Below are positions 1 through 49,269 of a stretch of DNA of 49,269 nt, piece by piece. Numbering within the stretch: the first letter of the stretch is position 1; every line of letters begins with the position of its first letter. The DNA is from Prevotella sp. GTDB lineage: Bacteria > Bacteroidota > Bacteroidia > Bacteroidales > Bacteroidaceae. The stretch lies in contig JAFUVB010000064.1 in assembly GCA_017471245.1 (NCBI GenBank), positions 1 to 49,269 on the forward strand. The letters run 5' to 3'. The position numbers and the translations under genes were made by a program. The notes below the pieces were generated by a model. That model saw only the letters and a program-made list of their open reading frames with translations, had not been told where the DNA came from and ran no database searches.

Positions 1-32
1 CCGACATTCATAATTATGCAGTTTTGAGACTG

Positions 33-61
33 CAAAATTACTCTGTCTTTTTCAAATCAAA
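33..61 (-). promoter_or_regulatory. possible leftward promoter
   Basis: On the minus strand TAATTTTG (33-40) fits the Bacteroidetes -7 consensus TAnnTTTG. A TTTG lies only 17 bp upstream (58-61), shorter than the usual 19-21. It would drive a gene lying before position 1. Nothing else is recognisable in 1-132. Confidence 0.3.
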
Positions 62-132
62 AAATCAATGATCGCTCTGAAACCCTTATTAACAAAGGGA
101 TATATGAAGTTGAACTAAAATTTATCGCATCA

Positions 133-717
133 CTAATAGTTGAAAATATATATAGGTGTAATCAAGGTATCTACGAGTAACGCATAGTTGCAGGTCAAGG
201 CAATGCCGCACAGCACCATGCCAATATATGCCATCCATTTGATATAGAGTTGTTTCATCAGCAAATGCTGGTTATTCTCCTCAATCTGTTGGTGGATGAG
301 CTTGTGAGTAGCAAATGAAAACGCAATGCTAAATGCCGGGGCGGCAACCACCGATAATGCGATAGCAATCCAGAGCATCGTACTTACTGAATTGTTCTTT
401 ATCACTGAAATGGCAAGCAAGGCTCCCCAAAAAGCTGTAATAGACGAATAGTGGCAATTCACCGTTGTAAGAATGGCGAAAGTGATCAGCATCGATACAA
501 CTGCCACAATCAGCTCATCGGTGCCAGCGAGTGAGATGCTGTTGTCGTGCAGGATAATTAATCCCATGCCGATAGTCATAGATATGAGCAAGCATATCAC
601 AAAAGGCCATATCCTCATGATATCTGCGATGTGGATATCTGAGTAGCTATAGGCTATTTCTTTCCATCCGAAGCAAATGCCTAACGACATAATCAGTATG
701 ATGGATACTGTCAGCAT
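133..717 (-). CDS. half-size PiT-like membrane protein
   Basis: A 194-residue, very hydrophobic protein with about five or six membrane segments (roughly residues 1-17, 33-56, 66-86, 93-110, 112-135, 158-185). The segment around residues 89-137 (SSITAFWGALLA, then a hydrophobic stretch with a proline) resembles the STTHALVGALLG-type half of PiT inorganic phosphate transporters. The gene lies 57 bp downstream of a DUF47 gene, the usual PiT partner, on the same strand. PiT proteins are normally over 300 residues with two inverted halves, and I do not see the GANDVANA-type signature, so this is either a diverged half transporter or a remnant. The PiT link rests on weak motif similarity plus context. 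Confidence 0.5.
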   Translation of the reverse strand: MLTVSIILIMSLGICFGWKEIAYSYSDIHIADIMRIWPFVICLLISMTIGMGLIILHDNSISLAGTDELIVAVVSMLITFAILTTVNCHYSSITAFWGALLAISVIKNNSVSTMLWIAIALSVVAAPAFSIAFSFATHKLIHQQIEENNQHLLMKQLYIKWMAYIGMVLCGIALTCNYALLVDTLITPIYIFNY

Positions 718-774
718 GGGCAGTGAACAATTACGAGTAATAAACAGTCATATAATATATAGTCAGATAATGAT

Positions 775-1422
775 TCAGAATCGTTGCTTCACAGCTAATA
801 CAGAGAGCAGGTCGGCGGCTTTCATCGCCTCTTCTGCAATCTGTTCTACGTGAAGAGTAAAATAGCGCAGGTGGATTTTCTGGCTGAGCTTGAAGTTATC
901 CATCTCATGGAACACCTTTCGTTTGATCGCCTGAGCCAGTTTGTCAGCTTCCTTCTCATAATAATAAATGCGGTGTATCTTCTCCTGCAACAGTTGTGGC
1001 GACCGGAAATTATCTCTGATGGCTTGGGCGGTTATCTCTACAGAGAGCGATGCAAGCTCCACTAATTTCAGAAACTCCACATTTAGTTCTGAAGGGAAGA
1101 ATGGGATTTCAATTTCATATTGTACGAGATTCTTGTAGAGTTGGCCTACAATCATGTCCATGTGTTCCAGTAATTGTAGGATATCTACTCGATTCTCAGA
1201 TACAAGGGTGTATGAATACAGGTTGTTCTCTATACTGCGGCGCAGGTCGGTGGTACTCTCCCGGATGGACATTACATTATTGATGTTTTCATGAAATGCC
1301 TCAGAATTGCCTTCCAGATAGTTCTTAATACCATTTTTGTAGATGAGTACGCATTCATCCATCTTGTCGATGAACAAATCAAGGTCTGCTATTATTTGTT
1401 TAACTTTGTTTTTTCCGAACAT
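775..1422 (-). CDS. DUF47/PhoU-like phosphate transport accessory protein
   Basis: A 215-residue, soluble, all-helical protein with the length and pattern of the DUF47 (TIGR00153, PhoU-like) family. Recognisable features are a short basic start (MFGKNKVKQI), repeated acidic/hydrophobic helices, and the helix near residues 148-165 with YYYEKEADKLAQAIKR, the family's E-x-x-x-D-x-x-x metal-binding style segment. Proteins of this family act with PiT phosphate transporters and are usually encoded next to them. Here the next gene on the same strand (133-717) is a small membrane protein that may be the partner. A good promoter lies directly upstream (1450-1480), so the pair is probably one operon. 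Family assignment is fairly safe; the transported ion is inferred. Confidence 0.82.
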   Translation of the reverse strand: MFGKNKVKQIIADLDLFIDKMDECVLIYKNGIKNYLEGNSEAFHENINNVMSIRESTTDLRRSIENNLYSYTLVSENRVDILQLLEHMDMIVGQLYKNLVQYEIEIPFFPSELNVEFLKLVELASLSVEITAQAIRDNFRSPQLLQEKIHRIYYYEKEADKLAQAIKRKVFHEMDNFKLSQKIHLRYFTLHVEQIAEEAMKAADLLSVLAVKQRF

Positions 1423-1449
1423 GTCATTGTAAGTTTATGATTGCGAGTA

Positions 1450-1480
1450 CAAAGATATAGAAAAATTTTAAAACCTCAAA
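1450..1480 (-). promoter_or_regulatory. promoter of the DUF47 operon
   Basis: Minus-strand TTTG (1477-1480), a 19-bp spacer and TATCTTTG (1450-1457) match the Bacteroidetes -33/-7 pattern. The site lies about 28 bp before the ATG at 1422. Confidence 0.7.
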
Positions 1481-1730
1481 ATGGAATATAGAGTTTATTA
1501 AACAGCAATGTTGGGTTGATTATTCTGTTTTATTTTCTGTAATTAATTGAACGACAAATAGTTGAATTTAAAACATATACATTGGAAATTAAGAAGATAA
1601 AGGTGTGATGTAGAGTTTTTGTATAATTATTATTTGTCGATGTAAAGACTTTTTTGCGTTTTCGAGGTGTTAGTTTTCCTAAAATAACCGCCTTTACATC
1701 GCGCACCTTATCAAATTAGTTTTAGTCAGA

Positions 1731-1762
1731 TTTGGCAGATTGATGGATTTTGACTAACTTTG
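1731..1762 (+). promoter_or_regulatory. guaA promoter
   Basis: TTTG (1731-1734), a 20-bp spacer and TAACTTTG (1755-1762), a very good Bacteroidetes promoter. The leader to the ATG at 1800 is about 30 nt. Confidence 0.75.
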
Positions 1763-1799
1763 CGCCTGAAAAAAGATTTAACAAGGTTATATCATTTAT

Positions 1800-3464
1800 A
1801 TGCAGCAAAAGATTATTATTCTTGATTTCGGAAGCCAGACAACACAGCTTATCGGAAGACGTGTACGTGAACTTGATACATTTTGTGAGATATTACCGTA
1901 CAACAAATTCCCTGTAGGTGATGAATCTGTGATTGGCGTTATCCTCAGCGGTTCTCCATATTCTGTTCACGACCCTGAAGCGTTTCAGGTTGATATGAGT
2001 CAGTTCGTGGGAAAGATACCGGTGCTCGGCATCTGCTATGGTGCTCAGTTCATATCCTATAGCAATGGAGGCAAGGTGGAAAAGGCTGGCAGCCGCGAAT
2101 ATGGGCGGGCGCACCTTGAGACAGTAGACACTTCGAATCCGTTGTTTCGTGGTTTCGACCAGCATTCGCAGGTTTGGATGAGCCATGGCGATACCATCAC
2201 TGCCCTTCCCGAAGGTTTCCAGTGCATTGCATCCACCAAGGACGTGAAATATGCTGCCTATTGGAGCGGCAAAACCAATCTCTCTCATCTCTCTTCTCAG
2301 CAATCACCACTATTTGCGGTGCAGTTCCACCCCGAAGTGTTCCATACCGTTCAGGGTTCCCTGCTGCTGAAGAACTTCGTTGTTGACATTTGCGGAAGCA
2401 GACAAGACTGGAGTGCTGCTTCATTTGTAGATACCACCGTTGCAGAACTAAAGAATCAGATTGGCAACGACCGTGTTATCCTCGGTCTTTCTGGCGGAGT
2501 AGACTCCAGTGTTGCCGCTGTGCTGCTCAATAAAGCCATCGGAAGCAATCTCACGTGTATCTTCGTGGATCATGGAATGCTCCGCAAGAATGAGTTCTCG
2601 CAGGTAATGGACGATTATAAAGTGTTGGGACTGAATGTGATAGGTGTGGATGCTTCATCAAAATTCTTTGCCGACCTTGCCGGGGTAACCGATCCCGAAC
2701 AGAAACGTAAGATTATCGGGCGCGATTTCGTGGAGGTTTTCAATGCCGAAGCCAAGAAAATCACTGATGCCAAGTGGCTTGCCCAAGGCACAATCTATCC
2801 CGACCGCATTGAGAGTCTGAACATTACGGGCAAAGTAATTAAGAGTCATCATAATGTGGGCGGACTTCCCGAAGAGATGCATCTCAGCCTTTGCGAGCCG
2901 CTGAAATGGCTGTTCAAGGACGAGGTGCGCCGAGTGGGGCGCCAGTTAGGCATGCCCGAGCATCTCATCACCCGTCATCCCTTCCCCGGACCGGGACTTG
3001 CCGTGCGCATATTGGGTGACATAACGCCTGAAAAAGTGCGCATTCTTCAAGATGCCGACGACATCTATATCCGTGGATTGCGCGACTATAAGGTGAAGCT
3101 ATCTGGCGATGAGGCTCGCCGTGTGTTGGCTGCTGGTGTGCCTGTAACACTCTCAAACAACCAAACAACCAATTCCCCAGACGACCAAATAGAGGTGTCG
3201 CTCTACGATCAGATATGGCAGGCAGGTGCAATATTGCTGTCAACCGTGCGCAGTGTCGGCGTTATGGGCGACGAGCGCACATACGAGCATCCCGTTGCTC
3301 TGCGTGCCGTGACCTCTACAGATGCCATGACGGCCGACTGGGCGCATCTTCCTTACGATTTCATGGCGAAGGTTTCCAACGAGATTATCAACAAGGTGAA
3401 GGGAGTGAATCGTGTATGCTATGACATTTCCTCAAAGCCCCCGTCGACGATAGAGTGGGAATAA
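1800..3464 (+). CDS. guaA: GMP synthase (glutamine-hydrolysing)
   Basis: Converts XMP, ATP and glutamine to GMP, the last step of guanine nucleotide synthesis, in the cytoplasm. The class I glutamine amidotransferase domain occupies about residues 1-195, with the catalytic cysteine in GICYGAQ (Cys79) and the His177/Glu179 pair in QFHPEV. The ATP-pyrophosphatase domain follows with the P-loop SGGVDSS (231-237). The C-terminal dimerisation domain ends in the conserved KPPSTIEWE. Length 554 is in the upper normal range for bacterial GuaA (E. coli 525). The last codons coincide with the left attachment core of an integrated element, so the final Glu codon and stop (GAA TAA) are probably supplied by the element; the matching right junction reads GAG TAG. 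Confidence 0.97.
3451..3463 (+). other. left attachment core (attL candidate)
   Basis: TAGAGTGGGAATA spans the last codons of guaA. The first 10 bases repeat exactly at the right junction, and the integrase gene starts about 210 bp away. Confidence 0.75.
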
Positions 3465-3526
3465 TACGATACCCCTTTGATTTCTGGGAAAAGTATTTTT
3501 AATTCACAGTAAATCAGTAATTTAGA

Positions 3527-3569
3527 CCACTATTTTGCGTAATCGCCTGATTCTCAAAATAGTGGTTTT
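3527..3569. terminator. hairpin between guaA and the integrase
   Basis: Perfect 11-bp inverted repeat, CCACTATTTTG (3527-3537) and CAAAATAGTGG (3555-3565), loop of 17, followed by TTTTC. It may terminate guaA transcription inside the element end, or be a recombination-related structure. Confidence 0.45.
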
Positions 3570-3584
3570 CTTGTACAAAGTAGT

Positions 3585-3621
3585 CGAAAACGACCCCTAA
3601 ATTTGACCCCTCACGACCCCT
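3585..3621 (+). repeat. integrase arm-site candidates
   Basis: CGAAAACGACC (3585-3595) occurs again near the right end of the element (11968-11978). It is followed by three copies of GACCCCT (3592, 3605 and 3615). Such repeats inside element ends are typical of tyrosine-integrase arm sites. This function is inferred. Confidence 0.5.
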
Positions 3622-3625
3622 GGGA

Positions 3626-3657
3626 TTTGGTAGATTCAACTATTTTTCGTACCTTTG
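3626..3657 (+). promoter_or_regulatory. integrase promoter
   Basis: TTTG (3626-3629), a 20-bp spacer and TACCTTTG (3650-3657). It decides the integrase start: the in-frame TTG at 3655 lies inside the -7 box, so translation must begin at the ATG at 3676. Confidence 0.75.
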
Positions 3658-3675
3658 CACCAAATTCTAACGGAT

Positions 3676-5013
3676 ATGGCAAACAAGAAAGGAATAATCA
3701 ATCTCAACTACAATCTGAAAGACAAGTCAGAGGAACAAACACTGGTGTACTTGATAGGCTACTTTAATGGCAGGTTTAAGGTTTCCACTACGAGAAGCGT
3801 ATATGTCAAGACATGGGATAGTGAGAAACAACGCTGCATTATTTCAACAAGTTTCGCTGACCGTATCAATCGAGCAAGTCGTAAGGTCAACAAGTTCTTG
3901 GATGATTTGGATGCTGCCATTAACAAGTATATGGCAGACATCTATCTTAACCCAAATGACAAGTCATATTTCGGTACGCCCAACTTTGTGAAAGACCGTG
4001 TGAAGTTGGCTGTCGAAGATGTGGTTAATGCTGATAAGGAGGCAGAAGAAAAGAAAGCTATCACACCGTTAAAGTTCTTCCGCTCGTACGTAGAGAACAT
4101 GCACAAGAAGGTTGACGTTCACACTGGTCGTTATATCTCTGACCGTACCATCGTACACCACAAGACGGTTTTAAAACGATACGAGGATTTTTTTGCAGAG
4201 AAACACTTGAAGGATGATTTCTCTGTGTTTGACTTGCACTTTCAAGAGTTATTTATTGATTGGGCTTATACCAGCAAGAACTACCGTTACAACACAATTC
4301 CAGCGTCATTCTCGCTTCTGAAAGTGTGGCTGAATGAAGCTGCACGTCAAGGCCTGATTAAGGATGAAACATACAAGTCCTATCGGAGCAAGTCGGTTGA
4401 GGTGTTTAACATTTATTTGACTGAGGATGAAATATCTCGTCTCTATGCCTTGGATATTCCCATGCTGAAAAGTAAGGGTGTCATTGATGCAAAGAGTACC
4501 ATCGAGGAAACGAGAGACCTATTTATTATAGGTTGTTGGACTGGGCTCAGACAGAGTGACCTTAATCACTTGGAGAAGGCTTTGTTTGACGTTGAGGCTA
4601 AAGAGCCCACTATTACGGTGCTAACCGAAAAAACTGCCGAAATGGTGAAAATACCTATGCACCACTATATAAGGGAACTATATGTAAAGTATGGCGGCAA
4701 GTTCCCAAAGATGTGTTACAAGTCACGTTTCAATGAGCATTTGAAGGAATTGGGGCGGCTGGCTGAAATTGATGAAGAAGTTATGGTTCCAATTAAACAA
4801 GGTGGTAAGTCGAAAAGTGTTAAGTATAAGAAGTATCAGTTAATCAAGAGCCATACGGCACGTAGAAGTTTTGCAACCAATCTCTACTTGAAGGGTGCCC
4901 CCACCATTAGCATAATGAAGTTGACAGGTCACACGACAGAGGCAAACTTTATGAAATACATCAAGGTTACGAGAGAGGAGAACGCTCAACTGATGCAACA
5001 GTTCTTCAAGTAG
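3676..5013 (+). CDS. tyrosine recombinase (integrase)
   Basis: Catalyses site-specific integration and excision of the element. The 445-residue protein has an N-terminal arm-binding region (about 1-115), a SAM-like core-binding domain (about 125-225) and a catalytic domain (about 250-445). The catalytic residues are visible: Arg in TGLRQSDL, His-x-x-Arg in HTARRSF, His in LTGHT and the nucleophile Tyr in MKYIKV. This architecture is usual for Bacteroidetes mobile-element integrases. The start was set at ATG 3676 because the upstream TTG lies in the promoter. Its position next to the guaA junction, reading inward, fits an integrase acting on that site. Confidence 0.93.
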   Translation: MANKKGIINLNYNLKDKSEEQTLVYLIGYFNGRFKVSTTRSVYVKTWDSEKQRCIISTSFADRINRASRKVNKFLDDLDAAINKYMADIYLNPNDKSYFGTPNFVKDRVKLAVEDVVNADKEAEEKKAITPLKFFRSYVENMHKKVDVHTGRYISDRTIVHHKTVLKRYEDFFAEKHLKDDFSVFDLHFQELFIDWAYTSKNYRYNTIPASFSLLKVWLNEAARQGLIKDETYKSYRSKSVEVFNIYLTEDEISRLYALDIPMLKSKGVIDAKSTIEETRDLFIIGCWTGLRQSDLNHLEKALFDVEAKEPTITVLTEKTAEMVKIPMHHYIRELYVKYGGKFPKMCYKSRFNEHLKELGRLAEIDEEVMVPIKQGGKSKSVKYKKYQLIKSHTARRSFATNLYLKGAPTISIMKLTGHTTEANFMKYIKVTREENAQLMQQFFK

Positions 5014-5104
5014 CCTCAACCATCACTTGTTGATGTGTCGATGATGAACAAGTCCATGTTTTTTCGGAAATGTGGGCTTTATTTGTTAATTTGTGTTAAA
5101 GATA

Positions 5105-5136
5105 TTTGGAACTTAAAAACATTTTCTATATTCTTG
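5105..5136 (+). promoter_or_regulatory. promoter of the 149-residue gene
   Basis: TTTG (5105-5108), a 20-bp spacer and TATTCTTG (5129-5136; one mismatch to TAnnTTTG). Confidence 0.55.
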
Positions 5137-5140
5137 CACA

Positions 5141-5159
5141 TGTAAACATGTTGTTTACA
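5141..5159. promoter_or_regulatory. operator-like palindrome at the transcription start
   Basis: TGTAAAC (5141-5147), 5-nt spacer, GTTTACA (5153-5159): a perfect 7-bp inverted repeat starting 4 nt after the -7 box. It overlaps the predicted start of transcription, so a repressor site is the likeliest reading. Confidence 0.5.
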
Positions 5160-5198
5160 GTGATTTTTGATATATTTAATAACTAAAAGTCTAAAATT

Positions 5199-5648
5199 AT
5201 GAGTAAAAGATTAACTCAGGATGACAAGCTCGTATTAATGAAAAACATGTGCAGGAGCTTTAGTAAGGAACAGGTCGAACACCTTGAACGTATTGAGAAT
5301 GTGGAAGCTCGTTACAAGTGCGCACAGCGGTACATGAGGGAGCTGAATGAAGGTGAGAGGGGTGTGCGCAAGAGGGCATTGGAATTGTACAAACGGTACA
5401 GTGAAATCCTTGAAGGGTTGGACTGCATTGACAATCGTCTGTGGACTGACGAGGAAAAAATCACGGCTTTTGGTCGCTTGTTGGATGGTTACGGTGAGAA
5501 ATGCCTTAAACTCATCGAGGACAACAACCGCAGGCATCTTGAACGTCTCAGACTCCAACGTGACCAATATCGTAAGGAATGCGAGGACGGGCAAGCGAAG
5601 TTTGATAGAGAAATCGCTGAACTCGAAAAAAAACTGGGTAGGGAGTAA
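5199..5648 (+). CDS. hypothetical charged coiled-coil protein
   Basis: I do not recognise a family. The 149-residue protein is soluble, very rich in Glu, Arg, Lys and Leu, with no signal peptide or membrane segment. The C-terminal third (about residues 100-149) has a strong coiled-coil pattern ending in EIAELEKKLGRE, and the middle contains further amphipathic helices. It has its own promoter with a palindrome at the transcription start and lies between the integrase and a convergent hypothetical gene. An accessory or regulatory role in the element is possible, but nothing in the sequence shows it. Confidence 0.65.
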   Translation: MSKRLTQDDKLVLMKNMCRSFSKEQVEHLERIENVEARYKCAQRYMRELNEGERGVRKRALELYKRYSEILEGLDCIDNRLWTDEEKITAFGRLLDGYGEKCLKLIEDNNRRHLERLRLQRDQYRKECEDGQAKFDREIAELEKKLGRE

Positions 5649-5680
5649 ACCCTACCTCAGTTCTTTTATTGTGATTGGTG

Positions 5681-5965
5681 TCAGATATTGTTCTCTTTTT
5701 CAAATTTCTCTAATACTCGTTCGTCAATATTTCCTTTGAGAGCAATATTCTTGATAACATTCCAATAGTTTTTTCCATTGTGGATTTGCAGCAAGGCGGC
5801 AAAATGACGTTCATCAAACGACCCCTCTTTGATAGAGTAGAAACATTTTATGAGAATTTCAAACTGCTCATCGTCTGTAATTGGAAACTTACTTTCAATT
5901 TCTTTAATCGAATCGGCAATGAAAGTTCTTTTTTTCTCATCCGATAACTTTACCCAATTTGGCAT
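5681..5965 (-). CDS. hypothetical 94-residue protein
   Basis: Small soluble protein without signal peptide or membrane segment; no family recognised. It starts MPNWVKLSDEKK and is rich in Lys, Glu and Phe, and appears largely helical. It begins 15 bp after the stop of the BspA-like surface protein on the same strand, so it is probably the last gene of that transcript. It converges with the 149-residue gene, 32 bp away. An immunity or chaperone role for a neighbour would be speculation. Confidence 0.55.
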   Translation of the reverse strand: MPNWVKLSDEKKRTFIADSIKEIESKFPITDDEQFEILIKCFYSIKEGSFDERHFAALLQIHNGKNYWNVIKNIALKGNIDERVLEKFEKENNI

Positions 5966-5980
5966 AATCTTGTGTTTTAC

Positions 5981-8008
5981 TTATTTGACAAAAATTTTCT
6001 TTCCGTTCACGATGTTGATACCTCTACTTGTTGACTGCATCCGCTGGCCTTGCAAGTTGTAGATGATAGGCGTGTCGCTTAGACTTGTTTCACGGATAGC
6101 CTCAACATGTGAAGGTATGTCTGATTCGCTCCACTCAATGCCGTATATCTTCAATGCGTTTTCGGTAGATTCTGCCCTACGCATACCCCTTGCATTGGCT
6201 GAGGCTGTTTCACCGCCATAAATGTAAACATAAGTGGGTTCTGTTACGGTGTAGGGGAACGAGGCTTTCATCTTTCCTTCAAGTTCCATCGTGACAGGCT
6301 GATTATTGCCAATCTTTACTTTAAGGGTCATGCTGCCAACCGTTTCAGCGTTCACCTTGATAGTTCCATTACCTTGCACCATGAAGATAATGCCAGTGAA
6401 ATTGATTTTCAACTCTTCATCGAAGAGGTCTTTACCCTCCATAGAATTGTCCGTAGATGATTTCTTCAAGATGATACATCCTTCCGTAGAACTGTATTCA
6501 CCGTTTTCATCGGAAATGTTGTAGTAGATATTGCCTATGACATTGCCGTTAAGGTCTGTGTCATCATTGATTCCACCGCCATTGCCATAGTCAGTGTTGT
6601 CGGCTTCGCTTATTGGCTCTAATTCATCATTATCGTTTCCACTTCCAACTTCAATTATAGTCTTAAATTCTTTCCAACCTTCGGTTGAGGCATAAAGTGC
6701 TTTTGTGTTAGTAGGCACATTTAGTGTTGCGTATTTATAAACCGTTTCACCGAAAATATTAGTGGAAAAAGGGAATGGATTCTCCACATGCGAGTTAATA
6801 TTTCTGATGTTTTGGCAACCATAGAAAGTGTAGTCACTAAATAACGAGAAATATTTACCTATTGTGACTGTAGTAAGTTTTATACAGTCTTCAAACATTG
6901 CATAAGTACAACGATATGGTTGACTTGTGTCAAGTCCTTCTGTATTAAAAGAACTCATGTCAACACATTCCAAACTGTAGCATTTACTAAACATGCGTAC
7001 CATAGCCGTAACATTTTGGGTGTTGAAATTACTAAGATTAATATCTTTTAGACCACTGCATTCAAGAAATAAACCACTCATTTCAGTTACTTTACTTGTG
7101 TCAAAGTGGCTGAGGTCAAGGGCTGTTAAACTACTGCATCCTTTAAACATCCCAGCCATATTAGTTACATTTTTTGTGTCGAAGTGGCTGAGGTCAAGGG
7201 TTGTCAAACTGCTACATCCTTCAAACATATATGCCATAGTCGTTGTTGCATTGTTTGTGTCGAAGTGGCTGAGGTCAAGGGCCGTTAAACCACTACACAA
7301 ACGAAAAACACCTACCATATTAGTTACATTTCTTGTGTCGAAGTGGCTGAGGTCAAGGGTTGTCAAACTACTACACCTATTAAACATCTCACTCATATTA
7401 GTCACATTTTTTGTATCAAAGTGACTCATGTCAATGAATGTCAAACTGCTACACTCACGAAACAAACTACTCATTTCTGTTACATTACTTGTGTCGAAGT
7501 GGCTGAGGTCAAGGGTTGTCAAACTACTACACCCACGAAAAGCCGCCATCATATTAGTCACATTACTTGTATCGAAATGACTAAGGTCAAGGGTTGATAA
7601 ACTACTACATCCATCAAACATACACGACATATTCGTTACGTTACTTGTATTAAGATATTCAAAACCGTCAATTTCCTTTAGGCTCTTAAGCCCTCCGCTA
7701 AACCAAAATGCAGTAGATGTCGGACGTGCTTCGGAAAAAGAATTGTCAAAAACAATCTTCGTGACTTCTTCTCCATATTTAAAAATTCTATTTACGGTAG
7801 AAATAGTACGGACATCACCGCTTCTCTCCCAACGCAGATTGTCGTAATAAAGTGTGGCAATGCCATCATTGATAACTGCATACATTTCTTGTGCCTGTAT
7901 CTTCACTGACGGCAAAAACAATAACAGAGGGAGAAAGACATGTAATAGATGGGTTGACGGTGCAAGAATCTTCTTGCTCTTCGCTTTGAATGAGTTTACT
8001 TGTGCCAT
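5981..8008 (-). CDS. BspA-type leucine-rich-repeat surface protein
   Basis: 675 residues. The start is set at ATG 8008, which gives a basic n-region, a hydrophobic core (about 21-35) and a signal-peptidase site after KIQAQ; the longer frame up to 8191 has no signal-like start. Residues about 131-365 hold about nine 26-residue repeats of the form FxxCSSLTTLDLSHFDTxNVTxM, the BspA/DUF285 LRR type known from Prevotella, Tannerella and Treponema surface adhesins. A beta-rich region follows, and the end (YNLQGQRM ... GKKIFVK) resembles the sorting tails of type IX secretion clients. It is probably exported and surface-attached. The DNA repeats every 78 bp (about 6916-7618), so copy number may vary. 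It is cargo of the guaA element. Confidence 0.85.
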   Translation of the reverse strand: MAQVNSFKAKSKKILAPSTHLLHVFLPLLLFLPSVKIQAQEMYAVINDGIATLYYDNLRWERSGDVRTISTVNRIFKYGEEVTKIVFDNSFSEARPTSTAFWFSGGLKSLKEIDGFEYLNTSNVTNMSCMFDGCSSLSTLDLSHFDTSNVTNMMAAFRGCSSLTTLDLSHFDTSNVTEMSSLFRECSSLTFIDMSHFDTKNVTNMSEMFNRCSSLTTLDLSHFDTRNVTNMVGVFRLCSGLTALDLSHFDTNNATTTMAYMFEGCSSLTTLDLSHFDTKNVTNMAGMFKGCSSLTALDLSHFDTSKVTEMSGLFLECSGLKDINLSNFNTQNVTAMVRMFSKCYSLECVDMSSFNTEGLDTSQPYRCTYAMFEDCIKLTTVTIGKYFSLFSDYTFYGCQNIRNINSHVENPFPFSTNIFGETVYKYATLNVPTNTKALYASTEGWKEFKTIIEVGSGNDNDELEPISEADNTDYGNGGGINDDTDLNGNVIGNIYYNISDENGEYSSTEGCIILKKSSTDNSMEGKDLFDEELKINFTGIIFMVQGNGTIKVNAETVGSMTLKVKIGNNQPVTMELEGKMKASFPYTVTEPTYVYIYGGETASANARGMRRAESTENALKIYGIEWSESDIPSHVEAIRETSLSDTPIIYNLQGQRMQSTSRGINIVNGKKIFVK

Positions 8009-8404
8009 AGGCGTTAAAAAATTCTGCACCTTCGGCTCAGTGAGTGCGGTTAATATTTTGCCTAAGACATACGAAAAAAGTGGAGCCTCCATCTGCCTTA
8101 TCCTCCGTGTGGGGCTTGGACTCCCTTGTAATACAGATAAGGAGAATGAACATGCCCCACTTGGATGTATTTCGTGCCATACGAGATACAAACCAAGAGA
8201 GCGTTCTTCCCATTATTCTGATATTACAATAGCCTATCGGCTACTTGTGAAGTGTCCAAGTTCACACGTCAGAATAAGCGAAATGCGCTTTCTCAATATG
8301 TCACAGCCCTTTTCAGAACTGCGCTACAAAGTTACGCATTTTTCCTGGGAGAACGCTCGATATAGTGACAATTTTACAAAAATTTGGCTAAAAATGTCGT
8401 TATG
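8009..8404 (-). other. long leader of the BspA-like gene
   Basis: A -7 box TAACTTTG lies at 8327-8334 on the minus strand (no clear -33), implying a leader of about 310 nt. It contains an inverted repeat GTGGGGC/GCCCCAC (8109-8115, 8154-8160). No gene is evident. Confidence 0.4.
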
Positions 8405-9040
8405 TCATAGTTCAAACTCAGTTTTCAACCGTTGTACTGTTGCAACGCTGACGTTTGTAAGTTTGGCAGTCACACGGATGGAGTAGTCTTTGCGGAGGTA
8501 TGCAAGCACATCTTTGTACTGCTTTTCCTTCTGCTCCTTTGTCTTGATGCTACCCTTCTTTCGACCTAACTGACCGCCATTCTCCACGTACTGCTTACGT
8601 CCGCTGTTGAGGCGAAAACTGATGCTGTCTCGCTCCAACTGGGCACATGTTGAGAGGGTGGCAATCATAATCGGTGCAAAGAGTGTCGGCTCACCACTAT
8701 CATCGAGCAAGGTCAACTGCTCCTTCTGCATGAACAAGTTAATCTTATGGTCAACGAGTTCTTTCACCGTAGCAAGCACCTCAAAAGCATTACGACCTAC
8801 ACGGCTCAACTCCGAGACAAGCAACGTGTCAACATGTTCACGCTTGCAGTAGTCGATAGCCTCAACAAGTGTAGGTTTCTGTTTGCTTGCACCGCTCACA
8901 TGTTCTTCGTACACCTTCACTACTTCCAACTGTGCGTAGTCTGCGTATGCTTTGAGGTCTGCCACTTGTCTTGTGGTGTCTTGACGGTTGACTTGGTAGC
9001 CGCTCGAACTTGTGCGAGAATAGATAACTGCTGTTTTCAT
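8405..9040 (-). CDS. serine recombinase (resolvase/invertase family)
   Basis: A 211-residue small serine recombinase. The start at 9040 gives the usual MKTAVIYSRTSS opening, with the catalytic serine in YSRTS (Ser11 after Arg9). The catalytic domain covers about residues 1-140 (LLVSELSRVGRN, then the long E-helix region with ERDSISFRL), and a C-terminal helix-turn-helix follows (SIRVTAKLTNVSVATVQRLK). Such enzymes resolve dimers or invert DNA. In an element that already has a tyrosine integrase it may resolve multimers, invert a segment, or be a plasmid leftover. Direct repeats suited to be its binding sites lie just upstream (9075-9140). Confidence 0.9.
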   Translation of the reverse strand: MKTAVIYSRTSSSGYQVNRQDTTRQVADLKAYADYAQLEVVKVYEEHVSGASKQKPTLVEAIDYCKREHVDTLLVSELSRVGRNAFEVLATVKELVDHKINLFMQKEQLTLLDDSGEPTLFAPIMIATLSTCAQLERDSISFRLNSGRKQYVENGGQLGRKKGSIKTKEQKEKQYKDVLAYLRKDYSIRVTAKLTNVSVATVQRLKTEFEL

Positions 9041-9074
9041 ATTAGTCTTTGATAAATCTGTGAACACGTTTTAT

Positions 9075-9140
9075 ATTACTTGTTGAACTTGTTGAGAGAT
9101 ATATTTGAGTTTTTTGAGTACACCCCATTTTTTGAGTACA
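9075..9140 (-). repeat. iteron-like direct repeats upstream of the recombinase
   Basis: TTTTTTGAGTACA occurs at 9110-9122 and 9128-9140, an 18-bp period. On the minus strand these read TGTACTCAAAAAA, followed by two copies of CAACAAGT (about 9080-9097). The repeats fill the gap between the DUF2693 gene and the recombinase start. Confidence 0.6.
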
Positions 9141-9172
9141 TTGGAGGTGGAGGGTGTTACCCCTCCTTGACC

Positions 9173-9529
9173 TCAAAACACCTTAACGATGCTCTCCCAT
9201 CTGAGTGACCGCCACCCACCTCTTTCGATGTCGAAGTAGGCTGTTGTCTTATACACCTCTCTTGATACACCGTTGCCATTGATGTGCTTGGCTGACAATG
9301 AAGGGTTGGTAGTTCCCCAAGCCTCACGAACTTCTCCGTTCTTCTTGATGAAGATGAAGTGTGCCACACCGTTGGCAAGTTTCTCTTTCAATTGTGCAAT
9401 CATCATGGCTTTGATGATGCCGATTTCTTCACTGTTGGTACGCTGGGCGATAACGGTTGCCCTTACTACTGTGCTGTTGCTGATGGCTAATGCTTGTATC
9501 ATTGTCGTATGAATTTTGAAGTTATACAT
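9173..9529 (-). CDS. WYL_2/DUF2693 SH3-like small protein
   Basis: About 118 residues. The segment FIKKNGEVREAWGT, then AYFDIERGGWRSLRWE, is the pattern of the DUF2693 family (WYL_2, a predicted Sm-like SH3 barrel), common on Bacteroidetes mobile elements and of unknown function. A promoter TACCTTTG lies at 9549-9556 on the minus strand, so the frame's first Met at 9562 lies upstream of transcription and is excluded. The ATG at 9529 or the one at 9502 (MIQALAIS) is the start; 9529 was chosen. No signal peptide or membrane segment is seen. A nucleic-acid-binding role is only suggested by the fold. Confidence 0.72.
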   Translation of the reverse strand: MYNFKIHTTMIQALAISNSTVVRATVIAQRTNSEEIGIIKAMMIAQLKEKLANGVAHFIFIKKNGEVREAWGTTNPSLSAKHINGNGVSREVYKTTAYFDIERGGWRSLRWESIVKVF

Positions 9530-9548
9530 CTGTTTCTTAATCACGGTA

Positions 9549-9579
9549 CAAAGGTACGACATTTATTCAATATATGCAA
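9549..9579 (-). promoter_or_regulatory. promoter of the DUF2693 gene
   Basis: Minus-strand TTG (9577-9579), a 20-bp spacer and TACCTTTG (9549-9556). Confidence 0.6.
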
Positions 9580-9617
9580 CTTTTTAGCGTTAAACCCAGT
9601 TAAAAAGATTACATTTA

Positions 9618-9648
9618 TTTGGTATTTGCAATATTTTGACTACCTTTG
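9618..9648 (+). promoter_or_regulatory. promoter of the 80-residue gene
   Basis: TTTG (9618-9621), a 19-bp spacer and TACCTTTG (9641-9648). The first usable ATG is at 9666. Confidence 0.7.
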
Positions 9649-9665
9649 CACGAAAATCGGAGATT

Positions 9666-9908
9666 ATGGAGAAAGAAAGAACTGTCATTCACTTGGAGAT
9701 AGACGGTGAACACCACTACTACGGCTCTATCGCCAACATGTATGAGTTTTATACGAGCGAGCAACTGGGCATCACTTATGCGAGCCTCAGAAACTTTGGA
9801 CTGTCGAGTGAACACCCTTATCAAAACAAAAAGTGTATCATCCGCAAGGGTGTGCTACTGTCAAAGAGTGGGAATCGAGGCATCCGCAAATCTGCACAAG
9901 TCGAGTGA
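9666..9908 (+). CDS. hypothetical 80-residue protein
   Basis: Small soluble protein, no family recognised. It reads like a beta-strand pair (VIHLEIDGEHHYYGS) followed by a helical region (YEFYTSEQLGITYASLRN) that could be a winged-helix or Cro-like reader; the C-terminus is basic. The start at 9666 is fixed by the promoter at 9618-9648, and an earlier ATG at 9636 would lie inside the promoter. Divergent from the DUF2693 gene, with back-to-back promoters. A DNA-binding regulator is plausible but unproven. Confidence 0.6.
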   Translation: MEKERTVIHLEIDGEHHYYGSIANMYEFYTSEQLGITYASLRNFGLSSEHPYQNKKCIIRKGVLLSKSGNRGIRKSAQVE

Positions 9909-9971
9909 AGATAAAGACGGAAAACCGTTTTTAATTTGCCTTATATATGGCTAAAACGCCCATAAATAAAG

Positions 9972-10001
9972 AACTTGTGCAACGTAGAGGCTGCACAAGT
10001 T
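9972..10001. terminator. hairpin between convergent genes
   Basis: Perfect 10-bp inverted repeat AACTTGTGCA (9972-9981) and TGCACAAGTT (9992-10001) with a 10-nt loop, between two convergent genes. There is no T-run, so it is either a weak two-way terminator or a protein site. Confidence 0.45.
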
Positions 10002-10032
10002 AGTTTACACTGCGTGAGAGAAAACTCTCGTC

Positions 10033-10293
10033 TTACTCCTTCCATATCGCTTTGTCGATTTCTTCTCTGATTAGTGAACAGATGTACTCCCTCATGGGCT
10101 TGCTGCCAAGAAACTCATCCATCGTAAGATGTGCTTGGCTGTCCTTCCATTTCTGGTACTCTTGATGTCTTTTCTTTGCTGCCTCGCTCTGTTTTCTACG
10201 AGCCTCATCACTGTGTTTTCTACCCCACATTGGGTTGTTTGCTCCTTGCCTTGAAGGTCGCTGATTAACATTTGTGTTACTATCCATTGTCAT
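10033..10293 (-). CDS. small protein with NUMOD3-like motif
   Basis: 86 residues (the second ATG at 10287 is possible). The segment NNPMWGRKHSDEARRK followed by QSEAAKKR closely resembles NUMOD3, the short DNA-binding motif found in GIY-YIG and HNH homing endonucleases. No nuclease domain is present. The C-terminal half (MDEFLGSKPMREYICSLIREE) is predicted helical. It could bind DNA as a stand-alone reader, for example at the large palindrome at 10310-10357 just upstream of its start. The family match is by eye. Confidence 0.6.
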   Translation of the reverse strand: MTMDSNTNVNQRPSRQGANNPMWGRKHSDEARRKQSEAAKKRHQEYQKWKDSQAHLTMDEFLGSKPMREYICSLIREEIDKAIWKE

Positions 10294-10309
10294 TTATGAT
10301 AATTACGTT

Positions 10310-10357
10310 ATATTTATTGATGAAGTAGAAATGAGTTTACTTCTACTCAATAAATAT
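10310..10357. repeat. large AT-rich palindrome (origin or operator candidate)
   Basis: ATATTTATTGA (10310-10320) pairs perfectly with TCAATAAATAT (10347-10357); inside, GTAGAA (10325-10330) pairs with TTCTAC (10341-10346) with a 3- to 4-nt bulge on one arm. It lies between two divergent genes, 20 bp upstream of the -33 box of the polymerase-like gene. Confidence 0.6.
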
Positions 10358-10376
10358 CATAATAATGGTAAAAAGA

Positions 10377-10408
10377 TTTGGAAATAAAGATTTTTTTCGA
10401 TATATTTG
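10377..10408 (+). promoter_or_regulatory. promoter of the polymerase-like gene
   Basis: TTTG (10377-10380), a 20-bp spacer and TATATTTG (10401-10408). The ATG at 10427 is 18 bp downstream; the TTG at 10406 lies within the -7 box and is excluded. Confidence 0.72.
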
Positions 10409-10426
10409 CTTAAAAGGGTAAACATT

Positions 10427-11716
10427 ATGAAGAAAGACAGAGAGAAAATAATCATCGCTTACTTGAAGGACATTCCGCTTGAAACCATTTACGAGCGTCA
10501 TGTGCTGTCCTTTTGTGACGGTCAACGGAAACCATCAAAGACCATTCTCATGCACAAGTATCAATACTTGTTGCACGTAATCATTACACGTTGCAAACAA
10601 AGTGACGAGGGGCATTGCTACTTGAACACTCAGTTCTACCGTGACAGCATCTTTTACGACCACTACAATGACATGCTGCTGAACTTGTGCTATATGGGAG
10701 TTATTGACATTGGAGGGTATGTAGTAGGTAAGCACAGCACCACCATCACACTCTTGAAGTGGAGCATTGACTACATGACAAGTCACAATGTCAAGTTCAT
10801 CAAGTGGGCAAAGGTCGAGGCTGAACGGAGAAAGAAATATGAACACGTTGAGGCTACCCCCTTCACACGTAAATACATGGAGTCGCTGACTTGTTTACGG
10901 CTGACGAGAAAAGAGGATGCACTGGTTTACATTGACGAGACGATAAAGGACAAGCAATCTCACAGTTATCAATATCATCGGAGTTGTATTGAAGATTTCA
11001 ATGAGGGGGATATAAGGATATACAAGATAGACGAGCAAGGGCGAGTGTATCATGCGCTCACTTCGTTGCCTCGTTCACTACGAGAATACTTCAATATCAA
11101 ATTTGAACTTGACATATCCAATTCTCATCCTCTCTTATTAAATCATTACCTTCTTAAATATTATCATATTCCATTTAAGTTTATCAGAGAGGCTAACGCC
11201 CAATATCACTATGATGTGGAATGTACGTGTAAATTATTGAAAAACAACGGAATAGATATTCCAAAAGATATTGTCGAGTACATCATAAACACACAGCGAG
11301 GAACGTTCTACGATGATTTCGTGTCTGTCTTTGGTGATATGGAGCGTAGTGAGGTGAAGAAGCGTGTATTCAGTCAAGTGTTCTACAGTCACATCACGGA
11401 TAGGTACGTCAGCAAGTTCTGCAAAGCATTCATAGAGCGTTATCCGAGTGTGTGGGCTGTCATTAGGAGTATGAAACTCAGAACGGATGATAAGTTGCCA
11501 CTGACGATGATGAGGGCTGAAAGTCTGCTATTTCGTCTGATACTCAAAGAGTGCTGGAGTAGAGGCTACAGAGTAGTTAATCTGCATGATGCGCTCGTAG
11601 TCTTTGATGTTGAGGCTAACGAACATGTGACCATAGACGAACTGACTGCCATCGTTGAACATGTGTACCACCGTTTCGGACTGTTCCCAACCGTGAAAGC
11701 CGAGATAGGAGGATGA
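10427..11716 (+). CDS. family-A DNA polymerase-like palm protein
   Basis: 429 residues. Residues about 205-238 read GRVYHALTSLPRSLREYF ... ELDISNSHPLLL, matching in order the PolA segment before and including motif A (GRxxS...R.IR..F then DYSQIELR), with Asp229 as the candidate metal ligand. Residues 307-320 (RSEVKKRVFSQVFY) sit where the O-helix would be, and residues 362-393 (MRAESLLFRLI ... NLHDALVVF) match the region up to motif C (VHDELVF) with His387-Asp388. There is no 3'-5' or 5'-3' exonuclease domain; the N-terminal 200 residues are helical and unassigned. It is probably the replication or repair polymerase of the element. Motif matching was by eye, so a catalytically inactive or different palm enzyme remains possible. 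Confidence 0.62.
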   Translation: MKKDREKIIIAYLKDIPLETIYERHVLSFCDGQRKPSKTILMHKYQYLLHVIITRCKQSDEGHCYLNTQFYRDSIFYDHYNDMLLNLCYMGVIDIGGYVVGKHSTTITLLKWSIDYMTSHNVKFIKWAKVEAERRKKYEHVEATPFTRKYMESLTCLRLTRKEDALVYIDETIKDKQSHSYQYHRSCIEDFNEGDIRIYKIDEQGRVYHALTSLPRSLREYFNIKFELDISNSHPLLLNHYLLKYYHIPFKFIREANAQYHYDVECTCKLLKNNGIDIPKDIVEYIINTQRGTFYDDFVSVFGDMERSEVKKRVFSQVFYSHITDRYVSKFCKAFIERYPSVWAVIRSMKLRTDDKLPLTMMRAESLLFRLILKECWSRGYRVVNLHDALVVFDVEANEHVTIDELTAIVEHVYHRFGLFPTVKAEIGG

Positions 11717-11862
11717 ATGAGTTAGGGGGCCTCATCCCTTCCAGTGATTGGCCCTCAGGTTTTTTTGTCACTGAGACTGATGATATTGATGAACTGTTCA
11801 CTTCAAAAGAGACATGGGGTTACTTACCACCTTATATTATATGTAGGGTAGCCGACTGTTAA
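11713..11862 (+). CDS. small overlapping ORF, 49 residues
   Basis: The ATG at 11713 overlaps the stop of the polymerase-like gene (ATGA), with AGGAGG immediately before it, and the frame runs 49 codons to TAA at 11860. It begins MNELGGLIPSSDW and contains an acidic stretch (ETDDIDELF) and an aromatic C-terminal part. The overlap suggests translational coupling to the polymerase-like protein. No family recognised; it may be spurious because it is short. Confidence 0.42.
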   Translation: MNELGGLIPSSDWPSGFFVTETDDIDELFTSKETWGYLPPYIICRVADC

Positions 11863-11967
11863 ATGATGTTGTTTTGCTGGCTGATTTCTTTTTAATTCAA
11901 AATAAAATGGTTCGTTTTGCATAACGAACTGAAAATGAGCATGAACGAAATGAGAGAATACGACCAC

Positions 11968-11978
11968 CGAAAACGACC
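11968..11978 (+). repeat. right arm-site candidate
   Basis: CGAAAACGACC, identical to and in the same orientation as 3585-3595 near the left end. It lies about 54 bp inside the right core. Confidence 0.5.
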
Positions 11979-12031
11979 TCTTACGCAGCGAAAAATGCTG
12001 CAAGTTATTGATATTCAATCTAAATTGACAG

Positions 12032-12044
12032 TAGAGTGGGAGTA
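12032..12044 (+). other. right attachment core (attR candidate)
   Basis: TAGAGTGGGAGTA, equal to the guaA 3' end except for one base. GAG TGG GAG TAG here would be the original end of guaA before insertion. Confidence 0.75.
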
Positions 12045-12097
12045 GCCTGTGTGCTGGTGAATTACGGTTCGTTAAACTTTATTATAATGTGGCATGA

Positions 12098-12132
12098 TTT
12101 GTGCGCAATGTGGTGAAGTTTGATTATTTTTG
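12098..12132 (+). promoter_or_regulatory. promoter of the small lipoprotein gene
   Basis: TATTTTTG (12125-12132) fits the -7 consensus. The nearest TTTG (12098-12101) is 23 bp upstream, slightly far. Confidence 0.45.
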
Positions 12133-12175
12133 CAACGTTAAATAATTGGATTTTGAAACCATAAAACAGAAAGAT

Positions 12176-12550
12176 ATGAAGACAAGAACACTGATTGTTG
12201 CCATGATGATGGCAGCTGCCACGACGACAATGCTGAGTTCATGCGCAACAAAGGAGCGCGCCATCAACCGGTTGGAGAGATTCTCTTATGAACTTCGCGA
12301 CCATAGTGCCTATTACGACCTTGACGACTGGAAGAAAGCAGCTGAAAAATTCGTTGATATCCGCAAGGATATCAGCAAACACGAGCTTGAATATACTTCA
12401 GAACAGAAGGCTCGCATCGGTAAACTGGAAGGAAAGTGCGCCGGTTATATGTCGAAGGGTGCAAAGGAAGGTATCTTCGACAAGATTAAGGGATTCGGAA
12501 ACGAGATCAACGGCATCCTTAAAGGAATCCTGAACTCAATAACCGAGTGA
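12176..12550 (+). CDS. small lipoprotein
   Basis: 124 residues. The ATG at 12176 gives a classical lipoprotein signal (MKTRTLIV, an Ala/Met-rich core, lipobox LSSC), so the mature protein starts at the cysteine near residue 22 and is membrane anchored. The earlier frame start at 12146 lacks a signal and is rejected. The mature part is helical, with many Lys and Glu, and ends in a glycine/isoleucine-rich segment (GFGNEINGILKGILNSI). Conserved-looking but of unknown function. It is the first chromosomal gene after the element, and so was originally the neighbour of guaA. Confidence 0.75.
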   Translation: MKTRTLIVAMMMAAATTTMLSSCATKERAINRLERFSYELRDHSAYYDLDDWKKAAEKFVDIRKDISKHELEYTSEQKARIGKLEGKCAGYMSKGAKEGIFDKIKGFGNEINGILKGILNSITE

Positions 12551-12622
12551 AAACGGTATCCTGAAAGGCATCCGGACTTCACAAACTGAACAGCGACAAT
12601 AATAACACGAAGGTATGTCAAT

Positions 12623-12743
12623 ACAGATATTCCTATAGAAACAACGGATTTCACGGATTTTACGGATTTAAGTCATGCTGATAATCAAGAACTTAATAAT
12701 CCGTAAAATCCGTGAAATCTGTTGTAGTTTCTTTTTGAAACGC
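12623..12743 (+). repeat. 121-bp hairpin repeat, copy 1
   Basis: Outer parts form a stem of about 28 bp (direct GGATTTCAC / GGATTTTAC units on one arm, the complement on the other), with a loop of about 30 nt. A second copy is at 29452-29573 with the same outer flanks but the loop in the opposite orientation. Lies between the lipoprotein gene and the convergent HMA gene; the region 12551-12812 holds nothing else recognisable. Confidence 0.85.
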
Positions 12744-12812
12744 CTCTTGTTGTTTCATGATGCCGTGGTGCCGAAAGTCACCGATGGCATTTGTGCTTTT
12801 GGGAAAGAAGCT

Positions 12813-13316
12813 TTATTTCTTGTCTTTGCAGCATTCCTTTTTCTCGCCATTCTCGCACTTGCCGCAGCATTCTTTCTTCTCTGCTCCTTCGCATTTGCCG
12901 CAGCATTCTTTCTTTTCTGCGTTCTGGCATTTGCCGCAGGCAGCCTTGTTTTCTGCATTCTCGCACTTGCCGCAGCAACCTTCGCCTTTGGCATTCTCGC
13001 ATTTGCCTTCCATCTTGTTCTCGTTCTGAGAAGCGGCAGCAGGCTCTGTGGCCTTGTATCCGAACTTGTTGAAAGCCTTTTTGATGTTCTCGGCATTGTT
13101 CTTGTCGGCATCGTAAGTGATGGTTACTCGCTGTTCTTCCACATTGGTTTCAATCTTCTTGATACCTTTCTCAAACTTCAGGTTCTCCTTGATCTTGTTT
13201 TCACAGCTTTCGCAGTGCATCACTGGATTGGTGGTTACCACGAGGGTCTTGATGTCTTTTGCCGTTGCTGCAATTGTTGTCAGCACGCAAACCATGGTTA
13301 AAACTAACTTTTTCAT
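12813..13316 (-). CDS. secreted HMA-domain protein with Cys-rich repeats
   Basis: 167 residues. A signal peptide (about 1-19, ending TAKA-like) leads to an HMA heavy-metal-binding domain (about 22-92) with the metal site MHCESC. The C-terminal 65 residues are repeats of about 12 residues of the type GKCENAEKKECC, giving more than a dozen further cysteines. It probably binds a soft metal such as copper in the periplasm. It lies 62 bp downstream of a TonB-dependent receptor gene on the same strand, so the two likely form a metal-handling operon. The 36-bp DNA repeats produce long but false frames on the plus strand. The exact metal cannot be told from the sequence. Confidence 0.82.
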   Translation of the reverse strand: MKKLVLTMVCVLTTIAATAKDIKTLVVTTNPVMHCESCENKIKENLKFEKGIKKIETNVEEQRVTITYDADKNNAENIKKAFNKFGYKATEPAAASQNENKMEGKCENAKGEGCCGKCENAENKAACGKCQNAEKKECCGKCEGAEKKECCGKCENGEKKECCKDKK

Positions 13317-13378
13317 GTTCTTTTTTGTTTAAATGGTTTATTTTTTATTTGATTCTAAAACTCTATGAAGGTTTAATT

Positions 13379-15517
13379 TCAGATACTGTCTTTCTTCTCC
13401 AAGTTGAAGCGGATGCCAAGATAAAACATGGCACCTTGCACCGGACCGTAGATCAGCGTAGGGTCGAAACCTCTTCCCCACGGGTTGGAGGCGTTGATGA
13501 TAGGGTTCTTCTGCTTGAAACCGGTGAGGTTCTCGCCGCCGAGATAGATGCTGAAGTGGCGGAACCAGCGTGTCACCTGCGCGCTAACCTGCTCAAATCC
13601 TTTGAAATTCTCATCCCACGACATGTTTCCGTCTGCCATTCTATAGGGTTTAGGCATGCGCCCGCCGCCGTTGAGTTGCAGTGTGGCATCGAATTGCCAC
13701 AGTCCCACGCCGGGTTTATACGACACGGTGAACAGTCCCTTATACTTGCTCTGCAGCGGTTTGTCGAGCAATTCGCCTCCGTATGTGCTCTTCACGATGT
13801 TTCGGCGATAGGCAGCCGTAACGGTCATGCCCTGAACGAGCGGGTAGGTGGCATCAATCTGGAAGGTGTGAGAGTAGCTCTTGTCTCTTGTGCTCACGAT
13901 GAACAGATAGTCGGGATCCGTATCATAGTCGATGATGGTCTGCTGCTTGAAGTCGGTGTAGTAGTATTCAGCATTCAGCTGCATTGTTTTTCCGAACAGG
14001 GGAATGTTCATTGCCGTGCTCACACCGTAGTTCCATGCTTCTTCGAGCTGTGTTTCTCCCGGCTCGAAAAGAGATTGATAGCTCAATCCGTAAGGATTCG
14101 TGTCGTTCACATACCTTGCATCATAGTTATAGGCAATTGACCTGCTGGTCCCTAAGAGATAGCTGTTCTCGGCGAGCGGATGCACATAGCGGTGACCTTT
14201 ACCTAAGGAAGCGCGCAGCGAGATGATGTCGTTGGGAGCCCATTTGATGTGGGTTCGCGGTGTGAAGAACGACTTTCCGTCGACGGTGTGGTCGCCTCTC
14301 ACGCCCGCCATCAGTATCAGCTTGTCGTTCAGGTTGAAGGTATACTGTGCGTAGGCTCCGTATGTGGTTTCCTTGGAGGTGATGCCGCGATTTGGCTTTG
14401 CTGATGGAGCGACATAGGAGGAGGCTGAAGTTAAAATGTCGAGATAGGGGTTGACAAACCACTCATTATAGTAATCGTGGTTCAGGCTGAGCCCCGTTGC
14501 CAGGTTGTGCATCGGTGTGAAGTCGGTTTCAAACAGCAGCTGTGCGTAGAAATTGCGCTGAATCACGTCGAAATCCTTGACTCCATACTCTGAATTCATC
14601 TGATGGAAGCTGCCGTTGAGTATCAGTGCGATGTTGCTGTTGTGCTCCTGGTCGAAGATGAACGCGTTCTTGGCGAATGTTTCATAGCGCTGCGTCTCAA
14701 TACCTATTTTATATAGCATCCCATTGCTTGCCATGGCATGTCCGCCGTGCATGGTCTGCCCGCCGTTTCGGTCTTCTTTCATGGCGCGTATGCCCGCCTG
14801 ATAGATGTAGTTGGGTGAGAAATAAGCCCATCTCAGCTGGCTGTTATACTGCCTCACGTTGGGTTCGTCCATGAATCCGTCATCATTGTTGTCGTGATCT
14901 TTGTATTTATCCTCGTAGTGAAGCATCATTCCGATGCTCCATTTGTCGGTCAGGTGGACGCTGCCGTCGGCATTTGCCTCGAATTTTGCCATGGTGTTGC
15001 CGTAGATGTTGGCGTTCACCTGGTCGGTGAGCTGCGGTTTCTTATATTCCACGTTGATCTGCCCTGTAATGCTCTCATACCCGTTTTTCACCGAAGAGGC
15101 ACCTTTCGACACCTGAATGCTCTGCATCCACGGTCCGGGAATATATCCGAGCGAGTAGGGGGCAGCCACTCCGCGATAGTTGGGAATGTTTTCAGAGAGC
15201 ATCTGCACGTATGTTCCCGACAGTCCGAGCAGTTTGATCTGCTTGGCACCTGTGGCGGCATCGCTGTAGCTCACGTCTACCGAAGGGTTGGTGGTGAAGC
15301 TTTCGCCGAGGTTGCAGCATGCCGCCTTGGTGAGTTCGGCACTTGTGATGGTTGCAGCGTTCACTGCGCCTCGGCTTCTGATCATTCCCGGGCGGCGCGT
15401 AACCACCTGCACTTCCTGCAGCGTCTGGTCTTTCAGTTGTTTCACACTGTCTTGCTGTGCGCTGGCTTCTAATGTGGCGGCCAGCATCACGACTGTGTAT
15501 ATCAAGATTTTATTCAT
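13379..15517 (-). CDS. TonB-dependent outer membrane receptor
   Basis: 712 residues. The start at 15517 gives a signal peptide (MNKILIYTVVMLAATLEASAQ) and a purine-rich ribosome site; the longer frame to 15619 lacks one. A plug domain (about residues 30-150: TLQEVQVVTRRP, QIKLLGLSGTYVQMLSENIPNYRG, SIQVSKGASSV) is followed by a 22-strand-type barrel that ends MFYLGIRFNLEKK. There is no carboxypeptidase-regulatory extension and no SusD partner, so it is not a glycan SusC. With the HMA protein downstream and a Cys-containing secreted protein upstream, a role in metal (possibly copper) import or handling is likely. Substrate is inferred from neighbours. Confidence 0.88.
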   Translation of the reverse strand: MNKILIYTVVMLAATLEASAQQDSVKQLKDQTLQEVQVVTRRPGMIRSRGAVNAATITSAELTKAACCNLGESFTTNPSVDVSYSDAATGAKQIKLLGLSGTYVQMLSENIPNYRGVAAPYSLGYIPGPWMQSIQVSKGASSVKNGYESITGQINVEYKKPQLTDQVNANIYGNTMAKFEANADGSVHLTDKWSIGMMLHYEDKYKDHDNNDDGFMDEPNVRQYNSQLRWAYFSPNYIYQAGIRAMKEDRNGGQTMHGGHAMASNGMLYKIGIETQRYETFAKNAFIFDQEHNSNIALILNGSFHQMNSEYGVKDFDVIQRNFYAQLLFETDFTPMHNLATGLSLNHDYYNEWFVNPYLDILTSASSYVAPSAKPNRGITSKETTYGAYAQYTFNLNDKLILMAGVRGDHTVDGKSFFTPRTHIKWAPNDIISLRASLGKGHRYVHPLAENSYLLGTSRSIAYNYDARYVNDTNPYGLSYQSLFEPGETQLEEAWNYGVSTAMNIPLFGKTMQLNAEYYYTDFKQQTIIDYDTDPDYLFIVSTRDKSYSHTFQIDATYPLVQGMTVTAAYRRNIVKSTYGGELLDKPLQSKYKGLFTVSYKPGVGLWQFDATLQLNGGGRMPKPYRMADGNMSWDENFKGFEQVSAQVTRWFRHFSIYLGGENLTGFKQKNPIINASNPWGRGFDPTLIYGPVQGAMFYLGIRFNLEKKDSI

Positions 15518-15662
15518 TTCTGTTTCCTTATTTTGATGTGTTTCGCTTTCGTCAATAATATGTTTATCATTCTTGTTGCATCCATCCGGCGCGGTTCTAT
15601 GGTATTGCCGTATGGACACGATGATGCTTCAAGCCGAAACAATCGGCCTGCAAAGGCGAAAA

Positions 15663-16088
15663 TCAAATAAGGAGTGAGCGCTTGAGCGCAAGATACCGTC
15701 GGGGCGGTATCGGCACTTTGTCGGGGATATAGGGTTCCCCGGTGATGATATTATTATATAATGTGGAAACGAATTCTGCCGGAACGATGGTGAAAAGCAG
15801 CGGCTGGTCGATGGCGAAGTCATGGTGGAACGATGTGGCTTGCAGTGAGGCCGACAGCTTTTCCATAGACACCTTCATGCAGTCGGGCGATGAGATCATG
15901 GCTTCGGTCATCTTTGCGCACTCCGGTTCCATCATCATCCTGTTGTCAGCATAGTTTTTCGTGTCGAGCGGATTCATGAAATGAGTTTTCCCTGTGCAAC
16001 GGCACTGCACGTAAGTTGCGCCCACTGCCAGGTAGATCACCAGCAGCGAGAGCATGGCAGCCACAATCGTATTGCAGATTCTTCTCAT
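15663..16088 (-). CDS. small exported protein of the metal operon
   Basis: 141 residues. An N-terminal hydrophobic segment (about residues 6-27) acts as signal peptide or anchor. The mature part starts with a CRC motif (VQCRCTG), has further cysteines in PECAK and SPDCMK, several methionines (RMMMEPE), and a PP near the end (VPIPPRR). The Cys/Met-rich composition and its position as first gene upstream of a TonB receptor resemble the HYC_CC_PP-type proteins found near such receptors in Bacteroidetes, but the match is loose. It may bind metal. It precedes the receptor by 145 bp. Confidence 0.65.
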   Translation of the reverse strand: MRRICNTIVAAMLSLLVIYLAVGATYVQCRCTGKTHFMNPLDTKNYADNRMMMEPECAKMTEAMISSPDCMKVSMEKLSASLQATSFHHDFAIDQPLLFTIVPAEFVSTLYNNIITGEPYIPDKVPIPPRRYLALKRSLLI

Positions 16089-16503
16089 TTTTCCGTGGTA
16101 TTTTCAGAATTCGCCTGCAAAAATAGTAATATTTCTGATACGTGGTATACTGTCCTCTCTTTTTTTATACTTTTTTAATGCTGATTCAGAATAATGTAAC
16201 TACTCAGCACCCTCAAGAAGAGTGCCCCCATTGGGGGCAGAAATCATACAAATCTGAACAAATCTTACAAAAAAGAAAAAGAGATTTGAAAGATTTTGAA
16301 TAGATTTGTAAGATTTCTCGCCGTAGGCGACTCCTTTGAACCGATTTGCTGAATAATTACAGAATAATAAAAAGCCCGCAAAACATTTTCATCGCATTTC
16401 GGGAGAATGATCTTCCGCTGTGAACGAAATCATGTCTTGCGAGCCAAACACCTCTCCTGTCGCAGGGTCGGTGACTTCAACTATGATAAAAACTTTTTAG
16501 AGC
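16089..16503. other. intergenic region with two hairpins
   Basis: 415 bp without a gene. Contains a -7 box TATTTTTG on the minus strand (16118-16125) for the metal operon, a GC-rich hairpin TGCCCCC/GGGGGCA (16223-16239), and a long AT hairpin, AAATCTTACAAA (16260-16271) with TTTGTAAGATTT (16305-16316). Confidence 0.6.
16260..16316. repeat. AAATCTTACAAA hairpin
   Basis: Perfect 12-bp arms; between them lie further imperfect copies of AGATTTG/AAGATTT. It resembles in style the 121-bp hairpin repeats, though the sequence differs. It lies downstream of mscL. Confidence 0.6.
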
Positions 16504-16899
16504 TTACTTGTTTTTCAGCAAGTCGCGAATCTCAGCCAGCAGCTCTTCCTGCGTGGGACCTGCGGGTGCCTCGGGAGCGGGCTCCTCTTCCTTCTTGCGG
16601 TTCAGCTTGTTGATGCCCTTCAGCATGAGGAAGATGCAGAGTGCAACGATGATGAAGTCAACGACATTCTGAATGAATGTGCCGTATTTCAGAACGGCTG
16701 CCGTCTCGCCATCGCCGATTTTGCACACGAGGTTGGTGAAATCCACATTGCCAGTCAGCATTCCGATAGCCGGCATGAGCACATCGTCAACCAGTGAAGA
16801 TATGATTTTACCGAAAGCACCGCCGATGATCACACCGACTGCCATGTCCATTACGTTGCCCTTCATGGCAAACTCTTTGAATTCTTTAAAAAATCCCAT
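16504..16899 (-). CDS. mscL: large-conductance mechanosensitive channel
   Basis: 131 residues, the normal length of MscL, which opens in response to membrane tension during osmotic downshock. The first helix has the typical [20 protein letters not shown] start with the glycine-rich pore-lining pattern [13 protein letters not shown]. The second membrane helix is [17 protein letters not shown], followed by [15 protein letters not shown] and a C-terminal helix ending [12 protein letters not shown]. All family landmarks are present. Single gene with its own promoter candidate, TATATTTG at 17069-17076 on the minus strand, implying a leader of about 165 nt. Confidence 0.97.
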
Positions 16900-17229
16900 A
16901 GTCTTAAAATTTTAAATTATTAATTGGTGAATGATATCATGCCATGCGGGTCCTGAATAGCTGCATTTTGCAAACTTCATTTTGCAATCTTCCGCCTGAT
17001 GCTTCCAATTTGCACTTTTTTCGATCAGGAATCCTCAATTTTCAATTTATTAATACTCAAATCTGATGCAAATATAGAAAAAAAATAGTAACTTTGCACT
17101 CGAAATCAGAAAAAAATGCACTGAAAGCATGAAATTTCTTACATTTTGTCCGATTTTCGGCATTTAAGGTAACTTGATTTGAGATATTTGAGGATAATTT
17201 TTTAACCAATTTAATAAATAAAACAAAAA
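16900..17229. other. mscL-gapA divergent promoter region
   Basis: 330 bp holding two face-to-face -7 boxes 12 bp apart: TATATTTG on the minus strand (17069-17076) and TAACTTTG on the plus strand (17089-17096), the latter for gapA with a leader of about 130 nt. Neither has a clear -33 box. Confidence 0.5.
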
Positions 17230-18258
17230 ATGACAAAAGTAGCTATTAACGGTTTCGGCCGTATCGGTCGCCTCGCTTTCCGCCAGATGTTCGAGGCTGA
17301 AGGTTATGAAGTAGTCGCTATCAACGACTTGACAAGTCCCAAAATGCTTGCTCACCTGCTGAAGTATGACACAGCACAGGGTGGATTCGCCGGCAAGTTC
17401 GGTGAAGGAAAGCACACTGTGGAGGCAACAGAAAACTCTATTATCGTTGACGGTAAGGAGATTACCATCTATGCAAAGCCCAACGCTGCCGAACTGCCTT
17501 GGGGCGAAATCGGTGTTGACGTGGTGCTCGAGTGCACAGGTTTCTACACATCCAAGGAGAAGGCTTCTGCCCATATTCAGGCCGGTGCCAAGAAAGTTGT
17601 GATCTCTGCTCCCGCAGGAAAAGACCTGCCAACTATCGTTTACAACGTGAACCACAAGACTCTTACCCCGGAGGATACCGTTATCTCAGCTGCTTCTTGC
17701 ACCACAAACTGCCTGGCTCCTATGGCTGACGCACTGAACAAGTACGCTCCCATCTGCAGCGGTATCATGTCTACCATCCACGCTTATACTGGCGACCAGA
17801 TGATTCTCGACGGTCCGCAGCGCAAGGGTGACCTCCGCCGCAGCCGCGCAGGTGCTTGCAACATCGTTCCTAACTCAACAGGTGCCGCCAAGGCCATCGG
17901 TCTGGTGATTCCCGAGCTCAACGGAAAGCTCATCGGAAGTGCACAGCGCGTTCCCACTCCCACAGGTTCCACCACCATCCTCATTGCTGTTGTGAAGGGT
18001 AAGGACATCACAGTGGAAGGCATCAACGCCGCTATGAAGGCTGCCGGAAATGAGAGCTTCGGCTACACAGAGGATCAGATCGTTTCTTCAGACATCATCG
18101 GTATGAAGTTCGGTTCACTCTTCGATGCCACTCAGACCATGGTCAGCAAGATCGACGACGACACCTATCAGGTGCAGGTTGTTTCATGGTACGACAATGA
18201 GAACTCATACACTTCTCAGATGATCCGCACCATCAAGTATCTTGCAGAGCTGAAATAA
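17230..18258 (+). CDS. gapA: glyceraldehyde-3-phosphate dehydrogenase
   Basis: 342 residues, a full-length type I GAPDH of glycolysis and gluconeogenesis in the cytoplasm. It opens with the NAD-binding Rossmann motif [13 protein letters not shown]. The catalytic cysteine is in [12 protein letters not shown] and its histidine partner lies in the [10 protein letters not shown] segment. The C-terminus [12 protein letters not shown] is conserved. A strong terminator follows the stop. Stands alone. Confidence 0.97.
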
Positions 18259-18280
18259 TCTTCATTTTCAAGATAGTGCA

Positions 18281-18322
18281 GCGGCCTCCCGACATTCTCG
18301 GGAGGCCGCCGTTGTTTTTCTT
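18281..18322 (+). terminator. gapA rho-independent terminator
   Basis: GCGGCCTCCCGA (18281-18292) and TCGGGAGGCCGC (18298-18309), a perfect 12-bp stem with a 5-nt loop, followed by a T-rich run. Confidence 0.93.
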
Positions 18323-18332
18323 TTGATGAGAA

Positions 18333-18377
18333 AGGCATATAGGCCTTATAGGACTTATAAGCCTTATAAGCCAAATA
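18333..18377 (+). repeat. 9-bp tandem array, locus A
   Basis: Five units of the type AGCCTTATA in exact 9-bp register. Related arrays are at 26452-26478 and 41957-42001. Confidence 0.85.
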
Positions 18378-18393
18378 AGATTTTTTGGCGCGA

Positions 18394-18481
18394 GAAAGCA
18401 TAGCTTTTATAGGATGAAACCATATCTTTTGAATGATGAAACCATATTTTTTAATGGTTAAAACCATAGCTTTCAATGCGC
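18394..18481 (+). repeat. 22-bp tandem array, locus A
   Basis: Four 22-bp units (starts 18394, 18416, 18438, 18460) sharing GAAACCATAGCTTT and variable ends. The mirror-image array is at 41865-41952. Confidence 0.87.
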
Positions 18482-18514
18482 GCAAGCCAAATGCCGAGAA
18501 TCCTATACCAGCAG

Positions 18515-18889
18515 CTCTCCCTTAGCAAAAAATAGCAAAGAAGTGGCACCTGAGCCTAAAACGCTGCATTTCAATCGTTTACGCAAATTTATCCGTTACC
18601 TGCTGCGTCACCCGATCCCGCACCTGATGCGACACCTACTGACCATTTTCGAGCCTTTTTCCGTAATTTTTGTTCGAAGTTTCCACAGAACTATCCGATT
18701 TACGAATGTTAGTTCGATTTTGTGCGCGCAAACAACGGCGTAAATACACTACTTTGAAATGTCGTGGATTTTTACTTTTAAACCATAAACAATTGAATAT
18801 CAGACGTTTAGATATTCAAAAATATTGACAAAATGGGCGTTTCGTACAAAAAGTTCCACAAAAATACGCATCGGGTGACGCATCAGGTG
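18515..18889 (+). repeat. 375-bp dispersed element, copy A
   Basis: Highly similar to the reverse complement of 41451-41826 over its whole length, including GCACCTGAGCCTAAAAC near one end, GTTTGCGCGCAC in the middle and GTGACGCATCAGGTG at the other end. Near the ends it also has the inverted pair GCGTCACCCGAT / ATCGGGTGACGC. No transposase; the frame through it is probably not a gene. Confidence 0.88.
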
Positions 18890-19100
18890 CCACTTGAAAA
18901 TTCGCAAACGGCTGGTATCCAGTAGGTTACGCGCAAATACAGATAAATGTTTTTGTTCTGCAAGGTAGTGGAACGGTTCTTCGCCGTTGTGTTCTGCTGA
19001 TTCCATGGTGCCGGTTTCAGTGTTGCCAAGCATGCGAATGATGTCAGGAAAAGGAAAATGCGGTTGTCTGCCCACGAAGTGAAAAAATAGTTGAATTGCC

Positions 19101-19131
19101 TTGCAAATATCAGGATTTATCAGTATTTTTA
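19101..19131 (+). promoter_or_regulatory. miaA promoter
   Basis: TTG (19101-19103), a 20-bp spacer and TATTTTTA (19124-19131; one mismatch). This excludes the in-frame TTG at 19091 as a start. Confidence 0.5.
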
Positions 19132-19141
19132 CAGAAAAGAA

Positions 19142-20194
19142 ATGGATATGCAGAAAAAGATGGTGACAATCCTCGGTCCCACTGCTTCGGGAAAGACCCG
19201 GATTGCAGCCGCTCTTGCCGACAGAATAGGCGGTGAAATCATCAGCGCCGACAGTAGGCAGGTGTATCGACGTATGGATATCGGAACGGGCAAAGACCTG
19301 AGCGACTATACCATCACAAGGAATCGCGAGTCAATCGACAATAAACGCGAAACAATCGAGCATAAACAGGATGCATTAGGTAATAACCGCGAACCGATAA
19401 CCGCGCATGCAGAGGCGAGAACCATCCCATACCATCTGATCGATATCTGCGAGCCGGGAACGAAATACAATCTTTTCCAGTATCAGCAGGATTTTCTCGA
19501 TGCCTACAACGACATCGTGAGCCGGGGAGCCGAGCCGATTCTCTGTGGCGGAACGGGGCTTTACATCGAGTCGGTGCTCAAGGGATATGCCTTGTCGCCT
19601 GTGCCTCAGAATGCCGAATTGCGCCGTCAGCTTGCCGGAAAGTCATTGGAGGAACTGACACAGATGCTTGTGGAGCTGAAGCGGCAGACCGGTTCCGCGA
19701 TGCACAACCATACCGATGTGGATACGACACAGCGGGCAATACGCGCCATTGAGATTGAAACGCACAATCTTAACAACCCTTTGCCCGAAAGAGAATTCCC
19801 CGAGATACCCTATCTGATTATCGGAGTGGACATCGACAGGGAGGAGCGCAGAAGGAAAATCACACGCAGATTGGAGCAGCGACTGCGTGAAGGCATGATC
19901 GACGAGGTGAAATCGCTGCTCGACAGCGGCATTCCGGCCGACGACCTGATATACTACGGGCTGGAGTACAAGTATGTAACGGAGCACATCATCGGCCGAT
20001 TGTCGTTCAACGAGATGTTCCGCCAACTGGAAATTGCCATCCACCAGTTTGCCAAACGGCAGATGACCTGGTTTCGCGGCATGGAGCGCCGGGGCTTCGA
20101 GATACACTGGATCGATGCCATGCAGCCCATGGATGAGAAGATACGTAAGATTCTGGAACTAAGAGATAAAAGTTATGTCAGTGGAGAACAATAG
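19142..20194 (+). CDS. miaA: tRNA dimethylallyltransferase
   Basis: Adds the dimethylallyl group to A37 of tRNAs reading UNN codons. 350 residues from ATG 19142 (19148 also possible). The P-loop LGPTASGKT lies at residues about 9-17, SADSRQVYRRMDIGTGK follows, and later landmarks include CGGTGLYIESVLKGY, DVDTTQRAIRAIE and the C-terminal YYGLEYKYV and FAKRQMTWFRG. Between GTGKDLSDY and IPYHLIDI there is an extra segment of about 35 residues made of imperfect repeats (NRESIDN, KRETIEH, KQDALGN, NREPIT) that I do not expect in the family. Overlaps the next gene by 20 bp. Confidence 0.95.
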   Translation: MDMQKKMVTILGPTASGKTRIAAALADRIGGEIISADSRQVYRRMDIGTGKDLSDYTITRNRESIDNKRETIEHKQDALGNNREPITAHAEARTIPYHLIDICEPGTKYNLFQYQQDFLDAYNDIVSRGAEPILCGGTGLYIESVLKGYALSPVPQNAELRRQLAGKSLEELTQMLVELKRQTGSAMHNHTDVDTTQRAIRAIEIETHNLNNPLPEREFPEIPYLIIGVDIDREERRRKITRRLEQRLREGMIDEVKSLLDSGIPADDLIYYGLEYKYVTEHIIGRLSFNEMFRQLEIAIHQFAKRQMTWFRGMERRGFEIHWIDAMQPMDEKIRKILELRDKSYVSGEQ

Positions 20195-21110
20195 ATGGGG
20201 CATCCTTTATTGCCCGAAACGCGATATCTTCCGCCCCCAGAAGCGGTGGGAGAAGATAGAGAAATGTCTCAACGCGCGCGGTATCGCATTCGATAAGGTG
20301 CAGAGCGAGAGTTCATCGAGCGTGGAGCGCATCTGCAAGATGATGATCAACAACGGCTATCACACCATTATCATCGTCGGCGGCGACTCTGCGCTCAACG
20401 ATGCAGTGAACTGTCTGATGCAGTCGCCTAAGGAAGTGCGCGAGCAGATTGCACTCGGCGTGATTCCAAACGGCGTGATGAACGACTTTGCCCATTTCTG
20501 GGACTTCAAGGAAGGTGAGATTGAGCAGACCGTCGACTGGCTGATGGAGCGCCGCGTGAGGAAAATCGACCTGGGATGCATACGCTATACCAACCGCAAA
20601 GGCGAGAAATGCCACCGCTATTTCCTCAATTGTGTCAACATCGGGCTCATTGCATCCATCATGAACCTGCGCAGGCAGACACGCCGACTGTTCGGTTCGC
20701 GCACCCTCTCGTTCATTTCGTCGTTCCTGCTGATGATTTTCCAGCGCATGGAATACAAGATGCACCTGAAAATCAACTCCGATGTGATCCAGCGAAAGGT
20801 GATGACCGTGTGCATCGGCAGTGCGCGCGGCTACGGCCAAACCCCCAATGCCGTACCCTACAACGGCATGCTCGACGTGTCGGTAGTGTATCATCCGCAG
20901 GTGGCACAGCTGATTGAAGGCTTTTATTTGTTATTTACCAATAAGTTCCTGAACCACAGAAGCGTACATCCATATCGTACACGAGAGGTTGAAGTGATAG
21001 AAGCACCGCATGCATTGGTGGGAATCGACGGTCGTTTGATGAATACGCCCGAGGGTTCTTTCACCATCGGCATCGAGCAGGAGGTGATCAATTTCCTGAT
21101 TCCGGCATAA
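20175..21110 (+). CDS. diacylglycerol/lipid kinase family protein
   Basis: 311 residues with the DAGK catalytic-domain layout: the nucleotide motif GGDSALNDAVN (usual form GGDGTLNEVVN) near residue 74, VIPNGVMNDFAHF in place of the usual PxGTxNDFAR, then the C-terminal beta-sandwich with VGIDGRLMNTPEGSFTIG. Such enzymes phosphorylate diacylglycerol, sphingoid or related lipids at the membrane. The Gly-Thr of the GGDGT loop is replaced by Ser-Ala, and GT in PxGTxN by GVM, so activity or substrate may differ. It starts inside miaA (20-bp overlap), so the two are co-transcribed; a strong terminator follows. Confidence 0.8.
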   Translation: MSVENNRWGILYCPKRDIFRPQKRWEKIEKCLNARGIAFDKVQSESSSSVERICKMMINNGYHTIIIVGGDSALNDAVNCLMQSPKEVREQIALGVIPNGVMNDFAHFWDFKEGEIEQTVDWLMERRVRKIDLGCIRYTNRKGEKCHRYFLNCVNIGLIASIMNLRRQTRRLFGSRTLSFISSFLLMIFQRMEYKMHLKINSDVIQRKVMTVCIGSARGYGQTPNAVPYNGMLDVSVVYHPQVAQLIEGFYLLFTNKFLNHRSVHPYRTREVEVIEAPHALVGIDGRLMNTPEGSFTIGIEQEVINFLIPA

Positions 21111-21175
21111 TCCCATCTGCGCCCGATGGCCGCTTTCGGCTTCCAACAAGCCAACTCCTGCACCCCCATATCACC

Positions 21176-21206
21176 GAAAAGCCATGCCCGGCATGGCTTT
21201 TCTGCT
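21176..21206 (+). terminator. terminator after the lipid-kinase-like gene
   Basis: AAAAGCCATGCC (21177-21188) and GGCATGGCTTTT (21190-21201), nearly perfect stem ending in a T-run. Confidence 0.9.
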
Positions 21207-21265
21207 TTATTTCATACCATAAAACGCAAAATATATCCTTTTTTTTCAAAAACCCTGCTATTTAT

Positions 21266-21296
21266 TTTGTCTTACGCAAAAAAATGATTACTTTTG
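21266..21296 (+). promoter_or_regulatory. glycogen operon promoter
   Basis: TTTG (21266-21269), a 19-bp spacer and TACTTTTG (21289-21296). The leader to the ATG at 21348 is about 45 nt. Confidence 0.72.
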
Positions 21297-21347
21297 AACG
21301 TTAATTTACAGTCAATTAATAATAACATCAATCATAAATAATAACCT

Positions 21348-23297
21348 ATGAGTTATCTTCGTTTCGAAAAAGCTCTGATGACGAATCTGGAGGAGGCACT
21401 GCCGCGCGAGTTGTTGCGTACAAACCGCTCGGGAGCCTATTCCTGTTCGACGATTGTAGACTGTAACACGAGGAAATACCATGGATTGCTCGTCGTTCCC
21501 ATACCGGAACTCGACGACGAAAACCATGTGCTCCTTTCCTCGTTGGATGTTACGGTGATTCAGCATGGCGCTGAATTCAATCTCGGACTTCACAAGTATC
21601 AGGGCAACAATTACAGTCCCAAAGGTCACAAATACATCCGAGAGTTTGATTGTGACAAGGTTCCCACCACGCTCTACAGAGTGGGTGGCGTTGTGTTAAA
21701 GAAGGAAGTGGTGTTCCAGCACTATGAAGACAGGATCCTCATCCGCTATACGCTGGAGGATGCACATTCTGAAACGACACTCCGTTTCAGGCCTTTCCTC
21801 GCCTTCCGCAGTGTGCGCCAGTTCACACACGAGAACTCCGTGGCAAGCCGCGAGTATCATCTCGTGGATCACGGCATCAAGACTTGCATGTATGCAGGCT
21901 ATCCTGACCTCTACATGCAGTTCAGTAAGAAGAACGAATTCATATTCCAGCCCGACTGGTATCGCGGCGTGGAGTATCCGAAAGAGCAGGAGCGGGGCTA
22001 TGCTTCGAATGAAGACCTCTATGTTCCCGGCTATTTCGAGATGAAAATCAAGAAAGGCGAGAGCATCGTCTTTGCCGCTTCCACATCTTCGATCAAGGCA
22101 AGCGGACTGAAGAAGCTGTTTGACGAGGAGGTGGCAGCGCGCTCGCCACGCGACAATTTCTTCCATTGCTTGGTGAATGCAGCCCATCAGTTCCACAACC
22201 GTTCTAAGAACGACGACCGCTATTTGCTCGCCGGCTATCCGTGGTTCAAGTGTCGCGCGCGCGATACATTTATATCATTGCCCGGCCTCACGCTCGCTAT
22301 CGAGGAGCAGGAATACTTCGAACTGGTGATGAAAACTGCCGAAAAGGGACTGCGCGACTACATGAAAGGCAAGCCCGTGTCGGTTAAGATCTATGAAATG
22401 GAGCAGCCCGACGTTCCGCTTTGGTGCATCTGGGCGATTCAGCAGTATGCCCGCGAGTGCGGCGACGATAAATGCTTCAAGATGTATGGCAAGCTCGTGC
22501 GCGACATTGTGGAGTTTATCGAGAAGGGCAAGCACCCGAATCTCACCGTCGAAGCCAACGGACTGGTGCGCACCGAGGGCAAGGATCGCGCCGTCACTTG
22601 GATGAATTCCACGGCAAATGGTCGCCCAGTGGTGCCTCGTACTGGCTTCGTCGTTGAGTTTAATGCACTTTGGTATAACGCGTTGAAGTTCTGTTCAAAG
22701 CTCGCGAAGATGAACAACGACGAGAAGGCAGTGGCTCATTTGGATGAAATGGCTGCCAAAGTGAAGGAATCTTTCGTGGAAACCTTCCTCAACGACTACG
22801 GTTATCTGTTCGATTACGTAGACGGAAACATGATGGACTGGAGTGTTCGGCCGAACATGATATTCGCTGTGGCACTCGATTACTCACCGTTGTCGCAGGA
22901 ACAGAAGAAGAGCGTGCTGGATATTTGCACACGTGAGCTGCTCACTCCCAAGGGTCTGCGCTCGCTTTCACCCAAGAGCGGAGGCTACAATCCTATGTAT
23001 GTGGGGCCGCAAACCCAGCGCGACTATGCTTATCACCAGGGTACGGCGTGGCCGTGGCTTGGCGGATTCTATATGGAAGCCTGCCTGAAACTCTACAAGC
23101 GCACGCGAATCAGCTTCGTGGAAAGGCAGATGGTGGGCTATGAAGACGAGATGATGCTCAACTGTCTTGGCACAATTCCCGAGATGTCGGATGGCAATCC
23201 GCCATTCCGCGCCCGCGGTGGCATGTCGTTTGCCATGAATGTTGCCGAGATATTGCGCACGCTCAACATGCTTGAAAAATACACTTATAACAGATAG
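21348..23297 (+). CDS. glycogen debranching enzyme (amylo-1,6-glucosidase type)
   Basis: 649 residues. The N-terminal beta-sandwich (about 1-250) contains TNRSGAYSCSTIVDCNTRKYHGLLV, the hallmark start of bacterial GDE_N proteins; the C-terminal (alpha/alpha)6 barrel (about 280-640) has GYPWFKCRARDTFISLPGL with the catalytic acidic residue region, MNSTANGRPV, and YHQGTAWPW. It is a GH133-type enzyme that removes alpha-1,6 branch stubs in glycogen. No signal peptide, so it is cytoplasmic. First gene of a three-gene operon with a GT4 enzyme (11 bp away) and a GH57 enzyme, an arrangement usual in Bacteroidetes for glycogen metabolism. Confidence 0.92.
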   Translation: MSYLRFEKALMTNLEEALPRELLRTNRSGAYSCSTIVDCNTRKYHGLLVVPIPELDDENHVLLSSLDVTVIQHGAEFNLGLHKYQGNNYSPKGHKYIREFDCDKVPTTLYRVGGVVLKKEVVFQHYEDRILIRYTLEDAHSETTLRFRPFLAFRSVRQFTHENSVASREYHLVDHGIKTCMYAGYPDLYMQFSKKNEFIFQPDWYRGVEYPKEQERGYASNEDLYVPGYFEMKIKKGESIVFAASTSSIKASGLKKLFDEEVAARSPRDNFFHCLVNAAHQFHNRSKNDDRYLLAGYPWFKCRARDTFISLPGLTLAIEEQEYFELVMKTAEKGLRDYMKGKPVSVKIYEMEQPDVPLWCIWAIQQYARECGDDKCFKMYGKLVRDIVEFIEKGKHPNLTVEANGLVRTEGKDRAVTWMNSTANGRPVVPRTGFVVEFNALWYNALKFCSKLAKMNNDEKAVAHLDEMAAKVKESFVETFLNDYGYLFDYVDGNMMDWSVRPNMIFAVALDYSPLSQEQKKSVLDICTRELLTPKGLRSLSPKSGGYNPMYVGPQTQRDYAYHQGTAWPWLGGFYMEACLKLYKRTRISFVERQMVGYEDEMMLNCLGTIPEMSDGNPPFRARGGMSFAMNVAEILRTLNMLEKYTYNR

Positions 23298-23308
23298 GAG
23301 GCGAGACG

Positions 23309-24577
23309 ATGAAAGTATTAATGTTTGGATGGGAGTATCCCCCTCATGTTTTTGGCGGACTCGCCACTGCTAACTATGGAATATCAGAAGGACTGAAGGC
23401 GCAGGGAGACATAGAGATTGCGCTCTGCCTGCCTCACCCCTTCGGCGACGAGGAGCAACATGCTGCCCGCATCATTGCCATGAATGCCGTGCCGATAGCA
23501 TGGCGACAGGTTGACCGCGACTATGTTCAGCATCGTGTGGGCAATATCATGAACCCCGACTATTACTATAAGCTGCGCGAGCATATCTATGCAGACTTCA
23601 ACTACATGAACGTGAACGATCTGGGTTGTATGGAGTTTGCAGGAGGCTATCCGTCAAACCTGCACGAGGAAATCAACAACTATTCTGTGATTGCAGGTGT
23701 GGTGGCACGCACCGAAGAATTCGATATCATACACGCTCACGACTGGCTCACCTATCCGGCAGGCATTCATGCCAAGAACGTTAGTGGCAAACCGTTGTGC
23801 ATCCACGTGCATGCCACCGACTTCGACCGTAGCCGCGGCAAGGTGAATCCCACCGTTTACGGAATCGAGAAAGACGGTATGGACAATGCCGACTGCATCA
23901 TGTGCGTGTCGGAACTCACACGTCAGACGGTCATCAACCATTACCACCAGGATCCGCGCAAGTGCTTCACGGTGCACAATGCCGTATATCCGCTGCGCCA
24001 GGAACTGCAAGATATCCCGCGCCCCGACCACACCGGCAAGGAGAAAGTGGTGACTTTCTTAGGGCGCATCACCATGCAGAAAGGTCCCGAATATTTCGTC
24101 GAGGCTGCCAATCTGGTGCTTCACAGAACAAAGAACATTCGCTTCTGCTTTGCAGGAAGTGGCGACATGATGGAGGCAATGATCAATCTCGCTGCCGAGC
24201 GCGGCATTGCCGACCGTTTCCACTTCCCCGGATTCATGCGCGGAAAGCAGGTATATGAGTGCCTGAAGGATTCCGACGTGTATGTAATGCCATCTGTTTC
24301 AGAGCCTTTCGGCATTTCTCCGCTTGAGGCAATGCAGTGCGGCACGCCGAGTATCATCTCAAAGCAGAGCGGTTGCGCAGAAATCCTGAACAACTGCATC
24401 AAGGTTGACTACTGGGATATACATGCTCTGGCCGACGCCATGTACTCCATCTGCAACAACGAGAGCCTTTTCAAGTTCCTGCAAGAGGAAGGAAAGCGCG
24501 AGGTTGATCAGATCACTTGGGAGAAAGTGGGTGCTTGGATCAGGGAACTCTATATGAGGACTCTCGGATGGAAATAA
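23309..24577 (+). CDS. GT4 glycosyltransferase (glycogen synthase-like)
   Basis: 422 residues of a GT-B fold. N-terminal half: LMFGWEYPPHVFGGLATANYG, the donor-side glycine loop of starch/glycogen synthase-like GT4 enzymes, and IIHAHDWLTYPAG. C-terminal half: VTFLGRITMQKGPEYFVEAA, and the nucleotide-sugar site EPFGISPLEAMQCGTPSI. No signal peptide. It probably extends alpha-1,4-glucan from a nucleotide glucose donor, given the debranching and GH57 genes on either side. Exact donor is not visible. Confidence 0.9.
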   Translation: MKVLMFGWEYPPHVFGGLATANYGISEGLKAQGDIEIALCLPHPFGDEEQHAARIIAMNAVPIAWRQVDRDYVQHRVGNIMNPDYYYKLREHIYADFNYMNVNDLGCMEFAGGYPSNLHEEINNYSVIAGVVARTEEFDIIHAHDWLTYPAGIHAKNVSGKPLCIHVHATDFDRSRGKVNPTVYGIEKDGMDNADCIMCVSELTRQTVINHYHQDPRKCFTVHNAVYPLRQELQDIPRPDHTGKEKVVTFLGRITMQKGPEYFVEAANLVLHRTKNIRFCFAGSGDMMEAMINLAAERGIADRFHFPGFMRGKQVYECLKDSDVYVMPSVSEPFGISPLEAMQCGTPSIISKQSGCAEILNNCIKVDYWDIHALADAMYSICNNESLFKFLQEEGKREVDQITWEKVGAWIRELYMRTLGWK

Positions 24578-24619
24578 CAATTTAAATAGAATAGTTGATA
24601 ATTTGAAAATTGGAAAATC

Positions 24620-26092
24620 ATGAAAACAATATGTTTATATTTTGAGATACATCAGATCATCCATCTCAAACGATACCGTTTCTTCGACATCGGTACCGAC
24701 CATTACTATTATGATGACTACGAGAACGAGCGCAGCATCAGCGATATCGCAGAGCGTTCCTACATGCCGGCACTTAACACGTTCCAGCAGATGATTGCCG
24801 AGAACGGGAAAAAGTTCAAACTGGCATTCAGCCTCTCAGGTGTGGGCATCGAGCAGTTGGAAATGCACGCCCCGCAGGTGCTGGCAAAGCTTCAGGAACT
24901 TAACGAAACGGGCTGCGTGGAATTCCTTGCTGAGCCGTTCAGCCATGGTCTTTCTGCACTTGCCAATGAGGAATGCTTCGCCGATGACGTGCGCAAGCAG
25001 ATGGTGAAAATCAAGGAATACTTCGGAAAAGAGCCCACCATCCTCCGCAACTCTTCGCTCATCTACAGCGATGACATAGGTCATCAGGCTGCAAAGCTCG
25101 GTTTCAAGGGAATGCTCACTGAGGGAGCCAAGCACGTATTGGGCTGGAAGAGTCCGCATTATGTATATAACTGCGCCCTCGCGCCCAATCTCAAGCTGCT
25201 GCTTCGCGATGTTGAGCTGTCAGACGACATCTCTTTGCGCTTCAACGACAGCGAATGGGACGGCTATCCGCTATTTGCCGATACATACATGAACCACATT
25301 GCCAACTTCCCCGATGAGGAACAGGTGATCAACATCTTCATGGAGCTGTCGGCATTAGGCGTCGCACAGCCGCTCAGCAGCAACATCCTGGAGTTCATCA
25401 AGGCGCTTCCGGCATGTGCAGAGAAATTAGGCATCACCTTCTCAACACCTTCTGAGATCTGCGGAAAGATGAAAAGCGTGGGCAATCTCGACGTTCCCGA
25501 CACCCTTTCGTGGGTTGACGAGGAGCGCGACGTGAGTTGCTGGTTGGGTAATCCCATGCAGCGTGAGGCGTTCAACAAGCTTTACAGCATTGCCGACCGT
25601 GTGCGCATTGCCAACGATCCGCACATCAACCAGGACTGGGACTATCTGCAGGCAAGCAACAACTTCCGCTTCATGACCACCAAACCCAGCAACGTGGGAT
25701 TGGATCGCGGCATCTATGCCAGCCCGTTTGATGCTTTCACCAACTATATGAACATTCTCGGCGACTTCATGAGCCGCGTGAACAGTCTCTATCCCGATGA
25801 AATCGACAACGAGGAACTTAACGCACTGCTCACCACCATCAAGAATCAGGGCGACGAAATCTCGATGAAGGACAAGGAAATCACGCGTCTGCAGGCGAAG
25901 GTTGCCAAGATGCAGGCCGAGGAAGACAAGCTGAAGGCAAAGATTGACAAGGCTAAGGAATCGCAGAAGAAGAGCGCCAAGGCATCAGAACCTAAGAAGG
26001 CATCTTCAGAACCAAAGAAGGCAGCGCCTGAAAAGAAAAAGGAAACGGCTGAAAAGAAGGCTCCTGCCAAGAAAACTACAGCCAAGAAATAG
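24620..26092 (+). CDS. GH57 glucan-acting enzyme with Lys-rich tail
   Basis: 490 residues. GH57 landmarks are the start MKTICLYFEIHQ (normally FQVHQP), the nucleophile region VEFLAEPFSHGLS, and the acid/base region RNSSLIYSDDIG. GH57 includes alpha-amylases, 4-alpha-glucanotransferases and branching enzymes acting on alpha-glucans. Residues about 400-440 form a coiled coil (DEISMKDKEITRLQAKVAKMQ), and the last 50 residues are almost only Lys, Ala, Pro, Ser and Glu (EPKKAS-type repeats ending AKKTTAKK), like histone H1 tails. The tail is not part of the catalytic family and may mediate binding to polyanions or partners. Third gene of the glycogen operon. Confidence 0.9.
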   Translation: MKTICLYFEIHQIIHLKRYRFFDIGTDHYYYDDYENERSISDIAERSYMPALNTFQQMIAENGKKFKLAFSLSGVGIEQLEMHAPQVLAKLQELNETGCVEFLAEPFSHGLSALANEECFADDVRKQMVKIKEYFGKEPTILRNSSLIYSDDIGHQAAKLGFKGMLTEGAKHVLGWKSPHYVYNCALAPNLKLLLRDVELSDDISLRFNDSEWDGYPLFADTYMNHIANFPDEEQVINIFMELSALGVAQPLSSNILEFIKALPACAEKLGITFSTPSEICGKMKSVGNLDVPDTLSWVDEERDVSCWLGNPMQREAFNKLYSIADRVRIANDPHINQDWDYLQASNNFRFMTTKPSNVGLDRGIYASPFDAFTNYMNILGDFMSRVNSLYPDEIDNEELNALLTTIKNQGDEISMKDKEITRLQAKVAKMQAEEDKLKAKIDKAKESQKKSAKASEPKKASSEPKKAAPEKKKETAEKKAPAKKTTAKK

Positions 26093-26160
26093 TTGCTTCC
26101 GGGCATTTCTGCACGCGGTTTTCTGTCTGTAGAAGGTTCTTCTCAGATGTTTCAACCCAC

Positions 26161-26291
26161 TGATTTCTGTCAAAAGGCAAATCTTTCAGCGTAATTCTGA
26201 ACGCTGATTTCTGTCAAAAGACGAATGATTCTGGGCTTATAAACACTCAGATTTCTGTCAATAGACGAGTGATTCCGGGTGATTTGAAAGG
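26161..26291 (+). repeat. 44-bp tandem repeat, three copies
   Basis: Units start at 26161, 26205 and 26249. Each opens with TGATTTCTGTCAAAAGRC (the last with two changes); the second halves differ more. 44 is twice the 22-bp period seen elsewhere in the window. Confidence 0.82.
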
Positions 26292-26325
26292 TGAAAACCT
26301 TCGATGGCAGACTGCCTGATAACAC

Positions 26326-26374
26326 AAAAAAGGAGCGGGAAAATGCAGTTTTTGCTTTTTCCCGCTCCTTTTTT
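26326..26374. terminator. bidirectional terminator after the glycogen operon
   Basis: AAAAAAGGAGCGGGAAAA pairs with TTTTTCCCGCTCCTTTTTT around a 12-nt loop, giving T-runs in both directions. Confidence 0.93.
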
Positions 26375-26451
26375 GGTTTCCCGCAATTGATGCCATAGTT
26401 ATCAAAAACAATGCTTTCTCACTCTATTGTCTATGGTTTCAACCCCTTATT

Positions 26452-26478
26452 AGTCCTATAAGCCCTATAAGTCCTATA
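26452..26478 (+). repeat. 9-bp tandem array, locus B
   Basis: Three 9-bp units AGTCCTATA / AGCCCTATA / AGTCCTATA. Confidence 0.8.
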
Positions 26479-26489
26479 GCTTTTTCTTC

Positions 26490-26644
26490 TCAAGACCTAT
26501 GCTTTCATCTCTCCAAAACCTATGCTTTCGCCTTCCAAAACCTGTGCTTTTAGCCTCCAAAACCTATGCTTTTAGCCTTCAAAACCTATGCTTTTACACG
26601 CCAAAACCTATGGTTTTGCGACCTGAAACCATAGGTTTTGAAAA
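26490..26644 (+). repeat. 22-bp tandem array, locus B
   Basis: Units of the form CCAAAACCTATGCTTTT plus 5 variable bases begin at 26513, 26535, 26557, 26579 and 26601 (exact 22-bp steps), with degenerate units at 26490 and 26623. It is related to the arrays at 18394 and 41865. Confidence 0.88.
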
Positions 26645-26698
26645 ATGCGGCATGATTTCTGCGTTTTCGGGCGATGAAATTCCGATTGTCGAAACGCT

Positions 26699-26770
26699 GA
26701 TTTTGCTCTTCTAACTCGCGATTCTGCTCTTCTTACTCGCGATTTTGCTCTTCTAACTCGCGATTTTGCT
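26699..26770 (+). repeat. 21-bp tandem array at the GH3 3' end
   Basis: Units start at 26699, 26720 and 26741 (GATTTTGCTCTTCTAACTCG plus C) with a partial fourth ending at the GH3 stop codon. Confidence 0.87.
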
Positions 26771-29346
26771 TAAGGAATCACCACCTTTGTCTTCTGCAAA
26801 TCCTTGTCGAGCGACGATGTTCCCACAAACAATTCGTAGGTTCCCGGCAATGCGCGCATGGTGTTAGAGGCACTATCCCACAGCTCGAAACAGCTGCGCG
26901 GCATGTCGATGCTTATGTTTTTCGTTTCACCTGCTTTCAGATTCACGCGCTGGAAGCCACGTAACGTCTTGATGGGACCGTCTGTGTCTTTCGGATTCCG
27001 TATGTATACCTGCACCACTTCGCTGCCTTCGCGGCTGCCGGTGTTCTTCACGCTCACCGAAACCTTACCGTTGCGATAGGCAGGTTTGCCAATCTGGAAC
27101 GTGGTGTAGCTCAGTCCGAAGCCGAAGGGGAACAGCGCATGTCCCTTGAAATAACGGTATGTGCGGTTGTTCATGCGGTAATCCTCGTAGTCGGGTAGCT
27201 GATCGGCGCTCTCATAGAACGTTACGGGCAGCTTTCCGCCGGGATTATAGTCACCAAAGAGCACGTCGGCAACAGCCTCACCGCCTTTTTCGCCGCCATA
27301 CCATGCCTGCACGATGGCATCGGCATACTGGCTTTCGCTCACCATACCCATGGCACTGCCCGAGCAGTTCACATAAACCACGCTCTTGCCTGCGCGCTTC
27401 AGGTCGGCAATCAGGTCGCGCTGCACGCGCGGAAGCTCAATGCTCAGGCGGTCGCCACCCTTGAATCCTTCTTCGTTCACCTTCATTTCCTCTCCTTCGA
27501 GGCGCGGTGATATGCCGCCAACAAACACTACCACGTCGGCATTTCCCACTTCTCGGATTACGTCCTCGCGTGTTGTCTTGATCTTTTTCGTGATGTCGAA
27601 GCCGAAAAGCGCAAGCCCCATCTGCTGAACATAGTCAATCTGGATGGTGTATTGCCGTCCTGCCTTTACATGTTTTTGGAAATCCTTGTATACAACGCCA
27701 TGTCCGTTCCACTTGGTGAACAGGGTATCGCCGTTGAAAACCACGTTCAGGTAGTCTTCGCCTGAGATATTCAGCGTGATGTCGGTATCTTCGGTTGGAG
27801 TGAACACGGTTTCATACTTGCCGGAGAAGTGCTCCAGGTTAACGCCCGCGGCAAAAGCGGTGTTGCCGCCATTGTCTAATTGTATGCGCGAAGTGTTGGT
27901 AACCACTGCCGCAGGCTCGCCTTCTGCCTTCTCATTGTTCCAGTATGTGGCGCGCACACCCTTCTTTCCGTCGGGGGTCTTCAGCTCGTTGAACAGGCTT
28001 TCCGACACTTCATTGCGGGTGAGACCGCACCCTTGTATGAAGCGCACATTATGAGCTTTGTCCTGAATACCCTTCAGAATGGTGACCGATGATGTGGGTG
28101 CGCCGCAGTAGTTGCCCCAAAGCATGGTGGAATCGTTGGCATTCGGTCCCATCACAACTATCTTCTGGTTGCGGTCGAGTGGCAGTATCCGGTTTCGGTT
28201 CTGCAGCAGTACGATCGACTGGCGTGCGATGTCGCGTGCCAGTTGCTTGTGTTCCTTGCCGGCAACCACACTCATCGGAATCTTCGTCCACTCCACTTGG
28301 TCGTCGGAATCGAAGTCGCCCAGCTCGAAACGCGCCTGCAACAGCCGCTTCAGGCTCACGTCTATCTGCGCCTCAGTGATCTTTCCTGCCTTCACGGCAT
28401 CAGGCAACGTCTTGTAGTCACCGCCACATTCCACGTCGGTTCCTGATATAACACCGCGTGCGGCGGCATCTGCGCGGGTGGGAGAGAAGCCGTGATAGCC
28501 CGGTTTCCAGAAGTCGCTGATGGCTCCGCAGTCACTTGTCACAATCCCTTTAAAGCCCCATTCGTTGCGCAGAATCTGCTGCAAATAGCGCGTGTTTCCA
28601 CAACATGGCTCGCCGTCGATGCGCTGATAGGCGCACATAATCTCCTTTACGTTGCCTTCCTGCACCAATGCCTTGAAGGCAGGAAGATAGGTTTCCCACA
28701 GGTCACGCTCAGGAAGGTTCTCCAGATTAAACTGGTGTCGGTTCCATTCGGGACCGCTATGCACGGCGAAATGCTTGGCACAGGCAAACAGCTTGGCATA
28801 TTTCGAACCGGGTTTGGTGCCGTCGTAGCTGTAGCCTTGCAGTCCGCGCACCACGGCAAGTCCCATCTTTGCGGTCAGGAACGGATCTTCGCCGTAGGTT
28901 TCCTGCCCGCGTCCCCATCTCGGATCACGGAAGATGTTGATGTTCGGCGTCCAGAACGACAGACCGCGATAGCGGTTCATCTCGCCGTTACGTTTGGCTT
29001 CCATGTTCTTGGCACGTGCTTCATCGCTTGTGGCAGTGAACACACGATGCACCAAAGCATCGTTGAACGATGCCGCCATGCCCATGGTGATGGGGAAAAC
29101 AGTGGCAAATCCGTTGCGCCCAACACCGTGCAATGCCTCGTTCCACCACTCAAACTGTGGGATTCCCAAGCGTGGAATGGCGGGTGAACGGTCCATCATG
29201 AGCGATGCTTTCTCTTCTAACGTGAGCCGGGAGCACAGGTCCGCGGCTCGCTCTTCTGCCGACAAGTTCGGGTTCTGATAGGGAAGCATCTGTGCCTGAG
29301 CCGATATGGCTGCACCAAACAGGCATGCGATGAGTATTCTTTTCAT
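26770..29346 (-). CDS. GH3 beta-glycosidase (xylosidase/glucosidase)
   Basis: 858 residues. The start at 29346 gives a signal peptide MKRILIACLFGAAISAQAQ. The GH3 N-terminal TIM barrel has EWWNEALHGVGR, FWTPNINIFRDPRWGRGQETYGEDP, KHFAVHSGPEWNR and the nucleophile Asp in GIVTSDCGAI. The GH3 C-terminal domain is interrupted by a PA14-like beta domain (about residues 450-590; SGEDYLNVVFNGDTLF), and a fibronectin type III-like domain closes the protein. This layout is common for beta-xylosidases and beta-glucosidases of Bacteroidetes. It is secreted to the periplasm, and may trim plant cell wall side chains next to the pectin genes. Sugar specificity cannot be read from the sequence. Confidence 0.92.
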   Translation of the reverse strand: MKRILIACLFGAAISAQAQMLPYQNPNLSAEERAADLCSRLTLEEKASLMMDRSPAIPRLGIPQFEWWNEALHGVGRNGFATVFPITMGMAASFNDALVHRVFTATSDEARAKNMEAKRNGEMNRYRGLSFWTPNINIFRDPRWGRGQETYGEDPFLTAKMGLAVVRGLQGYSYDGTKPGSKYAKLFACAKHFAVHSGPEWNRHQFNLENLPERDLWETYLPAFKALVQEGNVKEIMCAYQRIDGEPCCGNTRYLQQILRNEWGFKGIVTSDCGAISDFWKPGYHGFSPTRADAAARGVISGTDVECGGDYKTLPDAVKAGKITEAQIDVSLKRLLQARFELGDFDSDDQVEWTKIPMSVVAGKEHKQLARDIARQSIVLLQNRNRILPLDRNQKIVVMGPNANDSTMLWGNYCGAPTSSVTILKGIQDKAHNVRFIQGCGLTRNEVSESLFNELKTPDGKKGVRATYWNNEKAEGEPAAVVTNTSRIQLDNGGNTAFAAGVNLEHFSGKYETVFTPTEDTDITLNISGEDYLNVVFNGDTLFTKWNGHGVVYKDFQKHVKAGRQYTIQIDYVQQMGLALFGFDITKKIKTTREDVIREVGNADVVVFVGGISPRLEGEEMKVNEEGFKGGDRLSIELPRVQRDLIADLKRAGKSVVYVNCSGSAMGMVSESQYADAIVQAWYGGEKGGEAVADVLFGDYNPGGKLPVTFYESADQLPDYEDYRMNNRTYRYFKGHALFPFGFGLSYTTFQIGKPAYRNGKVSVSVKNTGSREGSEVVQVYIRNPKDTDGPIKTLRGFQRVNLKAGETKNISIDMPRSCFELWDSASNTMRALPGTYELFVGTSSLDKDLQKTKVVIP

Positions 29347-29401
29347 GATTCTCTGTAGTTTATGAATGATTAGTATTTTAGATTCTGTATTTATCACCCT
29401 G

Positions 29402-29432
29402 CAAAAATAACAAAAAATTACCATATATGCAA
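29402..29432 (-). promoter_or_regulatory. GH3 gene promoter
   Basis: Minus-strand TTG (29430-29432), a 20-bp spacer and TATTTTTG (29402-29409), about 55 bp before the ATG at 29346. Confidence 0.65.
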
Positions 29433-29451
29433 CAGGAAGGTGTTTCAAATA

Positions 29452-29573
29452 ACAGATATTCCTATAGAAACAACAGATTTCACGGATTTCACGGATTATT
29501 TAAGTTCCTGATTATCAGCATGACTTTAATCCGTAAAATCCGTGAAATCCGTTGTTGTTTCTTTTTGAAACGC
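29452..29573 (+). repeat. 121-bp hairpin repeat, copy 2
   Basis: Same outer sequences as 12623-12743 (ACAGATATTCCTATAGAAAC at the left, TTTCTTTTTGAAACGC at the right) and the same stem, but the central 30 bp (AAGTTCCTGATTATCAGCAT) is the reverse complement of that in copy 1. Between the GH3 and pectinesterase genes. Confidence 0.87.
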
Positions 29574-29608
29574 ACTCCTGTTATTGTCAGGTGGGTTGAA
29601 AAAATGAA

Positions 29609-32600
29609 CTATTTCACCACTTTCAGTGTGACAGTCTTACCGTTTTTCAACTTCATCACCTTCAGAACCACACCTTTTGCCTGGCTTCCAACCTCAATGC
29701 CGGCAGTGTTGAAGTAGTGAGTGCTCACCACATCCTCTGTTTCTGCCACCTCGCGGATGCTTGTCTCTGTGGTAGGTTCTGCTGCTTCGCCCAGTCCGCC
29801 CATCTCGTTGGCAGCGCGAACAGAGTAAGATGCCGTTGTGTCATCTACGGTATACTCGGGCGTTGTGGTGAATGCAACGACGCTTCCATTCTTGCAAACA
29901 GCCCAGCAAAGCACGTAGTCGCTGCCGTTCCATGTCAGGGTGTTGCCCGAAAGCGCGACATTAGTTGGCGTTGGTGCCTGTTCGGTGCTCAGTTGCGGGT
30001 TCCATCCGTCGCTGCTTCCCATCACGTTGGCGATGGAAAGCTCAGCCACTTGCTCCTCAGTGAGCACGGCACTTTCCTGAGTACCGCCTTCGAAGGTGAG
30101 CTTTCGGCCGGAAAGGTCAACGGAATTGCCCGATTTGTCGGTGCTGTTATACTCAGCAAACACCGCGGGAGCATTGCCGCTCATCTCCGTCCAGCCCGAA
30201 GCGTAGGGCAGGATGTTCATTCTGGTGTTGATATACTGTGCGCGGCATCCTGCACCCCATGGCCTTCCGAGGTGGTATTTGCCGTTTTCGGCATCCTCGC
30301 CGTTAATCTCGCAGTCGAGGAAAACATATCCATACTTGCGCTGACCGTTAGGAGCTGCAATCACATCTCCGCCTCGTGTCTCCACAACAATGTTGCAACG
30401 GTTGTAGAAAACATCGCCGCCGCCGCAAAGGAAGTCAACAACGCCGTGAAGCTCAGAGTCTTCCCAATAGAACCGTCCGTTGGAATTGTTGCTGTAGTAG
30501 GTGTCCTGATACGACAGCAGTTTCACTTTCTTGCTGATGGTTTTGTCACCTTTGTCTTGCAAGCACACGGCTCGCCCGGTGGTGTTTCTGTATGGATAGG
30601 CGTTCTTCAGGGTGATATCCTGCATGTAGACATTGCTACCGCTGATGAAAAGCGTAGCCGTTGCACCGATTCCTTCCTCTTCCGGCGTGTTCATAATGAT
30701 GGTGTTGTCCATGCTTTCGCCAATCAGCGAGATGTTTCCCTTCACGTTTGTCAGGCAAGCATTGCCCAGATCATAGGTGCCGTTGTGCACGAAAATGCGG
30801 AAGCGGGATGATCCGCTGGCTGCCTGGAGTGCGTCTTTCAGTTCCTGAACGGTGGTCACTTCGCGGTCGTAGGTGCCTTTGGTGACCGTGGGACGTTCCA
30901 TGGTCGTGAACGAAATGGCGATTTCGTCGGTGAGCACATTATCTGTCAGGTCGGCAACCGAACTGCCGGCGAGCTTGAATTCGTAGGCAGTGGCATATTC
31001 CAGGTTCTTATATTCGGCTGTCAGCGTCTTTCCACTGATGTTCAGGGCGATGTCTACGTTGTTCAGAGTAGCCTTTGCATTGTCTGTCAGCTTGATTCTT
31101 TCGTCGAAGTTGAGCACGATTCGTCCCGATGCTGATGCTCCGGTGCCGTTGTTTACGGGCAGGGTTGAGAGCAGGGCGGGCGCTTTTCCGTCGTTATAGA
31201 TATCGGCATCTGCCAGGATATAGATGTTGCTGATGGCAGTACCGTCGTTTCCTTCCGATCCGTTCACCGTGCTGTTCAGGTCGGGACGCCATCTGATGTA
31301 GAGTTCTTCTGCATGATTGGCTTCTTCTGGCAGCTGTCCGTCAACGTCGAAGATGGTCTTTCCCGATGTCATGGTTACGGATGTCACCTCTTTCCAGTTC
31401 TCATTGTCGAGTGAATATTCCAGCACCTGCGTGGTATAGACATTGTAGTTGAAGAGCATCTGCGACTTCACCTTGATGTTGGTGTAGTTCAGCGCGTTCA
31501 CTTTAGTCTGGTAGTAGTATTCGCCCAAGCCTTTCCAGTTCACGGCAGCACCTGCAAAGTTCTCATATCCGCCAGCTGCCACGGTTGATTTGTCAAGCCA
31601 TGACTGGGTGCTACCTTCTGTATTGCGGAGAATGAGTGTAGCACTCGTGTTCTCGGAAGCAGATACGAAGTCGGCAGGACGCCCGTTGTTGCCTGCATTA
31701 TAGAAATCCCATCCCACGATATAGTCGATGGCGGTGTAGGTGGCAGTGATGTTCATGTTCTCGTTCATCACCACTTTGTTTTCTGAAGCAGTGCTTCCGT
31801 CGCTCCAGTTGGTGAATGTGAGGATGGTATTGTTGCTTGCCGTGAGCGTCACTTGTGTGCCTTCCTCATACATATTCTTGCCTTCAACGATGGTGGGGGC
31901 GGGGTTGAGCTTCACCATATAGTCATTGGCACCGCCTTCAACCGTAAGTGCCAGTTCGTAGGTGTTCACTTGTTTGAAGTTGGCAGTTAGCTCTGAATTG
32001 CCGGCAAGTGTATAGGTGAATTTCGCATCCTTGGATACCTCCTGTCCGTTGCCGTCAGTCCAGTTCACGAATTTATAGCCGAAGTTCTCCGTAGCGGTAA
32101 GCGTTATCTCTGTTCCTTCATCAAATTCGCTTCCGTTGGGATAGATGGTGGCCGTTCCCGCCTCAGCAAGCGAGGGTGCGGCAGTGAGTGTATATTTCGT
32201 AACATCCTGCATCGTGCCGTTCACAATGCCATGTATCACCACGTTTCCGATACAGATGTCTTTGTCGTTGGCAGTGTCTGAGATGTAGAAACGTATGGCA
32301 AAGGCATCCGTTGCATCTGCTGTTATCTCCAGTTCATGGTCAATCTTAGCAGTAGCACTGTTGTTTCCGTTGTTGCGGAGCGTGGTTGCTGCGTCCACTT
32401 TGGTGATGCTGCTCTCTTCGTTGCCTGCCACATAGCTCCATGAATAGGTGGCTCCGTCGGTGCCAACCTTCACGGCATCGTAGGTCACTTTTGTGGGTTT
32501 GAATGTGAGACCGGCAGAAGGCTTCACGCGATACTCAATCATCACGCCAGCCACAGCGCCTGGATTCTTCGTGTTAGGACGGTATTTCACCATCTTCGTA

Positions 32601-33964
32601 TCGAAATAGGTGGCTTCCGAGATAGTCATCTCGCTGCCCGTGCTTACGGATGTGTTCGAGAAAGCGCCTTCGAGAGCTGCCGAAACGGTGCCGTTGGCTT
32701 CATTTCCTACAGTCCACGTTACTGTTCCTTCCACGTTCTCGAATGTCTTGCCGCCGCTTTGAGCCACTACAGGTAAGGTTACGGCGATGTCGCTGTAGTA
32801 GCTGCCGTCGCCGATGACAATGTCAACGGTCTCAGAAGTGCCGGCAATGGTATACGAAACGCTGGTTCCGCTGGCATAGTCGCTCTGTCCGTCGATGGTT
32901 GTGGTAGAAATAGCGCTGTAAGCATCTAATGCAATGGTTGCACCTTTGCAGGAAGGAACGGTGAAAACAGTGCCGCTGTTCACCTGCGCCCACTTGTCGC
33001 CGCGCCCGGCATTGCTGAACTTGCCGTTGGCGGCATCGATTCCGAGCTTCACGTCAATGGTATTGCCGTTGACGGTGGCCTGTGTCACAATGATTGCAGT
33101 GGCATTTGATGCGCCTTGTTTGGTGATTGTCGGTGCTCCGTTGCCTTCTCCGAGTTTCCATGACAGCTGAACTGTCTCTGTGCGGTCACCGAGATTGGCG
33201 CTGTTAGCTGTGAAAACGGGTGTCAGTGTGGCACCGCCTTCGGGCATCTTCATCACTTCGCCCACTTTGTAAGAGTTGGTTCCGTCGCTCCAGGCTGTGA
33301 GTGTGCTGCCTTCTAAATAGAGTGTTCTGTTCAGTGGAATGGTTACGTCGCTGCCCACTTCGGCCTTGATTGCTGCCGGGGCAGTGCCTTCTGCGCTGGC
33401 ATTGCTTATGTCAAACGTGATGGTTGCATCACTTCCGAGCGTCGAGGGATCTACCGCCTCTACCGAGAAATAGGGCGTATATCCGGCACCAACCAGCTCC
33501 AAAGTGGTTGCTTCACCTTTGTAAATGAGGTATGTCACCTTGTCTGTCGGACTCTTTTTGTCCCAACAAACAGCTTCCGTTTCGCCCGAAAGCAGCGTGT
33601 TTCCGTCGGCATCATTCACTTTGACGGCATGATTGCCGTATGTGCAGTTGCCGAAACCGATCTTCACCGGACCGTTTACTTTCACTTTTGCCTTGGCATT
33701 TGTCCATCCGTGTTGCCCATCGTGCCACACTCCAGACAGCACGATGCTGGCAGAACCGTCGGTAGCGTCAACCCGCTTCTGGGTTCCGTCGGCTGCAACG
33801 GCAACTCCGAATGACAGTTGAGTGCCTTCTGTCTTCTCGTCATCATTCACGATGCTGCCAGTGAGGTCAACTTGGATGGTGTTGAACTCGTTCTGGGCAT
33901 GCGAAAACGATGCCACAATCATGAGCATGCACAGCATGCTGATTCTTTGCAGTTGTTTCATCAT
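29609..33964 (-). CDS. giant secreted pectinesterase (CE8)
   Basis: 1451 residues. A signal peptide (about 1-23, ending SHAQ) is followed by long beta-rich regions, two bacterial repeat domains (about residues 610-770; KFVNWTDGNGQE, TFTNWSDGST), a Big_5 Ig-like domain (about 945-1045; LLSTLPVNNGTG) and a C-terminal pectin methylesterase domain (about 1050-1300). The CE8 catalytic elements are visible: YQDTYY, GVVDFLCGGG with the nucleophile Asp, and the arginine in LGRPWG. It removes methyl esters from homogalacturonan so lyases and hydrolases can act. The last residues (YFNTAGIEVG ... TVTLKVVK) resemble type IX secretion sorting tails, suggesting a cell-surface or released enzyme. First step of the pectin cluster. 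Confidence 0.92.
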   Translation of the reverse strand: MMKQLQRISMLCMLMIVASFSHAQNEFNTIQVDLTGSIVNDDEKTEGTQLSFGVAVAADGTQKRVDATDGSASIVLSGVWHDGQHGWTNAKAKVKVNGPVKIGFGNCTYGNHAVKVNDADGNTLLSGETEAVCWDKKSPTDKVTYLIYKGEATTLELVGAGYTPYFSVEAVDPSTLGSDATITFDISNASAEGTAPAAIKAEVGSDVTIPLNRTLYLEGSTLTAWSDGTNSYKVGEVMKMPEGGATLTPVFTANSANLGDRTETVQLSWKLGEGNGAPTITKQGASNATAIIVTQATVNGNTIDVKLGIDAANGKFSNAGRGDKWAQVNSGTVFTVPSCKGATIALDAYSAISTTTIDGQSDYASGTSVSYTIAGTSETVDIVIGDGSYYSDIAVTLPVVAQSGGKTFENVEGTVTWTVGNEANGTVSAALEGAFSNTSVSTGSEMTISEATYFDTKMVKYRPNTKNPGAVAGVMIEYRVKPSAGLTFKPTKVTYDAVKVGTDGATYSWSYVAGNEESSITKVDAATTLRNNGNNSATAKIDHELEITADATDAFAIRFYISDTANDKDICIGNVVIHGIVNGTMQDVTKYTLTAAPSLAEAGTATIYPNGSEFDEGTEITLTATENFGYKFVNWTDGNGQEVSKDAKFTYTLAGNSELTANFKQVNTYELALTVEGGANDYMVKLNPAPTIVEGKNMYEEGTQVTLTASNNTILTFTNWSDGSTASENKVVMNENMNITATYTAIDYIVGWDFYNAGNNGRPADFVSASENTSATLILRNTEGSTQSWLDKSTVAAGGYENFAGAAVNWKGLGEYYYQTKVNALNYTNIKVKSQMLFNYNVYTTQVLEYSLDNENWKEVTSVTMTSGKTIFDVDGQLPEEANHAEELYIRWRPDLNSTVNGSEGNDGTAISNIYILADADIYNDGKAPALLSTLPVNNGTGASASGRIVLNFDERIKLTDNAKATLNNVDIALNISGKTLTAEYKNLEYATAYEFKLAGSSVADLTDNVLTDEIAISFTTMERPTVTKGTYDREVTTVQELKDALQAASGSSRFRIFVHNGTYDLGNACLTNVKGNISLIGESMDNTIIMNTPEEEGIGATATLFISGSNVYMQDITLKNAYPYRNTTGRAVCLQDKGDKTISKKVKLLSYQDTYYSNNSNGRFYWEDSELHGVVDFLCGGGDVFYNRCNIVVETRGGDVIAAPNGQRKYGYVFLDCEINGEDAENGKYHLGRPWGAGCRAQYINTRMNILPYASGWTEMSGNAPAVFAEYNSTDKSGNSVDLSGRKLTFEGGTQESAVLTEEQVAELSIANVMGSSDGWNPQLSTEQAPTPTNVALSGNTLTWNGSDYVLCWAVCKNGSVVAFTTTPEYTVDDTTASYSVRAANEMGGLGEAAEPTTETSIREVAETEDVVSTHYFNTAGIEVGSQAKGVVLKVMKLKNGKTVTLKVVK

Positions 33965-34024
33965 GTTGATATTCTTTTGATTTATTGATTAGTAATTATG
34001 ATTATATCTTCGGGTTAGTGGTTG

Positions 34025-34055
34025 CAAAGATACGAAAAAAACGAGAGCGGAACAA
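34025..34055 (-). promoter_or_regulatory. pectinesterase promoter
   Basis: Minus-strand TTG (34053-34055), a 20-bp spacer and TATCTTTG (34025-34032), about 60 bp before the start. Confidence 0.65.
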
Positions 34056-34065
34056 GAAGAATGCA

Positions 34066-34109
34066 TAAAAAAGCATCCGTTTCCTTTCAAATGAAAGCGA
34101 AACGGATGC
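34066..34109 (-). terminator. terminator of the OB-domain protein gene
   Basis: GCATCCGTTTC/GAAACGGATGC (34073-34083, 34099-34109) with an inner CTTTCA/TGAAAG stem; a T-run follows on the minus strand. Confidence 0.9.
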
Positions 34110-34172
34110 AAAATTCGACTGCCTGACCATGAAAAATGTGTCAGACATGCTGTGTCAGGTTTCTTTCTTGAT

Positions 34173-35861
34173 TCACTTCTTAATCACCTTCTTGCCATTC
34201 TTGATGACGATTCCTTTGTAAGAAGCATTTACTTTCTGACCGGCAATATTGTAGGCAGGAGCATCTTCGGCACCTTCAACTGTTGCCTTGTTGATACCTG
34301 TAGTGCTGCCATTGATGGAAACAAGCTGGCAAGTGGATACTTCTGGAGTGGCATCCGTACCCTTTACATATATCTGAAGCGCGCCTTTCACCACAACCAA
34401 GTCGCCCACTTTGATCTTGTCGGCATCAGTGAAATCCTGATTTTCAATGTCCTTGCAGCGGAATACGGTGAGCACTGGGCTACCTCCCTTGGTGTCGGCG
34501 ATGGTGAATGTGGCATTGCCGTATCCGTCTGGTTTCGGTGACATCTCAGAAATCTCAACAATATATCCCTTTACTTCGAACACAGCCTTGTTGTCAACGT
34601 ATGCCGTTTTTTCTGTTCCGAGGGCGTTGATCTTCTCAAGGGCAGTAGAAACGCTAATCTCTGTGGTTGTAGAAGGATTGTCACCGGGATTATCCGAACC
34701 GGCTTCTGTTGAGCCGTTGATGGAAACGAGCTGGCAGGTGGATACTTCTGGAGTGGCATCCGTACCCTTTACGTAAATCTGAAGACAGCCTTTCACCACA
34801 ACCAAGTCGCCCACTTTGATTCTGTTTGCATCGGTGAAATCTTTGTTCTCGATGTCTTTGCAGCGGAATACGGTGAGCACGGGGCTACCTCCCTTGCTGT
34901 CGGCGATGGTGAAAGTGGCGTTTCCGTATCCGTCTGGTTTCGGTGACATATCAGAAATGTCGACAATATAGCCCTTCACCTCAAATACTGCCTTGTTATC
35001 AACGTATGCAGTCTTTTCAGTTCCGAGGGCATTGATCTTCTCAAGGGCAGTGGCAACGCTGAGTTCTGAGCCTCCTTGAGGATTGGGATCGCCTGTTCCT
35101 TCCTTCACAGTGAGTTCGTATGACACTTCGCCTGCCTCATACTCGCTGTTTCCGTCAAATTTAGCAGTGATGGTAGTCTTTCCTGCTGCTTTCAAAGTGA
35201 TGTCACCATTTGAATTGATGGTAGCAACGCTTTCGTCGGAGCTGCTGTAAATGACAGAAAGATTGTTTCCGTTGGTGAGTGTCGGGAATGTGTTATCTTC
35301 GCCGATTGTTACGGTTCTTGAAGCAGTACCCCATGAAAGACCTGCCGGTTTCTTTGCTGTTCCGCTGAAAAGTTTGGCATTGTCGAAGCGGGCATTAGCG
35401 TTGGCACTCATCTTGAATGTAATGCTGATGGAGGATGTGCCTGATGCCACTGTCACAGGATAGCTGTAGTCGTTGCCTAATGCTGTTACGTCGCCTAAAG
35501 TGGCACCTTCAGCTGTCACTGTTAAGTTGCTTTTGTTGCACTTAAACTGCAAAGTGAGGTTCCCGCTTACACCGTTCATGTTGATTTTTGCAGTGAAAGA
35601 ACCACCATTTTTAGCAATCAAAAGCTCGGGAGCAGTGCCGCCAGCGAGATTCGCATTGTAGATTTTCGTACCGCTTTTTACCGTTCCGTCATCATTCAGA
35701 ACACTTCCTTCAAAGGTGTAGTTGCTGTTTACATTAGCTGGATTGGCATTTGGATCTGTGTATTCAGACCAGTCTTCCTCCCAGACTGTAGTCTGCGCAA
35801 ACATGTTTCCGCACACCATGGCAAGTGCTAATACTAAAGCTAAGCGTAAAGATTTCATCAT
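34173..35861 (-). CDS. secreted protein with duplicated OB-like domains
   Basis: 562 residues. Signal peptide 1-23 (ends MFAQ); a beta-sandwich region (about 25-168); a Big_2-like Ig domain (about 170-254, ends SYELTVKEG); then two nearly identical 120-residue domains at 266-385 and 401-520, differing at about nine positions. Each starts with a helix (STALEKINALG) and continues as strands with VKGYIVEIS and GDLVVVKGALQIYVKG, an OB-fold pattern seen in DUF6359-type Bacteroidetes proteins. The tail YNIAGQKV ... GKKVIKK resembles type IX sorting tails. No catalytic motif seen. Located inside the pectin cluster, it could bind polysaccharide or tether enzymes; this is inference. Confidence 0.78.
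   Translation of the reverse strand: MMKSLRLALVLALAMVCGNMFAQTTVWEEDWSEYTDPNANPANVNSNYTFEGSVLNDDGTVKSGTKIYNANLAGGTAPELLIAKNGGSFTAKINMNGVSGNLTLQFKCNKSNLTVTAEGATLGDVTALGNDYSYPVTVASGTSSISITFKMSANANARFDNAKLFSGTAKKPAGLSWGTASRTVTIGEDNTFPTLTNGNNLSVIYSSSDESVATINSNGDITLKAAGKTTITAKFDGNSEYEAGEVSYELTVKEGTGDPNPQGGSELSVATALEKINALGTEKTAYVDNKAVFEVKGYIVDISDMSPKPDGYGNATFTIADSKGGSPVLTVFRCKDIENKDFTDANRIKVGDLVVVKGCLQIYVKGTDATPEVSTCQLVSINGSTEAGSDNPGDNPSTTTEISVSTALEKINALGTEKTAYVDNKAVFEVKGYIVEISEMSPKPDGYGNATFTIADTKGGSPVLTVFRCKDIENQDFTDADKIKVGDLVVVKGALQIYVKGTDATPEVSTCQLVSINGSTTGINKATVEGAEDAPAYNIAGQKVNASYKGIVIKNGKKVIKK
34302..35066 (-). repeat. 405-bp tandem duplication inside the OB protein gene
   Basis: 34302-34661 and 34707-35066 encode the two 120-residue copies (about 92% identical in protein). 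The 45-bp linker encodes GDNPSTTT-type residues. A recent internal duplication. Confidence 0.88.
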
Positions 35862-35901
35862 AATGATAATGTTTAAATAGTTAATAATTGATAGTTAGCG
35901 G

Positions 35902-35909
35902 CAAAGGTA
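35902..35909 (-). promoter_or_regulatory. -7 box of the OB-domain protein gene
   Basis: TACCTTTG on the minus strand, 40 bp before the start; no clear -33 element. Confidence 0.5.
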
Positions 35910-35955
35910 CTCAAAAAAAATGAAAATGCGTCGTTTCGTCGATAATTTTTTTTTG

Positions 35956-35999
35956 CTAAAAACAATTAAGGCACATCACTTGAAAAGTGTGTGCCTTAA
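35956..35999 (-). terminator. terminator of the pectate lyase gene
   Basis: TTAAGGCACA (35966-35975) and TGTGCCTTAA (35990-35999) with an inner ACTT/AAGT; followed on the minus strand by TTGTTTTT. Confidence 0.82.
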
Positions 36000-36062
36000 C
36001 GGGTGTTGATGACAGGCAGTGTTGCAATGGTTATGACATGACTGCCTGAAAGTGGCCTTTGC

Positions 36063-38474
36063 TTATTTCATGATCACCTTTCGGTTGCGCGTTGTTCCGT
36101 CAGCCATCTTCTCAACAACGATGTTCACACCCTTGTCGGGAACCGAAAGCTTCTGCCCCTTAATATTATAATAGGTACGCGAGACGGTGACATCGCTGTC
36201 CGTTTGACTGATACCTGACGATGTTTGGCTTAGTTTTCCGCTCACGGCGATATTTCCCAAGCCATAGTCTTTCAGGTTATCCGTGCCGTCATCTTTCTTT
36301 TGTCCGAGCGCATAGATGTTGATTACCAATGAGCAGTCACCCTCGGTTGCCGTGGAATTGAACTCTTCGAAAGAGTAGTTGGTATATGGCTGGTTGGCAT
36401 CATTGTTGCGGTTCGGGGTCTGTCCGGTAGTAAGCACCGTCTTTCCGCCAGCATCCACCCACGCAGCATCCAGCTTTCCGCCGTCGGTTCCGAGCCTTGT
36501 GGCAGCGAAAGAAATCTTCTTTGCCTGGAACTTGGTGCCGCTTTTGGTGGTGAAGGTGAAGGTTACGGCATTGGCATCGGTGGCTTCGCCCTCATTCGGA
36601 ACGTTGGCTCTGATCTTGGTTTCGTTGAAATCGCTCAGTTTCTGCACACCGTTGTAGGCGAGGCTGCTGCCTAATGTCACCTTGTTTGCATCGAGTAATG
36701 TTGTTGCGGCAGATGAATATGTTGCCGTCTGACCCTCGCTTCCGTTGTCGAAGACCCATGTCACGGTGGCATCTGTCGTCTCACCCGGATTGGTATCTGG
36801 GTCGGTATTGGGGTTGGAATCATTGTTTCCACCTCCCGTTGCGGGAAGTTCCACCTTGGTGCATGCGGGATAATACTCATTGACACCTGAGATGGCATCG
36901 CCGTTACCGTTCTTCATGATGTCTTCCACCAGACTGTTCAGGTAGACTTCCAGGTTGCAATACCATTGCTTCTCACTATCTAACGTGAACAAGGCGGCAT
37001 CTGAAGCATCGTTGGGATTCAGTCCGTTGGCAGTCTCCCATACGTCGGGCATGCCGTCATTGTCAGTATCGAAGCCGCTTGGGCGACCACCTGTTCCGAA
37101 GTTTTCTTCCGTATAGCCGTTCACATCCGACACTTTGTCGATGATCCCAGCCTTTTTCGTCACTGATCCAGTGTAGGTTGCCGTTCCGTTTTTCACCTCT
37201 GTCGCATAGCGTGAATCCACATTGTCGCGGTCTAAAGATGCTCCGGCGAAAGCCAAAACCTTCTCAAGACTCTTCTCTGCAGAGTGGGTTGTCACCTCGC
37301 CGGCGAGTGTCGGTTCCTCCAGTTTGATGCGTACGCAAGCCTTGCCATTGACGTTGTTGTAGTGGGGAACAGCGTCGCCGTAATAGTTAAAGGTATCGAG
37401 CGAGCACACATAGCCATCAATCGTGTAGGTTCCGCTATCATAAGACACACCGTTCCAGTCGTAGTTGGCGGCATTGGCGCCTGCCGAGGTCATGGTATTG
37501 CCGTTGATGTAGTAGCGGCTGGTCATTCCCCAGGCTTTCGGTTGGCCTTCTGAGTTGCCGCTTGCACCCACTGTCACCTGCGTGATGTTCTTTGATGATG
37601 GCTTGGATGGTCCTGGTTTGTAGTAGTTGTTCACGATATTGATGTATCCTCCGCCAGGTCCGCCGTAGCATCCGGTGCCAGCCCAGTTGTAGATCACACA
37701 GTTGCGGAAGTCAACAATCTCCGACTGCACGTGGTTTTCCCACTTGTAAGTGTTGTAGAGCTTGTTGTTTTTATATCCCGTCCAGCTATAGCGTGCGCCG
37801 CAGAAACGGGGCGAGCGGTTGTTCACGTGTGCGATGAGGTTGTGGTGAAAACTGGCAAGCTTTCCTCCCCAGATGCCTCCGTAGCCATGCGCACTCTTGG
37901 AATGCCCGGCATTGTTGAGGCTTTCGCCGAGTGTGCACCACTGCATGGTGAAGTTGTTCATGTCGTAGAACGATGCCACTTCGTCGATGCTCCACGAGAA
38001 AGAGCAGTGGTCGAGCATCATGCCCGTGTATTCGCGTGTCCAGATGGCATCGGCACCGTCATCAACATCCTTTTCCTGACCGCGGCGGATGCGGATAAAG
38101 CGCATGATTACATTGTCTGCATTCGGACGCACCGTATAGTAGCGCAGCGTGATGCCGGGTGCCGGAGCCGTCTGTCCGGCAATCGTCGTGTTGGCTCCGA
38201 TAATCAGATTGGATTTCAAAGCAATCACTCCGCCTACGTCGAACACAATGATTTTCTTTGCACTCCCGCTGACGGCGGCACGCAGAGAGCCTGTTCCGCT
38301 GTCGTTCAGGTTGGTTACGTGGATCACTTTTCCGCCTCGTCCGCCTGTGACATAGCGTCCGTGACCTTCGGCACCTGGGAAAGCGGGTGCCTGCTCTTGT
38401 GCGATGGCAGCGACAGACAATGCTGCTGCCATGATGGTGAATATCAGTTTCTTCATGAATATATTATTTCTCAT
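36063..38474 (-). CDS. secreted pectate lyase (PL1)
   Basis: 803 residues. The ATG at 38474 overlaps the upstream stop (ATGA), suggesting coupling; ATG 38456 (MKKLIFTIMAAALSV) is the alternative start giving a cleaner signal peptide. The PL1 beta-helix (about residues 30-480) contains FPGAEGHGRYVTGGRGG, IAGQTAPAPGI, VIMRFIRIRRG, DHCSFSWSIDE and NLIAHVNNRSPRF, the pattern of PL1 pectate lyases that cleave polygalacturonate by beta-elimination with calcium. A Pro/Thr/Asp linker (NPNTDPDTNPGE) leads to a beta-sandwich domain (about 580-750), and the tail (YYNIKGQKL ... RKVIMK) resembles type IX sorting tails. Acts after the pectinesterase. Confidence 0.92.
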   Translation of the reverse strand: MRNNIFMKKLIFTIMAAALSVAAIAQEQAPAFPGAEGHGRYVTGGRGGKVIHVTNLNDSGTGSLRAAVSGSAKKIIVFDVGGVIALKSNLIIGANTTIAGQTAPAPGITLRYYTVRPNADNVIMRFIRIRRGQEKDVDDGADAIWTREYTGMMLDHCSFSWSIDEVASFYDMNNFTMQWCTLGESLNNAGHSKSAHGYGGIWGGKLASFHHNLIAHVNNRSPRFCGARYSWTGYKNNKLYNTYKWENHVQSEIVDFRNCVIYNWAGTGCYGGPGGGYINIVNNYYKPGPSKPSSKNITQVTVGASGNSEGQPKAWGMTSRYYINGNTMTSAGANAANYDWNGVSYDSGTYTIDGYVCSLDTFNYYGDAVPHYNNVNGKACVRIKLEEPTLAGEVTTHSAEKSLEKVLAFAGASLDRDNVDSRYATEVKNGTATYTGSVTKKAGIIDKVSDVNGYTEENFGTGGRPSGFDTDNDGMPDVWETANGLNPNDASDAALFTLDSEKQWYCNLEVYLNSLVEDIMKNGNGDAISGVNEYYPACTKVELPATGGGNNDSNPNTDPDTNPGETTDATVTWVFDNGSEGQTATYSSAATTLLDANKVTLGSSLAYNGVQKLSDFNETKIRANVPNEGEATDANAVTFTFTTKSGTKFQAKKISFAATRLGTDGGKLDAAWVDAGGKTVLTTGQTPNRNNDANQPYTNYSFEEFNSTATEGDCSLVINIYALGQKKDDGTDNLKDYGLGNIAVSGKLSQTSSGISQTDSDVTVSRTYYNIKGQKLSVPDKGVNIVVEKMADGTTRNRKVIMK

Positions 38475-41074
38475 TTGTTGAACGAATTGACATCATAGCC
38501 CAGTTGCTCCATTTCGAGGCTCGCCCAGATGAACGGGCCCACGCCCTTACCGTCGTTGTCGCGGATGGGTTCCGACATATAGTAGTCGAAAGAGCCGTCG
38601 CGTTTGTAGTTGGGCTTGGTTACGTATGGACCGGGAGCCGGGCCCAGGCCGCTCACTTCGCAGCAGCGGGTGAGCGAGATGGTCTTGTCGGCATTCACGC
38701 GGATGAACTGCTCGATGATACCTTTGTAGCCTTTGATGCCGGCTTCGCGGAATTTTTCGCCGAGATAGCCCTTCCGCGCACCTTTCAGCAGGCAGTAGGT
38801 GAACATCGACGAGGCAGTAGACTCCAGATAGTTGCGCGGATCCTTCACGTCGAGAACGTCGTACCACACACCCGTTTTCTTGTCCTGATGCTTCACCAAG
38901 GCTGCCATTGCGCGCTGGAACACATCAATCACCTCGCCGCGGCGCTCGAAATCCTGGGGCAGTTCGTCAAGAACTTCCACCATTGCCATCACATACCATC
39001 CCATGGCTCTTGCCCATGTGTGCTTCGACTGGCCTGTTTCCTTGTCGGCCCAGAATGCCGTGTGGGTCTCGTCCCATGCGTGTTTCCACAGTCCGGTCTT
39101 GGCATCGAAGGTGCGTTTGTCGGTCTTCACCACCTGGTCAACGATGTCGTTGTAGTATTTCTTCGCCTTTTTCGCCTTCTTCAGCAGCGGAGTGGCTTCG
39201 GTGTAGTAGGGGAGTCCCATGAAGATACCGTCGAGCCACACCTGGTTGGCATAGATTGCCTTGTGCCAGAACACACCTTCCTTGGTGCGTGGCTGCTTTT
39301 CGAGCTGCTTGTAGAGGGTCTTCAGCATCAGCAGATGGTTGGGCTGCGGGTCTTTCTTGTACATGGCGATGAGGAATTTTCCCGGTCGCACGTTGTCAAG
39401 ATTGAAGTCTTCATACTTGTAACCGTTGGCACCGCCCTTCTCGTCGATCATCTTGGCGGGATATTCTTTCAGGTATTCATAGATGCTCACGTCGTTGTAT
39501 TGCTTGTAGGTGTCGAGCATGGCACCCATCTCCGTACCGCTGGTATAGCTCCACCGTGGGTTGGTCTTTGCAAAATCCAGCATGTAGGAATGCGGCACGC
39601 GCTGCATCTCAGAGTGAGTCATCCACTGGCTGTAGGTTTTGTAGGGCTTTTCGCTGAGCACGAGCGAACCGTTGATCATCAGGTTTTCGAAATACAGGTT
39701 CTGCGCCTTACCGGTCTGGTGGATGGGTTTGTTATAAACACCGTCGAAAGTGCAGTCCTTCACGTGGATGTTGTTCACCGTATAGGCGAGCTTTTCGTCA
39801 TCATAGCCCACGATCATCACGCCGTATTTCGACTTCTTGCATGTCACCTTCTCCATGTAAACGTTCCTCACGATGGGGTAGAAACCGCGGCAGCAAACCT
39901 CCTTAGGCTCGTAGTCGGTGTTGATTTTCAGCACTGCCTCGCCGCATTGTCCCACGGTGACGTTGCGGAAATAGATGTTCTCGATCACACCACCGCGGCA
40001 GGAGTTGGTCTTGATGCGCAAAACGCGGTCGAGACTCGGCGAGTCCATCTGGCAATTCTCCACGAAAACGTTCTGGCAACCGCCGGAAATCTCTGAGCCG
40101 ATCACCACTCCGCCGTGACCGTCCTCCATCACGCAGTTGCGGATGATGAAGTTCTTGCTCGGAATACCGGCATAGCGCCCTGTGGCACCTGCGCGCCCGT
40201 CGGCATTGCGGCCGCTTTTGATGGCGATGCAGTCATCGCCCGTGTGGAACACGCAGTTCTCTATCAGCACGTTCTCGCACGACTCCGGGTCGCAGCCGTC
40301 GCCGTTGGGACCCTCGTTCCACACCTTCACGTTCCTCACGGTGATGTTCTTCGACAGCAGCGGGTGCATCACCCAGAACGGGGAGCGCAGCATGGTGACG
40401 CCCTCGATGAGGATGTTCTCGCACTGGTTCAGGTTTACCAACTGCGGGCGCAGTCCTTTGCCGGCACCGAACACGCGCTCGTCCATGTCTACACCGTCTT
40501 CGGCATATTTCAGCAGGTCGGCGCGCCCGCCGGGATTCTGCTGTTTCTCAGGCACTGCAATGTCTCTGCTCTTCGGCGTTTTGCCGCTCATCAGCCACCA
40601 AGTGTCATCGCTGCCGTTGCCGTCGATGGTTCCTTCACCAGTGATACCGATGTTCTGCTGCTGATAGGCATATATCAGCGGCTGATAGTTCCAGCAGTCG
40701 AGGCCTTCCCAGCGTGTGGGAACGTTTGGATAAAGCGAGCGGTCGAAGGCGAAAAGCAGCGTTGCGCCCTTCTCAATCACCAGGTTCACGTTGCTCTTCA
40801 GCGTGATGGCACCCGTGTTCCATGTGCCTTCGGGCACGATCACCCTGCCTCCGCCGGCCTTCGAGCATGCCTCGATGGCTTTGTTGATGGCTTTCTGGTT
40901 CTTGGCGGCATCGTTCACCTTGAGCGAAGCGCCATACTTTGTGATGAGAAACTCCCGGTTGGCAAACTGCGGCTCCGTGATGCTGCTCTCAATCTGCTTA
41001 TACTCTGTCTCCCATACCGATGCCATGAGCATTGTGGGAAACAATAATGCGATGATTAATGTCTTGAATTTCAT
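38471..41074 (-). CDS. GH28-GH105 fusion: polygalacturonase and unsaturated galacturonyl hydrolase
   Basis: 867 residues from ATG 41074 (signal peptide MKFKTLIIALLFPTMLMAS). N-terminal GH28 beta-helix (about 30-480) with NGDGCDPESC, TGDDCIAIKSG, GHGGVVIGSE and RVLRIKTN, the four catalytic and binding motifs of polygalacturonases. C-terminal GH105 (alpha/alpha)6 domain (about 550-865) with FMGLPYY, HTWARAMGWYVMAMVE and RWQ-less end GPFIWASLEMEQL; GH105 enzymes remove the unsaturated uronic acid left by lyases. The fusion can trim both saturated and lyase-generated ends. The longer frame to 41116 begins inside the -7 box (TAATTTTG, 41114-41121) and is rejected. Stop overlaps the pectate lyase start by 4 nt. 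Confidence 0.93.
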   Translation of the reverse strand: MKFKTLIIALLFPTMLMASVWETEYKQIESSITEPQFANREFLITKYGASLKVNDAAKNQKAINKAIEACSKAGGGRVIVPEGTWNTGAITLKSNVNLVIEKGATLLFAFDRSLYPNVPTRWEGLDCWNYQPLIYAYQQQNIGITGEGTIDGNGSDDTWWLMSGKTPKSRDIAVPEKQQNPGGRADLLKYAEDGVDMDERVFGAGKGLRPQLVNLNQCENILIEGVTMLRSPFWVMHPLLSKNITVRNVKVWNEGPNGDGCDPESCENVLIENCVFHTGDDCIAIKSGRNADGRAGATGRYAGIPSKNFIIRNCVMEDGHGGVVIGSEISGGCQNVFVENCQMDSPSLDRVLRIKTNSCRGGVIENIYFRNVTVGQCGEAVLKINTDYEPKEVCCRGFYPIVRNVYMEKVTCKKSKYGVMIVGYDDEKLAYTVNNIHVKDCTFDGVYNKPIHQTGKAQNLYFENLMINGSLVLSEKPYKTYSQWMTHSEMQRVPHSYMLDFAKTNPRWSYTSGTEMGAMLDTYKQYNDVSIYEYLKEYPAKMIDEKGGANGYKYEDFNLDNVRPGKFLIAMYKKDPQPNHLLMLKTLYKQLEKQPRTKEGVFWHKAIYANQVWLDGIFMGLPYYTEATPLLKKAKKAKKYYNDIVDQVVKTDKRTFDAKTGLWKHAWDETHTAFWADKETGQSKHTWARAMGWYVMAMVEVLDELPQDFERRGEVIDVFQRAMAALVKHQDKKTGVWYDVLDVKDPRNYLESTASSMFTYCLLKGARKGYLGEKFREAGIKGYKGIIEQFIRVNADKTISLTRCCEVSGLGPAPGPYVTKPNYKRDGSFDYYMSEPIRDNDGKGVGPFIWASLEMEQLGYDVNSFNK

Positions 41075-41113
41075 TCTATTTGATGATTTGTTGTTTGTTC
41101 GATTAATTTGCTG

Positions 41114-41121
41114 CAAAATTA
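41114..41121 (-). promoter_or_regulatory. -7 box of the GH28-GH105/PL1 operon
   Basis: TAATTTTG on the minus strand, 40 bp before the ATG at 41074; no clear -33 box. Confidence 0.5.
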
Positions 41122-41221
41122 CAAAAAAATATGGAATAATCGGTATGAACTGCTGAAAAACTTCACATTGTCATGTTTTTTCACTGTCTTTATCATTTTC
41201 TCGCCTATCATGACATCTGTT

Positions 41222-41353
41222 TCGGCTGTTTCATGGATTCGGTTCTGATGATTCATGGAAGTGACTCTGTCGATTCATTGAATTGGATAAGTCGTTTAGT
41301 TGCATTGTTTCTGCTGGTTCATGGCATTTTTTCTGCTGTTTCATGGCATTGGG
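41222..41353 (+). repeat. 22-bp tandem array, locus C
   Basis: Six degenerate 22-bp units starting at 41222, 41244, 41266, 41288, 41310 and 41332; the core is TCTGCTGNTTCATGG. Sequence unrelated to the CTATGGTTT arrays but with the same period. Confidence 0.8.
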
Positions 41354-41450
41354 TGCGGAAACTTCATTGTAACTCCCTATGATAAAAATCAAAACATGTG
41401 TCACCTTGCATAATTCGTTGTAAATCAGCTGATTGCGCATTTTTATCCGA

Positions 41451-41826
41451 CACCTGATGCGTCACCTGATGCGCATTTTTGTGGTACTTTTTTTAAGAAA
41501 CGCCCATTTTGTCAATATTTTGAAACTACTAAACACCTGATATTCAGTCGTTTGAGGGTATTAAGTAAAAATCCACGACATTTCAAAGTAGTGTATTTTC
41601 GCCGTTGTTTGCGCGCACAAGAATGAAAGTTAATTCGCAAATCGGATAGTTCTGTGGAAACTTCGAATAATAATGATAGAAAAGAGGCCGAAAATGGTGA
41701 GTAGGTGTCGCATCAGGTGCGGGATCGGGTGACGCAGCAGGTAACGGATAAATTCTCGTAAACGTTTGAAATGCAAGGTTTTAGGCTCAGGTGCCGCATA
41801 ATTGCATTTATTTGCTATGGGAGAGA
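41451..41826 (-). repeat. 375-bp dispersed element, copy B
   Basis: Inverted copy of 18515-18889, similar over the full length with scattered differences. The minus-strand frame 41630-41848 encodes nearly the same peptide as the plus-strand frame in copy A, but this can be explained by DNA similarity alone. Confidence 0.88.
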
Positions 41827-41864
41827 GGCTGATATGGTGTTCCGTCATTTGCGCTTGCGCTTGC

Positions 41865-41952
41865 TGAAAGCTATGGTTTCAACCATCAAAAGCTATGGTT
41901 TCTTCTTTCAAAAGATATGATTTTGCTCATCAAAAGCTATGTTTTCTCGCCC
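41865..41952 (-). repeat. 22-bp tandem array, locus D
   Basis: Four units starting at 41865, 41887, 41909 and 41931 with core CAAAAGCTATGGTTTC. It is the mirror of 18394-18481 and keeps the same position relative to the 375-bp element. Confidence 0.88.
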
Positions 41953-41956
41953 TATT

Positions 41957-42001
41957 AGTCTTATAAGACTTATAAGCCTTATATGCCCTATAAGTCCTAT
42001 A
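41957..42001 (-). repeat. 9-bp tandem array, locus C
   Basis: Five 9-bp units (AGTCTTATA, AGACTTATA, AGCCTTATA, TGCCCTATA, AGTCCTATA), adjoining the 22-bp array. Confidence 0.85.
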
Positions 42002-42273
42002 GGGCTTCACTCACCAAAACCGATGCTGTTTCTCCTTCCGAAAGCATGCTTTCGGTTAAAATAGCGTTGCCTATATCGCTCTCGAAATGCACCTTCGAAG
42101 ATGGAATTATCGCTTTATGCGCCGTTGAAGTGTTAAAAAATGCACTTTTTTGTATTTTTATTTGGAACTTTCGATTTAAAGAACTATATTTGCCACATCT
42201 TATTTATGATTTCTCGGTTAAGAAATCGCCTTGAGGTTGATAGCATCCTGCATCAACCTCTTTATTTTATTCT

Positions 42274-42361
42274 CACCAATCCCTTGATGTATACCCCTCA
42301 ATCTCTTGATTTATACTCACCAATCTCTTGATTTATACTCACTAATCCCTTGATATATCCC
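42274..42361 (+). repeat. 22-bp tandem array, locus E
   Basis: Four units starting at 42274, 42296, 42318 and 42340; core CACCAATCTCTTGATTTATA. Confidence 0.87.
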
Positions 42362-42415
42362 CATCATAACCTTCATTTTTGCCGCCCGGAACACAATGCT
42401 ATTGCATAGAGAAAT

Positions 42416-42447
42416 GAAAAGAGCGATGCTTCTCGCACCGCTCTTTC
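42416..42447 (-). terminator. terminator of the riboswitch transcript
   Basis: GAAAAGAGCG (42416-42425) and CGCTCTTTC (42439-42447) form a stem with T-rich sequence on the minus strand; it can also work on the plus strand. Confidence 0.7.
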
Positions 42448-42479
42448 AAAAAACAACTTATATAATAATACACGTACGG

Positions 42480-42533
42480 TTAAAAACTTTCCCGTAGATA
42501 TGATGCTGCAAACCCTGGCATAGGGATACACAT
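42480..42533 (-). CDS. 17-codon ORF after the riboswitch
   Basis: ATG at 42533 to TAA at 42480, encoding MCIPMPGFAASYLRESF. It is the only frame with an ATG between the riboswitch and the terminator that stands out. Could be a leader peptide, the remnant of a lost gene, or chance. Confidence 0.25.
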   Translation of the reverse strand: MCIPMPGFAASYLRESF

Positions 42534-42602
42534 CAATTGATTCTTAATACTTTCTGGTTTGCCAGAACCCCTTACATCGAGAGGCGAGGCATGATAATCA
42601 TA

Positions 42603-42762
42603 AGGCAGGTCTTCTGACTCTGTTCCACCCTCAAGCACCTTCCCGTCGTATTCTTCTGACAGTGGCTATTTCGCTCGTGGGCATAATGGAACTCACAGCT
42701 GCGGGACAGTCGGGGATTCTCACCCCATTCCCTTATTAATCGCGTCTATAGCGAACCTTAAT
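42603..42762 (-). ncRNA. cobalamin (B12) riboswitch
   Basis: Read on the minus strand, the order and sequence match the cobalamin riboswitch class: AAGGGAATGGGGTGAGAATC, then CGACTGTCCCGCAGCTGTGA, GCCACTG, CGGGAAGG and the B12 box AGTCAGAAGACCTGCC. All core elements are present, so it is probably able to bind ligand. A promoter lies immediately upstream (42768-42798). What is missing is a recognisable target: about 70 bp further on is a 17-codon ORF, then a terminator at 42416-42447, and then only repeats down to the pectin genes 1.3 kb away. Confidence 0.93.
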
Positions 42763-42767
42763 CGATG

Positions 42768-42798
42768 CAAATTTACCAATATTCTTTTAAATATGCAA
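42768..42798 (-). promoter_or_regulatory. riboswitch promoter
   Basis: Minus-strand TTG (42796-42798), a 20-bp spacer and TAAATTTG (42768-42775). Confidence 0.68.
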
Positions 42799-42825
42799 GA
42801 AAAACACGATATTTTGCAAAAAATA

Positions 42826-42857
42826 TTTGCACAGATGAAGAAAAGTGTCTATATTTG
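42826..42857 (+). promoter_or_regulatory. sigma factor promoter
   Basis: TTTG (42826-42829), a 20-bp spacer and TATATTTG (42850-42857); leader of about 68 nt. Confidence 0.73.
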
Positions 42858-42930
42858 CACCGGATTAATAACAAATACATAATTTTTTGCCTATCGGAAC
42901 AATGTTACTTCAATAACCAAATTTCAAATA

Positions 42931-43527
42931 ATGGAAAAGTTGCAGGAAATGACTGACGAACAGTTGGCCATTGCGTATATTGAAGGAAACAACAGGGCGT
43001 TTGATTTGCTATTATCGCGCACTCAGTCTAAATTATTTTCATATATCCTGTTCATCGTGCATGATCAGGAGATGGCTAACGACATCTTCCAAGAGACATT
43101 CGTGAAGGCGATCACCAAGCTGCATCAGCGGAAATATACCGATTCGGGCAAGTTCTCGGCATGGCTGATGCGCATTGCCCATAATGTGATTATGGACTGG
43201 TATCGCGACCAGAAGAACCTGAACATCGTGGAACCCACCGAGGGAAATGATCTCTCGAACATCAAATCGTCGGAACTGCTCGACGTGAACGTGGAGAATC
43301 AGTTTGTGAACAATCAGGTGATGGACGATGTGAGGAAGATGATGAACCTGTTGCCGGCACCTCAGCGCGAAGTGGTGTATATGCGCTACTACCAGGAACT
43401 GTCGTTCAAGGAGATTGCCGAGACAACGGGCGTGAGCATCAACACATCGCTCGGGCGGATGAGATATGCGCTTATCAACATGCGCCGAATGGCAAGAGAG
43501 CATCATCTGGCGCTCGATCTTGCTTAG
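42931..43527 (+). CDS. ECF-type RNA polymerase sigma factor
   Basis: 198 residues with the two-domain layout of ECF sigma factors. Region 2 (about residues 17-90) has YSYILFIVHDQEMANDIFQETFVKA-like core binding and the -10 recognition helix SAWLMRIAHNVIMDWYRDQKN; region 4 (about 125-185) has LPAPQREVVYMRYYQELSFKEIAETTGVSINTSLGRMRYALINMRR, a clear helix-turn-helix. No anti-sigma factor gene adjoins it, unlike most ECF pairs; a terminator follows at once. It therefore may be regulated at the level of its own promoter or be constitutive. Confidence 0.92.
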   Translation: MEKLQEMTDEQLAIAYIEGNNRAFDLLLSRTQSKLFSYILFIVHDQEMANDIFQETFVKAITKLHQRKYTDSGKFSAWLMRIAHNVIMDWYRDQKNLNIVEPTEGNDLSNIKSSELLDVNVENQFVNNQVMDDVRKMMNLLPAPQREVVYMRYYQELSFKEIAETTGVSINTSLGRMRYALINMRRMAREHHLALDLA

Positions 43528-43558
43528 AAAAAGTGCTGAAGCTGCGACTTTCTGCATC

Positions 43559-43620
43559 ATTCTCATGTCTGTATTCCTGCTGGTATGAACCGCCGGGAAT
43601 GCTGACATGAGAATTTTTTG
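43559..43620 (+). terminator. terminator after the sigma factor
   Basis: ATTCTCATGTC (43559-43569) and GACATGAGAAT (43604-43614), a perfect 11-bp stem with an inner ATTCC/GGAAT pairing, followed by TTTTTT. Confidence 0.9.
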
Positions 43621-43632
43621 GCATATAAGCCT

Positions 43633-44283
43633 CTACAATTGTTTCAGTTCGTGAATGGTCTGATAAGGATCCTTTGCCTTGAACACATAGCTGCCGCTCA
43701 CCAATACATCCACGCCGGCTGCCACAAGTCGTGGCGCCGTTTCTGCCTGAACGCCTCCGTCAACCTCGATGAGTGCGCGCGAGCCGCTCTGAGCAATCAT
43801 TTCCTTCAGCCGTTTCACCTTGGCAATGGTGTTCTCGATGAACTTCTGACCGCCGAAACCCGGATTCACGCTCATCAGCAGCACCATGTCGATGTCGCCC
43901 AGTATGTCTTCCAGCACGCAAACGGGCGTGGAGGGATTGAGCGTCACTCCCGCTTTCATGCCAGCATCATGTATTTCCTGAACGGTGCGGTGCAGGTGTG
44001 TGCACGCCTCATAGTGAACGTTCATCATCATGGCACCGGTCTTTGCAGTCTGAAGAATGTATCTTTCGGGTTTCACAATCATGAAATGCACGTCAAGCGG
44101 CTTCTTGCAAATCTTTGCCACAGCCTCCAAAACGGGAAAGCCGAAAGAGATGTTCGGCACGAAAACGCCATCCATGATATCCATGTGGAGCCAGTCGGCC
44201 TCACTGTTGTTGATCATTTCGATGTCGTCGTGCAGGTTCAGGAAGTTGGCTGCAAGCAAGGATGGAGAAACGATTGTTGCCAT
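43633..44283 (-). CDS. rpe: ribulose-phosphate 3-epimerase
   Basis: 216 residues, a full TIM barrel of the RPE family, which interconverts ribulose 5-phosphate and xylulose 5-phosphate in the pentose phosphate pathway. Landmarks: VSPSLLAANF at the start, LHMDIMDGVFVPNISFG with the metal-binding residues, DVHFMIVKPE, MSVNPGFGGQKFI, and EVDGGV plus the phosphate loop VSGSYVFK. It follows a 56-residue ORF by 3 bp on the same strand, likely co-transcribed. Confidence 0.96.
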   Translation of the reverse strand: MATIVSPSLLAANFLNLHDDIEMINNSEADWLHMDIMDGVFVPNISFGFPVLEAVAKICKKPLDVHFMIVKPERYILQTAKTGAMMMNVHYEACTHLHRTVQEIHDAGMKAGVTLNPSTPVCVLEDILGDIDMVLLMSVNPGFGGQKFIENTIAKVKRLKEMIAQSGSRALIEVDGGVQAETAPRLVAAGVDVLVSGSYVFKAKDPYQTIHELKQL

Positions 44284-44286
44284 GGT

Positions 44287-44457
44287 TCAGTTCAGACTAT
44301 ACAATTCATACTTCCCGTTCAGCTCGATGGAACGGCAGCTGTAGGCTATTTGTCGGATAATGTTCAGCGTCTGTTCAGACGGTCTGGTTTCTTCTGGAGT
44401 AAAATACTGCATAGGCATTCTTTTAAATGTTTCTATCTCTATAACGCAGTTGTTCAT
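44287..44457 (-). CDS. 56-residue hypothetical protein upstream of rpe
   Basis: ATG 44457 to TGA 44289-44287, ending 3 bp before rpe. The protein starts MNNCVIEIETFKRMPMQYFT and continues PEETRPSEQTLNIIRQIAYS, a protein-like mix of charged and hydrophobic residues with a predicted helix (QTLNIIRQIAYS). No domain recognised, no signal peptide. The tight spacing to rpe argues that it is translated. Below the size limit of usual gene tracks. Confidence 0.62.
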   Translation of the reverse strand: MNNCVIEIETFKRMPMQYFTPEETRPSEQTLNIIRQIAYSCRSIELNGKYELYSLN

Positions 44458-44502
44458 GATTTATTTCACCATTTGCATTTTTTTATTCATTCTTTTAGCA
44501 AA

Positions 44503-47157
44503 TCATAATTCTTCCAACAGATACTGTTCCTTTTCTTCTGCCGTAAACGGGCGGTTGCTGAACCGTTCCCGCTGTTCGTCAATGAGTTCCTGCAAGGTGG
44601 GATGGTGCCAGAGGTAGATGGACTGACCGAGATGTGTGTAGATAGAGTGTCCGTCTGAGCTGAAACGAGCCCCCAGCACTTCTGTCTGATAGTCAATCAG
44701 CAGTTTACCGGTAGCCACGTCGTACACCTCGATGCAACCTTTGTTGGTGTCGGTGATCAGTGTCCTTCCGTCGGGACTGAACGACAGGTGCTCCGTTTTT
44801 TCCACCATTATCTTGCGGATAGTCTCCAATGTGGATGTATCCATGATGTGGATGCCATCTTTGAAGTGCATTGCCATGAGTGCTCCATCCGGACTATAGG
44901 CGATGTTACTGTCTATGGAGTAGCCCTCAACCTCAAATTCCCGGAACGTTTCTGTCTCGATATCCCACACGAGATTTATGTAACCATCCCAGTTACTCCC
45001 CTCTGCTGCAATGTGGCGATTGTCGGGCGAGAAGGAAACAGTTGTGAAAAAAGTGGGCTCTATCCGGGGATTCTTCCCCTTCATGTCCTCTCTCAGGATT
45101 TTCGTTTTGCCGCTTTTCAGGTTCCAAAGGTAGAACCTGCCCCAGTGGGAAGCTGCGAACCATTGGTTGTCGTATGAGAACATGAAGTTCTTCAGGTCGT
45201 CGGCCGTGGCTGGCAGTTCATGCAGGATGTCGCCGTTCCAGGCATCTGCCACAATGATAGTGCCGTAGATCACTCCCGGTTCTGGGTCAGGGCTTCCGTT
45301 CTCGCGCCAATCCGGTCTTTCCTTGAAGTAGGCGATCAAACTGCCATCGGGGCTTAGGGCGAGGTAATTCTCATATTCGAAGTATCCGTCTTGCTTTTGT
45401 TTCGACACGAGGGTGCCATCGGCGGTGTTCCATATCATCTTCCAGGCACAGTGGTCGCTGATGTTCCATGAGTAGGCAAGCAGTTGCTGGCGGTCGGGAG
45501 AGAAGTGCGACAGGTAGGGATAGGAATCCCCGTCGGTGTATTCCGTGATGAACGGTTTCTGATGCCATCTTCTTATATAGATACAGAACTCACCCTCACA
45601 TACAAGGCGGCTGTTGTCGAGCGTCACGTGGCATGTACCCGGCAAGTCGTTTCCCACCATCAGCAGCTGCTCGCCTGTTTCCATATCCCACAGGGCAGAG
45701 CCCGAGTTTAGGGAATAGGTGGAAAATGCCTTTCCGTCGGCACTGAACCTTATCGTGAAAATGTCAGGAATAGGGAAAGATTTGTAGTGCCGGAACGGGT
45801 CTATTTCCCATATCTTTACTTCCTCCTCGGTCGTGAAGATGATTTTCTTTCCGTCGGGACTCACGTGGAAAGGCCAGCCGAAGAGCGTACTCTTGTCAGA
45901 CAGCTTCATCCCCGTGGCGGTCATCCATGAGGCAACGCCATACTCGCTTGCCATATAAATCTTGGAGCCGTCTCCGTTAAAGAATATCGGACCGGAGCTC
46001 TCATTTTTCAATGGAATGCTGCGCTTGAGCTTACGCGTGCGCGTGTTCCATATCATGATCTGGCTTTTCTGTTGCATAGCTATCAATTTGCTGTCAGGAC
46101 TGAACGCGAGATAGTTGGAATGGTAATAGTTGATGCCGGCATTGGCGAGGAGGATGCAGCCTGCCATCTGTCCGCTCTCCACATCCCAGAGGATGAGAGA
46201 CTTGTCTACCGATACGGTGGCTATCAACCGGTCGTCGGGACTGATGGCAATGTCGGATATCATGGGCTGATGGGATTGCAGGGTATGGATGATTCCGCCC
46301 GAAGAAAGGTCGTAAACGAGTGTCCTGCCGTCGTGCAGGGCGACGGCGCACCACTTTCCGTTGGCTGCAATCCTCATGTGCTGTACACTCTTAGGCAGAT
46401 GGATGATGGCATCTTCGCTGGCTGCTGCCATGCGCAATGCCGCTTCTGCTTGTGCCACATAGGGGCGGTCGGGCTCAGAAAGGTTCTTGGGCAATGCCTC
46501 CAATGCCAGCAACCGGGCGGTGAAAGAATCGCCTTGCTTGTTCACGGCGATGGCTTTCTCGGCGAGGAAGAAGCTCTGCACCTTCTGCAAGTGGTTGCGC
46601 TCTCTGAGGATACGCTCCTTTTCTTCCTCCTCGGCGCGCAGGTAGCGCTGCCACAGTTTGTCAATCCGCAGCCCCAGCATGGCGGCCACCAGTTTCACGG
46701 CAGCATAGTCGCGGCTCAGTTCGTTCACGTTGGCACCGAGCTTTTCCTTGTTTTCCGTTATCCTTAGCAGGCTTTCGGGCAGGCACTCCTCTTCCTTGTT
46801 GTCGGCGTGGGGGATGCCTTCCACGATGAAGGGGATTACTCCCGATTCCCCGTTATAGTGGGCGAATGTCTGTATTTCCAGGTCAACCCACTTCGATTTT
46901 ACGGCGTTTGGCGAGCAAATCACTATCAGGAAGCGCGATGCTTTGAGGGCTTTCTCGATGTTTTCCGAGAGATAGCCCGGCTCCAGGTCGGTCACATCGC
47001 GGAAGATGGGGCGCAGATGGGTGGGCAGGTCGGGGCGTTCCTCCCTCACGTATGCCGGCAACTGATAGAATTCCAGTTTGTTTTGCAGCCACTCTGCCCA
47101 TTTCTCGTCTTTCCTGCTGTAGCTGATAAAGGCAAGATACTCTTTCTTTTCTTTCAT
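44503..47157 (-). CDS. TIR-WD40 repeat protein
   Basis: 884 residues. The TIR domain (about 1-155) begins LAFISYSRKDEKWAEWL, has the loop FRDVTDLEPG and the pair WVDLE with Glu94 where the catalytic glutamate of NADase TIRs sits. A helical region (about 170-265; RYLRAEEEEKERIL, then a repeat-like stretch with ARLLALEALPKN) follows, and residues about 270-870 form WD40 repeats (ISPDDRLIATVSVDKSLILWD, FSPDSKLIA, FSADGKAFSTY, LSPDGSLIAYF and others). TIR fused to WD40 is known in Bacteroidetes and cyanobacteria; TIR domains often cleave NAD or make signals in anti-phage or cell-death systems. Its ATG overlaps the stop of the RyR gene (ATGA), so the two are translated together. Confidence 0.88.
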   Translation of the reverse strand: MKEKKEYLAFISYSRKDEKWAEWLQNKLEFYQLPAYVREERPDLPTHLRPIFRDVTDLEPGYLSENIEKALKASRFLIVICSPNAVKSKWVDLEIQTFAHYNGESGVIPFIVEGIPHADNKEEECLPESLLRITENKEKLGANVNELSRDYAAVKLVAAMLGLRIDKLWQRYLRAEEEEKERILRERNHLQKVQSFFLAEKAIAVNKQGDSFTARLLALEALPKNLSEPDRPYVAQAEAALRMAAASEDAIIHLPKSVQHMRIAANGKWCAVALHDGRTLVYDLSSGGIIHTLQSHQPMISDIAISPDDRLIATVSVDKSLILWDVESGQMAGCILLANAGINYYHSNYLAFSPDSKLIAMQQKSQIMIWNTRTRKLKRSIPLKNESSGPIFFNGDGSKIYMASEYGVASWMTATGMKLSDKSTLFGWPFHVSPDGKKIIFTTEEEVKIWEIDPFRHYKSFPIPDIFTIRFSADGKAFSTYSLNSGSALWDMETGEQLLMVGNDLPGTCHVTLDNSRLVCEGEFCIYIRRWHQKPFITEYTDGDSYPYLSHFSPDRQQLLAYSWNISDHCAWKMIWNTADGTLVSKQKQDGYFEYENYLALSPDGSLIAYFKERPDWRENGSPDPEPGVIYGTIIVADAWNGDILHELPATADDLKNFMFSYDNQWFAASHWGRFYLWNLKSGKTKILREDMKGKNPRIEPTFFTTVSFSPDNRHIAAEGSNWDGYINLVWDIETETFREFEVEGYSIDSNIAYSPDGALMAMHFKDGIHIMDTSTLETIRKIMVEKTEHLSFSPDGRTLITDTNKGCIEVYDVATGKLLIDYQTEVLGARFSSDGHSIYTHLGQSIYLWHHPTLQELIDEQRERFSNRPFTAEEKEQYLLEEL

Positions 47158-47450
47158 GCTTTCACAATTTTGAATCCCGATTTCAGAATCACTTTCAGCG
47201 TTTCCTCAGATGACCTGCGGTCGTAAACCTTCTCTTCCTCCGGCAGTTCCTCGTATGCCACGAGGCAGGGATGCTGTTTCAGTTCGTCGTTGCGCTTCTC
47301 GCCGTAGCTCCAGCCTTGGCGCAAACGCTCCTCAGCCCACAGTTCGTGAACGTTCTTGGCCATCATCTCTAACAGCGGTTTCAGCGATTCGGGCAGTTCC
47401 ACATCCGATGTGTCGATGGGATGAGGCATGTAGTTGTCTTTTGTCTTCAT
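47154..47450 (-). CDS. stand-alone RyR-domain protein
   Basis: 98 residues. Residues about 31-93 (NVHELWAEERLRQGWSYG, NDELKQHPCLVAYEELPEEEKVYDR) match the RyR domain, first seen as a repeat in ryanodine receptors and common in prokaryotes fused or adjacent to signalling and conflict proteins. The start at 47450 follows the upstream stop by 2 bp; the long frame to 47624 overlaps the neighbouring gene out of frame and is rejected. No other domain. It probably binds a small molecule or protein and passes the signal to the TIR-WD40 protein; that role is inferred from gene order. Confidence 0.86.
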   Translation of the reverse strand: MKTKDNYMPHPIDTSDVELPESLKPLLEMMAKNVHELWAEERLRQGWSYGEKRNDELKQHPCLVAYEELPEEEKVYDRRSSEETLKVILKSGFKIVKA

Positions 47451-47452
47451 TG

Positions 47453-49269
47453 CTATGATGATTTGTTGATAAGCAGTTCCACGGTTTTTTCCATCACGTT
47501 GTAGTCGTAGTCTTGAATTTCCGGCGACAGTTCGTGCCACGGGCGCAGGCAAGTATGCGTTTTTTTCACCTCGTTGTCTTCGTCGCCGCAAACATATCCC
47601 AGCATCTCGTGCGAGGCAACCCATCTCAGGTGCTCACAAACAGCCATGTTTCTGATCACTTGCTGCATGGGCATTTGCTGCAGCAGCTGCTCGTCTTTCA
47701 CGTATTCAGGCTTTTCTTCCGAATTGAAAGAGTTGATGAAGTCGAGCAATGCCTTCTTTTCCTGCTGCTCATTGCTGAGCTGTGCCGCCGGGGCGTATAG
47801 CGCCTTTGCCTCTTCCATGGTAAGTCCGATGAGCTTGAGCTTCGTTCTTGCGTGCTGGCTGTTGGCAATGTCCTGACTTTCGCGGCGTATCAAGGCGTTG
47901 ATTTGCGCGATGGTGATTGCCGTTTTGTCGGTATTGATTTCATGCCTTGCGTCCCATGTCTTGCGGTTTTCTTCCTTTGAGGCAGAAAGGTTGTACTTGC
48001 TGTAGTATTGCATGGCCTCTTGAATGGTGTCTTCTGCCACGATATGCTCATAGGTATACGTGTCCTGTTGGTTGCCGAACACCACGATGTGTTCCAATTT
48101 CTTGCCATTGCGGTCGCAGATACCGCTCTTTTCGTTGTAGAAGGAGGCAATTTGGCGGAGCTTGCTCTCGTTTCCCTGCTGGTGTGAACGGATGAAAATC
48201 TTGAAGTGCTCCATGTCTTTTCCGTCAATTCTGCATGCCGTTTCAAACAGGTCGATGGCGAGTTGTATGTTTTCATCGTCATTTCCTAATGCGATGCATA
48301 CATAGTTCAGTTGGGGCAGGATGGTGTTTGTCCACGTCCAGAATTGCGGATCCTTGGTGGAATATTGCAGCAGTTCCACCTCGTTGTTGCCTTTGAGGGC
48401 AGGCATGTTGTGGTAGAAGTCGCCTCTGAGCGTGTCCATCCGGCTGTCGATGGCGTAGCATCTTACCGGGCACTTGTCGCCTTTGCTGTTGGGAAAAGCA
48501 CTGAATTCATAGAGGAAACGCAGCATGTCGCGCCCTGTTTCGCCAAATCCCACGATGAGCGAAATGAAGGGATTGCTGACCGTGGCTTGTGCCGTGTCGG
48601 GCGAAACGAAGCTTACGGGCTGGTATTCCACATGGTTCTTCAGTTGGTTCACTGCCAGTTCAGAAGAGTCGATGATGTGTATGTTCGGGTGAACGGTGCC
48701 ACCTTTCACATACGCCATCTTCTCTATCGCCCCGTTGGAGTCGGTTTTTCGGGCGTGGCAATAGATGTCTATCGATTTGCCTACGGTGCAGATGTCGTCG
48801 GCAAGGAAGTTCACCACCGACTTGATGTTGTCGTCCTCGTTGTCAGAAAGGAAGTAAGCGCGCACCTTATGGTGGTTTTTCATCAGCTGTCGCAGCCCGT
48901 GAAGTCCCAGTTTGTCTAACAGTTTATCATCAGCATTGTCTTCAGTGGCAGGGTGGTGGTTGGCATTTTGCAAAACATACCTGATGTCGGACAGCTGGTT
49001 AACGTATTCCCGCTTGTAGGGAAATATGCCGAATATCTGGCTGAGGCTTGCCGGTTCGGGCGATACGATGTCGTTTTGGGGCATGTCAACGAACACGAGA
49101 TGGTTCGCTTTGCGATATTCCCGTTTGCCGGTGATGCTCTTTGCAAGAAGCAGCGTGGGCTCGTTGAAGCCGAAGAACACGTTCAGCGTCTTCCCTTTGA
49201 ACAGCCTTTGCCGCGTGATTCTACAGAAAAAGCCTTCAATGTTCCAGCATTGGCACCAGAACCACGACT
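47453..49269 (-). CDS. Rossmann-RyR protein, 5' end outside the window
   Basis: The reading frame is open to the window edge (605 codons), so the true start lies beyond 49269; the GTG at 49180 is not a convincing start. A first nucleotide-binding fold of TrkA-N style begins LNVFFGFNEPTLLLAKSI and continues NHLVFVDMPQND; a second follows in the middle (SLIVGFGETGRDMLRFLYEF, then YAIDSRMDTL). The C-terminal part (about the last 65 residues) has AVCEHLRWVASHEMLGYV and a tail like an RyR domain. It is the first visible gene of an operon with the RyR and TIR-WD40 genes, 2 bp apart. Likely an NAD(P)- or nucleotide-sensing component. Upstream hydrophobic/aromatic residues (WFWCQCW) hint at a membrane segment before the window edge. 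Confidence 0.78.
   Translation of the reverse strand, partial: SWFWCQCWNIEGFFCRITRQRLFKGKTLNVFFGFNEPTLLLAKSITGKREYRKANHLVFVDMPQNDIVSPEPASLSQIFGIFPYKREYVNQLSDIRYVLQNANHHPATEDNADDKLLDKLGLHGLRQLMKNHHKVRAYFLSDNEDDNIKSVVNFLADDICTVGKSIDIYCHARKTDSNGAIEKMAYVKGGTVHPNIHIIDSSELAVNQLKNHVEYQPVSFVSPDTAQATVSNPFISLIVGFGETGRDMLRFLYEFSAFPNSKGDKCPVRCYAIDSRMDTLRGDFYHNMPALKGNNEVELLQYSTKDPQFWTWTNTILPQLNYVCIALGNDDENIQLAIDLFETACRIDGKDMEHFKIFIRSHQQGNESKLRQIASFYNEKSGICDRNGKKLEHIVVFGNQQDTYTYEHIVAEDTIQEAMQYYSKYNLSASKEENRKTWDARHEINTDKTAITIAQINALIRRESQDIANSQHARTKLKLIGLTMEEAKALYAPAAQLSNEQQEKKALLDFINSFNSEEKPEYVKDEQLLQQMPMQQVIRNMAVCEHLRWVASHEMLGYVCGDEDNEVKKTHTCLRPWHELSPEIQDYDYNVMEKTVELLINKSS

Follow-up and report, generated by a model that had tools for sequence, protein, structure and literature searches.

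A candidate Thoeris-like TIR-signalling system of Prevotella with a ryanodine-domain protein as putative ion-channel effector

Three adjoining genes of Prevotella sp., which encode a large membrane channel-like protein ending in a ryanodine receptor (RyR) domain, a solo RyR domain and a TIR-WD40 protein, probably form (with a probability of roughly 0.6) a conflict system of the Thoeris kind, in which TIR signalling would act on a ryanodine-domain ion-channel effector. Taken as a unit, the trio suggests a small-molecule-to-channel alarm in bacteria, probably antiviral. The genes lie in a stretch of 49,269 nt (assembly GCA_017471245.1, contig JAFUVB010000064.1, positions 1 to 49,269; hereafter the window) and follow one another on the minus strand in the order just given (Table 1). 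The stop codon of the channel-like/RyR gene (47455-47453) is separated by 2 bp from the ATG of the solo RyR gene (47450), whose own stop codon (47156-47154) overlaps the ATG of the TIR gene (47157) by 4 nt. This spacing bears out the three-gene operon proposed in an earlier note on this DNA; the interval given there, 47153..49269, leaves the TIR-WD40 gene almost entirely outside. The large gene is cut by the window edge, and the sequence past 49269, which the note had recommended obtaining, places the missing start at an ATG at contig position 49882, for a full length of 809 aa. The trio is flanked on one side by rpe (identified with Pfam) and on the other by a divergent gene read from its translation as trpD.

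Table 1. Coordinates of the features of the three-gene locus, as positions of the window, and the basis of each assignment.
Feature	Position	Strand	Basis
Channel-like protein with RyR, C-terminal part	47453..49269	-	ORF, start, nine-member family alignment, relative's model
First RCK-like Rossmann domain, motif FFGFNE (limits approximate)	48575..49186	-	Alignment and L054 fold matches
Second RCK-like Rossmann domain, motif GFGETG (limits approximate)	47963..48574	-	Alignment and L054 fold matches
C-terminal RyR of channel-like protein, H751/W754/H776/D793	47468..47671	-	PF02026 31.5 bits; residues
Solo RyR protein, 98 aa, H35/W38/H60/D77	47154..47450	-	PF02026 119.8 bits; PDB 3nrt match 7e-33
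TIR-WD40 protein, 884 aa	44503..47157	-	PF13676 56.4 bits; WD40 56.7 bits; further beta-propeller models
TIR domain, catalytic-type Glu94 (W90xxxE94)	46816..47130	-	PF13676 in genome scan; E94 invariant
WD40 beta-propeller region, putative sensor (limits approximate)	44578..46410	-	Pfam WD40/beta-propeller matches; sensing inferred

The RyR, TIR and WD40 domains that had been recognised in the translations were confirmed by profile search with Pfam. For the TIR-WD40 protein the scores in Table 1 stand against cut-offs of 28 bits (TIR_2, PF13676) and 27 bits (WD40), and the TIR domain also matches the ThsB_TIR model (33.6 bits, cut-off 21.2). The WxxxE motif is intact, as had been claimed, and its Glu94 is the sole invariant column in an alignment of 63 TIR domains (that of the window and 62 others), with Glu in 61 of them and the other two not covering the column; the notion of the TIR domain as an inactive scaffold was rejected because this Glu is kept across the alignment. 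What is fused to the TIR domain varies within the 63: FGE-sulfatase in five, SIR2_2 in four, Sel1 in three and WD40 in three (the window protein and two more). An nSTAND1-TIR-hexapeptide fusion lies near a channel-RyR relative at another locus (L096:15003-18479).

Against the PF02026 (RyR) cut-off of 27.4 bits the solo RyR protein scores 119.8, and the large protein is borderline, at 27.7 bits for the part in the window, 31.5 in the genome scan and 27.1 for the full 809 aa. Residues 3-97 of the solo RyR match PDB 3nrt at 7e-33, the best single-domain match among solved chains, and chains of RyR1-3 in the PDB are matched as well. The 3nrt entry, a 'putative ryanodine receptor', is presumably from Bacteroides thetaiotaomicron. 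An RyR structure from that species is mentioned in the accessible passages of a May 2026 preprint (PMC13232231), which describe RyDEP, a phage protein with PF02026 that hydrolyses 2'cADPR and 3'cADPR, the products of immune TIR domains. According to the same passages, the catalytic dyad of RyDEP is H75 and D117 and its ligand contacts are W78 and H100, and six of eight homologues tested bound the signals, those homologues being non-cleaving despite a well-conserved sequence (PMC13232231). Both RyR domains of the window carry H, W, H and D at the RyDEP spacing (+3/+25/+42), a comparison made by the residue names and spacing given in the preprint. Across 80 related loci these four residues are kept, in that order, in 79, 79, 78 and 78 of 79 channel RyR domains, in 41, 41, 36 and 40 of 41 solo RyR domains and in 27, 27, 24 and 27 of 27 other RyR proteins; the locus search patterns included EHLRW, yet 63 of the 80 loci were found by the other pattern alone. 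Because of this conservation at RyDEP spacing, ligand binding by the window RyR domains is likely, and cleavage is a property that cannot be read from sequence alone.

Solo RyR genes also occur in other settings. At three loci (L044, L045, L051) they are surrounded by apparently ordinary genes, and the contig shows no TIR up to 10 kb away; the idea that the solo RyR is a mere spare copy was rejected because the ligand residues are kept in nearly all, even though such orphans exist. Among 50,697 phage records, 244 match the solo RyR (E 0.001), and a scan of viral_contigs for its close relatives confirmed none. Two faecal records of Bacteriophage sp., both short and unannotated (L134, MT837259.1; L135, MT836850.1), encode RyR proteins 68% and 58% identical to it, which may stem from phages or from contaminating host DNA.

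The first 204 residues of the large protein, which lie past the window, contain a signal-like N-terminal segment and three more hydrophobic segments. Neither TrkA_N, the profile proposed for it earlier, nor any other Rossmann model in Pfam matches this protein, RyR being the sole match, and the evidence for its fold is the predicted model of a 773-aa relative (L054), transferred by alignment. That model begins with a P-loop-like membrane domain, continues with two Rossmann domains of RCK-like type and ends in RyR, and its fold matches are KtrA, TrkA, GsuK and CASTOR. Of the double-Rossmann/RyR protein described in the earlier note, the RyR domain and, by way of the relative, the two Rossmann folds are retained; the idea of a soluble protein is not, since a hydrophobic N-terminal part was found, and the relative models as a putative ligand-gated membrane channel rather than a soluble sensor. 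It had no match in plasmids, PADLOC has no model for either RyR protein, and NCBIfam yielded no useful name.

At two loci the main channel-like protein is directly followed by another, which has Slo-like_RCK and, at its C-terminus, a weak RyR match (L036:16759-18747 and L066:11934-13964); in L036 the gene after it encodes an M48 peptidase that also matches a zinc ribbon, and integrase-like and relaxase-like ORFs were read there from translations. RyR is found, too, in the C-terminal half of proteins of ~340-370 aa (L058:12627-13733 and L040:4655-5683), and the L058 protein also has a C39-like peptidase part and matches a zinc ribbon.

The linkage of TIR and RyR genes was counted with profiles iterated on six-frame ORFs in flanks of up to 10 kb. 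TIR ORFs are present in the flanks of 48 of the 80 loci (33 of the 45 whose flanks reach 9 kb or more on each side), and 57 of 63 TIR ORFs are on the same strand; a solo RyR is present in 40 loci, 27 of which have a TIR as well. Sixteen solo RyRs lie on the same strand within 300 bp, 14 of them directly downstream of the large gene, like that of the window. Among 151 genomes of the family, TIR was found in 45, RyR in 23 and both in 19 (Fisher 1.5e-8), and 17 of 37 RyR places have a TIR no more than 10 kb away, where roughly 0.86 would be expected, a figure that assumes 3-Mb genomes and no clustering, RyR places within one cluster not being independent; four of the 80 loci (L056, L059, L067, L093) repeat genomes of this sample. 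A mere chance neighbourhood was rejected by this count. The whole large protein occurs in nine of the 151 genomes, with a TIR within 10 kb in five (G000, G033, G083, G112, G124) and none within that distance in four (G011, G058, G070, G076).

The adjacency of TIR and channel-RyR extends to other families of the phylum. RyR was found in 27 of 395 genomes of the phylum sample, 20 of them from a single genus, whose tandem-RyR protein is of a different kind, and one being the window's own genome. Four of the remaining six have a TIR beside the channel-RyR gene (G152, G163, G184, where the TIR frame is short, and G366); in G239 the TIR is ~3.6 kb away, and in G246 the channel-RyR is at a contig end and no TIR was found. 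The partner in G163 is again a TIR-WD40 protein, and that in G152 is a TIR protein whose beta-propeller matches fall under their cut-offs. As to whether the trio itself is conserved, a question raised by the earlier note, the survey supports RyR-TIR linkage and finds few cases of the exact trio with TIR-WD40 (two of the 62 TIR ORFs at the 80 loci carry WD40; all three genes together in the window, L037, L038 and L072), the more constant pair being TIR and channel-RyR. In a genome of the window's own family (G017, L145:3536-10501), channel-RyR is followed by three TIR proteins, each with FGE-sulfatase and weak zinc-ribbon matches. In the genus with tandem RyR these domains usually lie in open frames of ~900 aa, and the one locus inspected has no TIR in its 9 kb; the protein of G319 (L144:2229-4898), of 890 aa, ends in two RyR domains and has weak matches of the AAA/STAND type, and 19 further genomes are of the same genus.

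In the mechanism proposed here, the WD40 propellers of the TIR protein would detect a cue of infection, and the TIR domain, which has the catalytic-type Glu, would use NAD+ to make a signal derived from ADP-ribose, probably an isomer of cADPR. The signal would bind the C-terminal RyR of the membrane protein, where the ligand residues are conserved, and the RCK-like domains, a fold predicted for the relative, would open the P-loop pore, with an ion flux that halts growth or kills the cell ahead of phage maturation. The least certain step concerns the solo RyR, which may bind or cleave the same signal and set a threshold or shut-off, or may serve as a co-receptor.

That the locus is likely a nucleotide-centred signalling or conflict system had been suggested in the earlier note, and the RyR-TIR linkage upholds it. 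The order of events suggested there, from a Rossmann/RyR sensor through an RyR adaptor to a TIR effector, is unsupported: flow from TIR to channel is the better reading because the relative models as an RCK membrane channel and because phage proteins bind TIR products through their RyR domains (PMC13232231). An unlikely reverse flow, in which the RCK/RyR protein would sense a ligand, an ion or the membrane state and the TIR would kill by NAD+ depletion, with the solo RyR as adaptor, would agree with TIR proteins that can act as terminal NADase effectors (PMC12847820, in the portion available) and with GsuK, one of the fold matches, for which PDB entry titles name structures with NAD and with ADP. 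Against it, besides the phage domains, stands the fact that the TIR fusions vary (WD40, SIR2_2, FGE-sulfatase, Sel1, hexapeptide, nSTAND1) while the RyR channel is constant, which fits the TIR as input and the channel as output.

In a genus sample of 40, eight relatives have rpe and trpD on one contig and at most 20 kb apart: the interval is only ~0.6 kb in G565, G548 and G150, ~4.9 kb in G566, where it holds a patatin-type gene plus one more ORF, and 12-16 kb in G573, G552, G559 and G575, with apparently ordinary genes. The rpe-trpD site may be a cargo spot, because in G566, a near relative, a patatin-like phospholipase gene (L136:2579-4120, Pfam 54.3 bits) occupies the same place. A comparison by PADLOC models (1e-10) set 70 genes, drawn from the 361 candidates that neighbour the 45 loci flanked by 9 kb or more on each side, against 70 control genes, drawn from the 114 in 14 arbitrarily chosen stretches of related genomes. 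A few genes matched in each set (55 families versus 13, several families per gene being possible); the 14 control stretches had no TIR and no RyR, of which only the TIR part is informative because the source genomes lacked an RyR match. The lack of a clear defence enrichment among the neighbours would suit a regulatory role in ion, osmotic or NAD+ state, with RyR as a sensor of adenine nucleotides that gates the channel, as would the orphan solo RyRs and the binding of ADP and an ATP analogue by the R12 domain of RyR3 (PMC12627627). This housekeeping role is hardly probable, and it fits poorly because presence is patchy (9 of 151 genomes), the site is empty in some relatives and TIR linkage is enriched.

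K+ channels carry the selectivity filter signature TxGYG/TxGFG. This signature is missing here: in the nine-member alignment the window protein has MFVGNTAYQE at that place, and relatives have MF or LF followed by variable residues. The helices of the relative's model may tentatively be read as an outer helix, a short pore-like helix and a long inner helix; the RCK-like tandem follows the membrane part, as in RCK-gated P-loop channels. Other proteins in related loci combine RyR, in some cases with a weak score, with Slo-like_RCK or TrkA_N. Both features speak against the very unlikely reading that the membrane protein conducts nothing and instead clusters on signal binding and disturbs the membrane, for which the missing filter signature speaks, as does the proposal that TM-macro ThsA effectors of Thoeris cluster upon ligand binding (PMC11204291).

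A broader and more tentative proposal is that of a cADPR-isomer-gated bacterial channel, in which RyR on an RCK-type channel would receive a TIR-made signal, with an antiviral role across the phylum and interchangeable TIR sensors. Such a cADPR-ligand logic has already been proposed for animal ryanodine receptors. If true, an ion channel would be added to the effectors of TIR signals, and RyR would gain the role of host receptor, as opposed to the phage counter-defence described in the available passages of PMC13232231. The long-open question of whether RyR binds cADPR and gates a channel would become testable in a small protein, and a fold shared with the host receptor would hint at the reason for RyR sponges and glycosidases in phages.

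Burroughs et al., in Nucleic Acids Research in 2015, are said to discuss RyR domains in prokaryotic nucleotide systems, and the title of Yirmiya et al. (2025) reportedly suggests that systems such as this one may be named there. Novelty is provisional: among the matches listed for Thoeris, RyR and TIR, no description of a host TIR and RyR-channel system was found, and the two papers listed for Thoeris together with RyR are the RyDEP preprint (PMC13232231) and a review from 2021 on NAD signalling in axon degeneration (PMC8295901). The trio is Thoeris-like in that a TIR gene with the catalytic-type Glu kept adjoins a gene for a likely nucleotide-binding domain with an effector part, and by analogy it would work as Thoeris does, but without a known ThsA-type effector, given that Pfam and PADLOC gave no match to SIR2-SLOG, TM-macro or caspase-like types on the large protein. 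The sensor domain here is RyR, whereas in Thoeris it is SLOG or macro; the effector is a predicted RCK-type channel instead of SIR2, TM-macro or caspase-like; and there is an additional solo RyR, as well as WD40 on the TIR protein. With RyDEP the locus shares PF02026 and the four ligand residues with their spacing, but the phage RyR acts in counter-defence (PMC13232231, available passages), whereas here host RyR genes stand beside a TIR gene and one is fused to a membrane RCK-like protein. Among solved structures, PDB 3nrt is the closest single-domain counterpart of the solo RyR. GsuK, MthK, Slo and CASTOR/DMI1 have, like the relative's model, a P-loop-like membrane part and tandem Rossmann domains, and the protein described here differs in its C-terminal RyR, its lack of the K+ filter signature and its linkage to TIR. 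Animal ryanodine receptors, finally, bear the same Pfam domain on an ion channel, as is predicted here, but they are of ~5,000 aa, whereas the Prevotella protein is of ~800 aa, with a P-loop-like and RCK-like body and another order of domains.
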